Part shown: piece by piece, positions 1-64,000 of the stretch
Layout: each line of letters begins with the position of its first letter
Numbering within the stretch: position 1 is the first letter of the stretch
Assembly (NCBI RefSeq): GCF_910592395.1
Contig: NC_088322.1
Coordinates: 3,222,001-3,286,000 of the forward strand
Direction of reading: 5' to 3'
DNA from: Lineus longissimus
Lineage: Eukaryota > Nemertea > Pilidiophora > Heteronemertea > Lineidae
DNA length: 64,000 nucleotides
Program-made: the position numbers and the translations under genes
The notes under the pieces: model-generated
Database searches by the model: none
Told to the model about the DNA's origin: nothing
Seen by the model: the letters and a program-made list of their open reading frames with translations, nothing else

Positions 1-1
1 G

Positions 2-1353
2 AAAGTCTTGAAGTGCTGTGCTCATATTATCCTAGGCATTGATCATGCGGTTGACAAAGTGTTTCGGGACACAGAAAGTAAGATAGGTGTACAGAAGCTC
101 TTGGATGTATCTGCGGGTCAGAAGGCATTTCTATCACCATCTACCTCAGTTCATACTCTAGCACAAATTGCGATATCCAAGTTATTGTCACCGAGCCATG
201 CGAGTCATTCCGTGTCACTGTTCAATGAATACAAGTCTTGGATGGAAGTGAATGGAATCAAAAATGCTGGGTTCAAAGGATTCACGGCTAATCGTTTTGG
301 ACGCATTGCGGAGATTGCCAAGGAGTTCATGGCAAGGAGGCAATCCGTAATTGACTTTTTTGATTCAGTGGTGGATATCAACGCAAACAAACTTGTGTTG
401 GCTGTGAGTACATACATTCAGAACGAGTGGTTCCTACTGTGCTCAGAGGTTTACAATGAAATTGGAGAGCTGGTCATTTTTCAAATTATGAGGCTGTTGG
501 GAATTGATCACAAAGCCGCTGAGTATTCTGGAGGATGGCATGGGGTAAGGGACTTCTTCAAGCAGAAAACTGAAGAACTACAACAGAAGAAAGATCATTG
601 TGACCTAAACACTGGTAAAGGTCGTTTGGTAGGTGCTGTGATCGATGAGATCTTGGATACTTTGGAAAGACAATTGGGGGCCATGAAGTTCTTCAAGCAG
701 CAGGGTGAACCAGACGATGATGCAACAGCCGCAAAATGGTTCACGCCCCTCTAACAAACCTAGGCTGTGAAAGTGAATTCGCAAAGTTGGACAATCGATC
801 GAGGGTGTGTGGAGGAACTACGTCGGTACAAAGAATATCACAGAAGAACATAGTGGCAACGAATGCCTATCTCATGGACTCAAACTTCCAAGACAAGAGT
901 GTAGACGAGAGGAAAATGGAATGGAAGTGGGCTAGAACTTCTGATGAGGTGAAAATGGTGCAAAAAATGGAGAATGACTTTCTGGCTACTGTAAAACAAT
1001 CAAAAGTTCTAGCCCTGCAAAAGAGGGAAGAACTTAAGAAGAAGAAGCGAGAGAAAACAATGGACATCTTGGCGAAGTGTAAGGCACATGGTGGTCCAAT
1101 GACCATTGCTGATTTAGATATTTCATTGGACAAACTCAATGAAAAACAGTTACTGCTAGAAGTTTCCTACTTACGAGCAACAATATCTCCAGACATTCGT
1201 CAGAAGCGGCGTGTGAAAAGGTTGGACGGGAAATTCAAATTCGAGAACTTTACGAAAGAAGAACTCAAAACATCAATCCGGAATGCGATTCGTCCTGAAA
1301 ATGAACTACGAGATGGCGTTGATGCGCTGCTTAAATCAATTTTCACTTGTTAA
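2..1353 (+). pseudogene. C-terminal part of an unassigned DNA-transposase-like gene, frameshifted
   Basis: An open frame runs in from the left edge to a stop at 754. A second frame (736-1353) continues the same protein, so a one-base frameshift lies near 736-750. After the shift the protein reads APLTNLGCESEF, then a Lys/Glu-rich coiled segment (about 960-1080) and a basic C-terminus. I recall this conserved tail from repetitive transposase-like proteins of corals and other marine invertebrates. The NLG.ES.F motif loosely resembles the hAT C-terminal dimerisation region, but I cannot assign a superfamily. The N-terminal catalytic half is outside the window. The product is inferred to be a DNA-binding or transposase protein; it is broken here and probably inactive. 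Confidence 0.5.
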
Positions 1354-2306
1354 AAATAGTTTGACTTGATAATTTTATGAACTGTACAAAAAGAGTGGAT
1401 TTCTTTAGCCATGTCAGCCGTTCGGTTTTTTTTGCATCCAAGCTGTAAAATAGATACTTATAGTGAACCTCCTAAAATTTCATTGACTTTTAGATACTGT
1501 GCATTACTGTTATGACCTGTTCAACTGCTTCAGTGAAGCAAGTAGCCCCCCAAAAAACAGGTTAAAGGGGATATCTATATACAAGAGCAAATTATGATTT
1601 TAAAAAACGTGAATTTGGCCGTTATTTTCAAAAATGGACTCTGTACTGACCCAAAAAATCATAAGATGTAAAAAAATTTAACGGATTCTTACTCAGCAAT
1701 AAATTTCGCCTCAGAAAAAACCTGTTTTGAAAAAAAAAACGTTATTTACCCTACCCTAGTTGTACTGTAATGCATTAGGCCTATTACGTCCAACGAACTA
1801 AGACAACTCATTGCCGATCACAAAAGGGTTTACCAGTACGGGCAGCGCTATTCAAAGACAGCAGCTCCCCTTTGTATTCTGCAATTTGGACAATATGACA
1901 GCGCGTGAATGAAAAAAAGCCTGATCAGATTTAGACTGGGCCAGTTGACATGTAGAATTCAAGACTGTGACCAGGTGATCGCAGCACTTCATTGCTGCTG
2001 CCTGTTGGTCAACGGCTTTGTTCAGCCCCTTCATGTTGTCAACTTATCCACCCTTTAGTAATAGCACTATTAAGAGTATTATTCGTGGGAGGAGCTATTA
2101 TTGAGGCCTGGTCAAACCCACCAGACCTTATATCTGGGATTCTAGTGTATTTACACTACAGATACAACATGATGTTGAGGGCGGTCAGATGAGACCACTA
2201 TGAAAGCATTGATTTTTTGGCCTATTTTAGGGGTGGAACAACGTTTGTGCGAGACTACAATGGCAGTCATGTTACATTTCATTGATAAGTTATATTTCAC
2301 TTTCAG
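1354..2306. other. Non-coding A+T-rich DNA upstream of the Myb exon
   Basis: No convincing coding sequence. Short open frames at 1852-2192 show no protein signature. The 3' end has a good pyrimidine tract and acceptor (tttcactttcag ending at 2306). The left end of the Harbinger-type unit should lie in or near here, but I found no terminal inverted repeat. Confidence 0.5.
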
Positions 2307-2392
2307 AATATGAAAATTCCGACTGATAACAAGGATGATGAGGATTCTTCATCTGTTCCATCTGTGTCACCTGGAACTTCGAAGACATCTAC
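2307..2392 (+). CDS. First coding exon of a Harbinger-associated Myb-like protein
   Basis: The exon follows a strong acceptor. Its ATG at 2310 begins an acidic, Ser-rich leader (MKIPTDNKDDEDSS...). It ends in AC|GTGAGT, a consensus donor, after 83 coding bases (phase 2). The exon at 8518 begins with one base completing the same codon (AC+T = Thr), so the two join in frame. The intron between them (2393-8517) contains a complete Kolobok-type transposon. The leader is probably disordered and precedes the DNA-binding domain in the next exon. Confidence 0.6.
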
Positions 2393-2711
2393 GTGAGTAT
2401 ATAATAGATTATACAATCATGTAGTTCAGAACAGTTGCCTTTACTACGTAGGCATGCAAATGAGCTGAAACGTATAATTTTGGATGCCTCATGTCGCAAA
2501 TTCCCTACAAATGTAATGAAAATCGGTTTCATTTGGTCAATGATGCCTTACCACTGTAAAACGAAGACCCAACTAAAAACGAAGACCCTAAGTGCTATAT
2601 AACGAATATCCAAAAATAAAACGACTACCCTATGTTTTATCAAACGTTTTATAGTTGGATCTTTGTTTTATACACACCCGAGAGATTTCATAATTCTCAT
2701 GTGTTCCTTAA

Positions 2712-2729
2712 AGGAAAGCTCTGCCCATG
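2712..2729 (+). repeat. Left terminal inverted repeat of the Kolobok-type element
   Basis: AGGAAAGCTCTGCCCATG, directly preceded by TTAA (2708-2711). It matches the right end in inverted orientation at 15 of 18 positions. Confidence 0.85.
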
Positions 2730-3012
2730 AAACTCATTGTCAAGTGACGATAATTTGAATAATCAATCGAAAATAAATGTATCCTGATAATTTGACGAAA
2801 ATCTAACTTCGTCATCAGTGACTTTTATCTGTTTTATCAGTAAAAACTCATAAAACTGTGGCAGACACCATTTTGGCCAAAACCAACAAGTCACATGATC
2901 TATTTCAAGGGAAGTGACGTCACATGTGCGTATGACATGTGAAGGCAGAAGACTCCATTTTGTTATTGTTTATCGTTCGTGTCCAGAATTTTATGAAATG
3001 AAATGCTAAAAA

Positions 3013-3380
3013 ATGCCGTATTGTATCGCGAAACACTGTACCACATCGGACAGGAATAATCCCCGAAATGCACATTTCCATAAACTGCCGGTCAATGCGA
3101 AAAAGAAGCACATTCGAAGGCAGTGGTTGGCGAAATGCGCCCGCCCTGATCCGAAGGATGTTCAAGCCGAGTTTGCAGTGAGCATTTCGTGAAAGAGGAC
3201 TACGATAATTGGGGGCAGTATCACGCTGGTTGTGCTGATAGATTACGTCTGAAGGATGAAGCTGTCCCATCAATATTTGCTGATTCCGAGACGCCACCCA
3301 CAGTTCGCCCAGTTGGAAAATCTCCGTCAGCCAGTGCAAAACGGAGGAGGCAGAGGCTAGCATCTAGGAACAGAAATCAG
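3013..3380 (+). pseudogene. THAP zinc-finger exon of the Kolobok transposase, with a one-base frameshift
   Basis: ATG at 3013 starts MPYCIAKHC..., followed by the basic W-containing core of a THAP finger. The closing CSEHF (C2CH signature Cys and His) lies in another frame from 3174, so one base was gained or lost near 3172-3176. Downstream the second frame stays open to NRNQ and a CAG|GTGGGT donor at 3380 (phase 0). THAP domains are about 80-90-residue zinc-dependent DNA-binding modules that often bind transposon ends. As it stands the exon would terminate inside the domain. A sequencing error is possible and would restore the gene. Confidence 0.8.
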
Positions 3381-6300
3381 GTGGGTAGCCTACAGTGTAT
3401 TTGACCTGTACATCATACATGCAAGACTGCTAGGCAGTCTGCATATTTTCTACATGAAGGCCTATATCATGATATTGTTGATATGAAAATGATGCTGCAT
3501 TCTAGAATGTACTGGTGTAGTGTAAGCTAGGGCTACCGTACCAGTGCAGGTTGTGTGCCTATGCCTATGGTGCCTGCCCATGGCCATGTTGTGGTCAGGC
3601 TATAGGCGGTCTGCTGATGTGGTCATACCGCTGTATGTATTCTGTCAACAGTAGGCTTGTAGCCATTGCATCGATTTCATTCCATCCGGTGCGCCGACCA
3701 GGGGAGGATGAAATGAACAGAGTACCCTGCATATACAATGATAAATATCAACAATTAGTTAGGCTAGGGGTAGATACAACATCTGGCAGCAGCAGGAGGA
3801 TTTTTGACAACAGTGGCAGGTGCATTTAACGTAGCAGTAAACCTGGGTTGTGTGTGCAAAAATTAAAAAAGTAATTGCTATATCAGTAGGAAAACAACAT
3901 GCCTATTCTTCCTATACACAGCCTACATGTATGCTATAGAATTATTTTTTTCTTTCAGTTCTTGCAGAATGTTCTTTTGCCCACTGATGCTCAACCTGGG
4001 GAACCCATGTCCGACGATTGTGACACAAGTGGTCTTGATCAGACGATCGAATTTGAGAATGGAGAAGTGAGTGGTCCTCAGTCTGAAAACCTAGCCATGC
4101 CTGCCCCTGCTCTGGTCGGCACTTCAGCAATTGGAGAAAAGCACTGTAAATGTTGCAGACATGCAATATCAAACAGTGGTAAGTAAATGTCATATACTAC
4201 ATGTCGTAGCTTTGCATACTTATATTTTCAGCCATGTTATATCACTGATGTGTCCGATAATGTTAAATCAAATTCATGGTACAAGGAATTACCTGTTCAA
4301 TTTGTCAATATATACAGTGATGCTATACTACAAGATCCATGTTGCCACATACAGGGAGAGAATTTAACTAAGGCCATGGCTGCGATGCTCACCTCAGTTG
4401 ACCGTGAAAGAATATTCTGAGGACATGAGTCCTCAGATTATTCTTTCATGTTTAACATAAGCAAGGCCCACATTTTTCACAAATTAATGGCCTCAAGATG
4501 GGTGCCCTAAATGTCTAGCCCTGAACATGCCAATGTAATTGTTACACCAGTTCAAGATAATTGAAAAGATTTATATCTGCATGACCCCTGGCACAACAAT
4601 AATGGTACTCGCCTTGTTATGTTTGTTACTTATGTTTTGTTGCTTATTATGCAATTTGTAAACTTATGTTTCTCCAAACTGATGTTTTGTTCATTTTTTT
4701 GTGCAGATAAATCTATCCAGACTGACATGGACGAGTTACTATCTGCCATTGCCAAGGACCACACATACGCAGCAACCAAAGATGTGGTGGTGAGGACTCG
4801 AAATGCAGTTTCGATGGATCTCAAAGTGTCCGAGGTAAGCCTGCCATCTGCAGACACACCCGTCATCAATGAGATTGAGACATCCAGCCAGACGTGCCAG
4901 ATTGAGGATTTCAGTTCAGGTTCTGATGACAGTGACTGTGAAATGGAGGATGATAAAAAGGACTTGGACTTTGCCCCTCCAAGTGAAAGTGAAACTGGCT
5001 CTGAAGACTATAGTGATGTTGAACTGGAGGACACTACATCCACTTCGGCATTTGAAGACATTGGGGAGTATTCTGTGCCACATAATGTGGCAGATGAAAG
5101 AAAATTTCTTGTTTTTGAGTCGTGTGTTGTGGATTTGTTAAGGAAGTGCCAAAAACCAGGTTGTGCTGCAGAGGTCCGGGTAATGAAAAGAATTTTGTCG
5201 GGGTCAAGGATAATAATATGCACAAAATGTGTAGCTGGGTGTACCTTCACTTGGTCATCCCAACCAATACTTAACAAAATGGGGGCTGGAAATCTTTGTC
5301 TCTCTGCAGCAATCCTGTTTTCTGGCACTACCTATGGTAAGGTACAAGACATGGCTGACTATTTGAAGATGCCAGTCCTCGGTAGAAGTCAGTTCTATGC
5401 CCTGCAGAAGCGCTATTTGTTTCCTGTGGTCAATGAAACTTGGATTTCATGCCAAAAAGCGGTGCTGGATGGGCTCAGTAGGGAGCCCAAGGTTGTTCTG
5501 TCTGGCGATGGGCGTTGTGACAGCCCGGGGCACTGCGCCAAATATGGGACGTATTCCCTCATGGATGATGACACGGGGCAGATTGTAGACTTCGTTGTTC
5601 TCAACAAGGCAGATCCCTGTGTCAAAAACTCTAATGCCATGGAGCCCATGGGCCTTAGAGAGTGTCTGTGCCATGTCAAGGAATGGGGCATCAGTGTGAC
5701 TATTCTCACCACAGAGAGGCACAAAACTATCAGGAAAATATTGCGGGTTGAATTCCCAGAGATTGCCCATCAATTTGATCTGTGGCATTTTTGCAAGAGT
5801 ATTGTAAAAAAAATTGTGAAAGCCTGTGGGAAGAAGAAAGCACTAGCCCCATTACTTGGCTGGCTGCAGTCAATAAGCAATCACTTCTGGTGGTGCGCCG
5901 AGTTGTGCAAAGGAGATGTCGATATTCTCAAAGAGAAATGGGAGTCGGTCATCTACCACACGGCCAACATCCACACCTGGAAGGACAAAAAGTTTTTCCA
6001 TGCATGTCAGCATGCACCCCTCAGTGATGAGGAAAGAAGTGGGAAGTCATGGTTGGTAGTTGGTTCCGATGCACATGATGCACTTGTAAAGGTTGTCAAA
6101 AACAAACTCATTCAAGCTGACCTCAAATACTGTGCCCTCTTTTGCCATACTGGTCATCTTGAGGTATACCACTCCCTGATACTGAAGTATGCCCCCAAGA
6201 GACAACCCTTTTCCTATGAGGGAATGGTTTGCCGCACCCAACTGGCAGCAATAGACCAGAACTTTGGTTCTGGCCGACAGCAGACTACAACAAAATCCAA

Positions 6301-6559
6301 CGAGCCGAGGTACAATGTTGTGAACCCCAAGTCATTCACGAACAGAGATAAATGGGTTGCAAAGGCAGTGAAAGTGCCAAAGGACCATTATTATCAGGAG
6401 GATATGGTTAGGGATGTGGTACTCATGCGTACACATGGCCTGGAGATGACACATGCTGTCCTTCCTGAAGTGAGTCAAAATATGGCCAAATGTGACAAAC
6501 CAGAGAAAAGTGCCGTAATCAGTGCAACCCTACAGAACACTCGTTTCAGAAAAAAGTAG
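3013..6559 (+). CDS. Kolobok-type THAP-DDE transposase (3 exons: 3013-3380, 3959-4178, 4707-6559)
   Basis: Apart from the one-base THAP frameshift, the exons join cleanly: phase 0 at 3380/3959 and phase 1 at 4178/4707 (G+AT gives Asp). The full product would be about 810 residues: THAP finger, an acidic linker with two Cys pairs, a CxxC...C zinc-like segment (about 5145-5235), then an RNase H-fold core. Core motifs are GDGRCDSPG (first catalytic Asp codon about 5507), TTERH (about 5711-5722, where I expect TDRH), QFDLWHFCKSI, and GHLEVYHSLILKYAPKR (probable catalytic Glu near 6162). The catalytic exon is uninterrupted for 617 codons. Asp-to-Glu at the second site may abolish activity. Nuclear, binding the element's own ends. 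Confidence 0.8.
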
Positions 6560-6967
6560 TATTTAGGATTGTATTGACACTTTGATGTCGGCACTCAGTG
6601 AACATGTAAACTAGAAAAAAATTACTATTAAAACTACATTTTTATTTTGATATCTGTAAGTACAATTTATTAGTATCCAAACAAGCAATACCATAAAAAT
6701 ATTTTCCAAGTAAACATTTAAAAAGAGTGTATCATTCTATTTGCTAGTTTTTTCAGTTTGAAAAAGGGCTTACAATACCTGTATTGTAGTGTTTTTTCAG
6801 TGTCCATTTTTGGTCAGTATGATGACAACAATATTGTAGGCTAAAAATGTTTTCTTCTGGGCACATTTGGAAATAACATTTCCTCTGGGACAATTATTGT
6901 TAAAAATCTGGTCTTCAGATTTAATGTCATGCAGTCTTGTACAATAACTATTCATTGCTGGGGAGTA

Positions 6968-7840
6968 CTAGTCTGGATACACAGTGTCAGTCTCATCAGC
7001 ATCTCTAAATCCAACATACTGTCCACTTGGCTCTGGATAAGTCTTTCTGATGATCCTGACGACACACGAGGGGATAACTTTTCGCACACCTTTTCCGAGA
7101 CGATCGTGAGTCCACCAGGTGAACTGCCTGTATGCAGCTAATCGGAAAGTTCCGAAATGGAGAAAAGCACTTGTAAATTCTCTTTTAAAAGTTGGAATGG
7201 GAATGATGGGGCTGAGTTTTACTGTGACTGACTGTTTCAGAAACCTTGTACATGAAATATTGAAATATTGTATCTGTATATATTCATGTTTTAATATCAG
7301 TACCTATATGGTATTTGTCTTCAGAAAAATATAATCAACGTTTGAGTAACATTACGTTTTTGTCTTTTATTTCAACTGATCTTGGACTCGTAGTAAAATA
7401 CTAAGTAAAATATCTACCAGGATCAATCACAAGACCTTGGTGATGGCTCACCTTTCACCAATGGGCTCTTTGAGACTTGTCTTTTTCACATCCTTCATGG
7501 CAACCAGTGCAGTCCTCAATATTGCCTTTGCCAGAACGACCATATTGAACACGCTGTGCAGTATTATGCAGTCAAGATCCTCCTTGTATATTTTCCCCTC
7601 AAGGGCGTCAAGTTCGTGACAGCAAAAGTTCATCACCGGGTTGTTCATGGATGCACAGCGATCGCACACACACCAGTCGCTCGCTGGTAGTGCAACCCGC
7701 GCCTCAAAATTTATGGCTTGAGTAAATGGTCCGTCATCATCCTCTGTTTCAACGGGGATCTGTTCTTCTGCACTGTCACTGAGCTGTACATTCTCCTGTA
7801 CGACTGGCTCGAATCTGTATGGCTGGCTGGATTCCTCCAT
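6968..7840 (-). CDS. P2X7 C-terminal 'ballast'-domain protein carried by the transposon (exons 7840-7452 and 7169-6968)
   Basis: Two exons total 591 bp (197 codons, 196 aa). The AAAG|GTGAGC donor at 7452 and the ACAAG acceptor before 7169 join in phase (AG+T). The Cys-rich block WCVCDRCASM...NFCCHEL and the tail AAYRQFTWW...IPSCVVRIIRKTYP...GQYVGF match the cytoplasmic zinc-binding ballast domain of P2X7 receptors (AYR..W, PSC, IRK.P and GQY.GF are shared). There are no membrane segments, so it is not a channel; free-standing ballast-domain proteins occur across Metazoa. ATG 7840 is used here. A second ATG at 7899, one frame off (MAEYYSDSSSD), may be the ancestral start before a frameshift. 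Its role in transposition is unknown; zinc-dependent scaffolding is an inference. Confidence 0.78.
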
Positions 7841-8133
7841 TTAATGGTCGAATATCACTGATATTTTCAGCATCTGAGGACGAATCCGAATAGTACTCCG
7901 CCATGTTTCTTTGTACAGCTGATTCTTTGTTTACATTTTGGTACGCACAGGTGACGTCATGAACCAATTCCTGATCATGTGACCGTTCTAAATGGCGACT
8001 TGCCCTAAATTTGCACGCTCATATCGAATAAATTGCAATAAAAACATAATTCGTCAATAAATATCGCTGATTCTTTCTGAATATATTGTTTTTATATTGT
8101 TTTCACTAATATCGATGTTTTCATTTGATTTAC

Positions 8134-8151
8134 CATGAGCGGAGCATTCCT
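8134..8151 (-). repeat. Right terminal inverted repeat of the Kolobok-type element
   Basis: CATGAGCGGAGCATTCCT followed by TTAA (8152-8155). Its reverse complement differs from the left repeat at three positions. The 290 bp between the ballast gene start and this repeat is A/T-rich and presumably holds that gene's promoter. Confidence 0.85.
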
Positions 8152-8517
8152 TTAAAGGACCTCTGTATTGAATCGCCTAGCTGGCTTATGATCACCTCCT
8201 AAAGGGAGGCACCTAGCGGCAAACGCATGGAACTAGGGAAAAACGGAACCAAAATACACAGTGGTGCTGCCTGTTCAGTGGTTTCGCTGTAGCCACACCA
8301 CATCAATAGCTTCCATGAACATTCTATTGAGTTATTACGCACAGCTGCGAATGCTAGAACTAATGCATGTAATACTTTCAACCATACCGAACAGACCGGA
8401 AAGTAGCCAGCCAGCTGCGATCGTGGCGCACTCTGCCGGGAAAAGGTTGCAATACAAGGCCCCCCAATTATTTTGTTTAACCTTCCAAGTTCATTGTTCT
8501 ACATTTTCGTATTTCAG

Positions 8518-8817
8518 TGAAAGTCAGAAGACAATCAGGTACAATCCTTCTTCCCATGTAATGTTATTGAGGGAAGTCCTCGCACTTAATCCGTTTGAAG
8601 ACGCCACACAGTGGGATGAGGTCGCCAGCAACTTTAACAAAAGCCTCCGCTCCACACGCCCTAACGTTCTGGCAGTCAATACGCGTTCAGTAAAGGAGAG
8701 GGTAGAGAAACTGCTGAAGGCATTCCGGACAGAGCAGATGGAAATTGTCTCGCTGAAGGAGGAGGCGTTACGGAAGGCGACGGAGGCAAAGGCACCAACC
8801 GAAGAAGATGTGTATTG
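8518..8817 (+). CDS. Myb/SANT-like DNA-binding exon of the Harbinger-associated protein
   Basis: The acceptor tatttcag ends at 8517. The first base completes the Thr codon from the 2392 donor. The exon encodes ESQKTIRYNPSSHVML... and a compact helical domain with ALNPFEDATQWDEVA, SLRSTRPNV and RSVKERVEKLL motifs. This is typical of the Myb-like or trihelix-like proteins that PIF/Harbinger transposons encode beside their transposase. Downstream is a charged helix (QMEIVSLKEEALRKA). A stop follows at 8815-8817, so either the exon is terminal or it is spliced at GAT|GTGTAT (about 8811) to the coiled-coil exon at 11375, which keeps phase. In related elements the Myb-like protein escorts the transposase to the nucleus and contacts the ends. 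Confidence 0.65.
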
Positions 8818-8916
8818 AAACGACATTTGCTGTATGTATAGCATCCAAAACCTACATGGGATCTGGCCAATTTAAGCGTCAAATGACAATTATTTATCAC
8901 ATAATGCCTCTTATTA

Positions 8917-8940
8917 TGGTCCCTACATTTGTAGGGACCA
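8917..8940. repeat. Perfect 10-bp-arm palindrome
   Basis: TGGTCCCTAC, spacer ATTT, then GTAGGGACCA. It could form a tight hairpin or be a dimeric protein site; no further context supports a function. Confidence 0.7.
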
Positions 8941-9296
8941 TTTGGAGATTACTGGGTAGGTAGGATTTTTATTTCATCCCAGACCACTCGGTTTGGACAC
9001 GGTTCCAAGAAAACCGCTCACAGACCTCCAAATCCAGCAGTCCCATCATATAGATCCAATTGTTCTCCATCTCTGAAAGATTAGATACTGTACAAAATGT
9101 TTCTTTTTCAATGACTTTGAAGCGATTTTTGGCGACATTTAGCCCGTACTTCGTTTTCTCCTGACCTATATACGGGACCGAGGCCGATTTTCATGTGCAT
9201 CATAACTCTGATGTGACATCGATTGTATACGGGACAGGAAGTAGGGTCGTGCACAGGCGTTCTAATGTCCATGCTGTGTTGCGTTGCGCTGGCATC

Positions 9297-9402
9297 TAGA
9301 TTGGTTCCATGATCCACCGCTAGGAATCGGGGCTGGCTTACATCGAGAGACCGGACCCGCTTTCACACCCGATTCCTAGCGGCGGATCATGGAACCAATC
9401 TA
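9297..9402. repeat. Long hairpin with 35-bp arms
   Basis: TAGATTGGTTCCATGATCC... at 9297-9331 is repeated in inverse at 9368-9402 with one mismatch (CCACCGC against CCGCCGC). The spacer is about 36 bp. It is a foldback element or a small palindromic MITE; flanking duplications are unclear. Confidence 0.75.
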
Positions 9403-9960
9403 CGTAGCAGTGCATGGCATGCAGCACTGTATGCAGTGTAATCCATGTCATCAAGTCCGCGATAATTTGCGCGATTTTTTTCTTCAAATCTCAAATTCAC
9501 CCAGCTCAAATAAGTTTTTGCTAGCATCGTATGTAAATCGGTGGAGAAATATGCCTACGGTTTTATTGGGAAGTTATTGGCTTGGGAATTTTGGGCCCAC
9601 ACACCATACACTGACTGATACCTCCACCTGTCCACTTCACTCATGCGTCCTGGCCCTCTCAATCCTGTGCAATGTAGGGGCCATCAAATTTGCTGTTAAG
9701 CAAATTTCAAAGTTCTAGTTGTATAGTTAAAATATCTGCATTTCTCAATAATCACGACCCCTCACATCAAAGGACACCTTAAGGCCCGGTCCCACTACAC
9801 TCACGGATGCACAGAGGATGTAAAACGTAAAAACATTTCGCCATCCGTTAGAAAACCCTATGCATCCGTTGTGTACTGCTTGCATAAGTGTTTCATATGC
9901 ACTATCCATCGTCCGCGTCCGTCCACTGCGGTTTGTCCACTTCTGGTGCGGATGAAAACA

Positions 9961-10801
9961 CTGCCCCCCCCCCCCCCCAAGCAGAAGTGCAGTATCTGCA
10001 ATTTTGGCGAAATTGAGATATAATGCGTTTTGACTCTTACGGCCCATGCTTTTTCATATAAAACAACAAAACAGTTTATCAGACCAGCCTCTGGTAAGAT
10101 ATAGGGGTACCAAAATGCAGTATCTGCAAAACCAATGGTTCTAACCAAGGTGAACTGCAGTATCTGCACTAACTGCACTTACTGCACTTACTGCCTCAGA
10201 TACTCCAAGGCAGTTTCATGCATGCATCTCAAGCTAAGTGCAGTATTTGTGGTCCTGCATATCCCATGAAATGCCATAATGAAAATAAGCATCAATAAAC
10301 AAACATGTATTCAATTATTTTTAACTTTTTTTGCAATTTTGCAGTTACTGCAATTCACCTTGGGAGGGCTGCCCTCCCAAGGAGAACTGCAGTATCTGCA
10401 ATTTTGGCGAAATTGCGATATCCTGCTGTTTGCTTCTGGTAAAAACAGTTAATTAGGCCCCCTTCTGGTGAGATATATCATATTTTAAGGTGCGGTTAAT
10501 TCAGTATTTGCAAAATTATTAGCAGATACTGCCGTTCACCTCGGGACTGCCTAAGGCAATTTCATACGCATTCCCAAGCTGAAGTGTAGTATCTGCATAA
10601 GATACCCCTTAGGAAATAAAAATAAAAGGAACAAGCGTTATCCTGCATATCCCATAAAATCCCATAATAAAAATAAGCATCAATCAACTAAAATTTATTT
10701 ATTGTGCTTAAACCTGTTTTACAGACAAATGTTAAACTTTAGTGCTATTTTTCTCCATTTGGCAATTTGGCAGATACTGCACTTCTGCTTGGGGGGGGCA
10801 G
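9961..10801. mobile_element. Non-autonomous element with poly-C/G terminal repeats and two internal tandem units
   Basis: The left end reads CTG, a C run, then AAGCAGAAGTGCAGTATCTG. The right end is its reverse complement with a shorter G run (10771-10801). Inside are two direct copies of a unit of about 399 bp: CAATTTTGGCGAAATTG occurs near 10000 and 10399, and ATAAGCATCAAT near 10285 and 10676. The short motif GCAGTATCTGCA recurs throughout. No coding capacity. Unequal duplication inside a MITE is the simplest explanation. Confidence 0.7.
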
Positions 10802-10898
10802 ATACAGATGGAGCCACCGCCGAATTTTTCCTCGAATCCTCGTACGCTATATGTCCTTTCTGCATACGTTGCCAGTGGGTCTTTACACCAATCCTTAA

Positions 10899-11318
10899 AG
10901 GGCCAGTGTATTCCAATTTCGAGGGGGAGCCCTTCCAAACGGGGTCAAATAAAGGACTCGGTGAATGCATAGCAGCAAATCTTCATCATAGGCCATAGGG
11001 AATCCCTTCAGCTATCCAAAAAGGTTTATTTGACTAAGAGTGACCATCTCATTCAAAAGTAACAGCTCGTTTCATGGAGGCCAATTTTGCATTGAGCATG
11101 TATTTTGTTACACTGCAATTACTGCATCTCTGACAAAACACGCTTTGACTTTTGAATGGGTTGACCGATTTCTATGAAACAATCGGCATTTAATTTGTGA
11201 AAAGTTTCTCCACCACACCCCGTAGCCAAAAGTAGCGCACACACATTTGCTGTGATTTTACGTGCTTGCTAAGGGTGGGCCTACGTAGTGAATTTCCAGA
11301 ATTGAATACACTGGCCTT
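10899..11318. mobile_element. 420-bp MITE flanked by TTAA
   Basis: The left terminus AGGGCCAGTGTATTC follows TTAA (10895-10898). The right terminus is the inverse of AAGGCCAGTGTATTC and precedes TTAA (11319-11322). One mismatch in 15 bp. No open frame. TTAA targets are used by Kolobok and piggyBac elements, so this is a likely non-autonomous member mobilised in trans. Confidence 0.75.
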
Positions 11319-11374
11319 TTAAGGTCTCTTTTAATAGTGAGTTCCTTATACTGCATTCCATTGCAGACGATGAG

Positions 11375-11590
11375 ACTACACCGAAAAAGGTGAAGAAGTC
11401 GGGAACGTTAGATGGCTACGTCAACATGAAAACGTCCGAGTTGGAGTTGCGCCGCGAGGAACTGGAGATTAAGAAACAACAATTCGAACTGGAGAGGCAA
11501 GAACGGAGGCAGCGGATGGAAAACGAGGCACAGGACAAGGCAGCTATGCTATCCATGATGAAGACCATCATGGACGGACTTAAAAAGTAA
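11375..11590 (+). CDS. C-terminal coiled-coil exon of the Myb-like protein
   Basis: The exon follows acceptor-like AG dinucleotides at 11366 and 11374. Starting at 11375 keeps the phase of the 8518 exon; starting at 11367 does not. It encodes TTPKKVKKSG..., then a long charged helix (ELELRREELEIKKQQFELER...) and ends KTIMDGLKK at 11590. Such C-terminal coiled coils are usual in Harbinger Myb-like partners. AATAAA at 11636-11641 can serve as the polyadenylation signal. The exact upstream junction is uncertain because the candidate donor (GAT|GTGTAT) is weak. Confidence 0.55.
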   Translation, partial: TTPKKVKKSGTLDGYVNMKTSELELRREELEIKKQQFELERQERRQRMENEAQDKAAMLSMMKTIMDGLKK

Positions 11591-11728
11591 TTTTCATGTA
11601 CACTGTACATAGATGTTGATGTTATACCATCACTCAAATAAATCAAATAGATCACATTTGATGTTAGCCTTCATTGTTTAGTAAAGCCCAAATGTCAACA
11701 TAACAGAGAAAAGTTGATTCAACTGGTA

Positions 11729-11997
11729 TATGAGTCATTCTCCAAAAATGGAAACATTTGTGTCCTTTGCACTAATAATTGATAGCATCAGGCAAAACAT
11801 ATTTAAGGCAACTTTCACAACAGAAGCTGCACTTTTTAAACAAAACGATGAAATAAAATATCCCAGATATAAGCCAAACAAGTATGTTTTTACTTCAAAC
11901 AGTGCAGAAATGTCATTGGTGTAACCTGTCATTGGAATAACCAGATTTCGGTTACACCAATGACTGAAATGTTTCCATTCCTGGAGAATGACTCATA
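11729..11997. mobile_element. 269-bp MITE between the Myb-like gene and the transposase
   Basis: TATGAGTCATTCTCC opens the element and its inverse closes it. The terminal repeats extend about 31 bp with two mismatches (through ATGGAAACATTT). An inner inverted pair, GTCATTGGTGTAACC and GGTTACACCAATGAC, lies at 11911-11974. The short ORFs on both strands are not coding. Confidence 0.75.
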
Positions 11998-12033
11998 CAT
12001 CTTTAATAGTTTCCAGATGATTCTACTGGTATC

Positions 12034-13104
12034 TTAGTTTCCAACATAATCCCGAAGTGTTGGAGCCTCCATACCAAAGTAGGAGCCAACTAGGGAACCA
12101 TACAGACATGTGTGGAAGTTTGTGAACAGGCCAGCTACTAAATAGTATTTACCCACTGGTTGCAGGAATACCTTCAAATTCTGCTTGAAGTCAACGAAAG
12201 CCCAATATTTCACAATTTTACCGAAAGTCCATTCCACCGAAGTGCGTACCTCGGACATTGCGGCATTAAACCCTTGTTGTTCATTGAGTCCGGCTGCTCC
12301 TTGCCTAAACAGTGAGATTAGCCACGGACGAATGGGATACGCAGGGTCACCATATATACAGTAATGTTCTCCGTTATCTGCCCTAGGCAAATTGGCTAGC
12401 TGATGATGGAGATCACTTTCTCTCAAAATACCAGCGTCATGCCTACATCCTTCCACCGGACCGTACAGGTTTGCAATCAACCAATTGGGAAGGGTCAACG
12501 ATTGAAATTTAATGGCATGCACCCTCTTATGTCCATTAAATACCACCTGTTGATATCGAATTGGTCGACATATGGGTCTTACAGTCCCATCAATGAACCC
12601 AAAACAGTTCTCCAAAGGTGCTCCACGGTCACGAATGGCTTCGGCGTATGATCGGAGATGACGGTCATCCATCCACGGTTGGTCCAAGCGAGTTAAAAGA
12701 TGACCATGGCGTTGGTAGAGAAAATCCACAGTCTCATTTATGGCTAGTGAGAGGATTGACTGCGGCCGTCCAAATAATTTTTCTAGGTCCACGAGACGGT
12801 TTGGGTAGACAAACCGCCTGAGGGTCATACACAGTGCGTCTACTCCATTTACAAGGGCACCGTTTTTGCAGGATATCTCCGGCGGTATTCCTAGGTCAGT
12901 GAGCATAGTTCTGATATTGTTTTTTGTGAACCTAAAGTTTTTCACACAGTTCATGTCACTTATCAAATCAAGGTCAAATCGGTCCCAGTTGACGTCGAAC
13001 GTAGTTTCTTGAAGTATTCCATTCTCCACTACAAAATCGATTAATTCGTCATCTTCTAATTCTATTCCCATGGCCAACAAATTTCCAGGCATAGCGGCAG
13101 CCAT
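12034..13104 (-). CDS. PIF/Harbinger-type DDE transposase
   Basis: A single uninterrupted 356-residue frame starting MAAAMPGN at 13104. The length matches HARBI1-like nucleases (about 350 aa). The N-terminal helical region contains IRTMLTDLGIP and YPNRLVDLEKLFGRP, the usual DNA-binding lead-in. The catalytic core shows FGFIDGTVRPICRP (Asp about 172), GPVEGCRHDAGIL (Asp about 223), GDPAYP (about 252-257) and SVEWTFGKI (Glu about 291), so the acidic triad is present. It converges on the Myb-like gene, the common arrangement in this superfamily. Nothing visible inactivates it. Expected target duplications are 3 bp (TWA type), but I could not place the element ends. Confidence 0.88.
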   Translation of the reverse strand: MAAAMPGNLLAMGIELEDDELIDFVVENGILQETTFDVNWDRFDLDLISDMNCVKNFRFTKNNIRTMLTDLGIPPEISCKNGALVNGVDALCMTLRRFVYPNRLVDLEKLFGRPQSILSLAINETVDFLYQRHGHLLTRLDQPWMDDRHLRSYAEAIRDRGAPLENCFGFIDGTVRPICRPIRYQQVVFNGHKRVHAIKFQSLTLPNWLIANLYGPVEGCRHDAGILRESDLHHQLANLPRADNGEHYCIYGDPAYPIRPWLISLFRQGAAGLNEQQGFNAAMSEVRTSVEWTFGKIVKYWAFVDFKQNLKVFLQPVGKYYLVAGLFTNFHTCLYGSLVGSYFGMEAPTLRDYVGN

Positions 13105-13497
13105 GATGAATTTCCTACCTTCATAAAAGGCCTAGGCGAGGCAAGAGATCCACCATACAAACGGCATAGTTTGGCCTACCGGACATGGGAAATTACAACC
13201 TCGCGACAGAGTCAATAGGCCTATCTGTCACTTTGCATTTAATTCCATTCATCCTCCAGGGAAACTGCTTACAGACATTTCATATACAATAGGCCTATAT
13301 CCAATGTCTAGCAGACAACAATAGATACAGGTGGCACACCTATCGGTGGTGGCTATGACTGAAGTTTCCAGTTGTTAAATCTACAGACGCCGCCGAGATC
13401 CGTGCCTCGATTTACTATCCGGAATCAGGATCGGGAAAACCAACGCATTTATTGATGACATCACACACAAATTTGGTCGTTCTCTACGATTAGATTC
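13105..13497. other. Non-coding flank upstream of the Harbinger transposase
   Basis: Presumed promoter and right end of the Harbinger unit. It is rich in the AGGCCTA motif common in this window. No terminal repeat or gene was identified. Confidence 0.4.
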
Positions 13498-13920
13498 TTG
13501 GAACGAGATACCGAAAACTCTCTAATACCTACAAACCTACTACGTGATCCGCATGTACTGAACTCATTACTGCCTCTGCTCGTTAAATGTATAGACCAGT
13601 CTCTTTCATGTGGCATTGTGCCAGACTGCCTGAAGATGGCACTTGTCAGGCCATTGTTGAAGAAAACGAGGCTGGATTGTGAGGTGATGAAAAATCACCG
13701 TCACATATCTAACCTCCCTTTCGTATCAAAGGTGCTTGAAAAGGTGGCGGCCGGGCAGCTGGTACAGTATATGGAGAGAAATGAACTGTGTGATCCACTC
13801 CAATCAGCCTATAAGAAGGGGCACAGTACGGAGACTGCCCTGATCAAAATCAAGCCCGACATCGATGGTGCCCTGGACAGGGGGCAGGGGGCAGTCCTTG
13901 TTCTTCTTTTAAAACAACTT
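13498..13920 (+). pseudogene. Truncated non-LTR retrotransposon reverse transcriptase (CR1/Jockey-like)
   Basis: The frame encodes the fingers part of a LINE reverse transcriptase: CLKMALVRPLLKK, then NHRHISNLPFVSKVLEKV, then QSAYKKGHSTETALI, and VLVLL just before the expected DLSAAFD catalytic block. The catalytic aspartates and everything 3' of them are missing. After about 13900 the sequence changes to A-rich spacer and a tandem-repeat element. No promoter, endonuclease domain or poly-A tail is visible, so this is a dead fragment. Confidence 0.8.
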
Positions 13921-13948
13921 TTAAAAATAGCATCGCAAAGCGAGCATA

Positions 13949-14570
13949 ACCCCTCAGCCTATTAAGGTTGAAGGTGAGATAATGGTGAAGTTGGCTTAGT
14001 GGAGTGGCTAGTTTGCATATGGAAATTAAAATTGTGGAAACCTATTTTGAGGATGTAAGCGTGGCGGCCATATTGAATTTCGAATCGCGCTGATTTTCGA
14101 AAGAAACCTTCCCCTTACAAAACTGCATTAGGCCTACACCCACTAAAAATTTATTCAATCCTCCAAGCCGTTCTCCTCGAAATTGACGGAAACTGATTTC
14201 AAGCACGTTGCCCTTGTGACCATATTGAGACTCGGAACGAGCCGGTTTTCAAAGGGAACCTTCCTCTAGTCAGCCCCAACATACATACCAAAAATGAATT
14301 TGATCGGACGAACGGTTCTCCTCGAAATTGACGGAAACCAATTTCAAACACGCCGCCCTGGTGGCCATATTGATAATCGGAACAAGCCCGTTTTCGAAAG
14401 GAACCTTCCTCTAGTCACCCCCAATGTACATACCAAAAATTTAATTGATTGTCAGAGCCGTTCTCCTACAAATCGACGGAAACCAAGTAGCAGACGCCCA
14501 CCCGCCCGCCCGCCCGGACGGACGGCGCACGTGACGACAATACCTTTCTAGCCCATTTGGGCTGAGGGGT
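13949..14570. repeat. Tandem-repeat element: about 145-bp units, GACG-type end, 11-bp terminal inverted repeats
   Basis: ACCCCTCAGCC opens the element and its inverse, GGCTGAGGGGT, closes it at 14570. The body holds about three units of roughly 145 bp, marked by TTCTCCTCGAAATTGACGG at about 14171 and 14316 and a variant at 14460. Each unit includes CTGGTGGCCATATTG or a variant. The 3' side becomes CCCGCCCGCCCGGACGGACGG. The design (core repeats, microsatellite, short flank) resembles the bivalve pearl/HINE class. The ORF across it is incidental. Confidence 0.65.
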
Positions 14571-14762
14571 AAAAACCAACTTAAAACATTTTATTTTACC
14601 AGCACATTTTTATAAGTCATTCAATGCACTATGTCTTAGTCATGTGATTTTTACTACCTGTTTTTACCATAATATTATCATTGGTCATTTTATGTACAGT
14701 GCTTAGGAAATGTTTTAACACATTAATGTAGCACTGAATAAACTATTATAATATTATTATTA

Positions 14763-14923
14763 TCCCAGTCCAAGACTTCTCATGTGCACCAGTGTACAGC
14801 AGACAATGACAAGAATATTGGTGCAGATACTGATTCTGAGATTCTTCATGTGTTTCACACTGCTTCAAAGGACAATGCATCAAAAGACCATTCTTCAAGT
14901 GACAATGATAAGATTAATGAAAT
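14763..14923 (+). pseudogene. Gag-pol remnant upstream of an inserted repeat element
   Basis: The open frame (SKTSHVHQCTADNDKNIG...) ends abruptly at the repeat element beginning at 14924. The protein-like sequence resumes after that element at about 16045 with the retroviral-type protease. This is probably the gag/protease spacer of the same Gypsy-like element. There are no zinc knuckles, so the assignment rests on position. Confidence 0.4.
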
Positions 14924-16044
14924 GGCCAGGGCCATTGTGCTCACCTCATGTGGAGGAAAGATGGATAAAGAGCATGGTATTGTGTCATGTAGTGTTAGGT
15001 TTGATGTAGGTCCAAGCAATTACAATTTCCCCAAAATGGCCAATTTACAGTACATTCGACCTCTGTGACCTTGAAAAGTAGGTCAAATCAAAGAAGACCC
15101 GGGTGACACATTGAATGGTTGTTAGAATTAGATGTACCTATGATATAAAATTGGTGCCAATCGGGCAAGTCATTACTAGGAATAATGGCATTTTGAAGAA
15201 TTTAGGATTTGGCCCCCTCCCTGGAGGCCAAACGGCAAATCAGATCGCACCAAACTTCGGTACCTGAGATCACCTGACCAAGGGGTACATGTGTACTTAA
15301 TTTGTGATCAATAGTCATTGCAGTTAAGAAACGTGCCATAGTTACGACCTGACGGCGAATTTACGCCATTTGACCTCTGTGACCTTGACAAGAAGGTCAA
15401 ATTAAAAACCTGTGTGACATATACTGTATGGTGGTTAGATGTACCCATGATATCAAATTGGTGGCAATCGGGCAAGAAGTTAAGGAATAATCACATTTTT
15501 AAGGTTTTTGGATTTTGCCACCTGGTGGTCAAGTGGTGAATCATATTGGACCAAACTTCGGTCCCTGAGATCACCTGACTAAGGGGTAAATGTGTACCAA
15601 ATTTTGTATCAATAGTCATTGCAGTTTAGAAACGTGCCATCGTTACATCCTAATGGCCAATTTACACCATTTGACCTCTGTGACCTTGAAAAGGAGGTCA
15701 AATCAAAAACCCGGAGGATATATGATGCACCTTTGCTAGAAGTACCTACCATATTTTTTTCAAAATTTCCCGACTACTATTAAGGGAGATATTGCATATT
15801 TTCACTTTTAACGTTTGGTCCCCTGGTGGCCAAACCATGAAACGAATCGGACCGAAACTTGGTCTCCAAGGTGTCATTACATAAGGGTACATGTGTACCA
15901 AGTTTCAACTCAATAGCTCTAACAGTTACGAAACGTGCCCTGCTAACGGACGACGGACGACGACGGACGACGACGACGACGACGGACGACGGACGCCACT
16001 GTATGGGATAAGCTCACCTCTGCTAAGAGGTGAGCTAAAAAGCC
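14924..16044. repeat. Tandem-repeat element, copy 1 (about 305-bp units, (ACG)n terminus)
   Basis: It opens GGCCAGGGCCATTGTGCTCACC and closes AGGTGAGCTAAAAAGCC, a short imperfect inverted pair (GCTCACC/GGTGAGC). Three core units are marked by GACCTCTGTGACCTTGA at about 15061, 15370 and 15670. A GACGACGGACG microsatellite at about 15945-16000 precedes the 3' flank. Two more copies are at 17828-19571 and 42507-43851. This copy interrupts a Gypsy-like gag-pol remnant. Confidence 0.75.
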
Positions 16045-17681
16045 AAAATCGATTACATGTGGACTGACTCTTCAAGGTTCCTACAATATATCAGTTGTAG
16101 TGGACACTGCTTCTGATGTCTCATTGCTGAGTGAGAAAACATTTGATAGATATTTTCTGAGTGAGGCTCTTCAGCCATGTTCTAATTCAATTCAGAGTTA
16201 CACCAACCACAAGATTCCTGTCTGTGGTAGTTTCACAGTTGATTGCAGATTCAGGGATAGACATGCTCAGGTCAAATTTCTCGTCGCCAAGGGTACTACC
16301 TTGATTGGCAAAACTGCCATTCAGGATTTGGGTATAAATGTAGAGGGCAGCACCCTCACTTGCTTTTCAACAGATTTTATCCCTGAGCCTGTGACCAAAC
16401 CATATGCTTTTTCCCTGGTTGCAAGTGAATTTAGCGACCTTTTTGATGGTACCTTAGGTAAAATTAAGGGTTTTGAACACAAAATTCAGGTTAAACCTCG
16501 CGCAAAGAAGGTTCAGCAAAAGTTGCGGGGTTTGCCCCTGGCGCTGAGAGACAAGGTCAAACGAGAATTAGACCAGATGGTGCAAGAAAACATTATCGAG
16601 GCCATTGCGTTTTCAGATTGGGTCTCTTCAGTTGTTGTTGTTCAAAAGAAGTCAGGTCAGATTAGGATATGCACTGATCTGCTCAAGGTAAATGAAGTCA
16701 TCATTGAAGAAAAGCACCCTATTCCAGACATCGACGCCCTACTGTCGGAGATGGAAGGTGCAAAGTATTTTTCTAAGATCGACATTAAGTCCGCTTACCA
16801 CCAGGCAGTTCTTTCAGAGGAGAGTCGAAACTTGACCGCGTTTATTTGTGATCAGGTCTTTTTCGTTATAAGAGTGTCTGCTTTGGCCTCTCTAGTGCTC
16901 CATGTTTCTTTCAAAGGATCATGAATACCATACTGATGGGACTGAAAGGTTTCATTGTGTATCAGGATTACGTCTTCATGATCGTGGTATCAAGCTCAAT
17001 GACAAGTGTGAATTTGATGTCTCAGAAATACAGGCATTAGGCCATGTGATTGATGAGAATGGGCTACGTCCTAACCCAGAACTTGTGAATGCCATAGTCA
17101 ATGCTCCTTGTCCACAGGACAGGGGCCAACTTCATTCATTTCTTGGTATGTGTGGATATTATGCCAAATTCATTGATAAATATTCCACATTGGTGCCCCA
17201 CTTTTGGGAGGTTTTGAAACAACCAGTGTTTTCTCGGGGTGTAGATGCTAATGATGCTTTTCAGAAGGTGAAACAGGCTATTGCAGACAGTCCAGTGTTA
17301 GCTCTGTTTGATCCTAGTCTTCCGGTTATTGTTTCTACTGATGCAAGTGGATATGGGATCGGAGGTACCTTGACATAAGTTACAAATAATGGTACTGAGG
17401 TTTCAGTTGGGTGTGCTTCTAAGGCACTTTCAGATTCAGAGAAAACCTATTCAGTGGGTGAACGTGAAGCATTGGCATGTGTATGGGCTATCAAGAAGTG
17501 GCATAGATTACTGTGGGGTAGACATTTTCAGCTGAGAACTGACCATCAGGCATTGGTCACATTGTTGTCTACTACTGGTAGGCCTACTGGCCATAGGCCT
17601 ATGCGCATAGCAAGGTGGAATGCATTTCTGCTTAAGTGTCAGTTCGTGGATGGACCATGCAAAATCTGCAAAAAGTGCTAA
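16045..17681 (+). pseudogene. Decayed Gypsy-type pol (protease, reverse transcriptase, RNase H)
   Basis: In order: aspartic protease active-site region VDTASDVSLLSEK (about 16090-16130; Gly of the usual DTG replaced), RT fingers and palm with ILLKVN-like and KYFSKIDIKSAYHQAVL segments up to a stop at 16924, a frame change, then a polymerase box reading VYQDYVF where YxDD is expected (about 16960). Next come the RT connection (LGHVIDENGLRPNPELV, FLGMCGYYAKF) to a stop at 17378, and RNase H pieces (STDASGYGIGG; EREALACVWAIKKWH; LRTDHQALVTLL). At least two frameshifts or stops and the lost second Asp make it inactive. No integrase or LTRs were found. Confidence 0.85.
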
Positions 17682-17827
17682 GGTGGGGGTTGAACAGAAC
17701 CGGCCCGTATATTGACCATAATTTGACCCTAAGGCATGATGATGATGGCTGAAGTGATTCCTCGATTAATCACTCAGAACAGGAATAAGGGCCGAAACGT
17801 TTTTGGCCCTTTTTAATAAAATGAAAC

Positions 17828-19458
17828 GGCCAGGGGCCATTGTGCTCACCGTATACATCTTTTAGTAGGCAGGATCATGCTTAGTTTAGAGGTGAATATG
17901 GTGAACACAATCAGGCATGAAGACTTTTTTTAGATGTGTATTGATGTCAAGTAATAAGACAGGGCAGTATATATAAGTTTATGATCCAACCAATAATTGT
18001 CTATGACATCAACAAGATCAATATCGTGTGATTGCTAAGAGTCCCTGCAATAAAAAATTCATCGAAAAAAAGTCATTAATAAGCGAGATATTGCATGTCC
18101 TACTTTTTCAGTTTTGACTCCCTGGTGGCCAAATCAAGAATCAGATCAGGCCAAAATTCGGTGTCAGAGATTATCTGATGTAGGGGGTTACATGTACCAA
18201 CTTTCAAGTTCATAGCTTCAGCAGTTAAGAAACGTGCCATAGTTACACTCTAATGGCCAATTTACGCCATTTGACCTCTGTGACCTAGAAAAGGAGGTCA
18301 AATCCAAAAATCGTAGGACATGTGGTGTATCCTTGCTAGAAGTCCCTGCCATAAAAATTTTATCGAAAACAATTCACTCAAATAAGCAAGATATTGCACT
18401 TCTTCCTTTTTCCATTATGGCCCCCTGGTGGCCGAATAAAGAATCAGATCAGGCCAAAATTCAGCATCAAAGGTTATCTGATGTAGGGGGTTATATGCAC
18501 CAAGTTTCAAGTTCATAGCTTTACTGGTTAAGAAACGTGCCATAGTTTACATTCTAACGGCCAATTTACGCCATATGACCTCTGTGACCTTGAAAAGTAG
18601 GTCAAATTGAAAACCCGTAAGACATGTGATGTATTCTTCCTAAGAGTACCTACCATAAAAATTTTATCGAAAACAAGTCACTTATAAGCGAGATATCACA
18701 CTTTTTAGATATCCACTTTTGGCCCCCTGGTGGCAAAGTTGAGAATCAGATCAAACTGAAATTCAGCACCAGAGGCTATGTGATATAGGGGGTTATATGT
18801 ACCAAGTTTCAAGTTCATAGCTTTAGTGGTTAAGAAACGTGCCATAGTTTACACTCTAACGGCCAATTTACGCCATATGACCTCTGTGACCTTGAAAAGT
18901 AGGTCAAATTGAAAACGCGTAAGATATGTGATGTATTCTTCCTAAGAGTACCTACCATAAAAATTTTATCGAAAACAAGTCACTTATAAGCGAGATATCA
19001 CACTTTTTAGATATCCACTTTTGGCCCCCTGGTGGCAAAGTGGAGAATCAGATCAAACCAAAATTCAGCACCAGAGGCTATGTGATATAGGGGGTTATAT
19101 GTACCAAGTTTCAAGTTCATAGCTTTAGTGGTTAAGAAACGTGCCATAGTTTACACTCTAATGGCCAATTTACGCCATATGACCTCTGTGACCTTGAAAA
19201 CAAGGTCAAATTAAAAACCCGTATAATATAAAATGTATATTTGCTATGAGTACCTACAACAAAAGTTTTATCGAAAACAAGTCACTAATAAGCGAGATAT
19301 CACACTTTTTAGATATCGACATTTGGCCCCCTGGTGGCCAAACAGAGAATCAGATCGGACCGAAAATCAGTGTCAGAGGTCAGCTGACCTAGGGCATTCT
19401 GTGTACAAAGTTTCAAGTTCATAGCCCTAGCAGTTAAGAAACGTGCCACTGTTAGGAT

Positions 19459-19528
<70 letters not shown>

Positions 19529-19571
19529 ACACAGCGCTATCGTATAGAATCCCCTTACGGTGAGCCAAAAA
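17828..19571. repeat. Tandem-repeat element, copy 2 (five to six about 302-bp units)
   Basis: It opens GGCCAGGGGCCATTGTGCTC and closes TACGGTGAGCC(A)n; GCTCACCGTA and TACGGTGAGC form an inverted terminal pair. Core units recur every 301-302 bp (TTTACGCCAT near 18264, 18566, 18867, 19169). Each contains CCCCCTGGTGGC and AAGAAACGTGCCA. The last is followed by a long (ACG)n run. The terminal motif suggests an end-recognising mobility mechanism rather than a simple satellite. Confidence 0.8.
19460..19528. repeat. (ACG)n microsatellite
   Basis: About 23 uninterrupted trinucleotides forming the 3' microsatellite of the tandem-repeat element. The valine-rich open frame on the minus strand is an artefact of it. 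Confidence 0.9.
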
Positions 19572-20215
19572 GAGGTTATTTCTCAGCAAAATATGCTTGT
19601 TTATTTTGATTTTTTCCAGCTTGAATGCAAAACAAATATAATATATCATATAAAAGTATGAAAGTGGGATTGTAAAGGAATAATTTCATGGTAGTCTGAA
19701 TTTTTTTGGGGTGGGGGTTTACTGCCAAGACCCCCCCTGAAAAGGGTCTTACCCTCTAACAGTGAAAACAACGCAGTACTTCATGGCGAAAATCTCATCT
19801 TCTGCGGGGTGAGGCCAATGATGTTTGGTTTGGAGTAAAGTTTAAGAATTTTGCAATTATATGCCGAAAACAAAACCTTGCCCGCGGTTTTAGTTTTTTC
19901 ATAGTATGTCTTCAAAGAACCCATATTTTCCCACTCTTGTGATAGTTCCACTGTTTCACAACAGGTGGCACTTTTTCATGCTGTTGCCTTATAACCTATT
20001 TTTGACAGTTTACGGCATGTGGAAGGGGTTTCAAATGACCATAATCGTCATATAGGAGTGTAGGATCCCATCCTCCCCTCATCCCCACCCCAAAAAGGGG
20101 TAAAATAGGGCTCGGACATCGGCTGGCATAGCCACGGCCCATGTGGAATTAGTACACAGAGGTTTACGAGAAGAAAAAAAACACCAAAACACATGTTTCA
20201 GCCATTCATGCCATT
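19572..20215. other. Non-coding upstream region of the nine-exon gene
   Basis: No coding sequence. A pyrimidine-containing acceptor-like sequence (catgtttcag, about 20200) lies just before the ATG at 20216, so an untranslated upstream exon is possible. The promoter is presumably here; no TATA box is obvious. Confidence 0.4.
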
Positions 20216-23200
20216 ATGGCCATGGAAAGTCAAGAAAGCCCGGCTCTTCATGGTCTAAGATGTTCATTTTTTGCTGTATCTAACTCATATGATTGTGAAC
20301 TAATGAAAAAATATCCAGGTGATGTCAGTGTGGTACCCTTGCACCAGTGCACGAAGGATGTGAGACGGCATTTGAAAGGTTTGCACACTGCAGTTTCTAC
20401 TGTGCATTCGGAATGGGAACTGATTGCCCTTCGTTCAGGACATTTCGACTTGCAAAGCCCTTTGTTGAGAGAAAAGACAATATTCCCTAACCATCGCTAT
20501 AGATTGGGTTTGTGTTGGACGTCTCCCAGGAAGTGCCAAGCACCCTCTTCACTGTTATCCTCGACGAGGAAAACGTACCGCGATGTCGGTAGTGTAACTT
20601 CCAGGGAAGTCTACGAAACGTGGAACGTGCTGTTGCCGGTTGGGTCAGGTAAGCATTGCCGATTAAAATCTTGTCTTGTTTAGGCCTACGATTTATCTAA
20701 AAAAGTACGTTTGTCAATTTGGTCTCGAGTAGGCCCTCGGCCCGATGGTACAGTTAGTAGCTTTTATTCCCCCAATTAATTGAGTTTGAAAGATCGGGTA
20801 ATGCCTAATATCATGACATGAATGACACTGTAACGTAAAGCATTTTATATATTTTTCAGGGATTTGTAGAGATTGCATACAGCAACACAATGAAGAAAAG
20901 AAGGGTTCCCTTGGCTCCCAGGCCCAGACATTTCTAGAGGTAAGATTCATAATGTACTTTCAAGTTCATGAACATGATGAATTGGCCCTTTCGAGGCAGG
21001 CAGAGAGGGCCCGACCACCACAAGTATAGACCTAACAAACAAATGACTGCATACCAAGGCCATTGTACGCGCCATTGCTGAATTTGTTGTATTTTTATAA
21101 TAACTTCAAGTTGTTCTGACAGGTCTACCTTTGGAGCAGTACAGCTGAAATCATCAATTTCTTCAAAATAAATCTGAAAATATTTGCTGAAAACAGCTTC
21201 TGCAAAAAACCAAACAGCTTCCCTAAATTGAGAAATTCTCAAACTCTGGAAGCTGTTTTTGGCTCCAGAAGCAAAAAGCTTATTTTCATGCCTTGAATGT
21301 CTTTGTAACTTGAATTTCACTTCCACACTGATCTGTTTACATCCCAACAACATCAACTGGTAGGCACACTGTGCCAGCTCCTTCTGCAATCGGGTTTGCT
21401 GAGCCAGGCTCCTCTGGCTCATTTGACTTTGCTGACTCTGATCATCCGGTAAGAATCCAGTCTGATAACAAAAACATTCTATCACAATGTATGTGCAATG
21501 GCCTCTTAATTAGCTTAGCATAGAATTCATTCATACATAAAATTCAAAGTCCCATGGACACACATGCCTGATATTTCTTCCCATAAATGTCGACTCAGAT
21601 GTTCAGTTAACCCAAAATTATATATTTGCGCTCCCACCGATTGGTGAGTTCTGCTTTTCTGTATTTCAGGTGATAGCTTCCAACGCCCCTGTTGGTGTCG
21701 AGCCTAAAAGAGTCATAGCCCATCACCGCGTTCGTCAAGTCATTCAAGATGATTTGTCGTCTGATACTGAGAGTGTTATAAGATCAAATATGGTGAGTCA
21801 ACATGAACATTCTCATTCTAAGTCGTCCTTGGCGAATAATGAATTGGTGTTGTGTAGACTTAGTACCTTTACATGTCAGGGACATTGCTTCAGAAACCAA
21901 AAAGACAAATAGATAGATATGTATATTGTATGGATTACCTTAACATGCTAATAAAAACTGCAAATAACTTTGTTGTTTTTCCATTCCAGTCTCCAGTTTA
22001 TCCATCGAGTACCGGTAGTGATGACTCTCCAGTCCCGATGAACCTGAGTGATGTGTCATGGGCACCCACACCAGCTCCAAGAGTCGTGCAGCTTGGCGGT
22101 CTTAGCAACTTCTTGCAACATGGTGGCTTTGAGCCCATCCAGGGCCGATTGATGAAATCCCTTGAAGAATGTGGTAGTAGCACTGTTAGGTTATATACTC
22201 AGAAAGCACGAGAGGCTATTAATTTGGCCTTGAACTGCCTCGCACCCGGCCAAGAAGAAGCACTCCTGGAAAGAGCAATGCGGATGGAAAAGAAGAGTGA
22301 AGTGTCAGCTGTGTCAGAGGTCGCTGCCGTTGTAAAGTGCTACCAGACTGCCAACTCCTGGTTCACTAAAAGACAACTCTTGTCCATAACTGCTGAAGGC
22401 AGGACAAAGGAACAACTTCAGGTTTGTGTTACTTTACAACCTACACGTAGATTACAGTTCATTGAAACATCATCTCTGGGCACTAGTTATTTACAAGGTG
22501 TTATATTTTTATCTTGCAGGCTCTTGTACCAGGTCTGACGATATACCGGATTGACCAAGCACGTAAACACGCTAAAGACGTCGGCAGTGGTCAGCCACCT
22601 GATATAGGTCCAATACAGCGGTCGCGTTTGGATGATGCCAAAGTAGATCATTTCCTGGACTTTTTAAGCCAGCCAGAATTTCTCAAGGATGTGGCATTCG
22701 GCACAAAAACGATCAAGTTAAGCCATGGCGAGAAGCTTGAAATTCCAAATGTCGTCCGTTCAGTGATATCATCGAGGATCATTGACCTGTATCTGGCCTA
22801 TTGCGATGAGAGTGGATTTCCTCCTTTGAAGAGAAGTTCGTTGAATAGCATTATTCAGGTAAGCCTAGGTTATGTGACGTGTCCACAATACTAAATGGTT
22901 ACTAATCATCTATTTAATCCATTCTCTTTGGCACTATCTGCTAAATGGTTGTTCCCTGAACTTGTTTTATAGAATGTTCAGTCCTTTTTAGTTTGGATAG
23001 TGATATCCAAGAGTATAATTTATGTCATCATCTGTCTTTCAGGTGTGCGCAGCCTCCAAGAAAAAGGCACTGGCTGGTCTTGATAACGTGGCTTCTGAGG
23101 AAGCTGATGAGTCCTTGCATGAAACTGTAAAGACACTTGGTGAATGCGGTAGGTAGCTTTACTATTTATGTATAACAAGCAGAGGCATTTTTGTTGATCA

Positions 23201-25877
23201 TTGAAGAGGCTGGATTACTATCAGAGCAGCCATGAAGGGTTTACCACTGCCTGGATAGAGGACAAGAGATGCAGACACGACAAGGCGAAGCTTTACCTCA
23301 AGTCTGGGTTCAAAGTGCATGTGAACACCAGCAGCAGATGTGGAGATCACTGTATAAGTTTTGCCCTTGGGAGCCAGAGCCAGTGTGATCATGCTCATAA
23401 TCTCAGCTGTGAGCATTGCGAGGACCTGAAATCGGTGCTCAACGATATTGAAACTGCTGCTTCCTCTGGGACTGCCAAGTACAAGTAAGTAAATATTTTA
23501 TCATATACCCAAATGCATTGATCCGGCAGAGATGATATGAAAAACATGAAAATTTGCCACTGAAAGTACATGCAAACTTCTCAAGATTCATTGAAAGTGT
23601 CATCAAGGAATACTTTTACTTGAAAATGAAGTCGCCGTCACTTGAATTATCATTAAAAGTGATGTTATAAACAAAAATGTTCGAGAAAGTTTGAAAGAAT
23701 TACCGCACGAGCAAGCGGGCAATCTGCCCGTGCAATAATGATATCCGGATTGCCCGCGGCCAAATCCGGAGAAAGCCCCTTCCCCGTTCACGTCATCGTC
23801 ATTGTTGCGCATTACGTCGGGATTCCCCACATTCCGACTTCACGACATCTCGGTGTGTCACGACGTCAGTTACTCAAAAGTTACGTCTTTCTTGACGTCT
23901 CCACGTCACGGGAGATTTTTGATCAAAAAATTATAAAAATTGTCGTTTAATTGTCATTTAACTGCATTTTTCTCTGTATTTTTGGGGATATTTGGTATAC
24001 ATGTATGATAAATATAATACTGCCTCGTCTACTGCCTCGTATACTGCGGTCTCGAGCTTTCTGAGGCCGGAGAAAATCAACTCGTGCGATCTGGTGACTC
24101 AGATCAGCCACTCGGGCAGTATTCTTATTGTACAAGTTAGGATATTGATTGAATCTTCAATAATAATAATTCTAGAACTTATTCTGACCCTTCTTTACTG
24201 CAGGTATGCAATGCAACGTGAGCAAGTGCTCTATGACATCACCATTGCTAAAAAGCAAATCATGAATCTGAAGGGCCACCTGCTTCGTCAGATTTGCCAG
24301 GAGAGAGCAAAGTCAGATGTCATGGATATGTTGTCTTCATCACAGGCCCTCATCACTATGGATTGGGCGATGAAGTTTCTACCGAGTCTGTTTAGAGAGG
24401 AGCAGCAGGACTGGTATGGCAAAAAGGGAATATCATGGCATGTATCGGCCGTTGTCACGAAGACTGAAAATGATGATTATGAGGTGAGCTGCGCATTTAG
24501 TATTCAGTTTTCAGTCTCTTGGCAATCAATGTTGCAATCGAGTAATCTTGATTGATTCTTTCAATATGGGACCAACCTTGAAGCTGTCACAGCACCATGC
24601 AGTATGTCAGGTTAAAAGAGGTGAAAATGCTGTTTTCTTACTGCAAAGTACATTTCCATAATGTCTTATTTCAGATACACTGTTTCGTGCATCTGGTCCA
24701 GCAGTGCACCCAGAACTGGTTCGCTGTGATGTCTGTGCTGGAAGCGACATTGGTTGAGATGAAGTCCTGCCTCCCACATGTCAAGGAATACTTCCTCAGG
24801 TCGAATAACGCCGGATGTTACCACTGCGCGCCACTGATACTCTCCATTCCCCACCTTGCCAAACGCCTAGGATTGAGAGTTCTTCAATACGACTTCTCCG
24901 AAGCACAAGCCAGAAAAGATCTGTGCGATAGAAAGATAGCCCCAATGAAGGCACACATCACTCGCTACGTGAATGAGGGCAACAACGTTACGAATGCTGC
25001 GCAGTTGCATGATGCCCTAAAGTCCTACGGAGGCATCAAAGGTTGTTACGTGGCAGTGGTAGAAATTCACGAAGAGGTTATGGTGGAGAGGTTGTCATGG
25101 CAAGGCGTAACAAAGTTCACTAACTTTGTCTACCAGCATGATGGGCTAGAGGTAACATGTGGTTACAAGATTGGTACTCCACAGCGCTTTTCCTACAAGA
25201 CACTGTTGAAGAACAAGAAGGCACAGGACACAACCAAAGTGGCCATTGCTGTGGAGTATGCGCGTCCAAATACCCTTGCTGGTACTCTTGGGCAGTCTGC
25301 AGTAATTCGGGCTGTTAGTGTTACCATTACTTGTTTGGAGCCGACCTGCAGCAAGACCTTCAAAACCAAGATGGACCTTGATCTCCATATTGCCGCAGGC
25401 AAGCATTCTGTGGAATCGGTCGACACGACGTTTGACACAATTGCTAGGAAGTTGGCCAGGACGGTATCAGACATCACAACAACGACGCGTCCTATGATGA
25501 CTGGAGACTCTGATATGTTGCCTGCAACCAATCCTGTTCCTGCTGGATTGGCGGTGAAGGCTCCACGACAGAGCAAACGATTTGCTCAACAAGTAAAGGA
25601 CTTCTTGTTTAAAGAGTTTATGCGAGGTGCCAACACTGGCAAAAAGGAGAACCCTGGCCTTGTGGCCAAAAAGATTAAGAACCAATTTGAGAGGGATGAT
25701 TGGCTGACCACCCAGCAAGTCAGTAGCTATTTCTCGCGTCTTTCTGCCCAGCAGAAATGCAGGCGTTTGACAAGAGAGACAGCGGACAAGTACTCCGAGG
25801 ATGACCACCAGTTGGCAGCTTCAATGATGACGAGGTCCAAGCAGCGTGCTGATATCATTGAACAAATTGATTTGTAG
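20216..25877 (+). CDS. Nine-exon transposase-like gene with C2H2 finger, uninterrupted but with a probable catalytic substitution
   Basis: Exons: 20216-20648, 20860-20939, 21670-21792, 21990-22421, 22520-22858, 23043-23152, 23209-23484, 24204-24483, 24675-25877. All phases close (3276 bp, about 1091 aa); only the exon 6/7 junction is uncertain. Recognisable segments: SSRIIDLYLAYCDESGFPPL (exon 5), a Cys/His-rich block with CGDHC, CDHAHNLSCEHCEDL (exon 7), MDWAMKFLP and DWYGKKGISWH (exon 8), RSNNAGCYHC, CDRKIAPMKAHITRYVNEG, and a C2H2 finger CLEPTC...HIAAGKH (exon 9). I recall this as a widespread unnamed metazoan family with a probable RNase H-fold core. Relatives usually read DNAGCYH where this has NNAGCYH. 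The 23486-24203 intron holds only short inverted motifs. Domesticated gene or recent non-autonomous copy. Confidence 0.72.
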
Positions 25878-26390
25878 ACTGGGGAAGATTACATGTATTG
25901 AACAAATATTTTGGTACGTTTAGGTATGTGTGATTATAATAATGCTGGAGATTGTATTCACATGGTTCATTATTTACCTGTCCCAGTATTGCACATAAGC
26001 ATCATTGTCAAAACTTGTCACCGACTACTAGTATTCCAGTTCCTTATACCCAAGCCACTTACATGCACATATTTCTCGTAGCTTGGATGTCTTTATTATT
26101 TCATTTTGTACATAATCAAACTGAGTTTATCTATCATGTCTGTAATGAGTGCTTGAAGCTTGAATTGAATGCCTTTATTATTTCGTTTGTACATATTTCA
26201 AAAACATTTTCTGTTGCATAGAAATATGCCAATGAAAAGCAAAATGTCAAGCTCAAGTACATTACGCAAGGACTGCCAGCTTATTGCCTTGATGTTGGAG
26301 GCAGCAAGAAGAAAGCTCATCTTCAGAGGTCTTCGCCCTAGCCTGGGTCGCCAAGTGACTGGAACTAAGAAAATCCGGTCTACCTAATGC
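25878..26390 (+). other. 3' flank with a candidate coding exon at 26222-26341
   Basis: After an acceptor-like ...gcatag, a 40-codon frame reads KYANEKQNVKLKYITQGLPA, then YCLDVGGSKKKAHLQRS and a stop. The composition looks like real coding sequence, but no family was recognised and no partner exon was found. The rest is A/T-rich with a diverged duplication around TTTATTATTTC (about 26090 and 26175). Confidence 0.3.
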
Positions 26391-26565
26391 GCGTCCGGAA
26401 CAATTTGTGCGTCCGGAGCGCGTCCGGAAGAGAACGTGCGCGTCCGGAACAATGAACCTAATGTTGCATTAGATGGCTTAAATAGCATTTTAATTCCATG
26501 TAGAGAAAATAAAATTGGAAAAAATCTCCTTGGTGACTTCGTATTTTACAATTTTCAGCGGGGTG
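26391..26565 (+). repeat. CGCGTCCGGA-repeat element, copy 1
   Basis: It begins with four spaced GCGTCCGGA motifs, then a conserved block (TGTTGCATTAGATGGCTTAA through TTTACAATTTTCAGCGGGGTG). The same block occurs inverted at 47806-48005, so this is a dispersed non-coding repeat. Confidence 0.75.
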
Positions 26566-26774
26566 ATTTGGGTGTTACACAGCCATCAAATCCCAGTTTA
26601 CTGACGTTTCTCCTCAACCAATTGTTGTTGCAGTTGCAGAATTTCGATAGTAGCCGTGTTGTAATGGATTAGACTGGTATCTGGTGTCTCAGCACATGGA
26701 ATACCGTCAGAGTGTCTTAATCATAGTTAATTTCACAAAAAATCAGAATCAAATATGTTATTGAAAATCACTAT
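26566..26774. other. Non-coding DNA between repeats
   Basis: A short open frame into this stretch (to 26672) has no recognisable product; nothing else seen. Confidence 0.3.
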
Positions 26775-27300
26775 ACAGTCAAACCTCGTTACAACGTGCC
26801 TGGTTTACAACGTTCACACTGACAAATGACTGATAGAGCATTCCAGTTCCCAAGTCCCGATCTTTCCTATTTTATTATTCCAATAAAGATCGTTGGTTAT
26901 AATATTGCGTCCTCATTTTCCATGTCCCAAACATCACTTCACCATGTTTACAACGTTCTGCCAGTAAATTCTAGGCAAGTAATATTTTGAGTCATGTAGG
27001 CCAGTTGTATGAAGCGTTGCACTGTTCAACCATACTCTCCTCCAGTGAAAATGGATCATTCCCAAGTTAATGCAGCGGGCTGTTTTTAGGCGGGAAGCAA
27101 TAATTTTTTTCCCAGAATTGATTGGGAAATACTATGAGTTGATAGAGTGGGGACACGTGTGATTTGAGCAGACGGCAAAATATGGCTTCAAAACGAAAGC
27201 AGATTTCCTTGTCAGAGAAGGCTGACATATGTAGGGACTATAAAGTGGGGTGAAACAGTAAACCAGTCGTGTCAAAAGCTGAGGTTGAAGTTTCTTTTGA
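26775..27300 (+). pseudogene. Tigger/pogo-type (Tc1-mariner) transposon 5' remnant
   Basis: ACAGTCAAACCTCGTTACAA next to TA matches the typical Tigger/pogo terminal repeat. At 27183 an ATG opens MASKRKQISLSEKADICRDY, the start of a CENP-B/pogo-type helix-turn-helix, and stops after 23 codons. No DDE core or right terminal repeat was found, so only the 5' end survives. Confidence 0.65.
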
Positions 27301-28991
27301 GCAAGAGAAGTGAAACCATGGCGCGGCTTTTTTACCTTGGGAAGCCCTGAAACTAATCAGCTGACAGTTTCTTACTTGCTCAATAATCTTCCATTGTTTT
27401 TCACTGCACAACACAGCACTGCACTCTGTTGAATGTACTACTATGTAATTAGATTAAATCAAAATTAAATTAAATTAAATTAATCTTTTCATCAACTGAT
27501 CAGTCATTAACATTTTCCTTTCTTCACAATCTCACTAATTAACATTTTCCTTTCATCAAATGATCAGTAAATAACATTATCCTAACAGCAACTAACGAAA
27601 CCATCCTTACTACACCTACCTTTTTGGTAGGTAGGCCAGATGATCCATGTGATCATTCTTCCTACTACACTACTCATCATGGACATGGTGACTGAAGTGT
27701 TATTTCTAATGCGAAATGATCCTCATTTATTCTATCATTTGACAATTTCCTACTAGGCATCACCCCCCCCCCCCCCACCCCCATCAGTACTAGTATTATA
27801 GACTATAGCTGACACAATAGCAAAACAGGATAGCCCAGGAAGCCATCATATATGGGATAATTCTTCCTACTACACCACACCACTCAAACTCATCAAGGCT
27901 GCCTTTTTGACATTCATCAGCGATAATATGGATGCATGCACTTCGAAAATTGTTGGTCGTATTTGTGGTTTTCCATCGATATACAATGTCAATGATATTT
28001 TTAGAAAGTTAACATCATCAGCCACCGAAATATACTACACGACCGGAGTTTAGGTGACGAAAACCTGTAGAAATGTGCTCTTGAAGATGCAAGATTGGTC
28101 AAATCGCCATGAAAATCACCAAATCTACGAGTGTATACAGTTGAGAAAAAGCTGGTCGTATTCATGGATTTCAAGTAATCAGTAAAACAAAATGGTATTT
28201 TAAGAAAGAGTACTCCTCAATACATCGTTTAATATTACACAACCAAATTTTTGATACCGGGAAATAATTAAAAAAAATACTTTTCTAGGAGAGTGGAGGA
28301 CTGATTCTACGTCGCAATTCCGCCAATATTCCCACTGGGGTTGACCTACAAAGTACGATTTCCTCTATTATTTTTCCAAAATAATTATTTTTTTTCGTTT
28401 TCAATTGTACATTTGAAACTAATATTATAAAATATAACAAAGAAAACCCAAAGAAACCCCTCAAAAGTTTAAAAAATAAGAAAACCCTAGACCCCTCTAT
28501 CCGGTCCGTGAGTGGTCCGGGGATTATACCATGCCATGATATAGGCCCACTTATCTTGATTGATAGTTAGTATATAATCGGCCAGCCAATGGCACGGTGG
28601 CGGTATGAGTGTTTGTTATTTCATCGCGCCAATATCATTTCGGAGAATCAAATAGGCTCGTTCCTTGTGGTTTGACAGTTAGCGTATAACAGGCCTAATG
28701 TTGTTGGGTGACTTATGGTTCGTCGATGATGATAACCATAAATCATCAACGTTGCGACAATTAAGCTTGTTTAGATAAGGTTAAGAGACGGGCTACTGTG
28801 TGAATGCATAGTTCGTCGATCTTTTCGGGGTTTCGTAGCAGAACTTCGTCATTCTTTTGAAGGGATTTTTTCACCGGGCGGGGAATTTTTTTGAACGGGC
28901 GGTGGGATTTTAGACCGGGCGCCGAGGTCTTTCTTGAGATTTAGAACGGGCGGTGCGCCCGTTCAAATGTAGTAGTGGAGAACCCTGATAT
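27301..28991. other. Non-coding A/T-rich stretch
   Basis: No coding sequence, promoter or element boundary was supported. It includes a poly-C run (about 27762-27776), ATTAA-rich simple sequence (about 27450-27480), and a cluster of (A/C)CGGGCG motifs with a small hairpin GAACGGGCG...CGCCCGTTC at about 28947-28968. Confidence 0.4.
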
Positions 28992-29032
28992 TGTTTAAAT
29001 TTATGTGAGTTAAACTCACATAAATTTAAACA
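28992..29032. repeat. Perfect 41-bp palindrome
   Basis: TGTTTAAATTTATGTGAGTT, a single central A, then the exact 20-bp inverse. It can extrude as a cruciform. It may be a head-to-head junction of terminal repeats or a hairpin-repaired break. Confidence 0.85.
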
Positions 29033-29444
29033 TTTAATCATATACTGTGAGACAGCTGAGAATCATTTCTTTTTAGTTTTATTTGATAATAAGGGTGTGG
29101 GACCAGATCTTTCTCTTTTATTAAAAATGACATTAAAAACATCTGATTCTAATATGGCTTTTCCTTATTATGTCCTCTCATTTTCGGATGCCCCCACGGC
29201 AAACGGTATACATAATTACACTTCCAAAAAATTAACCAATAGGAGCATGCAATTACATTTTCAATCCAATCAGATTCCGTGGAAAATTGTAACAATTCGC
29301 ACTGGTCCAATCAGATTCCGAACTTATGAATGACTAAATAACTTCTGTCCAATCAGATCCAGGGCAATGAAGGCAAAATTGTGTAAATGGGGATGCTTTT
29401 TTTTACATCTCACATTCATCACGAATACTTACTACGAATACATC
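29033..29444 (+). promoter_or_regulatory. Probable promoter of the MULE-type gene with three phased CCAAT boxes
   Basis: TCCAATCAGATYC occurs at about 29265, 29306 and 29348, spaced 41-42 bp (about four helical turns), and ends about 90 bp before the ATG at 29445. CCAATCAG is the consensus for NF-Y. Placement suggests a TE-encoded promoter; transcription is inferred. Confidence 0.5.
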
Positions 29445-32191
29445 ATGACGACACGAAGATACAACCGAACCACAGCACCAAGATGAAAATGCCCTGCTGA
29501 GAAGACCAAAGTACCTCATCCGTGCGGCGACTGTAAAGCAACCACAACAAAAACAGACTGCATCTACTGCGAAAGCTGCCGAAGCTGGTTCCACATTCAG
29601 TGCCAACAGTTAGACCACGACAGCTTCGAAGTCCTACAAGGATCCCCACTTGGCTACTGGTGTTCGCGATGTTTGAAGTCCGGTTTTGGAGTGACTGGGT
29701 ACAACTACGACATCGGTTTGGACAGGTTAAATGACAACACGCAGCACTTGAGGGATGCAGCCAGACGCGAGGTGATATTTCTACGATCACAACAAGACAT
29801 CAAGCGAGACGACGTGAAGTTTACCGGACTGGGCCATATGTTGGAAGATAGAGCGACTGCAGATATAATTGAAAAGCTGGGAGGTACATGTGATGACAAG
29901 ATCCCGATTGAGACAACTGGTGATGGGAGCTGCCTTTTCAATGCGATATCGACCGTATTAACTGGTTCGGAACACCTAGCGAAGCAACTACGACTACGTA
30001 CCGCCATTGAGCTGATTCTGCAAGAAGACACTTACCGTAACATGCATCAAGATGATCGCGACTGGTTGGCGCTTAATACAAATTACGAAGATGCAATTCG
30101 AGACTGCACCAGACGGAGCGGATATTCAACGGGGTGGACAATGCATGCTGCAGCAAGTGTTATCGGCATACCAATTGTTTCTGTTTATCCCGCCATTAAC
30201 AGCCCTATGGATTCGGCAGTCCGCGCTCTTAACACTGTTCTGCAACCACGGCGAACAAGTCTACGATCAAACCCGATCACTGTAATGTGGACTCACACAG
30301 AAGAAAAAAGAAACCAACGGATCTGGACCCCAAATCACTTCGTTCCAATGGTCAAGAACAGCCGGCCCCGGCAGCAAAATACTACCTCTAGTCCCGCCCG
30401 CTACGACAATGATTTCCCGCCATTGAGCCCGCACGCCTCCTTCTTCCTAGATGACGAACCACGTACAGCCACGCCTTTCGCCGATGATGATTCGTTGCCA
30501 CTAACCGACACAAACGACAACGAACATGCTGAAGATGTTTCAACACACTCGACCGGTCTAATCGTCTCTACTAGCATGGGTGCAGATAATTTACGGGAAC
30601 CGTCAAACGATCGCATCGTTATAACAGAATTTGTGAAAGACATTGAACGTGTAATAGAGACAATCAAATCAGATGAAATTACTGGTATGGAGAAAATTCC
30701 ACCTGGGATCAAAGAAAACGTGTGTTTTGTAGTGAACAACCGAGCCAATATCGAACGCAGAAATAACGGCGGCAAAAGTAATTTCACTGACGACTGTGAT
30801 GCATGGGAAAGAAAGGGAACACCAAGAAAAAAATATACGCGAGGATGGCCGACGGCGGGAACTTCACATATGTGACTAAAAAAGACAATGTGTATGGCAG
30901 AGAAAAGAAAAAGACACGGACACCTCTAACACCTCAACCCATTGAAGACGATATAACAATTGTGAAAAGATACTACTGTACATTAAAACGTCAACCTTCA
31001 TTCAAACGGAGAATAACGTGGTTCGAGAAATTGGTAGATGGCGCCACCCTTTCCACAGCTCGTGATCCACTTCAATTCGCTTTAGTAGAGTACATTGGTA
31101 TATGGCCTGAAGATATATGCGTGCACGGCAACTGCAGGAAGACCGCCAACGAATACGTCAAGACCACTAGAGACACTATGAACGGTATTAAAAACAATGT
31201 CAAGTCAGCCCCAGCTCGTGATGTGTATTCCAATCCAGTCCTGAAAGATCCCGAAAACGCACCACGTGACCTAAAACAAGTACAAAATGCAAAATATGTC
31301 CAAGAACGAAAGAAACGCACCGAGAGCACCAACCATACGCAGCCAAGATGCAATGCAGCAGACGACCTACAATATGTGCTTAGCCAGATGCAACGGGACG
31401 AAAATTCGATTGTCCAAGAAATCATCCATACGAAAAATAAACCCCCAGCAATAATTATGTATACCGAAAATCAACTCAACAACATCGAAAGCATCTGTGA
31501 TAACAACTGTCAACACTCTAGTGTAGTCGGAATTGACAGAACATTTAATCTCGGTCCCTGCTATGTGACTACAACTGTTTTCAAGAATATAAAGCTGGTC
31601 CGTAAACAAACGCAAGAACCACCTATCTCCATCGGTCCACTTTTCCTACACTGGGACGGGCAGTACGAAATGTATCATTCGTTTTTTTCACATATCGCCA
31701 AGAAGTTGAACGGGATTTACCTGCAGCATCATTGTCGAATTTCGTGTTAGGCTCAGACGAAGAACGAGCAATAACTAAGGCTCTTGCTGACTGTTTTCCG
31801 GGAGCTACGACTTTACTCTGCACGCGACATCTCAAGGAAAACGTGAAACGTAAACTTACAGACCTTCTAGTGGACAATACCCTTAAGAATACAGTTGTTT
31901 CCGGGATTTTTGGACAATACGGGATTGTTTATGCAAGCGACCAAGAGACATTTGATACAAAGGTTTTCGAACTTCGAAGCACCGTAATCCCAGACAATTT
32001 TGCGCCGTATTACGACAACCTTATATTAAAGATAATAAATCACGTTTTTGAACCACGCCAACGAAATGACCACTTACCAGTATCGTGGACAAACAACAAT
32101 GCAGAATCTATGAACAACTTGTTAAAGCTAGCCATCAACTGGAAACCCTGTAAACTACCAGAACGAATCGAAAAAGTCGGCAACGTCATTA
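29445..32191 (+). pseudogene. MULE-type transposase gene with PHD finger and OTU protease domain (5' part)
   Basis: ATG 29445 opens MTTRRYNRTTAPR and meets TGA at 29484. The same frame then runs through a PHD finger (HPCGDC, DCIYCESCRSWFHIQC, YWCSRC; about 29518-29665). An OTU-type cysteine-protease domain follows (TTGDGSCLFNAIS, catalytic Cys about 29930; NHFVPM, catalytic His about 30340). The frame ends at 30875; a second frame (30803-31750) carries VVGIDRTFNLG and a third (31732 on) GSDEERAITKALADCFPGA, CTRHLKENVKRKL and WTNNNAESMN, the MULE catalytic region. At least two frameshifts and one nonsense codon inactivate it. A Gypsy element splits it at 32191; the rest is 41986-42318. Confidence 0.82.
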
Positions 32192-32458
32192 TGTGGTGCC
32201 CTAGCCTAAATGTATGCTCCCGTATGGAGCAGTGAGCAAGAGGTCATCGGCTAGGGCAGCAGACCAGTCCTGTCTTCGGCAGCTCTTGTTGGAGCGCGCG
32301 GCGGCCGCGGAAGAGATGCGTTGTGGTTGTTGTTGTCAGAAAAACATGTGAGAATATTGTGTAGAAGGTTGTTCGATTTGCTGAATAAAAAGGCAGAAAT
32401 TACCAGAAGAAACTTAGTTCGTCCATTTATGGTAAGAGTAGGAACGAAAATCACGACA
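32192..32458 (+). repeat. 5' LTR
   Basis: 267 bp, TGTGGTGCCC...TCACGACA. It contains AATAAA (about 32383) and an internal stem (CCCTAGCC/GGCTAGGG). It carries a 10-bp insertion near its 3' end relative to the 3' LTR. Confidence 0.92.
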
Positions 32459-33022
32459 CTGGTGACAGCTTTAGCGGGATTATAGTCCCATACCCGAGGA
32501 AAAGTGATGTTTTGAAGTGCTGGTTGTTCACAAAACTGAGCTGTCGAATTTAGTAGTATACGAGAGTACATGTACTTGGAAGTTTTAGTACATGTATGTT
32601 GAAGTACAGTGTTTGCCTAAACGACTTATTGTGAGTGTGGCTAGTGCAGTGCCCTATTGCATATGCCATTAGTACAGGCTTTAGTGTACAAAAATAGTAA
32701 TTTGTAAGTTTGGGCAGTGCCCGTACATGCTGATTCAATGTTGTTATAGCGACTTGCTGCAGTAAATTACTGGGTAGTGTTCATGTGCTTGGGCCAACAT
32801 TGCAATATTTACATGGATGTTTGTAATTTGTAATTTGTTTGACTGTTTTTGGAATTTAGAGTTCTTTTGATTGACATAAGATTTTCTGTAGATAATAAAC
32901 TTGGGCTGCTGGTTTTTGTACTGTTATTATCATTCTGGTTGTGATAACAGTGTTTTATTAATTTCTCATACTGATACCTGGTGTGTTGGAAAATTGGCGA
33001 TAATTTCCCCTATTAATCAGAA
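32459..33022 (+). other. 5' leader with candidate primer-binding site
   Basis: TGGTGACAGCTTTAGCGG starts one base after the LTR and is a candidate tRNA primer site (begins TGG). The tRNA is not identified. The remainder is untranslated leader with no ORF. Confidence 0.5.
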
Positions 33023-33553
33023 ATGGCAACTGGTGGCGGCGACGATTTGGGCGAAGTTAGGGTGGACAAGGATATGTCCACCCATGTGAGGAATAAGTTA
33101 CCAGGAATGCCGGAAACCCCAAGGCCACCCAGGGATTCGGAGTTCAAGAAGGGTGCTTACCTTCCACGGCCAATGTTAGGAAATGATCCGACTGACACAG
33201 AAGACTCAATGGCGTCATTCCTTGACTCATTTGCATCACTAATGCAAAACCGACTGACAATGGAGCCTAAAGGTTCAACCCCAGTGGCAAAAGTACAGGC
33301 CCCCAATAATTATCAGGTACATCAAAATTTCCGAATATGGCTAGAAAGATTTCACACATGTGCAACTCTTGCCAAAATTCCCCTGAGTGACCGTCGCAGC
33401 CAGCTGATGTCCAGGTTAGATCATCAAGCCTATATGGCAGTAGCAAATCTCCATTTACCTGAGGATCAGCCCTATGTAGAGTTCACTCAAGCCCTGGAGC
33501 GGAGGTTTCACAACACCACGAGAGAAGATTATAAATTACAGTTAAAACAATAG
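33023..33553 (+). pseudogene. Gag, N-terminal part
   Basis: MATGGGDDLGEV... runs 176 codons. The second half has the helical capsid-like pattern of Gypsy Gag (FRIWLERFHTCATLAKI; AYMAVANLHL; FTQALERRFHNTTREDY). It stops at 33551-33553 within the sequence contributed by the nested DNA transposon. Gag resumes at 35591 with NYELQQEMALDQFLLGV in the same frame, but I estimate tens of residues between the two parts are gone, so the insertion was accompanied or followed by a deletion. Confidence 0.8.
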
Positions 33554-35590
33554 TTCTGACCTGAAAAAAAATAAAGGAACATCATAAGTTACAAGGCCAG
33601 AGAGCAATAGTTCATTATCTCAAATGTTTTCCAGTCCTTTTAGTACATACCTGTATCTTTTAAAGATTCCTTGTAGCAGTTGTACACTGAAATCTTTGTA
33701 TGGGATGAAGGCAACAACTGTATGTCTTCCCTCTTAAACCCAGGGACCCGACCAGGGAGAACAAGGGCATTCTCCTCAGAATAATTAGTCAGGAAGCGCA
33801 CAGCCCTCTGCGTGTCATCAAAGGTAAATGACTTGGTGTTCGACTTCCTCCCTCCTGATTTCTTTTCCTTGGGCTCAAGTCCATTTTCGGTGATCAGTCA
33901 GACGTTTAGGGCTTCCAATCCTGAAAAATATACAACGCCTTGGTTACTTCAACGACATGTAACTTCAAATGCATTAATGTATTGCCAAACATACCAAAGG
34001 GCTCCTCAAACCTTGTGTGAATAGGTACTTCTTGCAGTAAGTGACAATAACATTTTAACAAGGAATCTGCTACATGGCGTTATACTTACACATGCAAAAA
34101 CATGAATGTATCTCGACAAATCCGCTGTCCCTCAAGCCAGAAGGTTGTCTTCTGATTCAACTTCCATGGAGTCTGCTCCTTTCTCCTGCTTTTAGCAGTC
34201 ATCTCCGAGGAGTTTATTCCACACGATAGCTTCCCTAAAAGAACGAGCATTTGCTCCCCTGAAAAGAAACAGAATGATTAGCGTCAACACAAGAATCATT
34301 GATATTTTTATACCGTTTTCACATAACATCCATTGTAATTACATGTAGACCTAACTATGTATTCAACTCTCTGAGTCTTAAATAAACTTGGCATCAATTC
34401 ACCATCAAGATTTCTTTGTTTCTTTGCTTATACTCACTTGGTGTCAGCTGCATCATGGCCATTCTCCTATGCACCTTATCTTGGGCTGTGTACCGTTGAT
34501 GACAAGGCTGGCCATCATTATGCTTGCAAGTACAACTGAAAATGAATGGAAGATTGATTGATTAGGTCTAGGCAACCACAGATTGAGATAGGCTGACATA
34601 CATAGGCCTAGTGTACATGGTGTAGGTCCCTCTGTGCATGCTGGACCCCAACACTCTGTTGTTTGTTTACACAAAGACCATGTCAATGTTTACATATTTT
34701 GTGCCTAAATTTTGAAGAAACTATCAATTTGGGGGGCATATGAACATACTGAAAACAATGAAAGACATCCTGAAAATCGTCTAACCTGAACTTAGAGGAC
34801 TTTTCCCACTCAGCCTGGCCAAAATCGCCAGCATTGCACTCTTTGTACTCTGCAGCAGCTTGGCTATTCATGACCGAATCGAAGGTCCCAGAAGTCTGGT
34901 CAAATTCATCCTCATCTGACTCCTCTCCATCATCCAAATCGCTTTGTACGTCTTCTTGGTCATCTATCCAAGACTCTCCAAAGAATTCCCCGACTAAATT
35001 CGATAGATTATCGCGATCATTGGCGTTTAAATTGAGCAAAGTGGCTATTTCAGACTCCATGGCTTAGAACGGAAATAAGGCTCGATATGTAAACAGCGCA
35101 TGCGCGGCGTGATTTCGACCAATCAGCGATCGTCTTTCAGCGTCTCGTTGGCAACAATCACGTTTTTGTTTACAGCCATGGGGTGCTTGTTTTGATGGTT
35201 TTCATTGGTTTATATCGTGAACGACGTATCAACCTTCATTGGCATCGGAACACTCCCCGAGAGGAGATTCCAAGCTTTCCACTGATACTAAATATAGCCG
35301 GGAAATCCCAGTCGACCAGCGATGAAGAGGAGTTCTTTTCGAAGATTTTACAGGGTTTCTTAGAGATTTTCTCATTGTTTTTTTCATGCACCTTCACATA
35401 AAAAGGTATTTTTATGTATTTAAGATAGGAATTTTACAATTTTTCCCATCTGCAAGTGTCCTTTATTCATTTTTCTGGCGTGTGATGCATGAACCCGAAA
35501 ATCAATAATTTTTCATACACAATGCATTAGAGGGCTATAGCTCACAATGGGGCCGCGCGACTTCCGTACGGTTTTGTACTGGAGGGTCAC
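33550..35590 (-). mobile_element. 5' half of a DUF7869-type DNA transposon (copy A), nested in gag
   Basis: On the minus strand this is nearly identical to 54314-56375 of the full copy. The terminal repeat GTGACCCTCCAGTACAAAAC ends at 35590 and is immediately followed by gag codons. Exons corresponding to 1-4 of the transposase are present at about 35060-34786, 34535-34438, 34259-34091 and 33921-33638, all minus, with the first donor GTTAGA instead of GTGAGA. Homology stops at 33550, inside the fourth intron at a duplicated splice-acceptor segment, so exons 5 and 6 (the catalytic core) and the other terminal repeat are absent. It cannot encode a working transposase. Confidence 0.85.
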
Positions 35591-36217
35591 AATTATGAGC
35601 TTCAACAGGAGATGGCCCTGGATCAGTTCTTGCTTGGGGTCAGGGCGGCCGAGCCAGTTAGACAACAATTACTGATGCGCTCCCCGAAGACAATTCAAGA
35701 AGCCATCCGTACCGCTCGCCAACTAGATGCAGCTCAATTGCTATTAAAACAGGGTGTACCAGCAAGCTCTGACAAGGGTAAGGCCAGGGGAGGGAATTCC
35801 ATTCAAAATTCAGCCCCGGTGGCTGCAGCTACAGCCGCCCAGTCACAGTCGGATCTATCAAAGGTACTAGAAATGCTGCAAAAAATGGATAGCAGGATAA
35901 GTAATTTTGAAACTGCAACCAAGAACAGTGGTGGAGGTGGTGGCCCCTGTTGGAGATGTAATCAGTATGGGCACAGACCCAGCTTTTGCCCAACTGTAGA
36001 ATGCTTTGACTGCACAAAATGGGGCACATGTCTCGATCCTGCCCTACAAAATCGGGAAACTCAAAACAGGGGTCGTCGAGGGGCGGACAGACCCCGACAC
36101 AACAGTAAGAGCCTCATTGGAGACAGAGACATTGAACAACTTGGGTACATTAGAACCCCAGTTGTCCGAGGAGGAATTGTGGATTACGCCGGTGCATACA
36201 ACATCACTTGTGGTTGA
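35591..36217 (+). pseudogene. Gag, C-terminal part with zinc knuckles
   Basis: It continues in the gag frame immediately after the nested insert. SPKTIQEAIRTARQLDAAQ is a typical Gypsy Gag segment. The first CCHC knuckle is CWRCNQYGHRPSFC (about 35950-35990). The second, CFDCTKWG then HMSRSC, is split between frames at about 36020-36030, a one-base frameshift. After it the listed frame reads nonsense to a stop at 36217. Knuckles bind the genomic RNA during packaging. Confidence 0.8.
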
Positions 36218-37361
36218 TCAAGAATCATCACACAGGGACAAACTGGGTTCTGCCCTAGACGCTTGGTTGTCCAAAAGTGGCCCTGCCTTGGGAACCACGA
36301 ATTTCTTGATTAATCCAGCACAGGCGACATTGACGGACACTCTGAATTCTGCCCTAGAAATTCAGCGGTCAAAAAGTGGCCCCACCCTGGATACCACCAG
36401 TTCGCAACTTAACCCAGCAGCCCCAGAGTTTTGCCCAAAATCGCCATCCTTGTCAGTTGGGCAAATTCAGTTCACAGATGGAAGTTTATATGCATCTGGA
36501 TTTATTGCCGACATACCTGCTTCATTACTCTTGGACACCGGTGCCGCTCGGACAATCATCAGTAGTAATCTATGGCATCAGTGCAATAAGTCTGGAAGTT
36601 TTGAACTTACAGGAGTTGATGGCTCCCTGCACTCTGCCACTGGTCAAAGTCTCAAGATATTAGGGGTGGCTGATCTTGCCTTCCAGTTGGGATCACAGGC
36701 CTTCGTTCACCCCACCATCGTTGTTGAAGATCTGGCATATCCGTGTCTACTTGGGAGCGATTTCTTCGCGGGACACAATTGTAGTATCAGTTATGAAACA
36801 GCAACTCTGAAAATAGGCGAGATTGAAATTCCATTGCGCCAGCAATGTGAAGAGCCAAATATTTGTCGCATTGTCCTTGGCAAAACAACAAAAATTCCGG
36901 CAAATACAGAGATGATAGTACCTGGAAAATTAGCTAAGTTGCCATCGAAGAGCCACCTGGTACATGGACTGGTAGCTGAAGGCACGGGTAATCACAACTT
37001 TGTCACTGGGCGATCTTTGGTGTCTTCAGATCATGGTAAGGTGCCAGTGCGAATTGCTAATTTCACAGATAAGCCTATATCAATCCATACTAATCGTACC
37101 CTAGGCTGGTTCCACCCAGTGATGGAAGTCGAAACTGCTATGGAAATGGAAAAATTCTGCAGTGCGCCACAGGCAGAGTATACAGCCCCAAAATATATCA
37201 AGAGGGAGAAGAAGTGGAAGAAGCCTGACCATCTCTCTTCCAAAAATAAAAGGATACGAGTGGTGCTACCTCTACCGTTAATGCTAAAGTCAAAGAAACC
37301 AGAAGTATGCCTGGCCCAAGGGCCACCCCTGGTGATATCAATTTTGTATCATCAGAAGTGA
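36006..37361 (+). CDS. Gypsy protease region of Pol
   Basis: The frame is open for 451 codons. The retropepsin active site LLDTGAARTIIS lies at about 36528-36563 with flap-like VDGSLHSATGQ downstream and the conserved CLLGSDFF (about 36750-36770) near the domain end. The first third is spacer with a diverged internal duplication (LDAWLSKSGPALGTT / LEIQRSKSGPTLDTT). The domain cleaves Gag-Pol during assembly. The next domain is in the -1 frame with a 55-bp overlap, which may be programmed or mutational; no classical slippery heptamer is evident. Confidence 0.85.
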   Translation: MTAQNGAHVSILPYKIGKLKTGVVEGRTDPDTTVRASLETETLNNLGTLEPQLSEEELWITPVHTTSLVVDQESSHRDKLGSALDAWLSKSGPALGTTNFLINPAQATLTDTLNSALEIQRSKSGPTLDTTSSQLNPAAPEFCPKSPSLSVGQIQFTDGSLYASGFIADIPASLLLDTGAARTIISSNLWHQCNKSGSFELTGVDGSLHSATGQSLKILGVADLAFQLGSQAFVHPTIVVEDLAYPCLLGSDFFAGHNCSISYETATLKIGEIEIPLRQQCEEPNICRIVLGKTTKIPANTEMIVPGKLAKLPSKSHLVHGLVAEGTGNHNFVTGRSLVSSDHGKVPVRIANFTDKPISIHTNRTLGWFHPVMEVETAMEMEKFCSAPQAEYTAPKYIKREKKWKKPDHLSSKNKRIRVVLPLPLMLKSKKPEVCLAQGPPLVISILYHQK

Positions 37362-38791
37362 GTAAACCAGCCGGGACTCAAGGACATGGTAGCAATTCAG
37401 GTTCTTCAAAACCTCTCCCTTCAGGCTTTATTGAAGGGGGAGGGGGTGCTGATTTGGATGCCCTCTTTGAAAAACTTGATATTGACAACTTGAAAATTGA
37501 TGAGGAACAACGGTCCATTGTCAAGGATTTAATTGCTGAACATCAGTCAGTGTTTTCGATGGATGATTTCGATCTCGGGAAGACCAAGGTGATCGAGCAC
37601 AAGATTGAGACAGGTGATGCTGTTCCCATTAAACAGAGACCTCGTCGTGTCCCACCACATCACCAGAAATTTGTGGACAAGACAGTGAAGGAGTTGCTTG
37701 ATCGTGAACTAATTGCAGAGTCACAAAGTCCATGGAGCTCCCCGATTGTCTTGGCCAAAAAACATGATGGTTCTTACAGACTCTGCATTGACTATAGAAA
37801 ATTAAATTCTTGTACAGTGAAGTCGGCCCAGCCATTAGCGAGGATAGATGATACATTAAGTAAACTCTCTGGATCCATTTACTTTTCTTGCCTCGACTGC
37901 GCGAGCGGATACTGGCAAGTGGGAGTAGCGGCAGAGGACCAACTTAAAACTTCATTTGTGACTCGGGTAAAGCAGTATGAGTGGCGGTCCATGCCATTTG
38001 GACTTACAGGAGCCCCGGCCACTTTCACCAGATTGATGAACATTGTATTTGGCGGCCTGGACTTCTGCTTGGTTTACCTCGACGATATTATAATCTTTTC
38101 ATCATCTTTCGCAGAGCATATTGACCAACTACATCAGGTCTTCACTCATTTAGAAGAAGCTAACCTTAAACTCAAGCCCAGCAAGTGTAAACTATTTCAA
38201 GGCATGGTGAAGTTTTTGGGCCATATTGTTAACTCTGAGGGAATCTCTACCGATCCAGAAAAGATCCAGAAGGTGGTTGACTGGCCTACCCCAACAACAG
38301 TCACAGATGTTCGTGCATTTATGGGGCTCGCAACTTATTATCAGGAATTTGTGCAGGATCTTGCTGCAATAGCTGGTCCTCTTCATGCTCTGACAAGAAA
38401 AAATGTACCCTTTATCTGGACAGACCAAAGTGGGAATTCGTTCCAACAGCTGAAGAAATGTCTCACTACCTCCCCAGTATTAGCTTATCCAGATTTCGGA
38501 GAAGAAGCAGGGCGATTCATCTTGGATTGTGATGCCTCAGATACAGCATTGGGTGGTGTCCTGTCACAAGAGCAAGCCGATGGAACTGAGAAGGTCATTG
38601 CTTATGGCAGTAAAACCTTGCAAGGTGGTGAGACCAATTACTGTACCACTCGTCGGGAGATGTTGGCATTCGTGACATTCGCCGAACATTATCGTTATTA
38701 CCTCCTTGGCAAGAAATTTCTGGTCAGAACAGATAATATGGCTCTCCGTTGGCTGTTGAATTTTAAAGAGCCCTCCGGCCAAATAGCCTGA
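37307..38791 (+). CDS. Gypsy reverse transcriptase and RNase H, ended by a nonsense codon
   Basis: RT motifs in order: SPWSSPIVLAKKHDGSYRLC, DYRKLN, FSCLDCASGYWQV, MPFGLTGAPATF, VYLDDIIIF (the YxDD polymerase box at about 38073-38100), FLGHIVNSEGI. The RNase H domain shows LDCDASDTALGGVL (first Asp), TRREMLAFV (Glu), VRTDNMALRWLL (second Asp). The frame stops at TGA 38789-38791 where relatives read QLARWLERL, consistent with one CGA-to-TGA change; the downstream reading frame continues unbroken. RT copies element RNA to DNA; RNase H removes the RNA strand. Confidence 0.93.
   Translation: MPGPRATPGDINFVSSEVSKPAGTQGHGSNSGSSKPLPSGFIEGGGGADLDALFEKLDIDNLKIDEEQRSIVKDLIAEHQSVFSMDDFDLGKTKVIEHKIETGDAVPIKQRPRRVPPHHQKFVDKTVKELLDRELIAESQSPWSSPIVLAKKHDGSYRLCIDYRKLNSCTVKSAQPLARIDDTLSKLSGSIYFSCLDCASGYWQVGVAAEDQLKTSFVTRVKQYEWRSMPFGLTGAPATFTRLMNIVFGGLDFCLVYLDDIIIFSSSFAEHIDQLHQVFTHLEEANLKLKPSKCKLFQGMVKFLGHIVNSEGISTDPEKIQKVVDWPTPTTVTDVRAFMGLATYYQEFVQDLAAIAGPLHALTRKNVPFIWTDQSGNSFQQLKKCLTTSPVLAYPDFGEEAGRFILDCDASDTALGGVLSQEQADGTEKVIAYGSKTLQGGETNYCTTRREMLAFVTFAEHYRYYLLGKKFLVRTDNMALRWLLNFKEPSGQIA
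37417..37446 (+). repeat. Internal copy of a 30-bp hairpin plus purine tract
   Basis: CCCTTCAGGCTTTATTGAAG followed by GGGGAGGGGG; identical to 41282-41311. The CCCTTCA/TGAAGGG stem precedes a 13-base purine run inside the Pol coding region. Confidence 0.8.
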
Positions 38792-39886
38792 TGGTTAGAG
38801 AGACTGGCAGAATTTCACTATGATATTGAACATCGCCCCGGTGCACGTCATGGAAATGCTGATGCCCTGTCACGTCGACAACACCATCATGGAGACTGTC
38901 CTACATGTGGGCCAACTGGAGTGAAGAAACCACCAAAGAGCATGATTAACGTCATCCAGCAAGGGCAGGCAACCAACACTTTGCCAAAGTTCATCTGGTC
39001 ACATGAAAAGGCCCAGCAAGATGACCCAAATTTAAAAGCCGTCCACAAGAATTTTTCTGAGAATCACGCCGATCCAGCTGAGCGAGTTTTGCAGGGCTGC
39101 AGTTTCCTGGAAAGGACCATTTGGGCTCAGCGGCAGCAGCTCGAGATGATAGATGGTGTCCTCTACTTCAACCTGGATAAGAAACATCCAAGACTTGTAT
39201 TGCCAGGGTCTCTGGTGCAGCCTGCTTTGGTACAAGTGCATGAAGGATTTGGTGGAGCACACCTGGGTGTGCGGAAGACATACTCCGAGTTAAAACTTCG
39301 ATGTTGGCGGCCAGGGCTTAAGCGCAATCTCATCGATTACATCCGAACTTGTGATACCTACCAGAAGTGCAAGTCAGTAGGACAGCGTTACAAGGCCCCA
39401 TTGAAGCCGATACCCGCTGGACGTCGCAATCAAAGGCTCCATATTGACGTGATAGGTAAAATTAACCCACCATCAAAGAAGGGGAACTGTTTCATTCTTG
39501 TTGCCCAGGATGCGTTTACAAAGTGGCCGGAGGCGTGGGCGCTAAGAAATGTCAAGGCAACTACTTGTGCCAGGGTTCTGGTGAACGAGTGGGTGAGCCA
39601 ATTTGGAGTCCCAGAAAACATCCACTCAGATCAAGGGACCAACTTTGAATCGCGAGTATTCAAGGAGATGTGCACATTGCTTGGGATACACAAGAGCCGT
39701 ACCACTGCTTACCACCCAGAGTGCAACGGCCAAGTTGAAAATTTCAATGGTTCTCTCAAGGACATGTTAACTACAATGGTGAACGTAGAGGGGAGGGATT
39801 GGGATGAGCAGATCCCTTCATCGCTCATGGCTTACCGGTCCAGTATTCAGATCTCTACACAAGAAACTCCCTTCCCTTCTCAATGA
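38792..39886 (+). CDS. RNase H end and integrase
   Basis: Same frame as RT after the premature stop. RNase H closes with HRPGARHGNADALSRR (final Asp). The integrase zinc domain shows HEGFGGAHLGV...CDTYQKC (HHCC, about 39240-39370). The catalytic core shows LHIDVIG (Asp), HSDQGTNFES (Asp) and YHPECNGQVENFN (Glu), so the DD35E triad is present. The frame shifts at about 39880 just before the MTFGEEMYLPLD segment. Integrase joins element cDNA to host DNA in the nucleus. Confidence 0.9.
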   Translation, partial: WLERLAEFHYDIEHRPGARHGNADALSRRQHHHGDCPTCGPTGVKKPPKSMINVIQQGQATNTLPKFIWSHEKAQQDDPNLKAVHKNFSENHADPAERVLQGCSFLERTIWAQRQQLEMIDGVLYFNLDKKHPRLVLPGSLVQPALVQVHEGFGGAHLGVRKTYSELKLRCWRPGLKRNLIDYIRTCDTYQKCKSVGQRYKAPLKPIPAGRRNQRLHIDVIGKINPPSKKGNCFILVAQDAFTKWPEAWALRNVKATTCARVLVNEWVSQFGVPENIHSDQGTNFESRVFKEMCTLLGIHKSRTTAYHPECNGQVENFNGSLKDMLTTMVNVEGRDWDEQIPSSLMAYRSSIQISTQETPFPSQ

Positions 39887-40844
39887 CCTTTGGAGAGGAA
39901 ATGTACCTTCCCCTAGACATCATGATTGGAACATCCAAGTAGAACCGACAAAAACAACAAAATATGTATCTGAGCTCAGGGAACGCTTGGAGGCTGGTTA
40001 CAGGAATGTGCGAAAGAATTTAGAACTTGCTCAGCAGCGGCAACGCACCTACTATGATAGGAACACCAAGTCAGCTTCATAAAAAGTGGGTGATCTGGTT
40101 CTTTTGAAGAATCATACGGTAAAACCTGGTCATGTTCCAAAGTTCCGGAGAAAGTGGAAGGGCCCCTACACCGAACTTGAAAAACTCTCGGAGGTCAATC
40201 TTCGAATCCAGGGAGTGGCCCCGATGAAGCGCAGTATCAAAGTGGTGCACATTAACAACCTGAAACCCTTCCATGCAAGAACACCGGCAGGACAAAAACT
40301 ACCCATTGTTCCAATATCGGATGCACCTTCAGCTAGCAGTTCCAAGTCTGAAAGTGAGCAGGAGGAGGATCTGGTTGTGGTAAGGAAATCTTCAAGGGTT
40401 ACAGCTCTCGAAACTCCTGAAGCAGACACCGCAGATGGTGGTCTACATGTATTTCCAGACCATGATGAACCAGACGACTCCTTGACCTCAGGGGATCCAG
40501 CTCTCGAGACCCCTGAGGGAGACGCCGCAGATGGTGGTCCATTATCAAACTCGGAGGAACCAGGAAATGTCTCTCTGCCCTCTGGGTCAGAGCAAGTAAC
40601 ATACAAGGATTCTTCAGATGATAGCAGTGGCGGTAGTGATAGCCAGGATGACTTTGATGTTGAAGGACGTGAAACGCGCCGCGGGTTACGACCTAGAAAT
40701 AAAATCCAGAGACCTATCAGATGTAGATATTCAATTGGCTGTTGTGGGTTCCACCCGGTAGAAATGGAACATCTGAAGAAAATGAAGGATAAATGGGTGC
40801 GAATGGGGCACAAGATTAGAATAGGCTCACCCTCCGCAGAGTAA
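39887..40844 (+). pseudogene. Integrase C-terminal domain, frameshifted
   Basis: MTFGEEMYLPLDIMIG occurs in one frame right after 39880. The rest (YVSELRERLEAGYRNVRKN..., 39804-40082 frame) is in another, closed by TAA at 40080-40082. The same frame then continues VGDLVLLKN...KWKGPYTELEKL...LRIQG, the GPY/F module, and an acidic Ser-rich tail with two diverged LETPE repeats (about 40410-40530). The GPY/F module helps choose target DNA. Confidence 0.8.
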
Positions 40845-40859
40845 TAATTTTGTATTTTC

Positions 40860-41262
40860 AGATGGATGCCCTCCAGCTTGATGATGCCATGCCGGCAGCC
40901 ATAAAAGAAAAGAAATCTGAAGCCCAGAGGGATCTGCTGAGGGCACTGTTGAAGACGTTCAGGGTTAGGAGGAGGAGGAGGAGGATATGGCAGCAGTATT
41001 CCGCTGGCTTACTGGTCAGTACCCACTAGCAAAAGTGTACCATCTGCACCCTCCGTTTTCATCAGTTATCGAGCGTAGCCCGGCTATGAAGCACAAGGTC
41101 ATGATGTTCTCCAGCATGATGTGCGAGGTTGGATTTCAGCAGATTCCTCACCCAAAACTGGGCCGTCACCTGTATGACCATGAGGGTTTCCACTACACCC
41201 GGGCTGGGATGCATGAAGTTCAAGATTACATCATTCACCACGTTCAGGGAAGGCAATAGAGC
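40860..41262 (+). pseudogene. Extra 3' ORF with SGNH-hydrolase-like C-terminal motif
   Basis: A start at 40862 (MDALQLDDAMPAAI...) is in a different frame from the better ORF, 40987-41259. The latter ends KLGRHLYDHEGFHYTRAGMH then EVQDYIIHHV; a D..G.H.T..G block near the C-terminus resembles block V of SGNH/GDSL hydrolases. The N-terminal catalytic Ser block is not visible, so a frameshifted or truncated gene is likely. It sits where some Gypsy elements carry env or other accessory genes. The assignment rests on one short motif. Confidence 0.35.
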
Positions 41263-41281
41263 GTCATTCAATCGAACTTCC

Positions 41282-41312
41282 CCCTTCAGGCTTTATTGAA
41301 GGGGGAGGGGGG
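41282..41312 (+). repeat. 3' copy of the hairpin plus purine tract
   Basis: Identical over 30 bp to 37417-37446, here followed by one more G. It lies about 416 bp before the 3' LTR, so it is not the LTR-adjacent primer. The short purine run GGGGGATGG at 41720-41728 fits the usual polypurine position. Confidence 0.8.
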
Positions 41313-41728
41313 TACCGCTCTGGTTACCATGGGAGTTAGTTCGTTGGTATTTGGAAGTGCGATTTACTGTGACGATTCGAAGGATTATTATTATTCGAAG
41401 GACAATTTTGTTTACGGATTATCGCTCATGTGACTTTAAAGTGCAATTTTGTTTTAATTTTGTTTGTGCTGATTCTGTATTGCAGTGGATATTATATTAG
41501 TATGTGTGTTTATACTGCTGAAACTCTTTGGACGACTGCTAACCTGTAGTGTTCGATTTGATTACTGTTCGACCAGAGGAATATTGCATAATTGGATTCA
41601 GGGTTACGGATTCATTGGAAAAGACCTTCGTAGTTTATTCTTGCAGTTCCTCATTTGGTCTTGTTAATTTCTTATTACTTTGGTCAAAGTTAGTACTAGT
41701 AACTGTGACCGAATTTTGTGGGGGATGG
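41313..41728 (+). other. 3' untranslated region of the Gypsy element
   Basis: No ORF of note. It ends in GGGGGATGG immediately before the LTR, the candidate polypurine tract for plus-strand priming. Confidence 0.6.
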
Positions 41729-41985
41729 TGTGGTGCCCTAGCCTAAATGTATGCTCCCGTATGGAGCAGTGAGCAAGAGGTCATCGGCTAGGGCAGCAGA
41801 CCAGTCCTGTCTTCGGCAGCTCTTGTTGGAGCGCGCGGCGGCCGCAGAAGAGATGCATTGTGGTTGTTGTTGTCAGAAAAACATGTGAGAATATTGTGTA
41901 GATGGTTGTTCGATTTCCTGAATAAAAAGGCAGAAATTACCAGAAGAAACTTAGTTCGTCCATTTATGGTAAGAAAATCACGACA
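41729..41985 (+). repeat. 3' LTR
   Basis: 257 bp, TG...CA. It matches the 5' LTR with four substitutions and a 10-bp deletion, and is followed by the target duplicate ATTA. Confidence 0.92.
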
Positions 41986-42318
41986 ATTAGATCACAAGAT
42001 GTAGACGAAAGACGGGCTTTGCACGGACAAGGAAATTTTGAAGTTGCTTCGTGGTTAAGTACAAGATTCAGGACTACTCAAGTGTGTTGGGTTCTACTGC
42101 CCGAGGATGAAAAGTTAAAACGATACGCGAAATTCACGAAATACAGGTTACTCCGGGAAACACAAGGACACATCATCACATCAACTGACGGGAAACTACC
42201 AATACCGAGGACACCGATGACGGCAAAGAAACCAGGACAACGCAAGCGTGGAAGAAATGAACGAACACAAAAAATTCAAAACAAAGGAGTACGCGTTGAC
42301 ATGGTTGAGGAAATCTAA
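41986..42318 (+). pseudogene. MULE-type gene, 3' part after the LTR element
   Basis: Reading from the restored ATTA, the MULE frame continues VIRSQDVDERRALHGQGNFE, then WLSTRFRTTQVCWVLLPEDE, and ends in a basic tail (KKPGQRKRGRNERTQK) at 42318. The continuity across 9.8 kb shows that the LTR element inserted into one gene. Function as for the 5' part. Confidence 0.85.
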
Positions 42319-42506
42319 ATGGCTAGCCTATGTACATTCTGTTCTTGTTTATTGGACTTTACCGCGGTGAAAATGTTTACGAATGTTCTGAATGTTTGAT
42401 ATTCAATCTCAATTCGATATGGGAGTCTAAACAGTGTCTTAATAAAAATATTACACTATACTAAAATGGTTATTTGACATCCTAGTATTATATTATAGAT
42501 GAAACG
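42319..42506. other. 3' flank of the MULE gene
   Basis: A/T-rich, with AATAAAAA at about 42440 as a possible polyadenylation signal. No terminal inverted repeat was matched to the 5' side. Confidence 0.4.
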
Positions 42507-43851
42507 GCCAGGGGCCATTGTGCTCACCGTATAGATATTTGGTGCTTTGTAATTCATCCAGATTAAGACACATTGTACATGTATAGTATATAGGTCAAAC
42601 CAAAGTCGGTATGACATGTGATGTATCGTTACTTGGAGTAAGTACCATAAGAATATCATCAAAAACAAGTCAATAATAAACGAGATATTGCACTTTTTAC
42701 CTATTTTAGTTTTGGCCTCCTGGTGGCCGAGTTGAGTACCAGATCAGATCGAAATTCGGTGTCCGAGGTTACATGACGTAGGGAGTCATGTGTATCAAAT
42801 TTCAAGTTCAAAGCTTTAGTGGTTAAGAAACGTGCCATAGTTACAATCAAACGACAAATTTACGCCATTTGACCTCTGTGACCTTGAAAAGCAGGTCAGA
42901 TCAAAAACTCATATGATATGTGATGTATCCTTGCTAGGAGAACCTACCATAAAAATGTTATTGAAAACGAATCACTAAAAATAAGCAAGATATTGCACTT
43001 CTTACTTTTTCCATTATGGCCCCCTGGTGGCCGAATAAAGAATCAGATCAAGCCAAAATTTGGCATCAGAGGTTATCTGATGTAGGGGGTTATATGCACC
43101 AAGTTTCAAGTTCATAGCTTTACTGGTTAAGATACGTGCCATAGTTTACACTCTAACGGCCAATTTACGCCATATGACCTCTGTGACCTTGAAAAGTAGG
43201 TCAAATTGAAAACCCGTAAGATATGTGATGTATTCTTCCTAAGGGTACCTACCATAAAAATTTTATCGAAAACAAGTCACTTATAAGCGAGATATCACAC
43301 TTTTTAGATTTCCACTTTTGGCCCCCTGGTGGCAAAGTTGAGAATCAGATCAAACTGAAATTCAGCACCAGAGGCTATGTGATATAGGGGGTTATATGTA
43401 CCAAGTTTCAAGTTCATAGCTTTAGTGGTTAAGAAACGTGCCATAGTTTACACTCTAACGGCCAATTTACGCCATATGACCTCTGTGACCTTGAAAAGTA
43501 GGTCAAATTAAAAACCCGTATGATATAAGATGTATATTTGCTATGAGTACCTACAACAAAAGTTTTATCGAAAACAAGTCACTAATAAGCGAGATATCAC
43601 ACTTTTTAGATATCCGCATTTGGCCCCCTGGTGGCCAAGTAGAGAATCAGATCGGACAGAAATTTAGTGTCACGAGTCATCTGACCTAGGGGGTCATGTG
43701 TGCAAAGTTTTAAGTTCAAAGGCCTAGCGGTTAAGAAACGTGCCACTGTTTTTGAACTAGGATACGACGGACGACGACGACGACGACGACGGACGACGAC
43801 GGACGACAGACGCTGCAGTATTGTATAGACTCCCCTACGGTGAGCCAAAAA
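42507..43851. repeat. Tandem-repeat element, copy 3 (about 302-bp units, (ACG)n terminus)
   Basis: Same opening (GGCCAGGGGCCATTGTGCTC) and closing (CCTACGGTGAGCCAAAAA) as copy 2. TTTACGCCAT recurs near 42861, 43164 and 43466. A (GAC)n-type run lies at about 43763-43810. Confidence 0.8.
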
Positions 43852-46800
43852 TCATGAAAGATACTAATCATTAAGTGTAACATTTGTATTGAGACACTAA
43901 CACACTAAACTCCCCACCAGATGAACAAAAATTAGAAAACAAGCTTTTTGGGTGCCCTTCTTACATATGCTGTCAAGGGGATGACCCTTTTTTTGCATCC
44001 TGAGGGTCAGGGCCTCTCGCAGTGAGCAGCGACAGACCCTGACCCTCAGGATGCTTTTTTGGGTACTATTTTGTCAAGTTCTGTGTCGCCAAAGATTTGA
44101 GGTTTCAACTCACTTTGATAAATATGTTTAATGATGATTTTTTTTTAAAATTACAGTATTCTGTCCCTTTAATGCGGTTGTAATATTTTAGTATAGATCT
44201 ATATATTTGTGATGTCTATGTAATTGTAAATAAATATATTTTGTGAGAAAAATAAGTGAAAATTGTACTACTTCTTTGATGTGAGTGTATCCTTAAATCC
44301 ACTGTCATCACTAGATCCTTTGATAATAAGCCATAGCTAAATTTAAGTGTAGCCAATTAGAAATTAATCTAAAAAATAAGTCCCCCCCCTCCCGGGCCCA
44401 CTCTGTCGAATGGTAGAAAAACTGGCCTTTTTATTTTAATGAATAAGATATATACCCAGGAAAATAATCATTAAGCTCACCTTTAGTTGAAGCTCTTAAA
44501 ACCCCACAGAATTTTGTTGACCCCCTTCCCCTGTCCCCCTCCCCTCCCCCCTAAAAGTGCAAATTGGCTTCACAACAAGAGGCCCAAGGGCCTGGCACTC
44601 AGCTGGATGACCTAATAACATAGGACTGAGGGTATAAAGTAGTAAATATCGGCTTTATACTACTGTTTGAAGGTCAACAGAACACGCTATACCATTAAAA
44701 TTTCCAATGCAGAGCTGCCAGCTGGATGAAATATGATTGAACTAATCAGCCATGGTATGTAAATATTACAGGAGGCAACGGAAGATATCCCTAGTTCAGT
44801 ATGTTGTATCGGTAGCTTTACAGAAAAGAAGAGTCAGAGGATGAGACTTCTCCATGGACAACTGTGGTATGTCCAGGCTGGGTTGTACAGCACAAGGATA
44901 CAAAATGCTGTCGGTAATTTAGAGGTATCCTGATTTAACAGAGGTAAAAAAAAAAAAATTACCAGTTTGGGACTAACACCACTGTCTTTTTTTTTTAATA
45001 AGGTAGAGATTACAGGAGTCAACAAAATTAATTTTATTGAGAGAAATTGACCTGTCCTGCAGGTGATTGGAATTTACAATGCAAAGGGTCGTTTTTCATG
45101 ACATTATGCTCAACTGCATATCCCTAGTGAGTCGATCTGGAACCAATCTATCCTTGGCGCAGACAGGTTCAAATTGGCTATACTTGAATAGATTGAATTG
45201 CAATGAAAATCTAATGCAATAAAGGAGCAATATCGAAGAGACAAATTAATCAAACCAATTGTCCACAGACTCGGACCCTGAAATGGCATGATGTATGCGT
45301 GCATATAAAAGTATATCAATTGGTCCCATAGAGATGATGAGGCAATGTCAATATGCCTTGTTCCTTAGTCAGCAATATGCCCCTTTTTATACGGAGAAGA
45401 AGGAGAACCCAGATAGGCCTTCACATGTCGGCTTCCAAATGGCTCGAACCAATTGTACTATCACTACTATAAATTTGAAATGCGTGCTCCTCCTACATGT
45501 AGCAATGCCTCGGCCAAAAAGGCACTTAGTCGACAGGCAAGCTAGAAGTTCAGCACCGTGAGCAGCTCCTTGGTAAGGCCATGTCAGGTTCCGCGCGCCT
45601 CTTCAGATACATCTCGAGTATTGAAAGCTGTGGTGAGCTGAGCACATAAAAAGACCATGGTCACCTTAATTTGAAAATCCCTTCATAATCAAGGGCTACC
45701 TCTGACTAAAACAGCACAAGAGACCACCAATTTGACCCCAGCTCCTAACTGCGGGAAAACCCAAGTCCAGCAACCAAAAGTACCAAAAATACATTTTTGT
45801 ATACATTTGAACTGCACACATGCGTTTGTTTACAATTTCATTTCCCGCGAAATCTCGAAAATCAGGTGACCTGCAATTGTTGATTGAAAATAACATTAAC
45901 CTGGGTTCAGCAGGTCAGCAGGTATACCGGCTGTTCCAATCATCCCCCTACAACCAGCTGTTCAAAAGGTAATGTTATTCACCCCACAGGGAGTGCAGGT
46001 AATTGATTAAGCCCCTGCATAACTTAACAGCAATGGCTTGGCTTCTGTGAGTGGTAAGGAGAATTGACAGTTTTTTTATGGGAGTAACATTATAGTGTTG
46101 CTTAAAACGTCTACTTTTTACTCATGTAAGAATCGTAGTACTAATAATAACTTCAACTTATTTTCCTGTTAGGTATGATAACACAACAAGCATCTTCATG
46201 ATCATGATCTTTCTCAAACTAACTGAATGACCTAATCGCCTTGGACGCACAACCTAACCACATATCAATCCGCCCCGACGATCGACACATCCATTCGATT
46301 CGATAACACTCGATAAAGTTTGATAAATAAACTAGAACTGAGATTTCACAGGAGCACCTGTGACTTCAAGACTCCAGGGTTGTTTTGAGGGCGATATCGT
46401 AAGAGTTGGTCTTGAGTATGGGGACCTGAAGGTCCGTGTGAGGCACCTGGGGAGAGAAGACTAGTTAGTTGAACGATGGGATCTGACACGGACACTACTA
46501 TTGATCTCATTAAATATGAATACCATTTAATTGAAAACAAGTGAAAACAGATCATATCATATTCCTTGGCATAAATAAAAATAGGAGTGCGGGAACAAGG
46601 TTTTTTAGCATGAGGAAAGCGAGAACATATTGCGCCGTCGTATTCCGATTTGACTGGTTAGTGGTGAAATCTGCTTTTAATTTTGCAAATTAACATGGCA
46701 AGAGGCATTGCCAGGAAAACGTGACGTCATTTTGGCCATTCTTCTTACCGCACGCCCTCCCTCTCCGTAAAACTTCCTGACATGGTGTGAAGTGGGAGGG

Positions 46801-47805
46801 CGCACAATGGGAACCACACTGCCGCGATGTTAATAGTTTCTATTTGTAGAATTCAGCGGCAGAGATTTTAAGCACGGAAAAAGTAGATTAACTCGGCTAA
46901 TCTCAATGGATTTTACCAAGGAATGTTTTCAAGGCGGGAGAAACATCTGATTTAAGTACTGCGCTTATTAGATTTCATGTTCATGCCGAAGATTGGCCTA
47001 AAACGTGGACGAAAAGAGTGCATTATCGAGTGTTGGAGAGGTCACGTGATTGGACGAGAAACCTGAACAAAGTTTTCGTGCTTTTAGCTGTCAACATCAA
47101 TGGCTATAATATACTCCTGCAAAATAGTAGAACTAATAATAGAAATAATTTCCGAAGTCTCCAATAGTTTGAACACAAATCAGAACATCACCCATCAGCT
47201 GGACTCAGATCTGCATAAATTACGATAAATAATGAGGTCGTCGCTTCAATTTCGCAAAGAAAGTTGACTCCATTCGAAGGTTGTTTTGACCAAATTCCGT
47301 TGAACTCATCGTTATGAGGGCATTTGAACACATTCTCGTTGATCTTTTCTATAAACGTGTGAAGTTTCGTACCAAAATATGTTTCCGTAAAGGCTTAAAA
47401 AAGAAAATTTGTCACTTACAAAATCATCGCTCCGGTAGAAATAAAAAGGTCACCGCCATTTTCTTGATGATAGTACGCCAGGTAACCTCGACCGTGCAGT
47501 GGAGGGTCGAGCCGCCTCGTCAATTTACCCAAGACGAGCCGTTCATACAGTGGATGCACTGGCAATACCAGCAGTCCGGTATTCCCTGGTTCGAGGTTAG
47601 TTCGCGGCGGGAAATTTAAAGCGGGGTCATCTGGGGTCAAACAACAGTTTTGCTCACTACCGCCAACTGGTGATATAAATCGACACTAATCTATTTTATA
47701 TCAAAACTTCTGTATCATGAAGACCTTTTCAACTTTATTTCAAGCTTTTATCTCCTGGAATAGAGCGTCTTTGCGTTGGGATATGAGTATGGCATTAGTA
47801 ATTAA
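43852..47805. other. About 4 kb without recognisable genes
   Basis: I saw only isolated short frames with no family signature. Notable items are a perfect hairpin (43995-44054, separate entry), the sequence AAGAGGCCCAAGGGCCTGGC at about 44579, and a C/T-rich stretch at about 44520-44560. Confidence 0.4.
43995..44054. repeat. Perfect 18-bp-arm hairpin
   Basis: GCATCCTGAGGGTCAGGG at 43995-44012 and its exact inverse at 44037-44054, with a 24-base loop and T runs on both outer sides. A small foldback or terminator-like structure; function unknown. Confidence 0.8.
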
Positions 47806-48005
47806 CCACCTCGCTGAAAATTGTAAAATACAAAGTCACCAAAAAGATTTGTTTCAATTTTATTTTCTCTACATGGAATTAAAATGCTATTTAAGCCATC
47901 TAATGCAACAATAGGTTCATATTTACATAGGAAATTGTTCCGGACGCGCACTTTCTCTTCCGGATGAGCTCCGGACGCGCAAACAGAGTTCCGGACGCAC
48001 ATTAG
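47806..48005 (-). repeat. CGCGTCCGGA-repeat element, copy 2 (inverted)
   Basis: The inverse of the 26391-26565 copy: conserved block first, then four spaced TCCGGACGC/TCCGGATG motifs. The edges CCACCT and AGGTGG form a 6-bp inverted pair. About 21 kb separates the copies. Confidence 0.75.
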
Positions 48006-48486
48006 GTGGAAAATCCCATAAATTTCGGACTCTAAATGGGAAGAACAAAGGATTTCCGGATATTCTGGTTTCCTCCTACATTGTAGGTAGGCCTACATTT
48101 CAGCCATTTATTCTCCCATGTTGTGCATCACTGTTGAAAAATGTGACCCGCTCCAGCATAATAAGCGCGCAGCAGAAAAGCTGAAGGCTTTTCTGCGAAG
48201 CGCTACTATGGTTAACGTGCATACGACGTATCCAATGTAAACAATGTTTCTCAAGTCCATGGATTCGTTTCAAATGGCTTAAATTTGACTTAAAATGGCC
48301 GCCAGAAGAGATAAACGCGCGAATGAAGCAACTCGACTATTCTGAGCTCCGAGAGAGAACCACACGATTATTCTCACTGTTTTTTAATCAAACTTCAATT
48401 TCGGGGGGGTTCGGGGGGGTTTCCCCCCCGACATACACTGTTTTGATTTTTGAGACTTTAGTAATAATATCCAAAAGACGCTTAAA
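48006..48486. other. Non-coding stretch
   Basis: No gene seen. Contains GGGGGGGTTCGGGGGGGTTT with a C-run complement (about 48404-48428). Confidence 0.4.
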
Positions 48487-49016
48487 ATGAATATAATCCC
48501 GAATAATCAAGCAAAAACCGGGCAGGCATTTCGAGAAAAAAATTTTGGCACTACTGCAGGATCCCTTACAAAAAGTATTCTACATTGGAAAAGAAACATA
48601 GAAACCATGTATACCGTATGTATACACTTAGTATGCAGGCTGTCGATGGATTGTATCGGGCGTCGGTTGGTCGATTTGCGAGGCACGTCACGGCATCTAT
48701 TGGCAATGTCGTGAAAGTGATCATTACCGTCGGGTGGTCGATTTGTGATACTGCGTATACGGAGGTTTACTGCATCGGTCAGTCGATTGGTCGGGCCGTG
48801 TAAACATGTGAAGATTAATCTTCTGCCTGTCGGATGGTCGATTTGTGACAATCCCCTATCCAGAGCATCGGTTGGTCGATCTGTCGGGCCGTGTACTTGA
48901 ATTATTATGTTCGACCTGTCGGGTGGTATATTTGTGTTTCTTATAAGATAGGGAAACACAGAAATGTGCGTCGCCGAGTTGATTGGTGGGGCGGTGGGTT
49001 GGTTGTATTGTACTGC

Positions 49017-49155
49017 TAATAGGGAGTTTTCGCCAATCCCCCGACGCCAACGTGAACGCCTACCCTAAATTTGGATCTCCTTATAAGTATGTCGAACAGC
49101 AGTGGGACAGGTGTTCGCGTTGACATCTCCGGGGCTTTGCGAAAACTCCCTATTA
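49017..49155. mobile_element. 139-bp foldback MITE nested in the element above
   Basis: TAATAGGGAGTTTTCGC at the left and its inverse at the right. Inner arms (CCGACGCCAACGTGAACG against CGTTGACATCTCCGG) extend the foldback imperfectly. No coding capacity. Confidence 0.75.
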
Positions 49156-49317
49156 TCATGATTATGGTAGCGCAAAACACTATGTCTGTGTTTTTGTCTC
49201 CAAGTTGCCAAGAGTGTCATTTTCTAAACAAAACAGTCAGATCCAGTGCATTGATATGAAGGTATTTTTCTACAGTAACAAAGGGTGTTATAAGGGGACA
49301 TATACAAAACGACCCAA

Positions 49318-49398
49318 TAAATTAGGTGGACCTAAGTTCAAGGTCATCATAGGACACGTACCTCGTTAAAAAGTTATGGTAAAGCGTCCACCTAATCG
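49318..49398. repeat. Short inverted repeat pair TTAGGTGGAC/GTCCACCTAA
   Basis: Ten-base arms about 60 bp apart. The AGGTGG edge matches the ends of the CGCGTCCGGA repeat, so this may be a deletion derivative of that family. Confidence 0.4.
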
Positions 49399-49990
49399 TT
49401 GAAAACACTCATGTGAAAACACGTGTAGATACTGCAATACAATGCATTCATTTGTTCTTTTGGGTAATCTATACCCACATATACACTGTTGGTACGCTTA
49501 TGCTGGCTAACAACAAAAGGCACTTGGCTCGGTAAAAAATGTAAAAACACCTAACTGATGGTGAACGTGTATATATATATATATAAATCAATATCTAAAA
49601 CATAAGTAAGTGAAAAAGTGACTTGTAATTCTTCATCTGAACACCCGATAACCCGACGTCCAGTTCCTGTGCGGTATGACCGACCGACGACCCGACCACT
49701 TCTTTGTAAACCTCGTGGTAGCCTAGTTCCATTATTTGACACTAGGATAGCGCCCAGGCAACCTCGTCACACGCAGCGTAAGACCCGTGCCCAGGGACAA
49801 TGTTGTTGTCCACACTCTGAACACCCGATAACCCGACCTCCTGTACGAGTCCTCTACTTTCAAGACCCGACGCCCCGACCACTTGACATGATGGTTTCAC
49901 TGAATAAAAATGTTTTGTAAGGGATCCTGCAGTCAAGCCAAAATTTTTTGTTGAGATTTCAATAAACCTTTTGTACGAATTCCACATGGG

Positions 49991-51742
49991 CCGTGTCTTC
50001 GGATCCCACCACGATTAAAATGATCCCACCACCATTAAAATGTATGTTTTTATGGGGTACTATTGGTTTTGCAGATCTTCTGGTTTTTTCTAAAGAATAA
50101 TCAATATTCGCTAGCAGGCTTTTTATGCTCCCAGGTAATATGTAAAGAGCAATCTCTAGTGAACTCACACAACTGTTTGACATGGGGGAGCCCCCCAAAC
50201 CCCCGTCCTTCTGACATATATAGCCAGTACATTGGGGGATGAGTCCCCTAAACACCCTCCCCCGTTCTCTGAAAGTGACAGGTTTTAGTCAGTACATTGG
50301 GGGGAAGGCCCCCCCCAAACCCCCCCCCCCTCATTGGACTCTGAAAATAGAATTCCTTGGAGACGCTGAACAATCTATATAATAATACTGGAAGGGGGAC
50401 GAATAAACTCACACTTGCCGATGTCGTTTTGCCTCGAAATTCGGCATGGTTGTTTGGAATATACTCTCCTGATGCAACGTATAGTTCAAATCGCTAATCA
50501 TACATGAAAAGTATTAAAATTTAAAGATTTTATATAGATTTTTCCCCGTCTCAGTCTTACTCCGACCGCCATGTTTTCGCAGCAAGTGTCAGTAAATTTT
50601 TGAAGATCGACCATTTTGCAACTTCTTTTTAAGCCCTCGATTCGACTATACGATTCGACATGCATTTTTAAACTTGCTTCCTCGGCACCATTTGTCAAAA
50701 TCAGCGGCCAATTTATTCTTGCATTTGTCAGGAAAACGCAAGAACTCACTTGCTAAAGCACTCATTTGCGATTTCGCTGGAAGTTTCTCTACGCGTTGCT
50801 AATGACGTCATCACCGAGAGAATCACACCGTTCGTGCGAATTTGCGAGATTGTCCAAGTTGAATTTGTCGACTGCATGTTGAGCAAGGCGAGTGCAATTT
50901 TGTCGTTCTAAAAAGGAAATTTCCCACAAATAATGACTGCATGCCGGAATATCTGATCGACCCACCGCCGCGCCGACAAGTTGAGTCGCGACGGCGCGGT
51001 GTAGGCCTAGCATACCGCCTGACCCAATAGATCGCGCGTTCTACACCACCAATGCCAACGGCCAAGCACCAATCCATCAGCAATGATCAGCGTGTCATTG
51101 TCAACCAACGCCAGTCGCCCAGCAACTTACATGTACAAAGGTTGCACTCATTTACGTTCGTATGTTCGTTCAGTGATATTGTCCGGAAATAGGTAGGCCT
51201 AGCCGAGGGTGGTGGTAGGCTGGGTCCTATCATAATCATATTCATAGGCCTAGCCGAGGGTGGTGGTAGCCGGCTGGGTCCTATCATGCAAAAGACAAAA
51301 GTCAATAAAGAAATAAATGCGTGTCCGGCAACGCCCCCACACCTGGCCTTTTGGGTGACTCCAGAAACTACCGGGCCGATTTCTTCAAAGTTTGTTTTTT
51401 ATATTTCAGTAACCATGGTTACGATATAGGGGCCATTTTGCGTACTCTAATACATTAATTTGCTGTACATTACTTTGTATCACCTATGCGTACACGGGGG
51501 GGGGGGGGGTATCTAACAAATTGGAAAAATGTGTGTACATACTGAACGGATGGCAAACAAAACACGGTCAGTGGCACAACCTATGATAATATAGGCCTGC
51601 CTTTCAACTCTAGCTACCACCCGAATTATGCCCACTACACGGGTTATGCTAGTAAGGCCCCATAAAGAAATAGTCCCCGCCCGGGTAGCTGTCTCATATC
51701 TGCTGACAGAAGCAGCTCTTTGTGGTGAAATAATAATTGAAT
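49991..51742. other. Non-coding stretch with G/C-run repeats
   Basis: No gene recognised. It includes diverged tandem units around CAGTACATTGGGGG at about 50222 and 50296 (related to an inverse copy near 53030-53080), a direct duplication at 51195-51288, and a G run at about 51497-51509. Confidence 0.4.
51195..51288. repeat. Direct duplication of about 51 bp
   Basis: TAGGCCTAGCCGAGGGTGGT... through GGGTCCTATCAT occurs twice in tandem with small indels. Confidence 0.8.
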
Positions 51743-52277
51743 GCATGTCATGACACCCAGGAGCTTTTTCTCATTTCTGAAACAGTTGCATGGTTGGAAT
51801 GAATTTCCAAATCAGTTCGTCAAATCTCTGTGCAATGAAAATTGAAATGTCACAACTGTCTCCACCGACGTTGTCCTGTATGTCCTAGCAGACGATTTTT
51901 AAATAAATGAAGTGATTGATATACTTGTAGATTGGAATGAATTATATCTTCAATGATATGAAAGTTGAAAACCCTCTGACATGTCTGAGTACAAAAATGC
52001 AGAGGCAAGACACACCATGCATGTCATGACACCCAGGAGCTTTTTCTCATTTCTGAAACAGTTGCATGGTTGGAATGAATTTCCAAATCAGTCCGTCAAA
52101 TCTCTATCCAAATGGAACATTATGACCACTCTATATTTGTGCAGTAGTGTTAAAACTGACTTTTTTGAAGTAAAGTACGTAAATCGAGAAGAAGAGGACG
52201 TTTACTTCGTATGCAATGAAATGTCACAACTGTCTCCACCGATGTTGTTGTCCTGTGTTCTAGCAGACGATTTTTAG
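51743..52277 (+). repeat. Two direct copies of a coding-like segment, the first internally deleted
   Basis: ATGCATGTCATGACACCCAG starts both copies (about 51742 and 52018). They share the block through AAATCTCT, then the first skips about 105 bp before resuming at ATGTCACAACTGTCTCCACC. The second contains a 98-codon frame (51981-52277: MSEYKNAEARHTMHVMTPRS...LLSCVLADDF) with no recognised family. The deletion makes the first copy a broken version. Confidence 0.5.
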
Positions 52278-53427
52278 ATACATGATGTCCCACACCCGCA
52301 CTTCAGGACAGTGGCGCCGGTGTGAATAAATCTACTTGCGTGAATGGTCAATGGCTCATGACGTCATGAAATAATTGCGTCACGAGGAAGGAAACAATGG
52401 GAATCATGGTAACTGTGGTTGCGGTGCGTCGTGAAAGCAGGATCGGCAAGCGCGGCCCGTATGGAATGCGACAAACTGTACCGGAACCAGAATTGTCATG
52501 GGTCTGCACAAATTTTTTCAGATTCGATGGACATGATGGATATATGAATTTTGTTTACACTTTATATACATACGTAACCATTACACTCACTACGTTGTGT
52601 GAGTTATGAAGAGGGTTCTATGTTCCTCAGGTTCTTTGTTCATCAGTCTGGTGTTCCTCAAGAGTCAAGTGTCTTCCAATCTCTTGGCCTGCAAAAACCC
52701 TTGCCAACCAATTTTTTATGCATTAACCATTCGGCAACATGTTGGTGGGGGAAAAACCTGATCCCTGACCCCTTGAATTGGTTGCTCAGGTACGACCACA
52801 AGCAATTGTCTCAAGGAAGCCACCAGTACGACCTCTTGGCAGTCTTGCCAATATCATGCCAGTGAAAAGGAAGGATAATGATGGTTGAGGGTTGGAGTTA
52901 GGGTACCATCAAAGGAGTACCTCTTCCTCGCTCTGGGTTAAACGTGTCAAAGGACTGCACCATCATGAAGATTTGGGGGTTCCACTCGAGCGCCCCAGGG
53001 TAAGCAGCTCGAAAGGACTTATTGAGAGGCCAATAGGGGGTTTGAGGGGCCTTCCCCCAATGCACTGGCTAAAACATGTCAGAAGGGCTCTCCATGTCGA
53101 CAGTTGCACGAGTTCAATAGAGCTTGCACTTTACATTAAAATCTGCAAGAGTGCCAGAGAACGATAGTCCGGACATAGTCCATTTCTTTGCCGGTTATTA
53201 TGATGATGGAGTTGAGTTACTGCTAAAGAGATACACGGAGAAAACTGTCTATCAAAACAAAAAATGGAACGAGTTTACAACCCCCGACCGGAAGTTACCA
53301 AATATTCTCATAGCCCGATTTGCAAATAGCCGAAGTTAATAATATCAATACGCGGAGAGTGAACTACTTTCTCAAACTGATATACTAGATTACGGGACAA
53401 GTTGACATACTGACAGAGTGACAACTT
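52278..53427. other. Non-coding stretch
   Basis: Short frames (52397-52865) have no family signature. 53020-53105 (CCAATAGGGGGTTTGAGGGG...) is an inverse relative of the G-run units at 50170-50345. Confidence 0.35.
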
Positions 53428-53695
53428 CGAGACGCTGACAGCTCGACAGCAAAGACACGAGACATGAAGTAGGACATCATTAGTATAGACACTGGACAGC
53501 TCGACAGCCAAGACACCCGAGACATAAAGTAGGACATCACTGGTTTTGACACCGGTCGACAGCTCGACAGCAAAGACATCGAGTATTATGTAGGACATCA
53601 CTAAAGGCACCGGACAGCTCGACAGCAAAGACACCCGAGACATGATGAAGTAGGACATCGCACTAGGTTAGACAACGGACAGCTCGACAGCACTA
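53428..53695. repeat. Minisatellite of about 60-65-bp units
   Basis: ACAGCTCGACAGCAAAGACA followed by GTAGGACATC recurs four to five times (about 53438, 53497, 53558, 53616, 53679) with variable junctions. Serine/valine-rich frames on the minus strand arise from it. Confidence 0.85.
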
Positions 53696-54309
53696 GACAT
53701 CTATCATGTCGACACAGGTTTAAGACTTGAGCCTATACCATGTATACGTAACAACCTACTTTGAAACCATGGTTATTTTAATAATCATCCCCTCATGTCG
53801 GGGAGGGGGGGGGGGGTGATCATGATGGGGCGGTGGCTGTTGGTGTTGTGATAGTCGTTTGGCCAGGTCATGTTAGTGTCCCGGCTGACCTGGTACCCTG
53901 CCTGGTACATACGTGGCAGCCCACGTAACAGGATCAGGGATGCCCGATAGGCACTGAATTCGTAGGCCTACCTCACACCCGGGCCTGGCCTCACACATCA
54001 TTCACATAATGATAGTAGGGTGTTTTCGCCACTCTTCATGCAGTTCAAGGAACATAAAAACAAAATGCTTGTATCCAACTCAACATAATTTGTATTTAAT
54101 TATATACATTATAAATAATGTATACACGTATATCATGTGGTTTTCTACTCATTCATTTCATCTAAATTAGGAGACAGCCTCTTGAATGTGCATTACCGGA
54201 ATTGGTCTGTAATGAAATGGATGCTGGAATAAGGCCCACGATGTACAGGGTGAATAAAAATAAACAGTATATCGTTGAATCTAACGTAGGGTATAGCACT
54301 TAGCAGTAT
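53696..54309. other. Non-coding stretch left of the DUF7869-type transposon
   Basis: No gene. A G run at about 53800-53817. Because the transposon inserted at 54310, this could be the distal 3' flank of the ATPase gene on the minus strand, but no exon was recognised. Confidence 0.35.
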
Positions 54310-54843
54310 ATTTGTGACCCTCCAGTACAAAACCGTACGGAAGTCGCGCGGCCCCATTGTGAGCTATAGCCCTCTAATGCATTGTGTATGAAAAATTATT
54401 GATTTTCGGGTTCATGCATCACACGCCAGAAAAATGAATAAAGGACACTTGCAGATGGGAAAAATTGTAAAATTCCTATCTTAAATACATAAAAATACCT
54501 TTTTATGTGAAGGTGCATGAAAAAAACAATGAGAAAATCTCTAAGAAACCCTGTAAAATCTTCGAAAAGAACTCCTCTTCATCGCTGGTCGACTGGGATT
54601 TCCCGGCTATATTTAGTATCAGTGGAAAGCTTGGAATCTCCTCTCGGGGAGTGTCCCGATGCCAATGAAGGTTGATACGTCGTTCACGATATAAACCAAT
54701 GAAAACCATCAAAAGAAGCACCCCATGGCTGTAAACAAAAACGTGATTGTTGCCAACCAGACGCTGAAAGACGATCGCTGATTGGTCAAAATCACGCCGC
54801 GCATGCGCTGTTTACATATCGAGCCTTATTTCCGTTCTAAGCC

Positions 54844-57800
54844 ATGGAGTCTGAAATAGCCACTTTGCTCAATTTAAACGCCAATGATCGCGATAATCTA
54901 TCGAATTTAGTCGGGGAATTCTTTGGAGAGTCTTGGATAGATGACCAAGAAGACGTACAAAGCGATTTGGATGATGGAGAGGAGTCAGATGAGGATGAAT
55001 TTGACCAGACTTCTGGGACCTTCGATTCGGTCATGAATAGCCAAGCTGCTGCAGAGTACAAAGAGTGCAATGCTGGCGATTTTGGCCAGGCTGAGTGGGA
55101 AAAGTCCTCTAAGTTCAGGTGAGACGATTTTCAGGATGTCTTTCATTGTTTTCAGTATGTTTATATGCCCCTCAAATTGATAGTTTCTTCAAAATTTAGG
55201 CACAAAATATGTAAACATTGACATGGTCATTGTGTAAACAAACAACAGAGTGTTGGGGTCCAGCATGCACAGAGGGACCTACACCATGTACACTAGGCCT
55301 ATGTATGTCAGCCTATCTCAATCTGTGGTTGCCTAGACCTAATCAATCAATCTTCCATTCATTTTCAGTTGTACTTGCAAGCATAATGATGGCCAGCCTT
55401 GTCATCAACGGTACACAGCCCAAGATAAGGCGCATAGGAGAATGGCCATGATGCAGCTGACACCAAGTGAGTATAAGCAAAGAAACAAAGAAATCTTGAT
55501 GGTGAATTGATGCCAAGTTTATTTAAGACTCAGAGAGTTGAATACATAGTTAGGTCTACATGTAATTACAATGGATGTTATGTGAAAACGGTATAAAAAT
55601 ATCAATGATTCTTGTGTTGACGCTAATCATTCTGTTTCTTTTCAGGGGAGCAAATGCTCGTTCTTTTAGGGAAGCTATCGTGTGGAATAAACTCCTCGGA
55701 GATGACTGCTAAAAGCAGGAGAAAGGAGCAGACTCCACGGAAGTTGAATCAGAAGACAACCTTCTGGCTTGAGGGACAGCAGATTTGTCGAGATACATTC
55801 ATGTTTTTGCATGTGTAAGTATAACGCCATGTAGCAGATTCCTTGTTAAAATGTTATTGTCACTTACTGCAAGAAGTATCTATTCACACAAGGTTTGAGG
55901 AGCCCTTTGGTATGTTTGGCAATACATTAATGCATTTGAAGTTACATGTCGTTGAAGTAACCAAGGCGTTGTATATTTTTCAGGATTGGAAGCCCTAAAC
56001 GTCTGACTGATCTTCTCCACCATTACACCGAAAATGGACTTGAGCCCAAGGAAAAGAAATCAGGAGGGAGGAAGTCGAACACCAAGTCATTTACCTTTGA
56101 TGACACGCAGAGGGCTGTGCGCTTCCTGACTAATTATTCTGAGGAGAATGCCCTTGTTCTCCCTGGTCGGGTCCCTGGGTTTAAGAGGGAAGACATACAG
56201 TTGTTGCCTTCATCCCATACAAAGATTTCAGTGTACAACTGCTACAAGGAATCTTTAAAAGATACAGGTATGTACTAAAAGGACTGGAAAAAATTTGATA
56301 TAATGAACTATTGCTCTCTGGCCTTGTAACTTATGATGTTCCTTTATTTTTTTTCAGGTCAGAACTATTGCTCTCTTTCTTTGTAACTTATAATGTTCCT
56401 TTATTTTCAGGTCATCGACTCATGGGCAACAGCACGTTTATGGACATTTGGAAACAACTCTGTCCATTCATTGTTAGCGCCAAGCCGATGTCAGATTTGT
56501 GTTGGACCTGCCAAAACAACAACACTTTGATCTATCGGAGTGCCAACCTGACTGATGAGGCGAAGAACGAACGGATCAAAAGCCAGGAAGAACACCTCTT
56601 TCTGGTTCAGCGCGAAAGATCGTTGTACAACTCCCTTACTAAAGAGGCCAAGAACGTTTGCAAGGCGAATGACATTGTTGACTTGGGACCCAATCCACCA
56701 TGCAGCAGGGAAACATCGATGCACTACTCCTTTGATTTTGCCCAGCAGGTTCATCTGCCGAGTAACCCCATGCAGCCTGGTCCCATTTACTTCCTAGTTC
56801 CACGCAAAGTTGGAATATTTGGGATCTGCTGTGAGGGGCTTCCTCGACAGGTGAACTTCCTGATTGATGAGGCCCACCTGATCAGCAAAGGTTCAAATGC
56901 TGTCATATCCTACTTGGATTATTTCTTCAATAACTATGGCCTTGGAGAGACTGATGTTGACCTCCACTGTGACAATTGCTCGGGACAAAATAAAAACCGA
57001 TATGTTTTGTGGTACTGTGCATGGCGAGTTGCCAAGGGCCTTCACAGATCGATTTCGCTGCACTTCCTCATTGCGGGGCACACAAAGTTCGCCCCAGACT
57101 GGTGCTTCGGGCTCGTGAAAAGGGCATTCAAGCGCACTGTGGTACCGTCTCTCAGCGTATTGGAGGATGTAGTCAACACGTGCTCTACTCCCAACGTTGC
57201 GAAGGTGATCGGCCGAGAAGATGGGACAAGCGAAGTTCCGGTTTGTAACTGGCAGGACTTCTCTACTGGTTCATGCAAGCCTGTGCCTGGAATCAAAAAG
57301 TATCAACACTTTAGGTTAGTACATAAAAAAATATAATCAGAATCAATCTGTTTTCAATGACTTATCAACAGTGTATAAAATAATCAGAATCAATCTGTTT
57401 TTCAATGCTTGTAGTGATAAAAACTTACCAATAAGAGCTACAATATTCTTGTACGCATGTGTGTGTTTTCAGTAGAAAGTACTTTCAATGATGAGTCAAC
57501 TCAAAATGATTCCTATCTGTTTCAGGTTCGGTTCACAGCATCCAGGGGTGGTATTTGTGAAGGCGAATTCAGAGAGTGAAGAGGCCCCATTCCCAGTTCT
57601 CCTTCCTCAGGCTGTCTTTCCAGATGGACATGCAAAGGTTATTGAGCCACCGGGACTGCCACTCGCACGACGCCAATACCTCTACAAGTCGATTCGTCAA
57701 TTTGTAGATGACCCTTACAAGGATGTTGTGTGTCCAAGACCAGAAGCTCTGCCTGCTGATGACTCGGACAATGAACAGCAGGTTCCAAACGAAATTCCAG

Positions 57801-57940
57801 TGGAAAATGGACATCTTGCTAGACAGGACAACACTAGAGGGAAAAGGGGACGCGGAGGTGGGCGTGGCGCAGGGCGTGGTCGTGGCGCAGGGCGTGGCCG
57901 TGGCAGGGGTGCAGTAGATCGTAGCCGCAGCCCTCACTAA
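54844..57940 (+). CDS. Intact six-exon DDE-like (DUF7869-type) transposase
   Basis: Exons 54844-55118, 55369-55466, 55646-55814, 55984-56267, 56411-57314, 57526-57940; phases all match and the total is 2145 bp (714 aa). Order: acidic N-terminus (MESEIATLLNLN...), a small Cys/His cluster CTCKHNDGQPCHQR, a basic helix-rich region, then the core HYSFDFAQQVHLPSNPMQPG, VGIFGICCEGLPRQVN, KGSNAVISYL, LHCDNCSGQNKNR and FLIAGHTKFAPDWCFGLVKR. The tail has RG-rich repeats (about 57835-57920). The core matches the widespread domain of unknown function DUF7869, probably an RNase H-fold transposase (Asp in FDFAQ, DNCSGQNKN, GHTKFAPD). No disabling change seen. Confidence 0.78.
56306..56413 (+). repeat. Tandem duplication of a splice-acceptor segment in intron 4
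   Basis: AACTATTGCTCTCT...TTCCTTTATTTT(n)CAG occurs twice in tandem (about 56306 and 56365), so two acceptors lie in a row; the second keeps frame. Homology with copy A ends in this duplication. Confidence 0.75.
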
Positions 57941-58494
57941 CATTCTAAACTCTATTGCAATGTACAGACTATAAAAACAGTGATATTGTTTGATTTCTGA
58001 TAAGTGATAGGACAGTGGATGAAGGGAACTGCTGCAGTGTATCTGCCGGGTGATCTGACAAAAAAATGAAATTTTGTAAAAAAAGAAACTGATGTTTGAT
58101 AATGTTCCTGATGGAATTTTCACTTGAAATTTCATGAATATATTGGTCTATCTATGAGTAATACATGGTGTGAATTTCATTTCATTCGCTTGAAAATGGA
58201 TGTATGTTGCTAAGGAGTTTATATTGATCGTCTTTAAGACCATTTTTGTCAAAAGTTGCATTTCCCCGAATTACTAAAATTCAAAACTTAAAACTCCCAT
58301 ATCTCTGCCAATTTTTGTCCGATTCTTAGAATTCAGGTACCAATGAAAAGAGGTTTTTATACTCTTTCATTTGACACCATTATCTCCATTTCTTTAATTT
58401 GACCCAAGTGTACTGTTTTGTACTGGAGGGTCACATTTAGAAAACTCAAATCGATTCATCGATATACAGCCCCCGACACGATACAGCTGGGTAT

Positions 58495-60853
58495 CTAGGC
58501 TGCCTCTTCCTGAGAAGACCCTTCTTCATGTTCTTGTGTCAGCATATCTCGAAGAAGTTCCACTTGAGGATGATGAGCCATGCAGATGTCCTGGAAATCC
58601 TGTGTTAAATTGAAAATGTCAAAAAAGTTTGCTGTATAAGCGTCGTGCGTTACGTCGCACTTCTTCAGCGTTTTGTCTCCGTAGGCGATTGTGGTTGGGT
58701 GGCTCTTCAGAAAGAAATCCCGTTTTTGTTGCCTCCCTTTTCTCGGCTGATGATGTAGGTTCCCGAGGCCTTTCCTTTGCAAGGATTCCAGGCTTGCTGA
58801 AACGAATACAATCATGAATAAAAATGGAAATACGATATCAATATGTGACCCGCCAGCCATGACACTAAAATCAGTGGCATGTCAGGTTGAGACGGACTGG
58901 TTGTTCATTTCAGCCATTATTTCAAGAGCATTTGGAGCCTAAACAAAGTGCAGTTCAGAACCATGTTTGAGGAGTAGATCTTAGATACTCACATCGTATA
59001 CCATCGGCCGTCTGTCCTTTCCCAAGTTTCTTGTGGATTTGTCTGACTGAGACAACAGGGCCTGAAAGGACGGCCACTGCCCTAGCAACCCTTTCGTCAA
59101 TGGACCGTATGTTGGCATTTATCCTTGAAGAAGTTGCTTGGTTAGACACCGCCTAGTAGGAAAATAAAATACATGTAAATAAAATACACAGACAGTGAAC
59201 AGCGTTTTTTTTCTTCAAATTTTATAACTAGCTTCAGAGTGGACTTATTCTCAGATGAGACTATTCTCTAATGTTATACGATAATTACGAGATTGTAAAT
59301 TTCATCGCATCGGTCTCGGGCGTCGAAATCTTCATAAATGTAGGCCGAGAATGTATATACTGTGTCGACTCTATTAAGCCTGTTTTGGTCCGGTAGGCCT
59401 ATTACACGTAGTTTAGGCTTTTTCAACAGGCAGTATTCAACCGGCTTAATAGCGTCGACACAGTATATATATATGTAGGCCTTTTTGATCTTATATATTG
59501 AATCGATGTTGGTCGGCGCCAATAACTTACCTGAAGAAAAATGTCTTTGTGGCCCGCTGCAACATTGTACAGCTTCTTCGCTCCATTGATAATGTCCACA
59601 TCAATCGCAAAATTGTCGTCTTCATGGGCTGCCACATCAGGATTTAAGAGCCTCTCCATCGTTGCTACTAAAATGTGAAGAACCCCCGACAACTGCAATA
59701 TATGTGTTGTCATTTTCGAACAAACTGTTCCCGTCTGCTGTGGCGGCTGCTGGCTGCCGGACTCTTCTTCACCTACAATACAAATAATGTACTTAAATTT
59801 ACAGAAGACGACTCCACTAGTTCGTTCATGGAAACGACGTTGAAATCTGTCAACATGATGCATTTATTTGATTTCTTCCGATTGCCTCTGCATGCTCGTT
59901 GCAAAATAATTGTTAATGCAAAAGGTAAAAAAGATAAAAGAGTTTCTATACTTACTGTCTGATGCATACTTCGATGCGATATAGTTCGCATATTCCTGTC
60001 GAACGTCGTCAAAAAGAGCGTCTGCTCCGGCCGTTAACGTGTACGTTATTGCCTCCTCTTTATGTGCCTCGTAAATCCTCCTTACCACGGGTTCAAATGA
60101 CCGAAGAGTAGTTTGCTTTACTTTTTCCATACATTCACGGATATATTGCGGTCCTTTGCCTAATGGTCTTGCGGCGAAAAAGAGGAACCGGTCATAGAAG
60201 CCGTCTCCAATGACTGGCATTGCCATCATCTCTAGAAGAAGAGGCTCAGGCTGTATCATCATACTAATACTTAAAGATGTAGCTTGAAAGCCCCTCACTC
60301 CTGTGGATAGGACACATGAATCACCCTCACCACCCCACATCTTGTTAAGGACGGCTCTTTCGGAATCCCCCTTTTGTTGTTTTCTTCTGATCTCGGCGAT
60401 CACCTGCATCCCCTCATCCCCGCCAAGCAGGCCGTAACCTTGGGTGTCCTTCTGGTGGACGTGGATGCCTGCACTGGTGTAGCTTTCTATCAAAAGCGGA
60501 TGATTAGTTTCCTCCAGAAACATCATGTTGGCGGGTTTAACGACGTTTGTGAACACCTGGCTTTTGCCACCACCAGTGTCGCTGATTCCGACCATAAAAG
60601 TGTTCAATGGCGACACATAATCACCATGCAGTGATGAGATTCTGCACTTGGGCCCAACAAGAGAAGCGACAAGCGGTAATAAATTGGCCATCGTCAAAGT
60701 AACCACAACGTTATTGGCCCCAGAAAACCACGACAGCCACTCGAACACGTTATTGGGAAGAACATCCTCCCATGGCACCTTCTGCAACCATGCCTTCCTG
60801 TACAGCCCTTGAACATCAGTGTTATTAAGAGATTTCGACATATTGACAGCCAC
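58495..60853 (-). CDS. P-loop ATPase resembling DUF3987, divergent partner of a Merlin-type transposase
   Basis: Exons 60853-59956, 59772-59531, 59152-58993, 58796-58495; phases match and the total is 1602 bp (533 aa). The first exon has a long N-terminal domain, then VGISDTGGGKSQVF (Walker A, about residues 88-101), YGLLGGDEGMQVI (Walker-B-like acidic pair), a sensor-like LSTGVRGFQA, and MMIQPEPLLLEMM...GDGFYDRFLFF, the arrangement seen in DUF3987 proteins of bacteria and mobile elements. Later exons are helical and end in an acidic tail (QEHEEGSSQEEAA). No membrane segment. Location and phase conservation suggest a selected gene. DNA-dependent ATPase acting with the neighbour is an inference. 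Confidence 0.68.
59354..59469. repeat. Inverted repeat in an intron of the ATPase gene
   Basis: Arms TATATACTGTGTCGAC + (T/G)CTATTAAGCC, 26 of 27 matching, about 62 bp apart. CCGGCTTAATAGCGTC at its right edge reappears at 62089-62104 in the transposase intron. Confidence 0.75.
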
Positions 60854-61126
60854 GGAAGGAATAATTAGAATGGCGGGATTTCAGCCAGTGAAACATTTAT
60901 ACGCCTAGTACTAGGATACGCCCTAGGCCTACATGTATGCTAAAGGATAAATACAAAAGAATTTTCGCGCCCTTCAGAAATAGATTTGGGGAGGAACACA
61001 AATTAAAGGGATATTATAAGCGATAATCCCTCGCACTCCCCTACATGTACTATGTACTTAAGCCTATGTACTTTATTTTGAGACTTATTTTTGAGAGCAG
61101 CGAGCAAAATGATCAATTTATAGAAA
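60854..61126. promoter_or_regulatory. Shared divergent promoter region
   Basis: 273 bp separate the two start codons. It is A/T-rich toward the transposase, and no clear TATA box is seen. The head-to-head layout implies co-expression. Confidence 0.5.
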
Positions 61127-62565
61127 ATGGCCGAGTCAAAGAAAAGAAGCAATGATGAAGAATGCGTGGAGTCCAAAAAAAGCAGGAGTTACGGACGGGA
61201 TAAAAAGAAATGGTCGATGACGCACCGAGACGTACTTTCCCAAATACAGAAGACGTCGTTGGAAATCATCCAACGGTTACAAGAAGAAGGACTCGTATCA
61301 AGTGCCTACGAATGTCCACATTGTGGGGAGGCAATGAATTTAACCAAGGCATCTTCAGGAAAATCGTCATCAGATGGATATGAATGGTCCTGCCAACGAA
61401 CGATTCAAGGCCGAAGGCACAGCAGAGTAACCCGATCAATTCGTAAAGGAAGCTGGTTTGAACAATCAAAGTTGCAGCTCGGGGAAGTCATTGAATTGAC
61501 GTATTGGTGGACGCGAGATATGTCGAACAAGAACATAATACACGAGATGAAAATGTCAAGTAGAACGGTGGTTGATTGGTGTAATTTCTGCAGAGAGGTA
61601 TGCATCCCAATATGCGTAACCAAGGGCGAGAAGATAGGTGGTAACGATGTAGATGTGGAAATAGACGAGTCAAAGATTGGAAAAGTGAAGTACCATCGAG
61701 GACATGCCGTCGAAGGACAGTGGGTGTTCGGAGGATGTGAAAAGAAGGACAGTAGTAAGATGTTTCTCGTCCCTGTACCGAAACGGTCAAAAGACGTGCT
61801 GCTGCCACTCATTCAGCAATGGATACACCCAGGAAGCATTATTTCATCGGGTAAGTAATCCGCAATTGTGTCAATTTCAAACTATTTAGCCGGTTGGAAT
61901 ATAAGCCTTTTGTGCAGGTGCCCTTGAACAGGTGTGATAGAATCAAATGCGCTCCCTTTCCTGATGCCCGCCTGTGTTGTTCGTCTTCGGATTTTAAAAG
62001 GATCTTGGCTTTTTTGGAGTCCTATTGAATGGTGCCGTGTTCTATTATTGAGGGCATTTGATATCAGGGGGCATCTGATTCTATTACACCGGCTTAATAG
62101 CGTCTCAAAAGTACTATACCTTATATCCCCGAACCTGATAAAGTGACTTGCGATGACAAAGGCTTGGGGGCAAAGATGGAGTTACGAGTTTAAATGACAT
62201 ATCTTTTGAGGCTTTAATTGTGACAAAATAACCTTTGTTTAGCATTGAGTATTTTCGTATGACTTTTGACAGATTGTTGGAAGGCCTACGCAGACATAGG
62301 AGCGTTGCCGGAAGGGTACAAGCACAGGACCGTCAACCATTCCGTTGAATACAAGGCGCCAGACGGGACGTGCACAAACACAATAGAGGGTTCTTGGCGG
62401 CACGTGAAGCAGTCTCTTCCGATTTCCTGTCGAAAGGAATTTTATGCAGGCTACCTCGCTGAGTTTCTCTGGAGGAAAAAAAACAGGCATCAGGATGATC
62501 TGTTTGTATCATTCCTCCAAGACATTTCGGAAGTGTTTCCTCCAACTCGTCGCGATGTGAAGTAA
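61127..62565 (+). CDS. IS1595/Merlin-type DDE transposase
   Basis: Two exons (61127-61850, 62273-62565), phase-matched, 338 aa. N-terminus basic. A zinc-ribbon-like YECPHCGEAMNL...WSC precedes SRVTRSIRKGSWFEQSKL and IIELTYWWTRD-like helices with a helix-turn-helix (MKMSSRTVVDWCNFCREVC). The catalytic core shows VEIDESKIGKVKYHRGH (Asp), KRSKDVLLPLI, DCWKAY (Asp) and NTIEGSWRHVK (Glu), the IS1595/IS1016 signature carried in eukaryotes by the Merlin superfamily. The second Asp codon is split by the intron. No stop or frameshift. Length is normal for the family. Confidence 0.88.
61931..62090. mobile_element. 160-bp MITE in the Merlin-type transposase intron
   Basis: GGTGTGATAGAATCAAATGC opens and the inverse of GGTGTAATAGAATCAGATGC closes it (two mismatches), with a short CCC/GGG continuation. 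No coding capacity. Confidence 0.75.
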
Positions 62566-64000
62566 ATCATTAATTCCTATAGTCCTATAGGGATCACGTG
62601 CACAGACTCATTAGACATGTGACCTCTTGAAGGGACACTATATATAGGCCGCAGTTATGAAGGCAAGATAAAAGTTACACGAATTAGCCAATAGCGGTCT
62701 CTCACATCTAACAGTATATACGTCTTGAAACTATTCAAGCTTGTACGAGGAATATACGTTCAGTGCTAACGTGCTACTCTGTATATTAATCACCTGAAGA
62801 TGGCCAATTTAATTCCCTGATTCTACCTATTGTCCCCCTTTAAGTGGTGGTGGTGGTGGTGGTGGTGGCGGCGGCGGCGGGGCCGGGGGGGTTGTAGATG
62901 TATACATGTATATATGTACCGGTATAGTTTCAGAAATGATAATTTTGTTCATATCCATTCTATTATCCAGGCCTGATGGTCGGCGATACCAGGATTTCGT
63001 ATAAAGTATTAAATGATTGAATACAAGCATTTAGTTCAGTCTTTTATTGAAACAGCCAGTCTTTATTACGTGTCAACTACACATGCAAACATATTGCTGT
63101 GAAAAATTCACCGAACCAGCCCGGGAACCAGACTATAGACGGGACTATCGATAACAGTCATTATATACTGATACACGTAATCTACAATATCGCTATCCCA
63201 GAGTCTTTAGCATGGTGATATTATGGCCCCGCGGCCTTGTCGTAAGGAAGCTTACTTAGGTTGACGCGGACGGCTGTACAGTCTTGATCTAGCTAAAACT
63301 CAAACTCGCACAGTGCCGTAATTCAAATTCAATTTCACCGTCGTAAGGAACGAAATCAGCGCCTCTAGTGTGAAGATTGGCTAATAAGGGCGCACCTAAC
63401 TTTAACGACACAAACAACGAACATGTAATGATGAGGTAGTTCGCATAATATCGGCTGTCTAGATGTCTTGGTGTCGAGTTAAGATTCAATGAATGCCGTA
63501 TTTTATTTACAAGCGCTGGCGATTCTCGTACATGTCGGCATCTAGACAGCTGTGACGCGTTGTGAAGCAGGTGGTTAGATGTCTTGATGCCTCATGCGCT
63601 TAGCATGGCCGAATCACAACCATAAGGTACTTCCGATCAGGGGTTGTAAATTTTAGCCCAAAAAATGATCGTTGCAAAAAATTGGCGGAAGGAACTTAAC
63701 AGGTTCCCAACCAGGGGGTTTTGGGGGTTTCCCCCCCCCCAACCTAAAGGCGCTGCGCGCTTACTAGGGCACTGCACTGATAATATTACGGACCAGGTCG
63801 CAAATCATTGTTTTGAGTTGAGTGAATGAAGGTAAAAATGGCTTACCTGGGCAAAATCAAGATGTTATCAAAAATACACTCCTAAATGCATCCTCTTTCA
63901 GATAGACAGGTGTATTTGTTTATTAAGACAGCATATCCAGGGTTAAAACAGTGTTTTTAAATGGTTCCAGAAGCAACAGCTGAGAAAAGTCACCAAAATC
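62566..64000. other. Right flank, non-coding
   Basis: No gene seen. Includes a (GTG)n/(GGC)n microsatellite at about 62845-62890 and a G/C-run pair at about 63716-63740. Terminal repeats of the ATPase/transposase unit were searched for here by eye and not found. Confidence 0.4.
62845..62890. repeat. (GTG)n(GCG)n microsatellite
   Basis: GTGGTGGTG... passing into GGCGGCGGCGG. Confidence 0.9.

Follow-up and report, generated by a model that had tools for sequence, protein, structure and literature searches.

A 5,440-bp element occupies positions 2712–8151 of the window, which is the whole 64,000-nt stretch of Lineus longissimus DNA analyzed here (NC_088322.1, forward-strand positions 3,222,001–3,286,000). 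The element is flanked on both sides by TTAA target-site duplications and its termini are 5'-RR and YY-3' (AG at 2712–2713 and CT at 8150–8151), both of which are features of the Kolobok superfamily (PMC9587614). The agreement between its inverted ends (Table 1) was the top score in the whole window, reached by 2 of the 10,605 inward TTAA-flanked pairs located 0.1–10 kb apart. As the second pair, at 10899–11318, scored equally (15/18), inverted ends by themselves are no proof of an element. This second pair bounds a 420-bp TTAA-flanked stretch, which looks like a short non-autonomous element from a different family that also uses TTAA. The two end regions of the 5,440-bp element gave a degenerate, gapped alignment over ~240 bp, which was judged without a shuffled control, and a block matching at 17 of 18 positions was found ~200 bp inside the ends (2915–2932 and 7942–7959). 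The target flanks, TTCC-TTAA and TTAA-AGGAC (2700–2715 and 8140–8165), were similar to the ends of the element (AGGAA...TTCCT); insertion may thus have occurred at an older end or at a palindrome that is preferred as a target. No second copy was found within the window, where blastn of the element returned itself and a short internal hairpin.

Table 1. Coordinates of the element and its genes in the window.
Feature	Position	Strand	Basis
Left TTAA target-site duplication	2708..2711		direct reading
Left terminal inverted repeat, begins 5'-AG (RR)	2712..2729	+	15/18 vs right end
Left end region	2712..2955	+	gapped alignment to inverted right end region
THAP domain, transposase N-terminus	3013..3404	+	PF05485 profile 1–44 and 50–87, different frames
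ORF with probable middle transposase exon	3890..4186	+	ORF list; exon assignment and limits putative
DDE transposase exon (GDGRCDSPG, TERH, DLWH, HTGHLEVYH)	4706..6559	+	PF20700; similarity to relatives
TERH site, Glu in place of Asp of TDRH	5708..5725	+	alignment with relatives
KolX exon 2, ballast tail through stop	6968..7151	-	PF20478; phmmer to P2X7; join placed from P0001/P0002
KolX exon 1 (ATG 7904, internal ATG 7840)	7452..7904	-	PF20478 in 7448–7840; P0001-like N-terminus
Right end region	7921..8151	-	inverted relative of left end region
Right terminal inverted repeat, CT-3' (YY) at end	8134..8151	-	15/18 vs left end
Right TTAA target-site duplication	8152..8155		direct reading

Two genes were identified between the TTAA-flanked ends, a transposase gene on the plus strand and, tail to tail with it and wholly inside the ends, a ballast-domain gene on the minus strand (KolX, 6968–7904). 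The THAP DNA-binding domain, which is usual in Kolobok transposases (PMC6004289), was recognized by PF05485 over two frames, as it is split by a slip near 3169–3189. The DDE exon was 51–79% identical to its relatives P0014–P0022. Its GDGRCDSPG, DLWH and HTGHLEVYH motifs aligned with those of the relatives, including the C/DxxH motif between the second D and the E that characterizes Kolobok transposases. The TDRH motif had its Asp in 112 of the 120 relatives listed, and the other 8 lacked the motif. We infer that this Asp, which is Glu in the window copy, would be the second catalytic residue. Transposase relatives that were up to 79% identical to 4706–6556 were found in the toothfish Dissostichus (P0015, P0023 and P0024). 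In contrast, the nearest named kin of the ballast gene came from a ribbon worm, a difference that may be due to horizontal transfer or to an old family common to both.

Both ORFs of the minus-strand gene matched Pfam PF20478 (P2RX7_C) above the curated cut-off, in the correct order and on the correct strand. The E-values were 3.9e-6 for 7448–7840 (profile positions 74–129) and 4.9e-10 for 6968–7303 (profile positions 144–192). In phmmer searches against solved P2X7 chains, the tail ORF alone gave a weak match (best E 0.0089) and the other ORF alone gave nothing up to E 1. The joined KolX protein was 57% identical to its relative P0001 over 98% of its length. All seven zinc-coordinating cysteine positions of the P2X7-type ballast (also named zinc-coordinating domain, ZCD) are occupied by Cys in the window protein, in the motifs WCxCxxC, FCC, DC and SC. 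Thus, the antisense P2X7-ballast gene inside a TTAA-flanked THAP-Kolobok element that the first-pass annotation had described was confirmed, as were the zinc-binding Cys block and the PSC, IRK and GQYxGF tail that it had noticed.

The extent of the gene differs from the span 6968–7840 proposed at first. The ballast indeed lies there. Translation, however, probably started at ATG 7904, as judged from the similarity to the N-terminus of P0001, and compared with P0001 this ATG is cut off from the remaining frame by a 4-bp duplication at 7821–7829. Moreover, the ballast is divided by an intron at about 7451–7152, whose place was taken from the relatives P0001 and P0002. The donor reads AAAG|GTGAGC, and GG stands at the position where the acceptor AG is expected; an AG further upstream could serve as an in-frame acceptor and would add a few residues. 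The homologs P0003, P0004 and P0005 end or leave the alignment at the intron point, suggesting that the intron is common to a close clade. The frame slip in THAP, the replacement of the TDRH Asp by Glu, the 4-bp duplication in KolX and the acceptor without AG are the reasons for which the element is called decayed, and the window copy looks dead.

Collections of other organisms were also scanned. P0001 gave 5 pattern matches in viral contigs, of which none was confirmed. The transposase alignment A2 gave 3 in viral contigs and 54 in bacterial and archaeal genome contigs, also with none confirmed. As these collections hold no animals, the missing loci there carry no information.

Taken together, the TTAA duplications, the inverted ends, the THAP and DDE parts of the transposase and the KolX-like ballast gene identify 2712–8151 as very probably (about 0.9) a decayed copy of a Kolobok DNA transposon of the Kol0 lineage, with the Kol0/KolX identity read from this one insertion. 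Kojima and Bao (2022; PMC9587614) described KolX, a ballast domain, as the second protein of Kol0-lineage transposons. Similar to the Kol0 elements of the Kolobok-1_XT type (PMC9587614), the window element has a TTAA duplication, RR...YY ends and a DDE transposase with a DxxH motif, and its second gene product is a P2X7-type ballast domain, a fold that was predicted for P0001, which itself has Ser at one of the seven cysteines. The window copy differs in being decayed, and the intron that interrupts the ballast of its KolX may be a further difference. The KolobokP, KolobokD, KolobokE and KolobokH lineages likewise combine a Kolobok transposase with an added second protein, but their second proteins are nucleases or a helicase rather than a ballast (PMC9587614). 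Hence the window element is a further example, ordinary for its family, of a link that was already published in 2022.

Compared with the cytoplasmic ballast of P2X7 (PF20478), the window protein shares the domain profile, the seven cysteines, the PSC, IR and GQYxGF motifs and, through P0001, the predicted fold, but it lacks the channel part. In addition, the ballast is encoded by one exon in P2X7 (PMC7016195) and by two in the window KolX. Rump and others (2020; PMC7016195) named five residues of the P2X7 GDP site (R546, H547, R574, R578 and K583) and described only R546 and R578 in the non-vertebrate sequences that they presented. The window protein also kept R546 and R578, and the equivalents of H547, R574 and K583 were altered. 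Similar to Nanor and other ZCD proteins (Rump et al., 2020; PMC7016195), the window KolX is short and consists of an N-terminal part and a zinc-coordinating domain. Those proteins, however, were described there as host genes; in the view of Kojima and Bao, Nanor is a domesticated KolX (PMC9587614).

If intact, the THAP part would bind the ends of the element and the DDE part would cut it out and paste it into TTAA, as expected from the Kolobok family. KolX would then be a zinc-stabilized accessory protein that aids transposition via contacts with DNA or protein. Such a role is slightly favored here, given the standing presence of KolX in the published Kol0 lineage (PMC9587614); no function of KolX is reported in the literature covered here. 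The main competitor is a passenger scenario, in which the element captured the ballast gene from its host on a single occasion and the gene plays no role in transposition. It gains some weight because cysteines persisting in a single copy say little. It also agrees with the 2020 survey, where ballast genes are scattered over many animals, with one or a few (<10) per species rather than the numerous stand-alone genes assumed in the first-pass annotation, and where their neighborhood is conserved across several phyla (PMC7016195), as is more to be expected of host genes than of transposons. Against the passenger reading, KolX has been reported as the second protein of Kol0 elements from vertebrates, annelids, cnidarians and sponges (PMC9587614). 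We regard this reading as unlikely, though to be reckoned with, and the original label of "cargo" is misleading for what is described as the standing second gene of a lineage. The words transposon and mobile are absent from the main text of Rump et al. (2020). In one tick gene model of that survey (PMC7016195), the ballast is preceded by a "TAHP" domain, which we read as THAP, as a Kolobok element would yield.

An accidental association, in which the Kolobok element merely came to lie around a host ballast gene, is far less probable. Ballast proteins are frequent, as 291 of the 7,995 scored candidates reached E ≤ 1e-3, but the ballast gene lies wholly inside the TTAA-flanked ends, the gene content is that of the published two-protein lineage, and the flanks resemble exons belonging to another gene on the plus strand. 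These exon-like stretches (2307–2392 and 8518–8818) join in frame, with the GT donor and AG acceptor picked by eye. Finally, an open-reading-frame artefact, which short ORFs and a broken gene might bring to mind, can be set aside in view of two independent Pfam matches above cut-off in order and the agreement of the joined protein with P0001.

The Kol0-type element seems to have been inserted in an intron of that other plus-strand gene. The joined product of the two stretches matched no Pfam family above cut-off, and no relative of the gene was found. As an in-frame join has a chance of one in three and its product is without a Pfam match, the intron reading is supported rather than proven. 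The same spliced-looking gene may continue at about 11368–11590 (plus strand); it is near a DDE_Tnp_4 transposase, with 12034–13131 (minus strand) in the same locus. Our guess is that the interrupted gene and the DDE_Tnp_4 transposase form one Harbinger-type element, that is, a transposon in a transposon. Elsewhere in the window, at 29487–32235, two ORFs follow one another. The first encodes a PHD finger and has an OTU-like match below cut-off; the second matches a MULE transposase, also below cut-off. This layout is reminiscent of the Mutator elements that carry OTU proteases. At 37250–38791, an LTR-type retrotransposon, probably Gypsy, was recognized by its reverse transcriptase and RNase H, with more ORFs on either side.

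The relationship between the window ballast and that of P2X7 was assessed with trees. The 130 candidate rows consisted of 126 listed proteins (in part from 120 of the 291 matches), three of the four distinct P2X7 sequences and the window protein. Of these, 37 were dropped, 31 without the cysteine motif that locates the domain start and 6 shorter than 85 residues, so that 93 remained. The first, quick tree of the 93 rows, from which the groups were defined, contained 55 rows of group I, including the window protein, 35 rows of group II and three P2X7 rows among the matches listed, and placed P2X7 on the side of group II (SH-aLRT 62). After removal of the long rows P0236 and P0175, a more careful tree of 91 rows separated group I from group II plus P2X7 with a support of 100/97 and nested P2X7 within group II, in a clade (98/79) that holds 31 of the 35 group II rows. 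In these trees, the window ballast falls in a different group from that of P2X7. In the AU test, group II as a single clade without P2X7 was not rejected (p 0.195), and placing P2X7 next to the clade of the window protein (p 0.051) or next to three group I rows from fish (p 0.043) was at best borderline rejected. The P2X7 branch is about 1.8 long, so long-branch effects may play a part.

The two groups also differed in their motifs. Among the matches listed, a PYxFEP-like N-terminus was present in 40 of 55 rows of group I and in none of the 35 of group II. RHxAYR, whose His corresponds to H547 of P2X7, was present in all three P2X7 rows, 27 of 35 rows of group II and 1 of 55 of group I. The zinc-coordinating cysteines are kept in most rows, being found by column in 50–55 of 55 rows of group I, 34–35 of 35 of group II and 3 of 3 of P2X7 among the matches listed, with a bias in the first three columns, as the rows were picked by the first cysteine motif. 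The named members of group II come from bivalves, the lancelet, the lungfish and some fish. Rump and others (2020; PMC7016195) stated that they found no H547 in invertebrates; contrary to this statement, its equivalent is present in the oyster P0012 and the lancelet P0223. On these sequence comparisons we tentatively suggest, at somewhat less than even odds, that animals have two old ballast groups and that the tail of vertebrate P2X7 came from group II and not from the KolX type of the window. The two-group split may be new, later literature being only partly covered.

Two inferences had been attached to the initial observation, namely that carriage by transposons explains the spread of ballast genes and that it might explain how P2X7 acquired its tail. 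Both are right in outline and neither is new, as both were printed in 2022, when Kojima and Bao concluded that a P2X4-like gene had fused with KolX to give rise to P2X7 (PMC9587614). For the second, our tree places P2X7 in the other group with mixed support. The observation itself was therefore confirmed and its interpretation overall partly supported.

The window element was met without prior knowledge of the family, and its two ends and two genes can all be seen. It adds one more example to the published claim that a domain of an inflammation receptor derives from a transposon protein. For this claim, the two-group split offers a concrete test, by asking which group gave rise to the P2X7 tail and whether that group is transposon-borne. 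If the split and the group II origin are true, the published route from a P2X4-like gene and a Kol0 KolX would require group II to be transposon-borne; otherwise, the P2X7 tail would derive from capture of a host gene.
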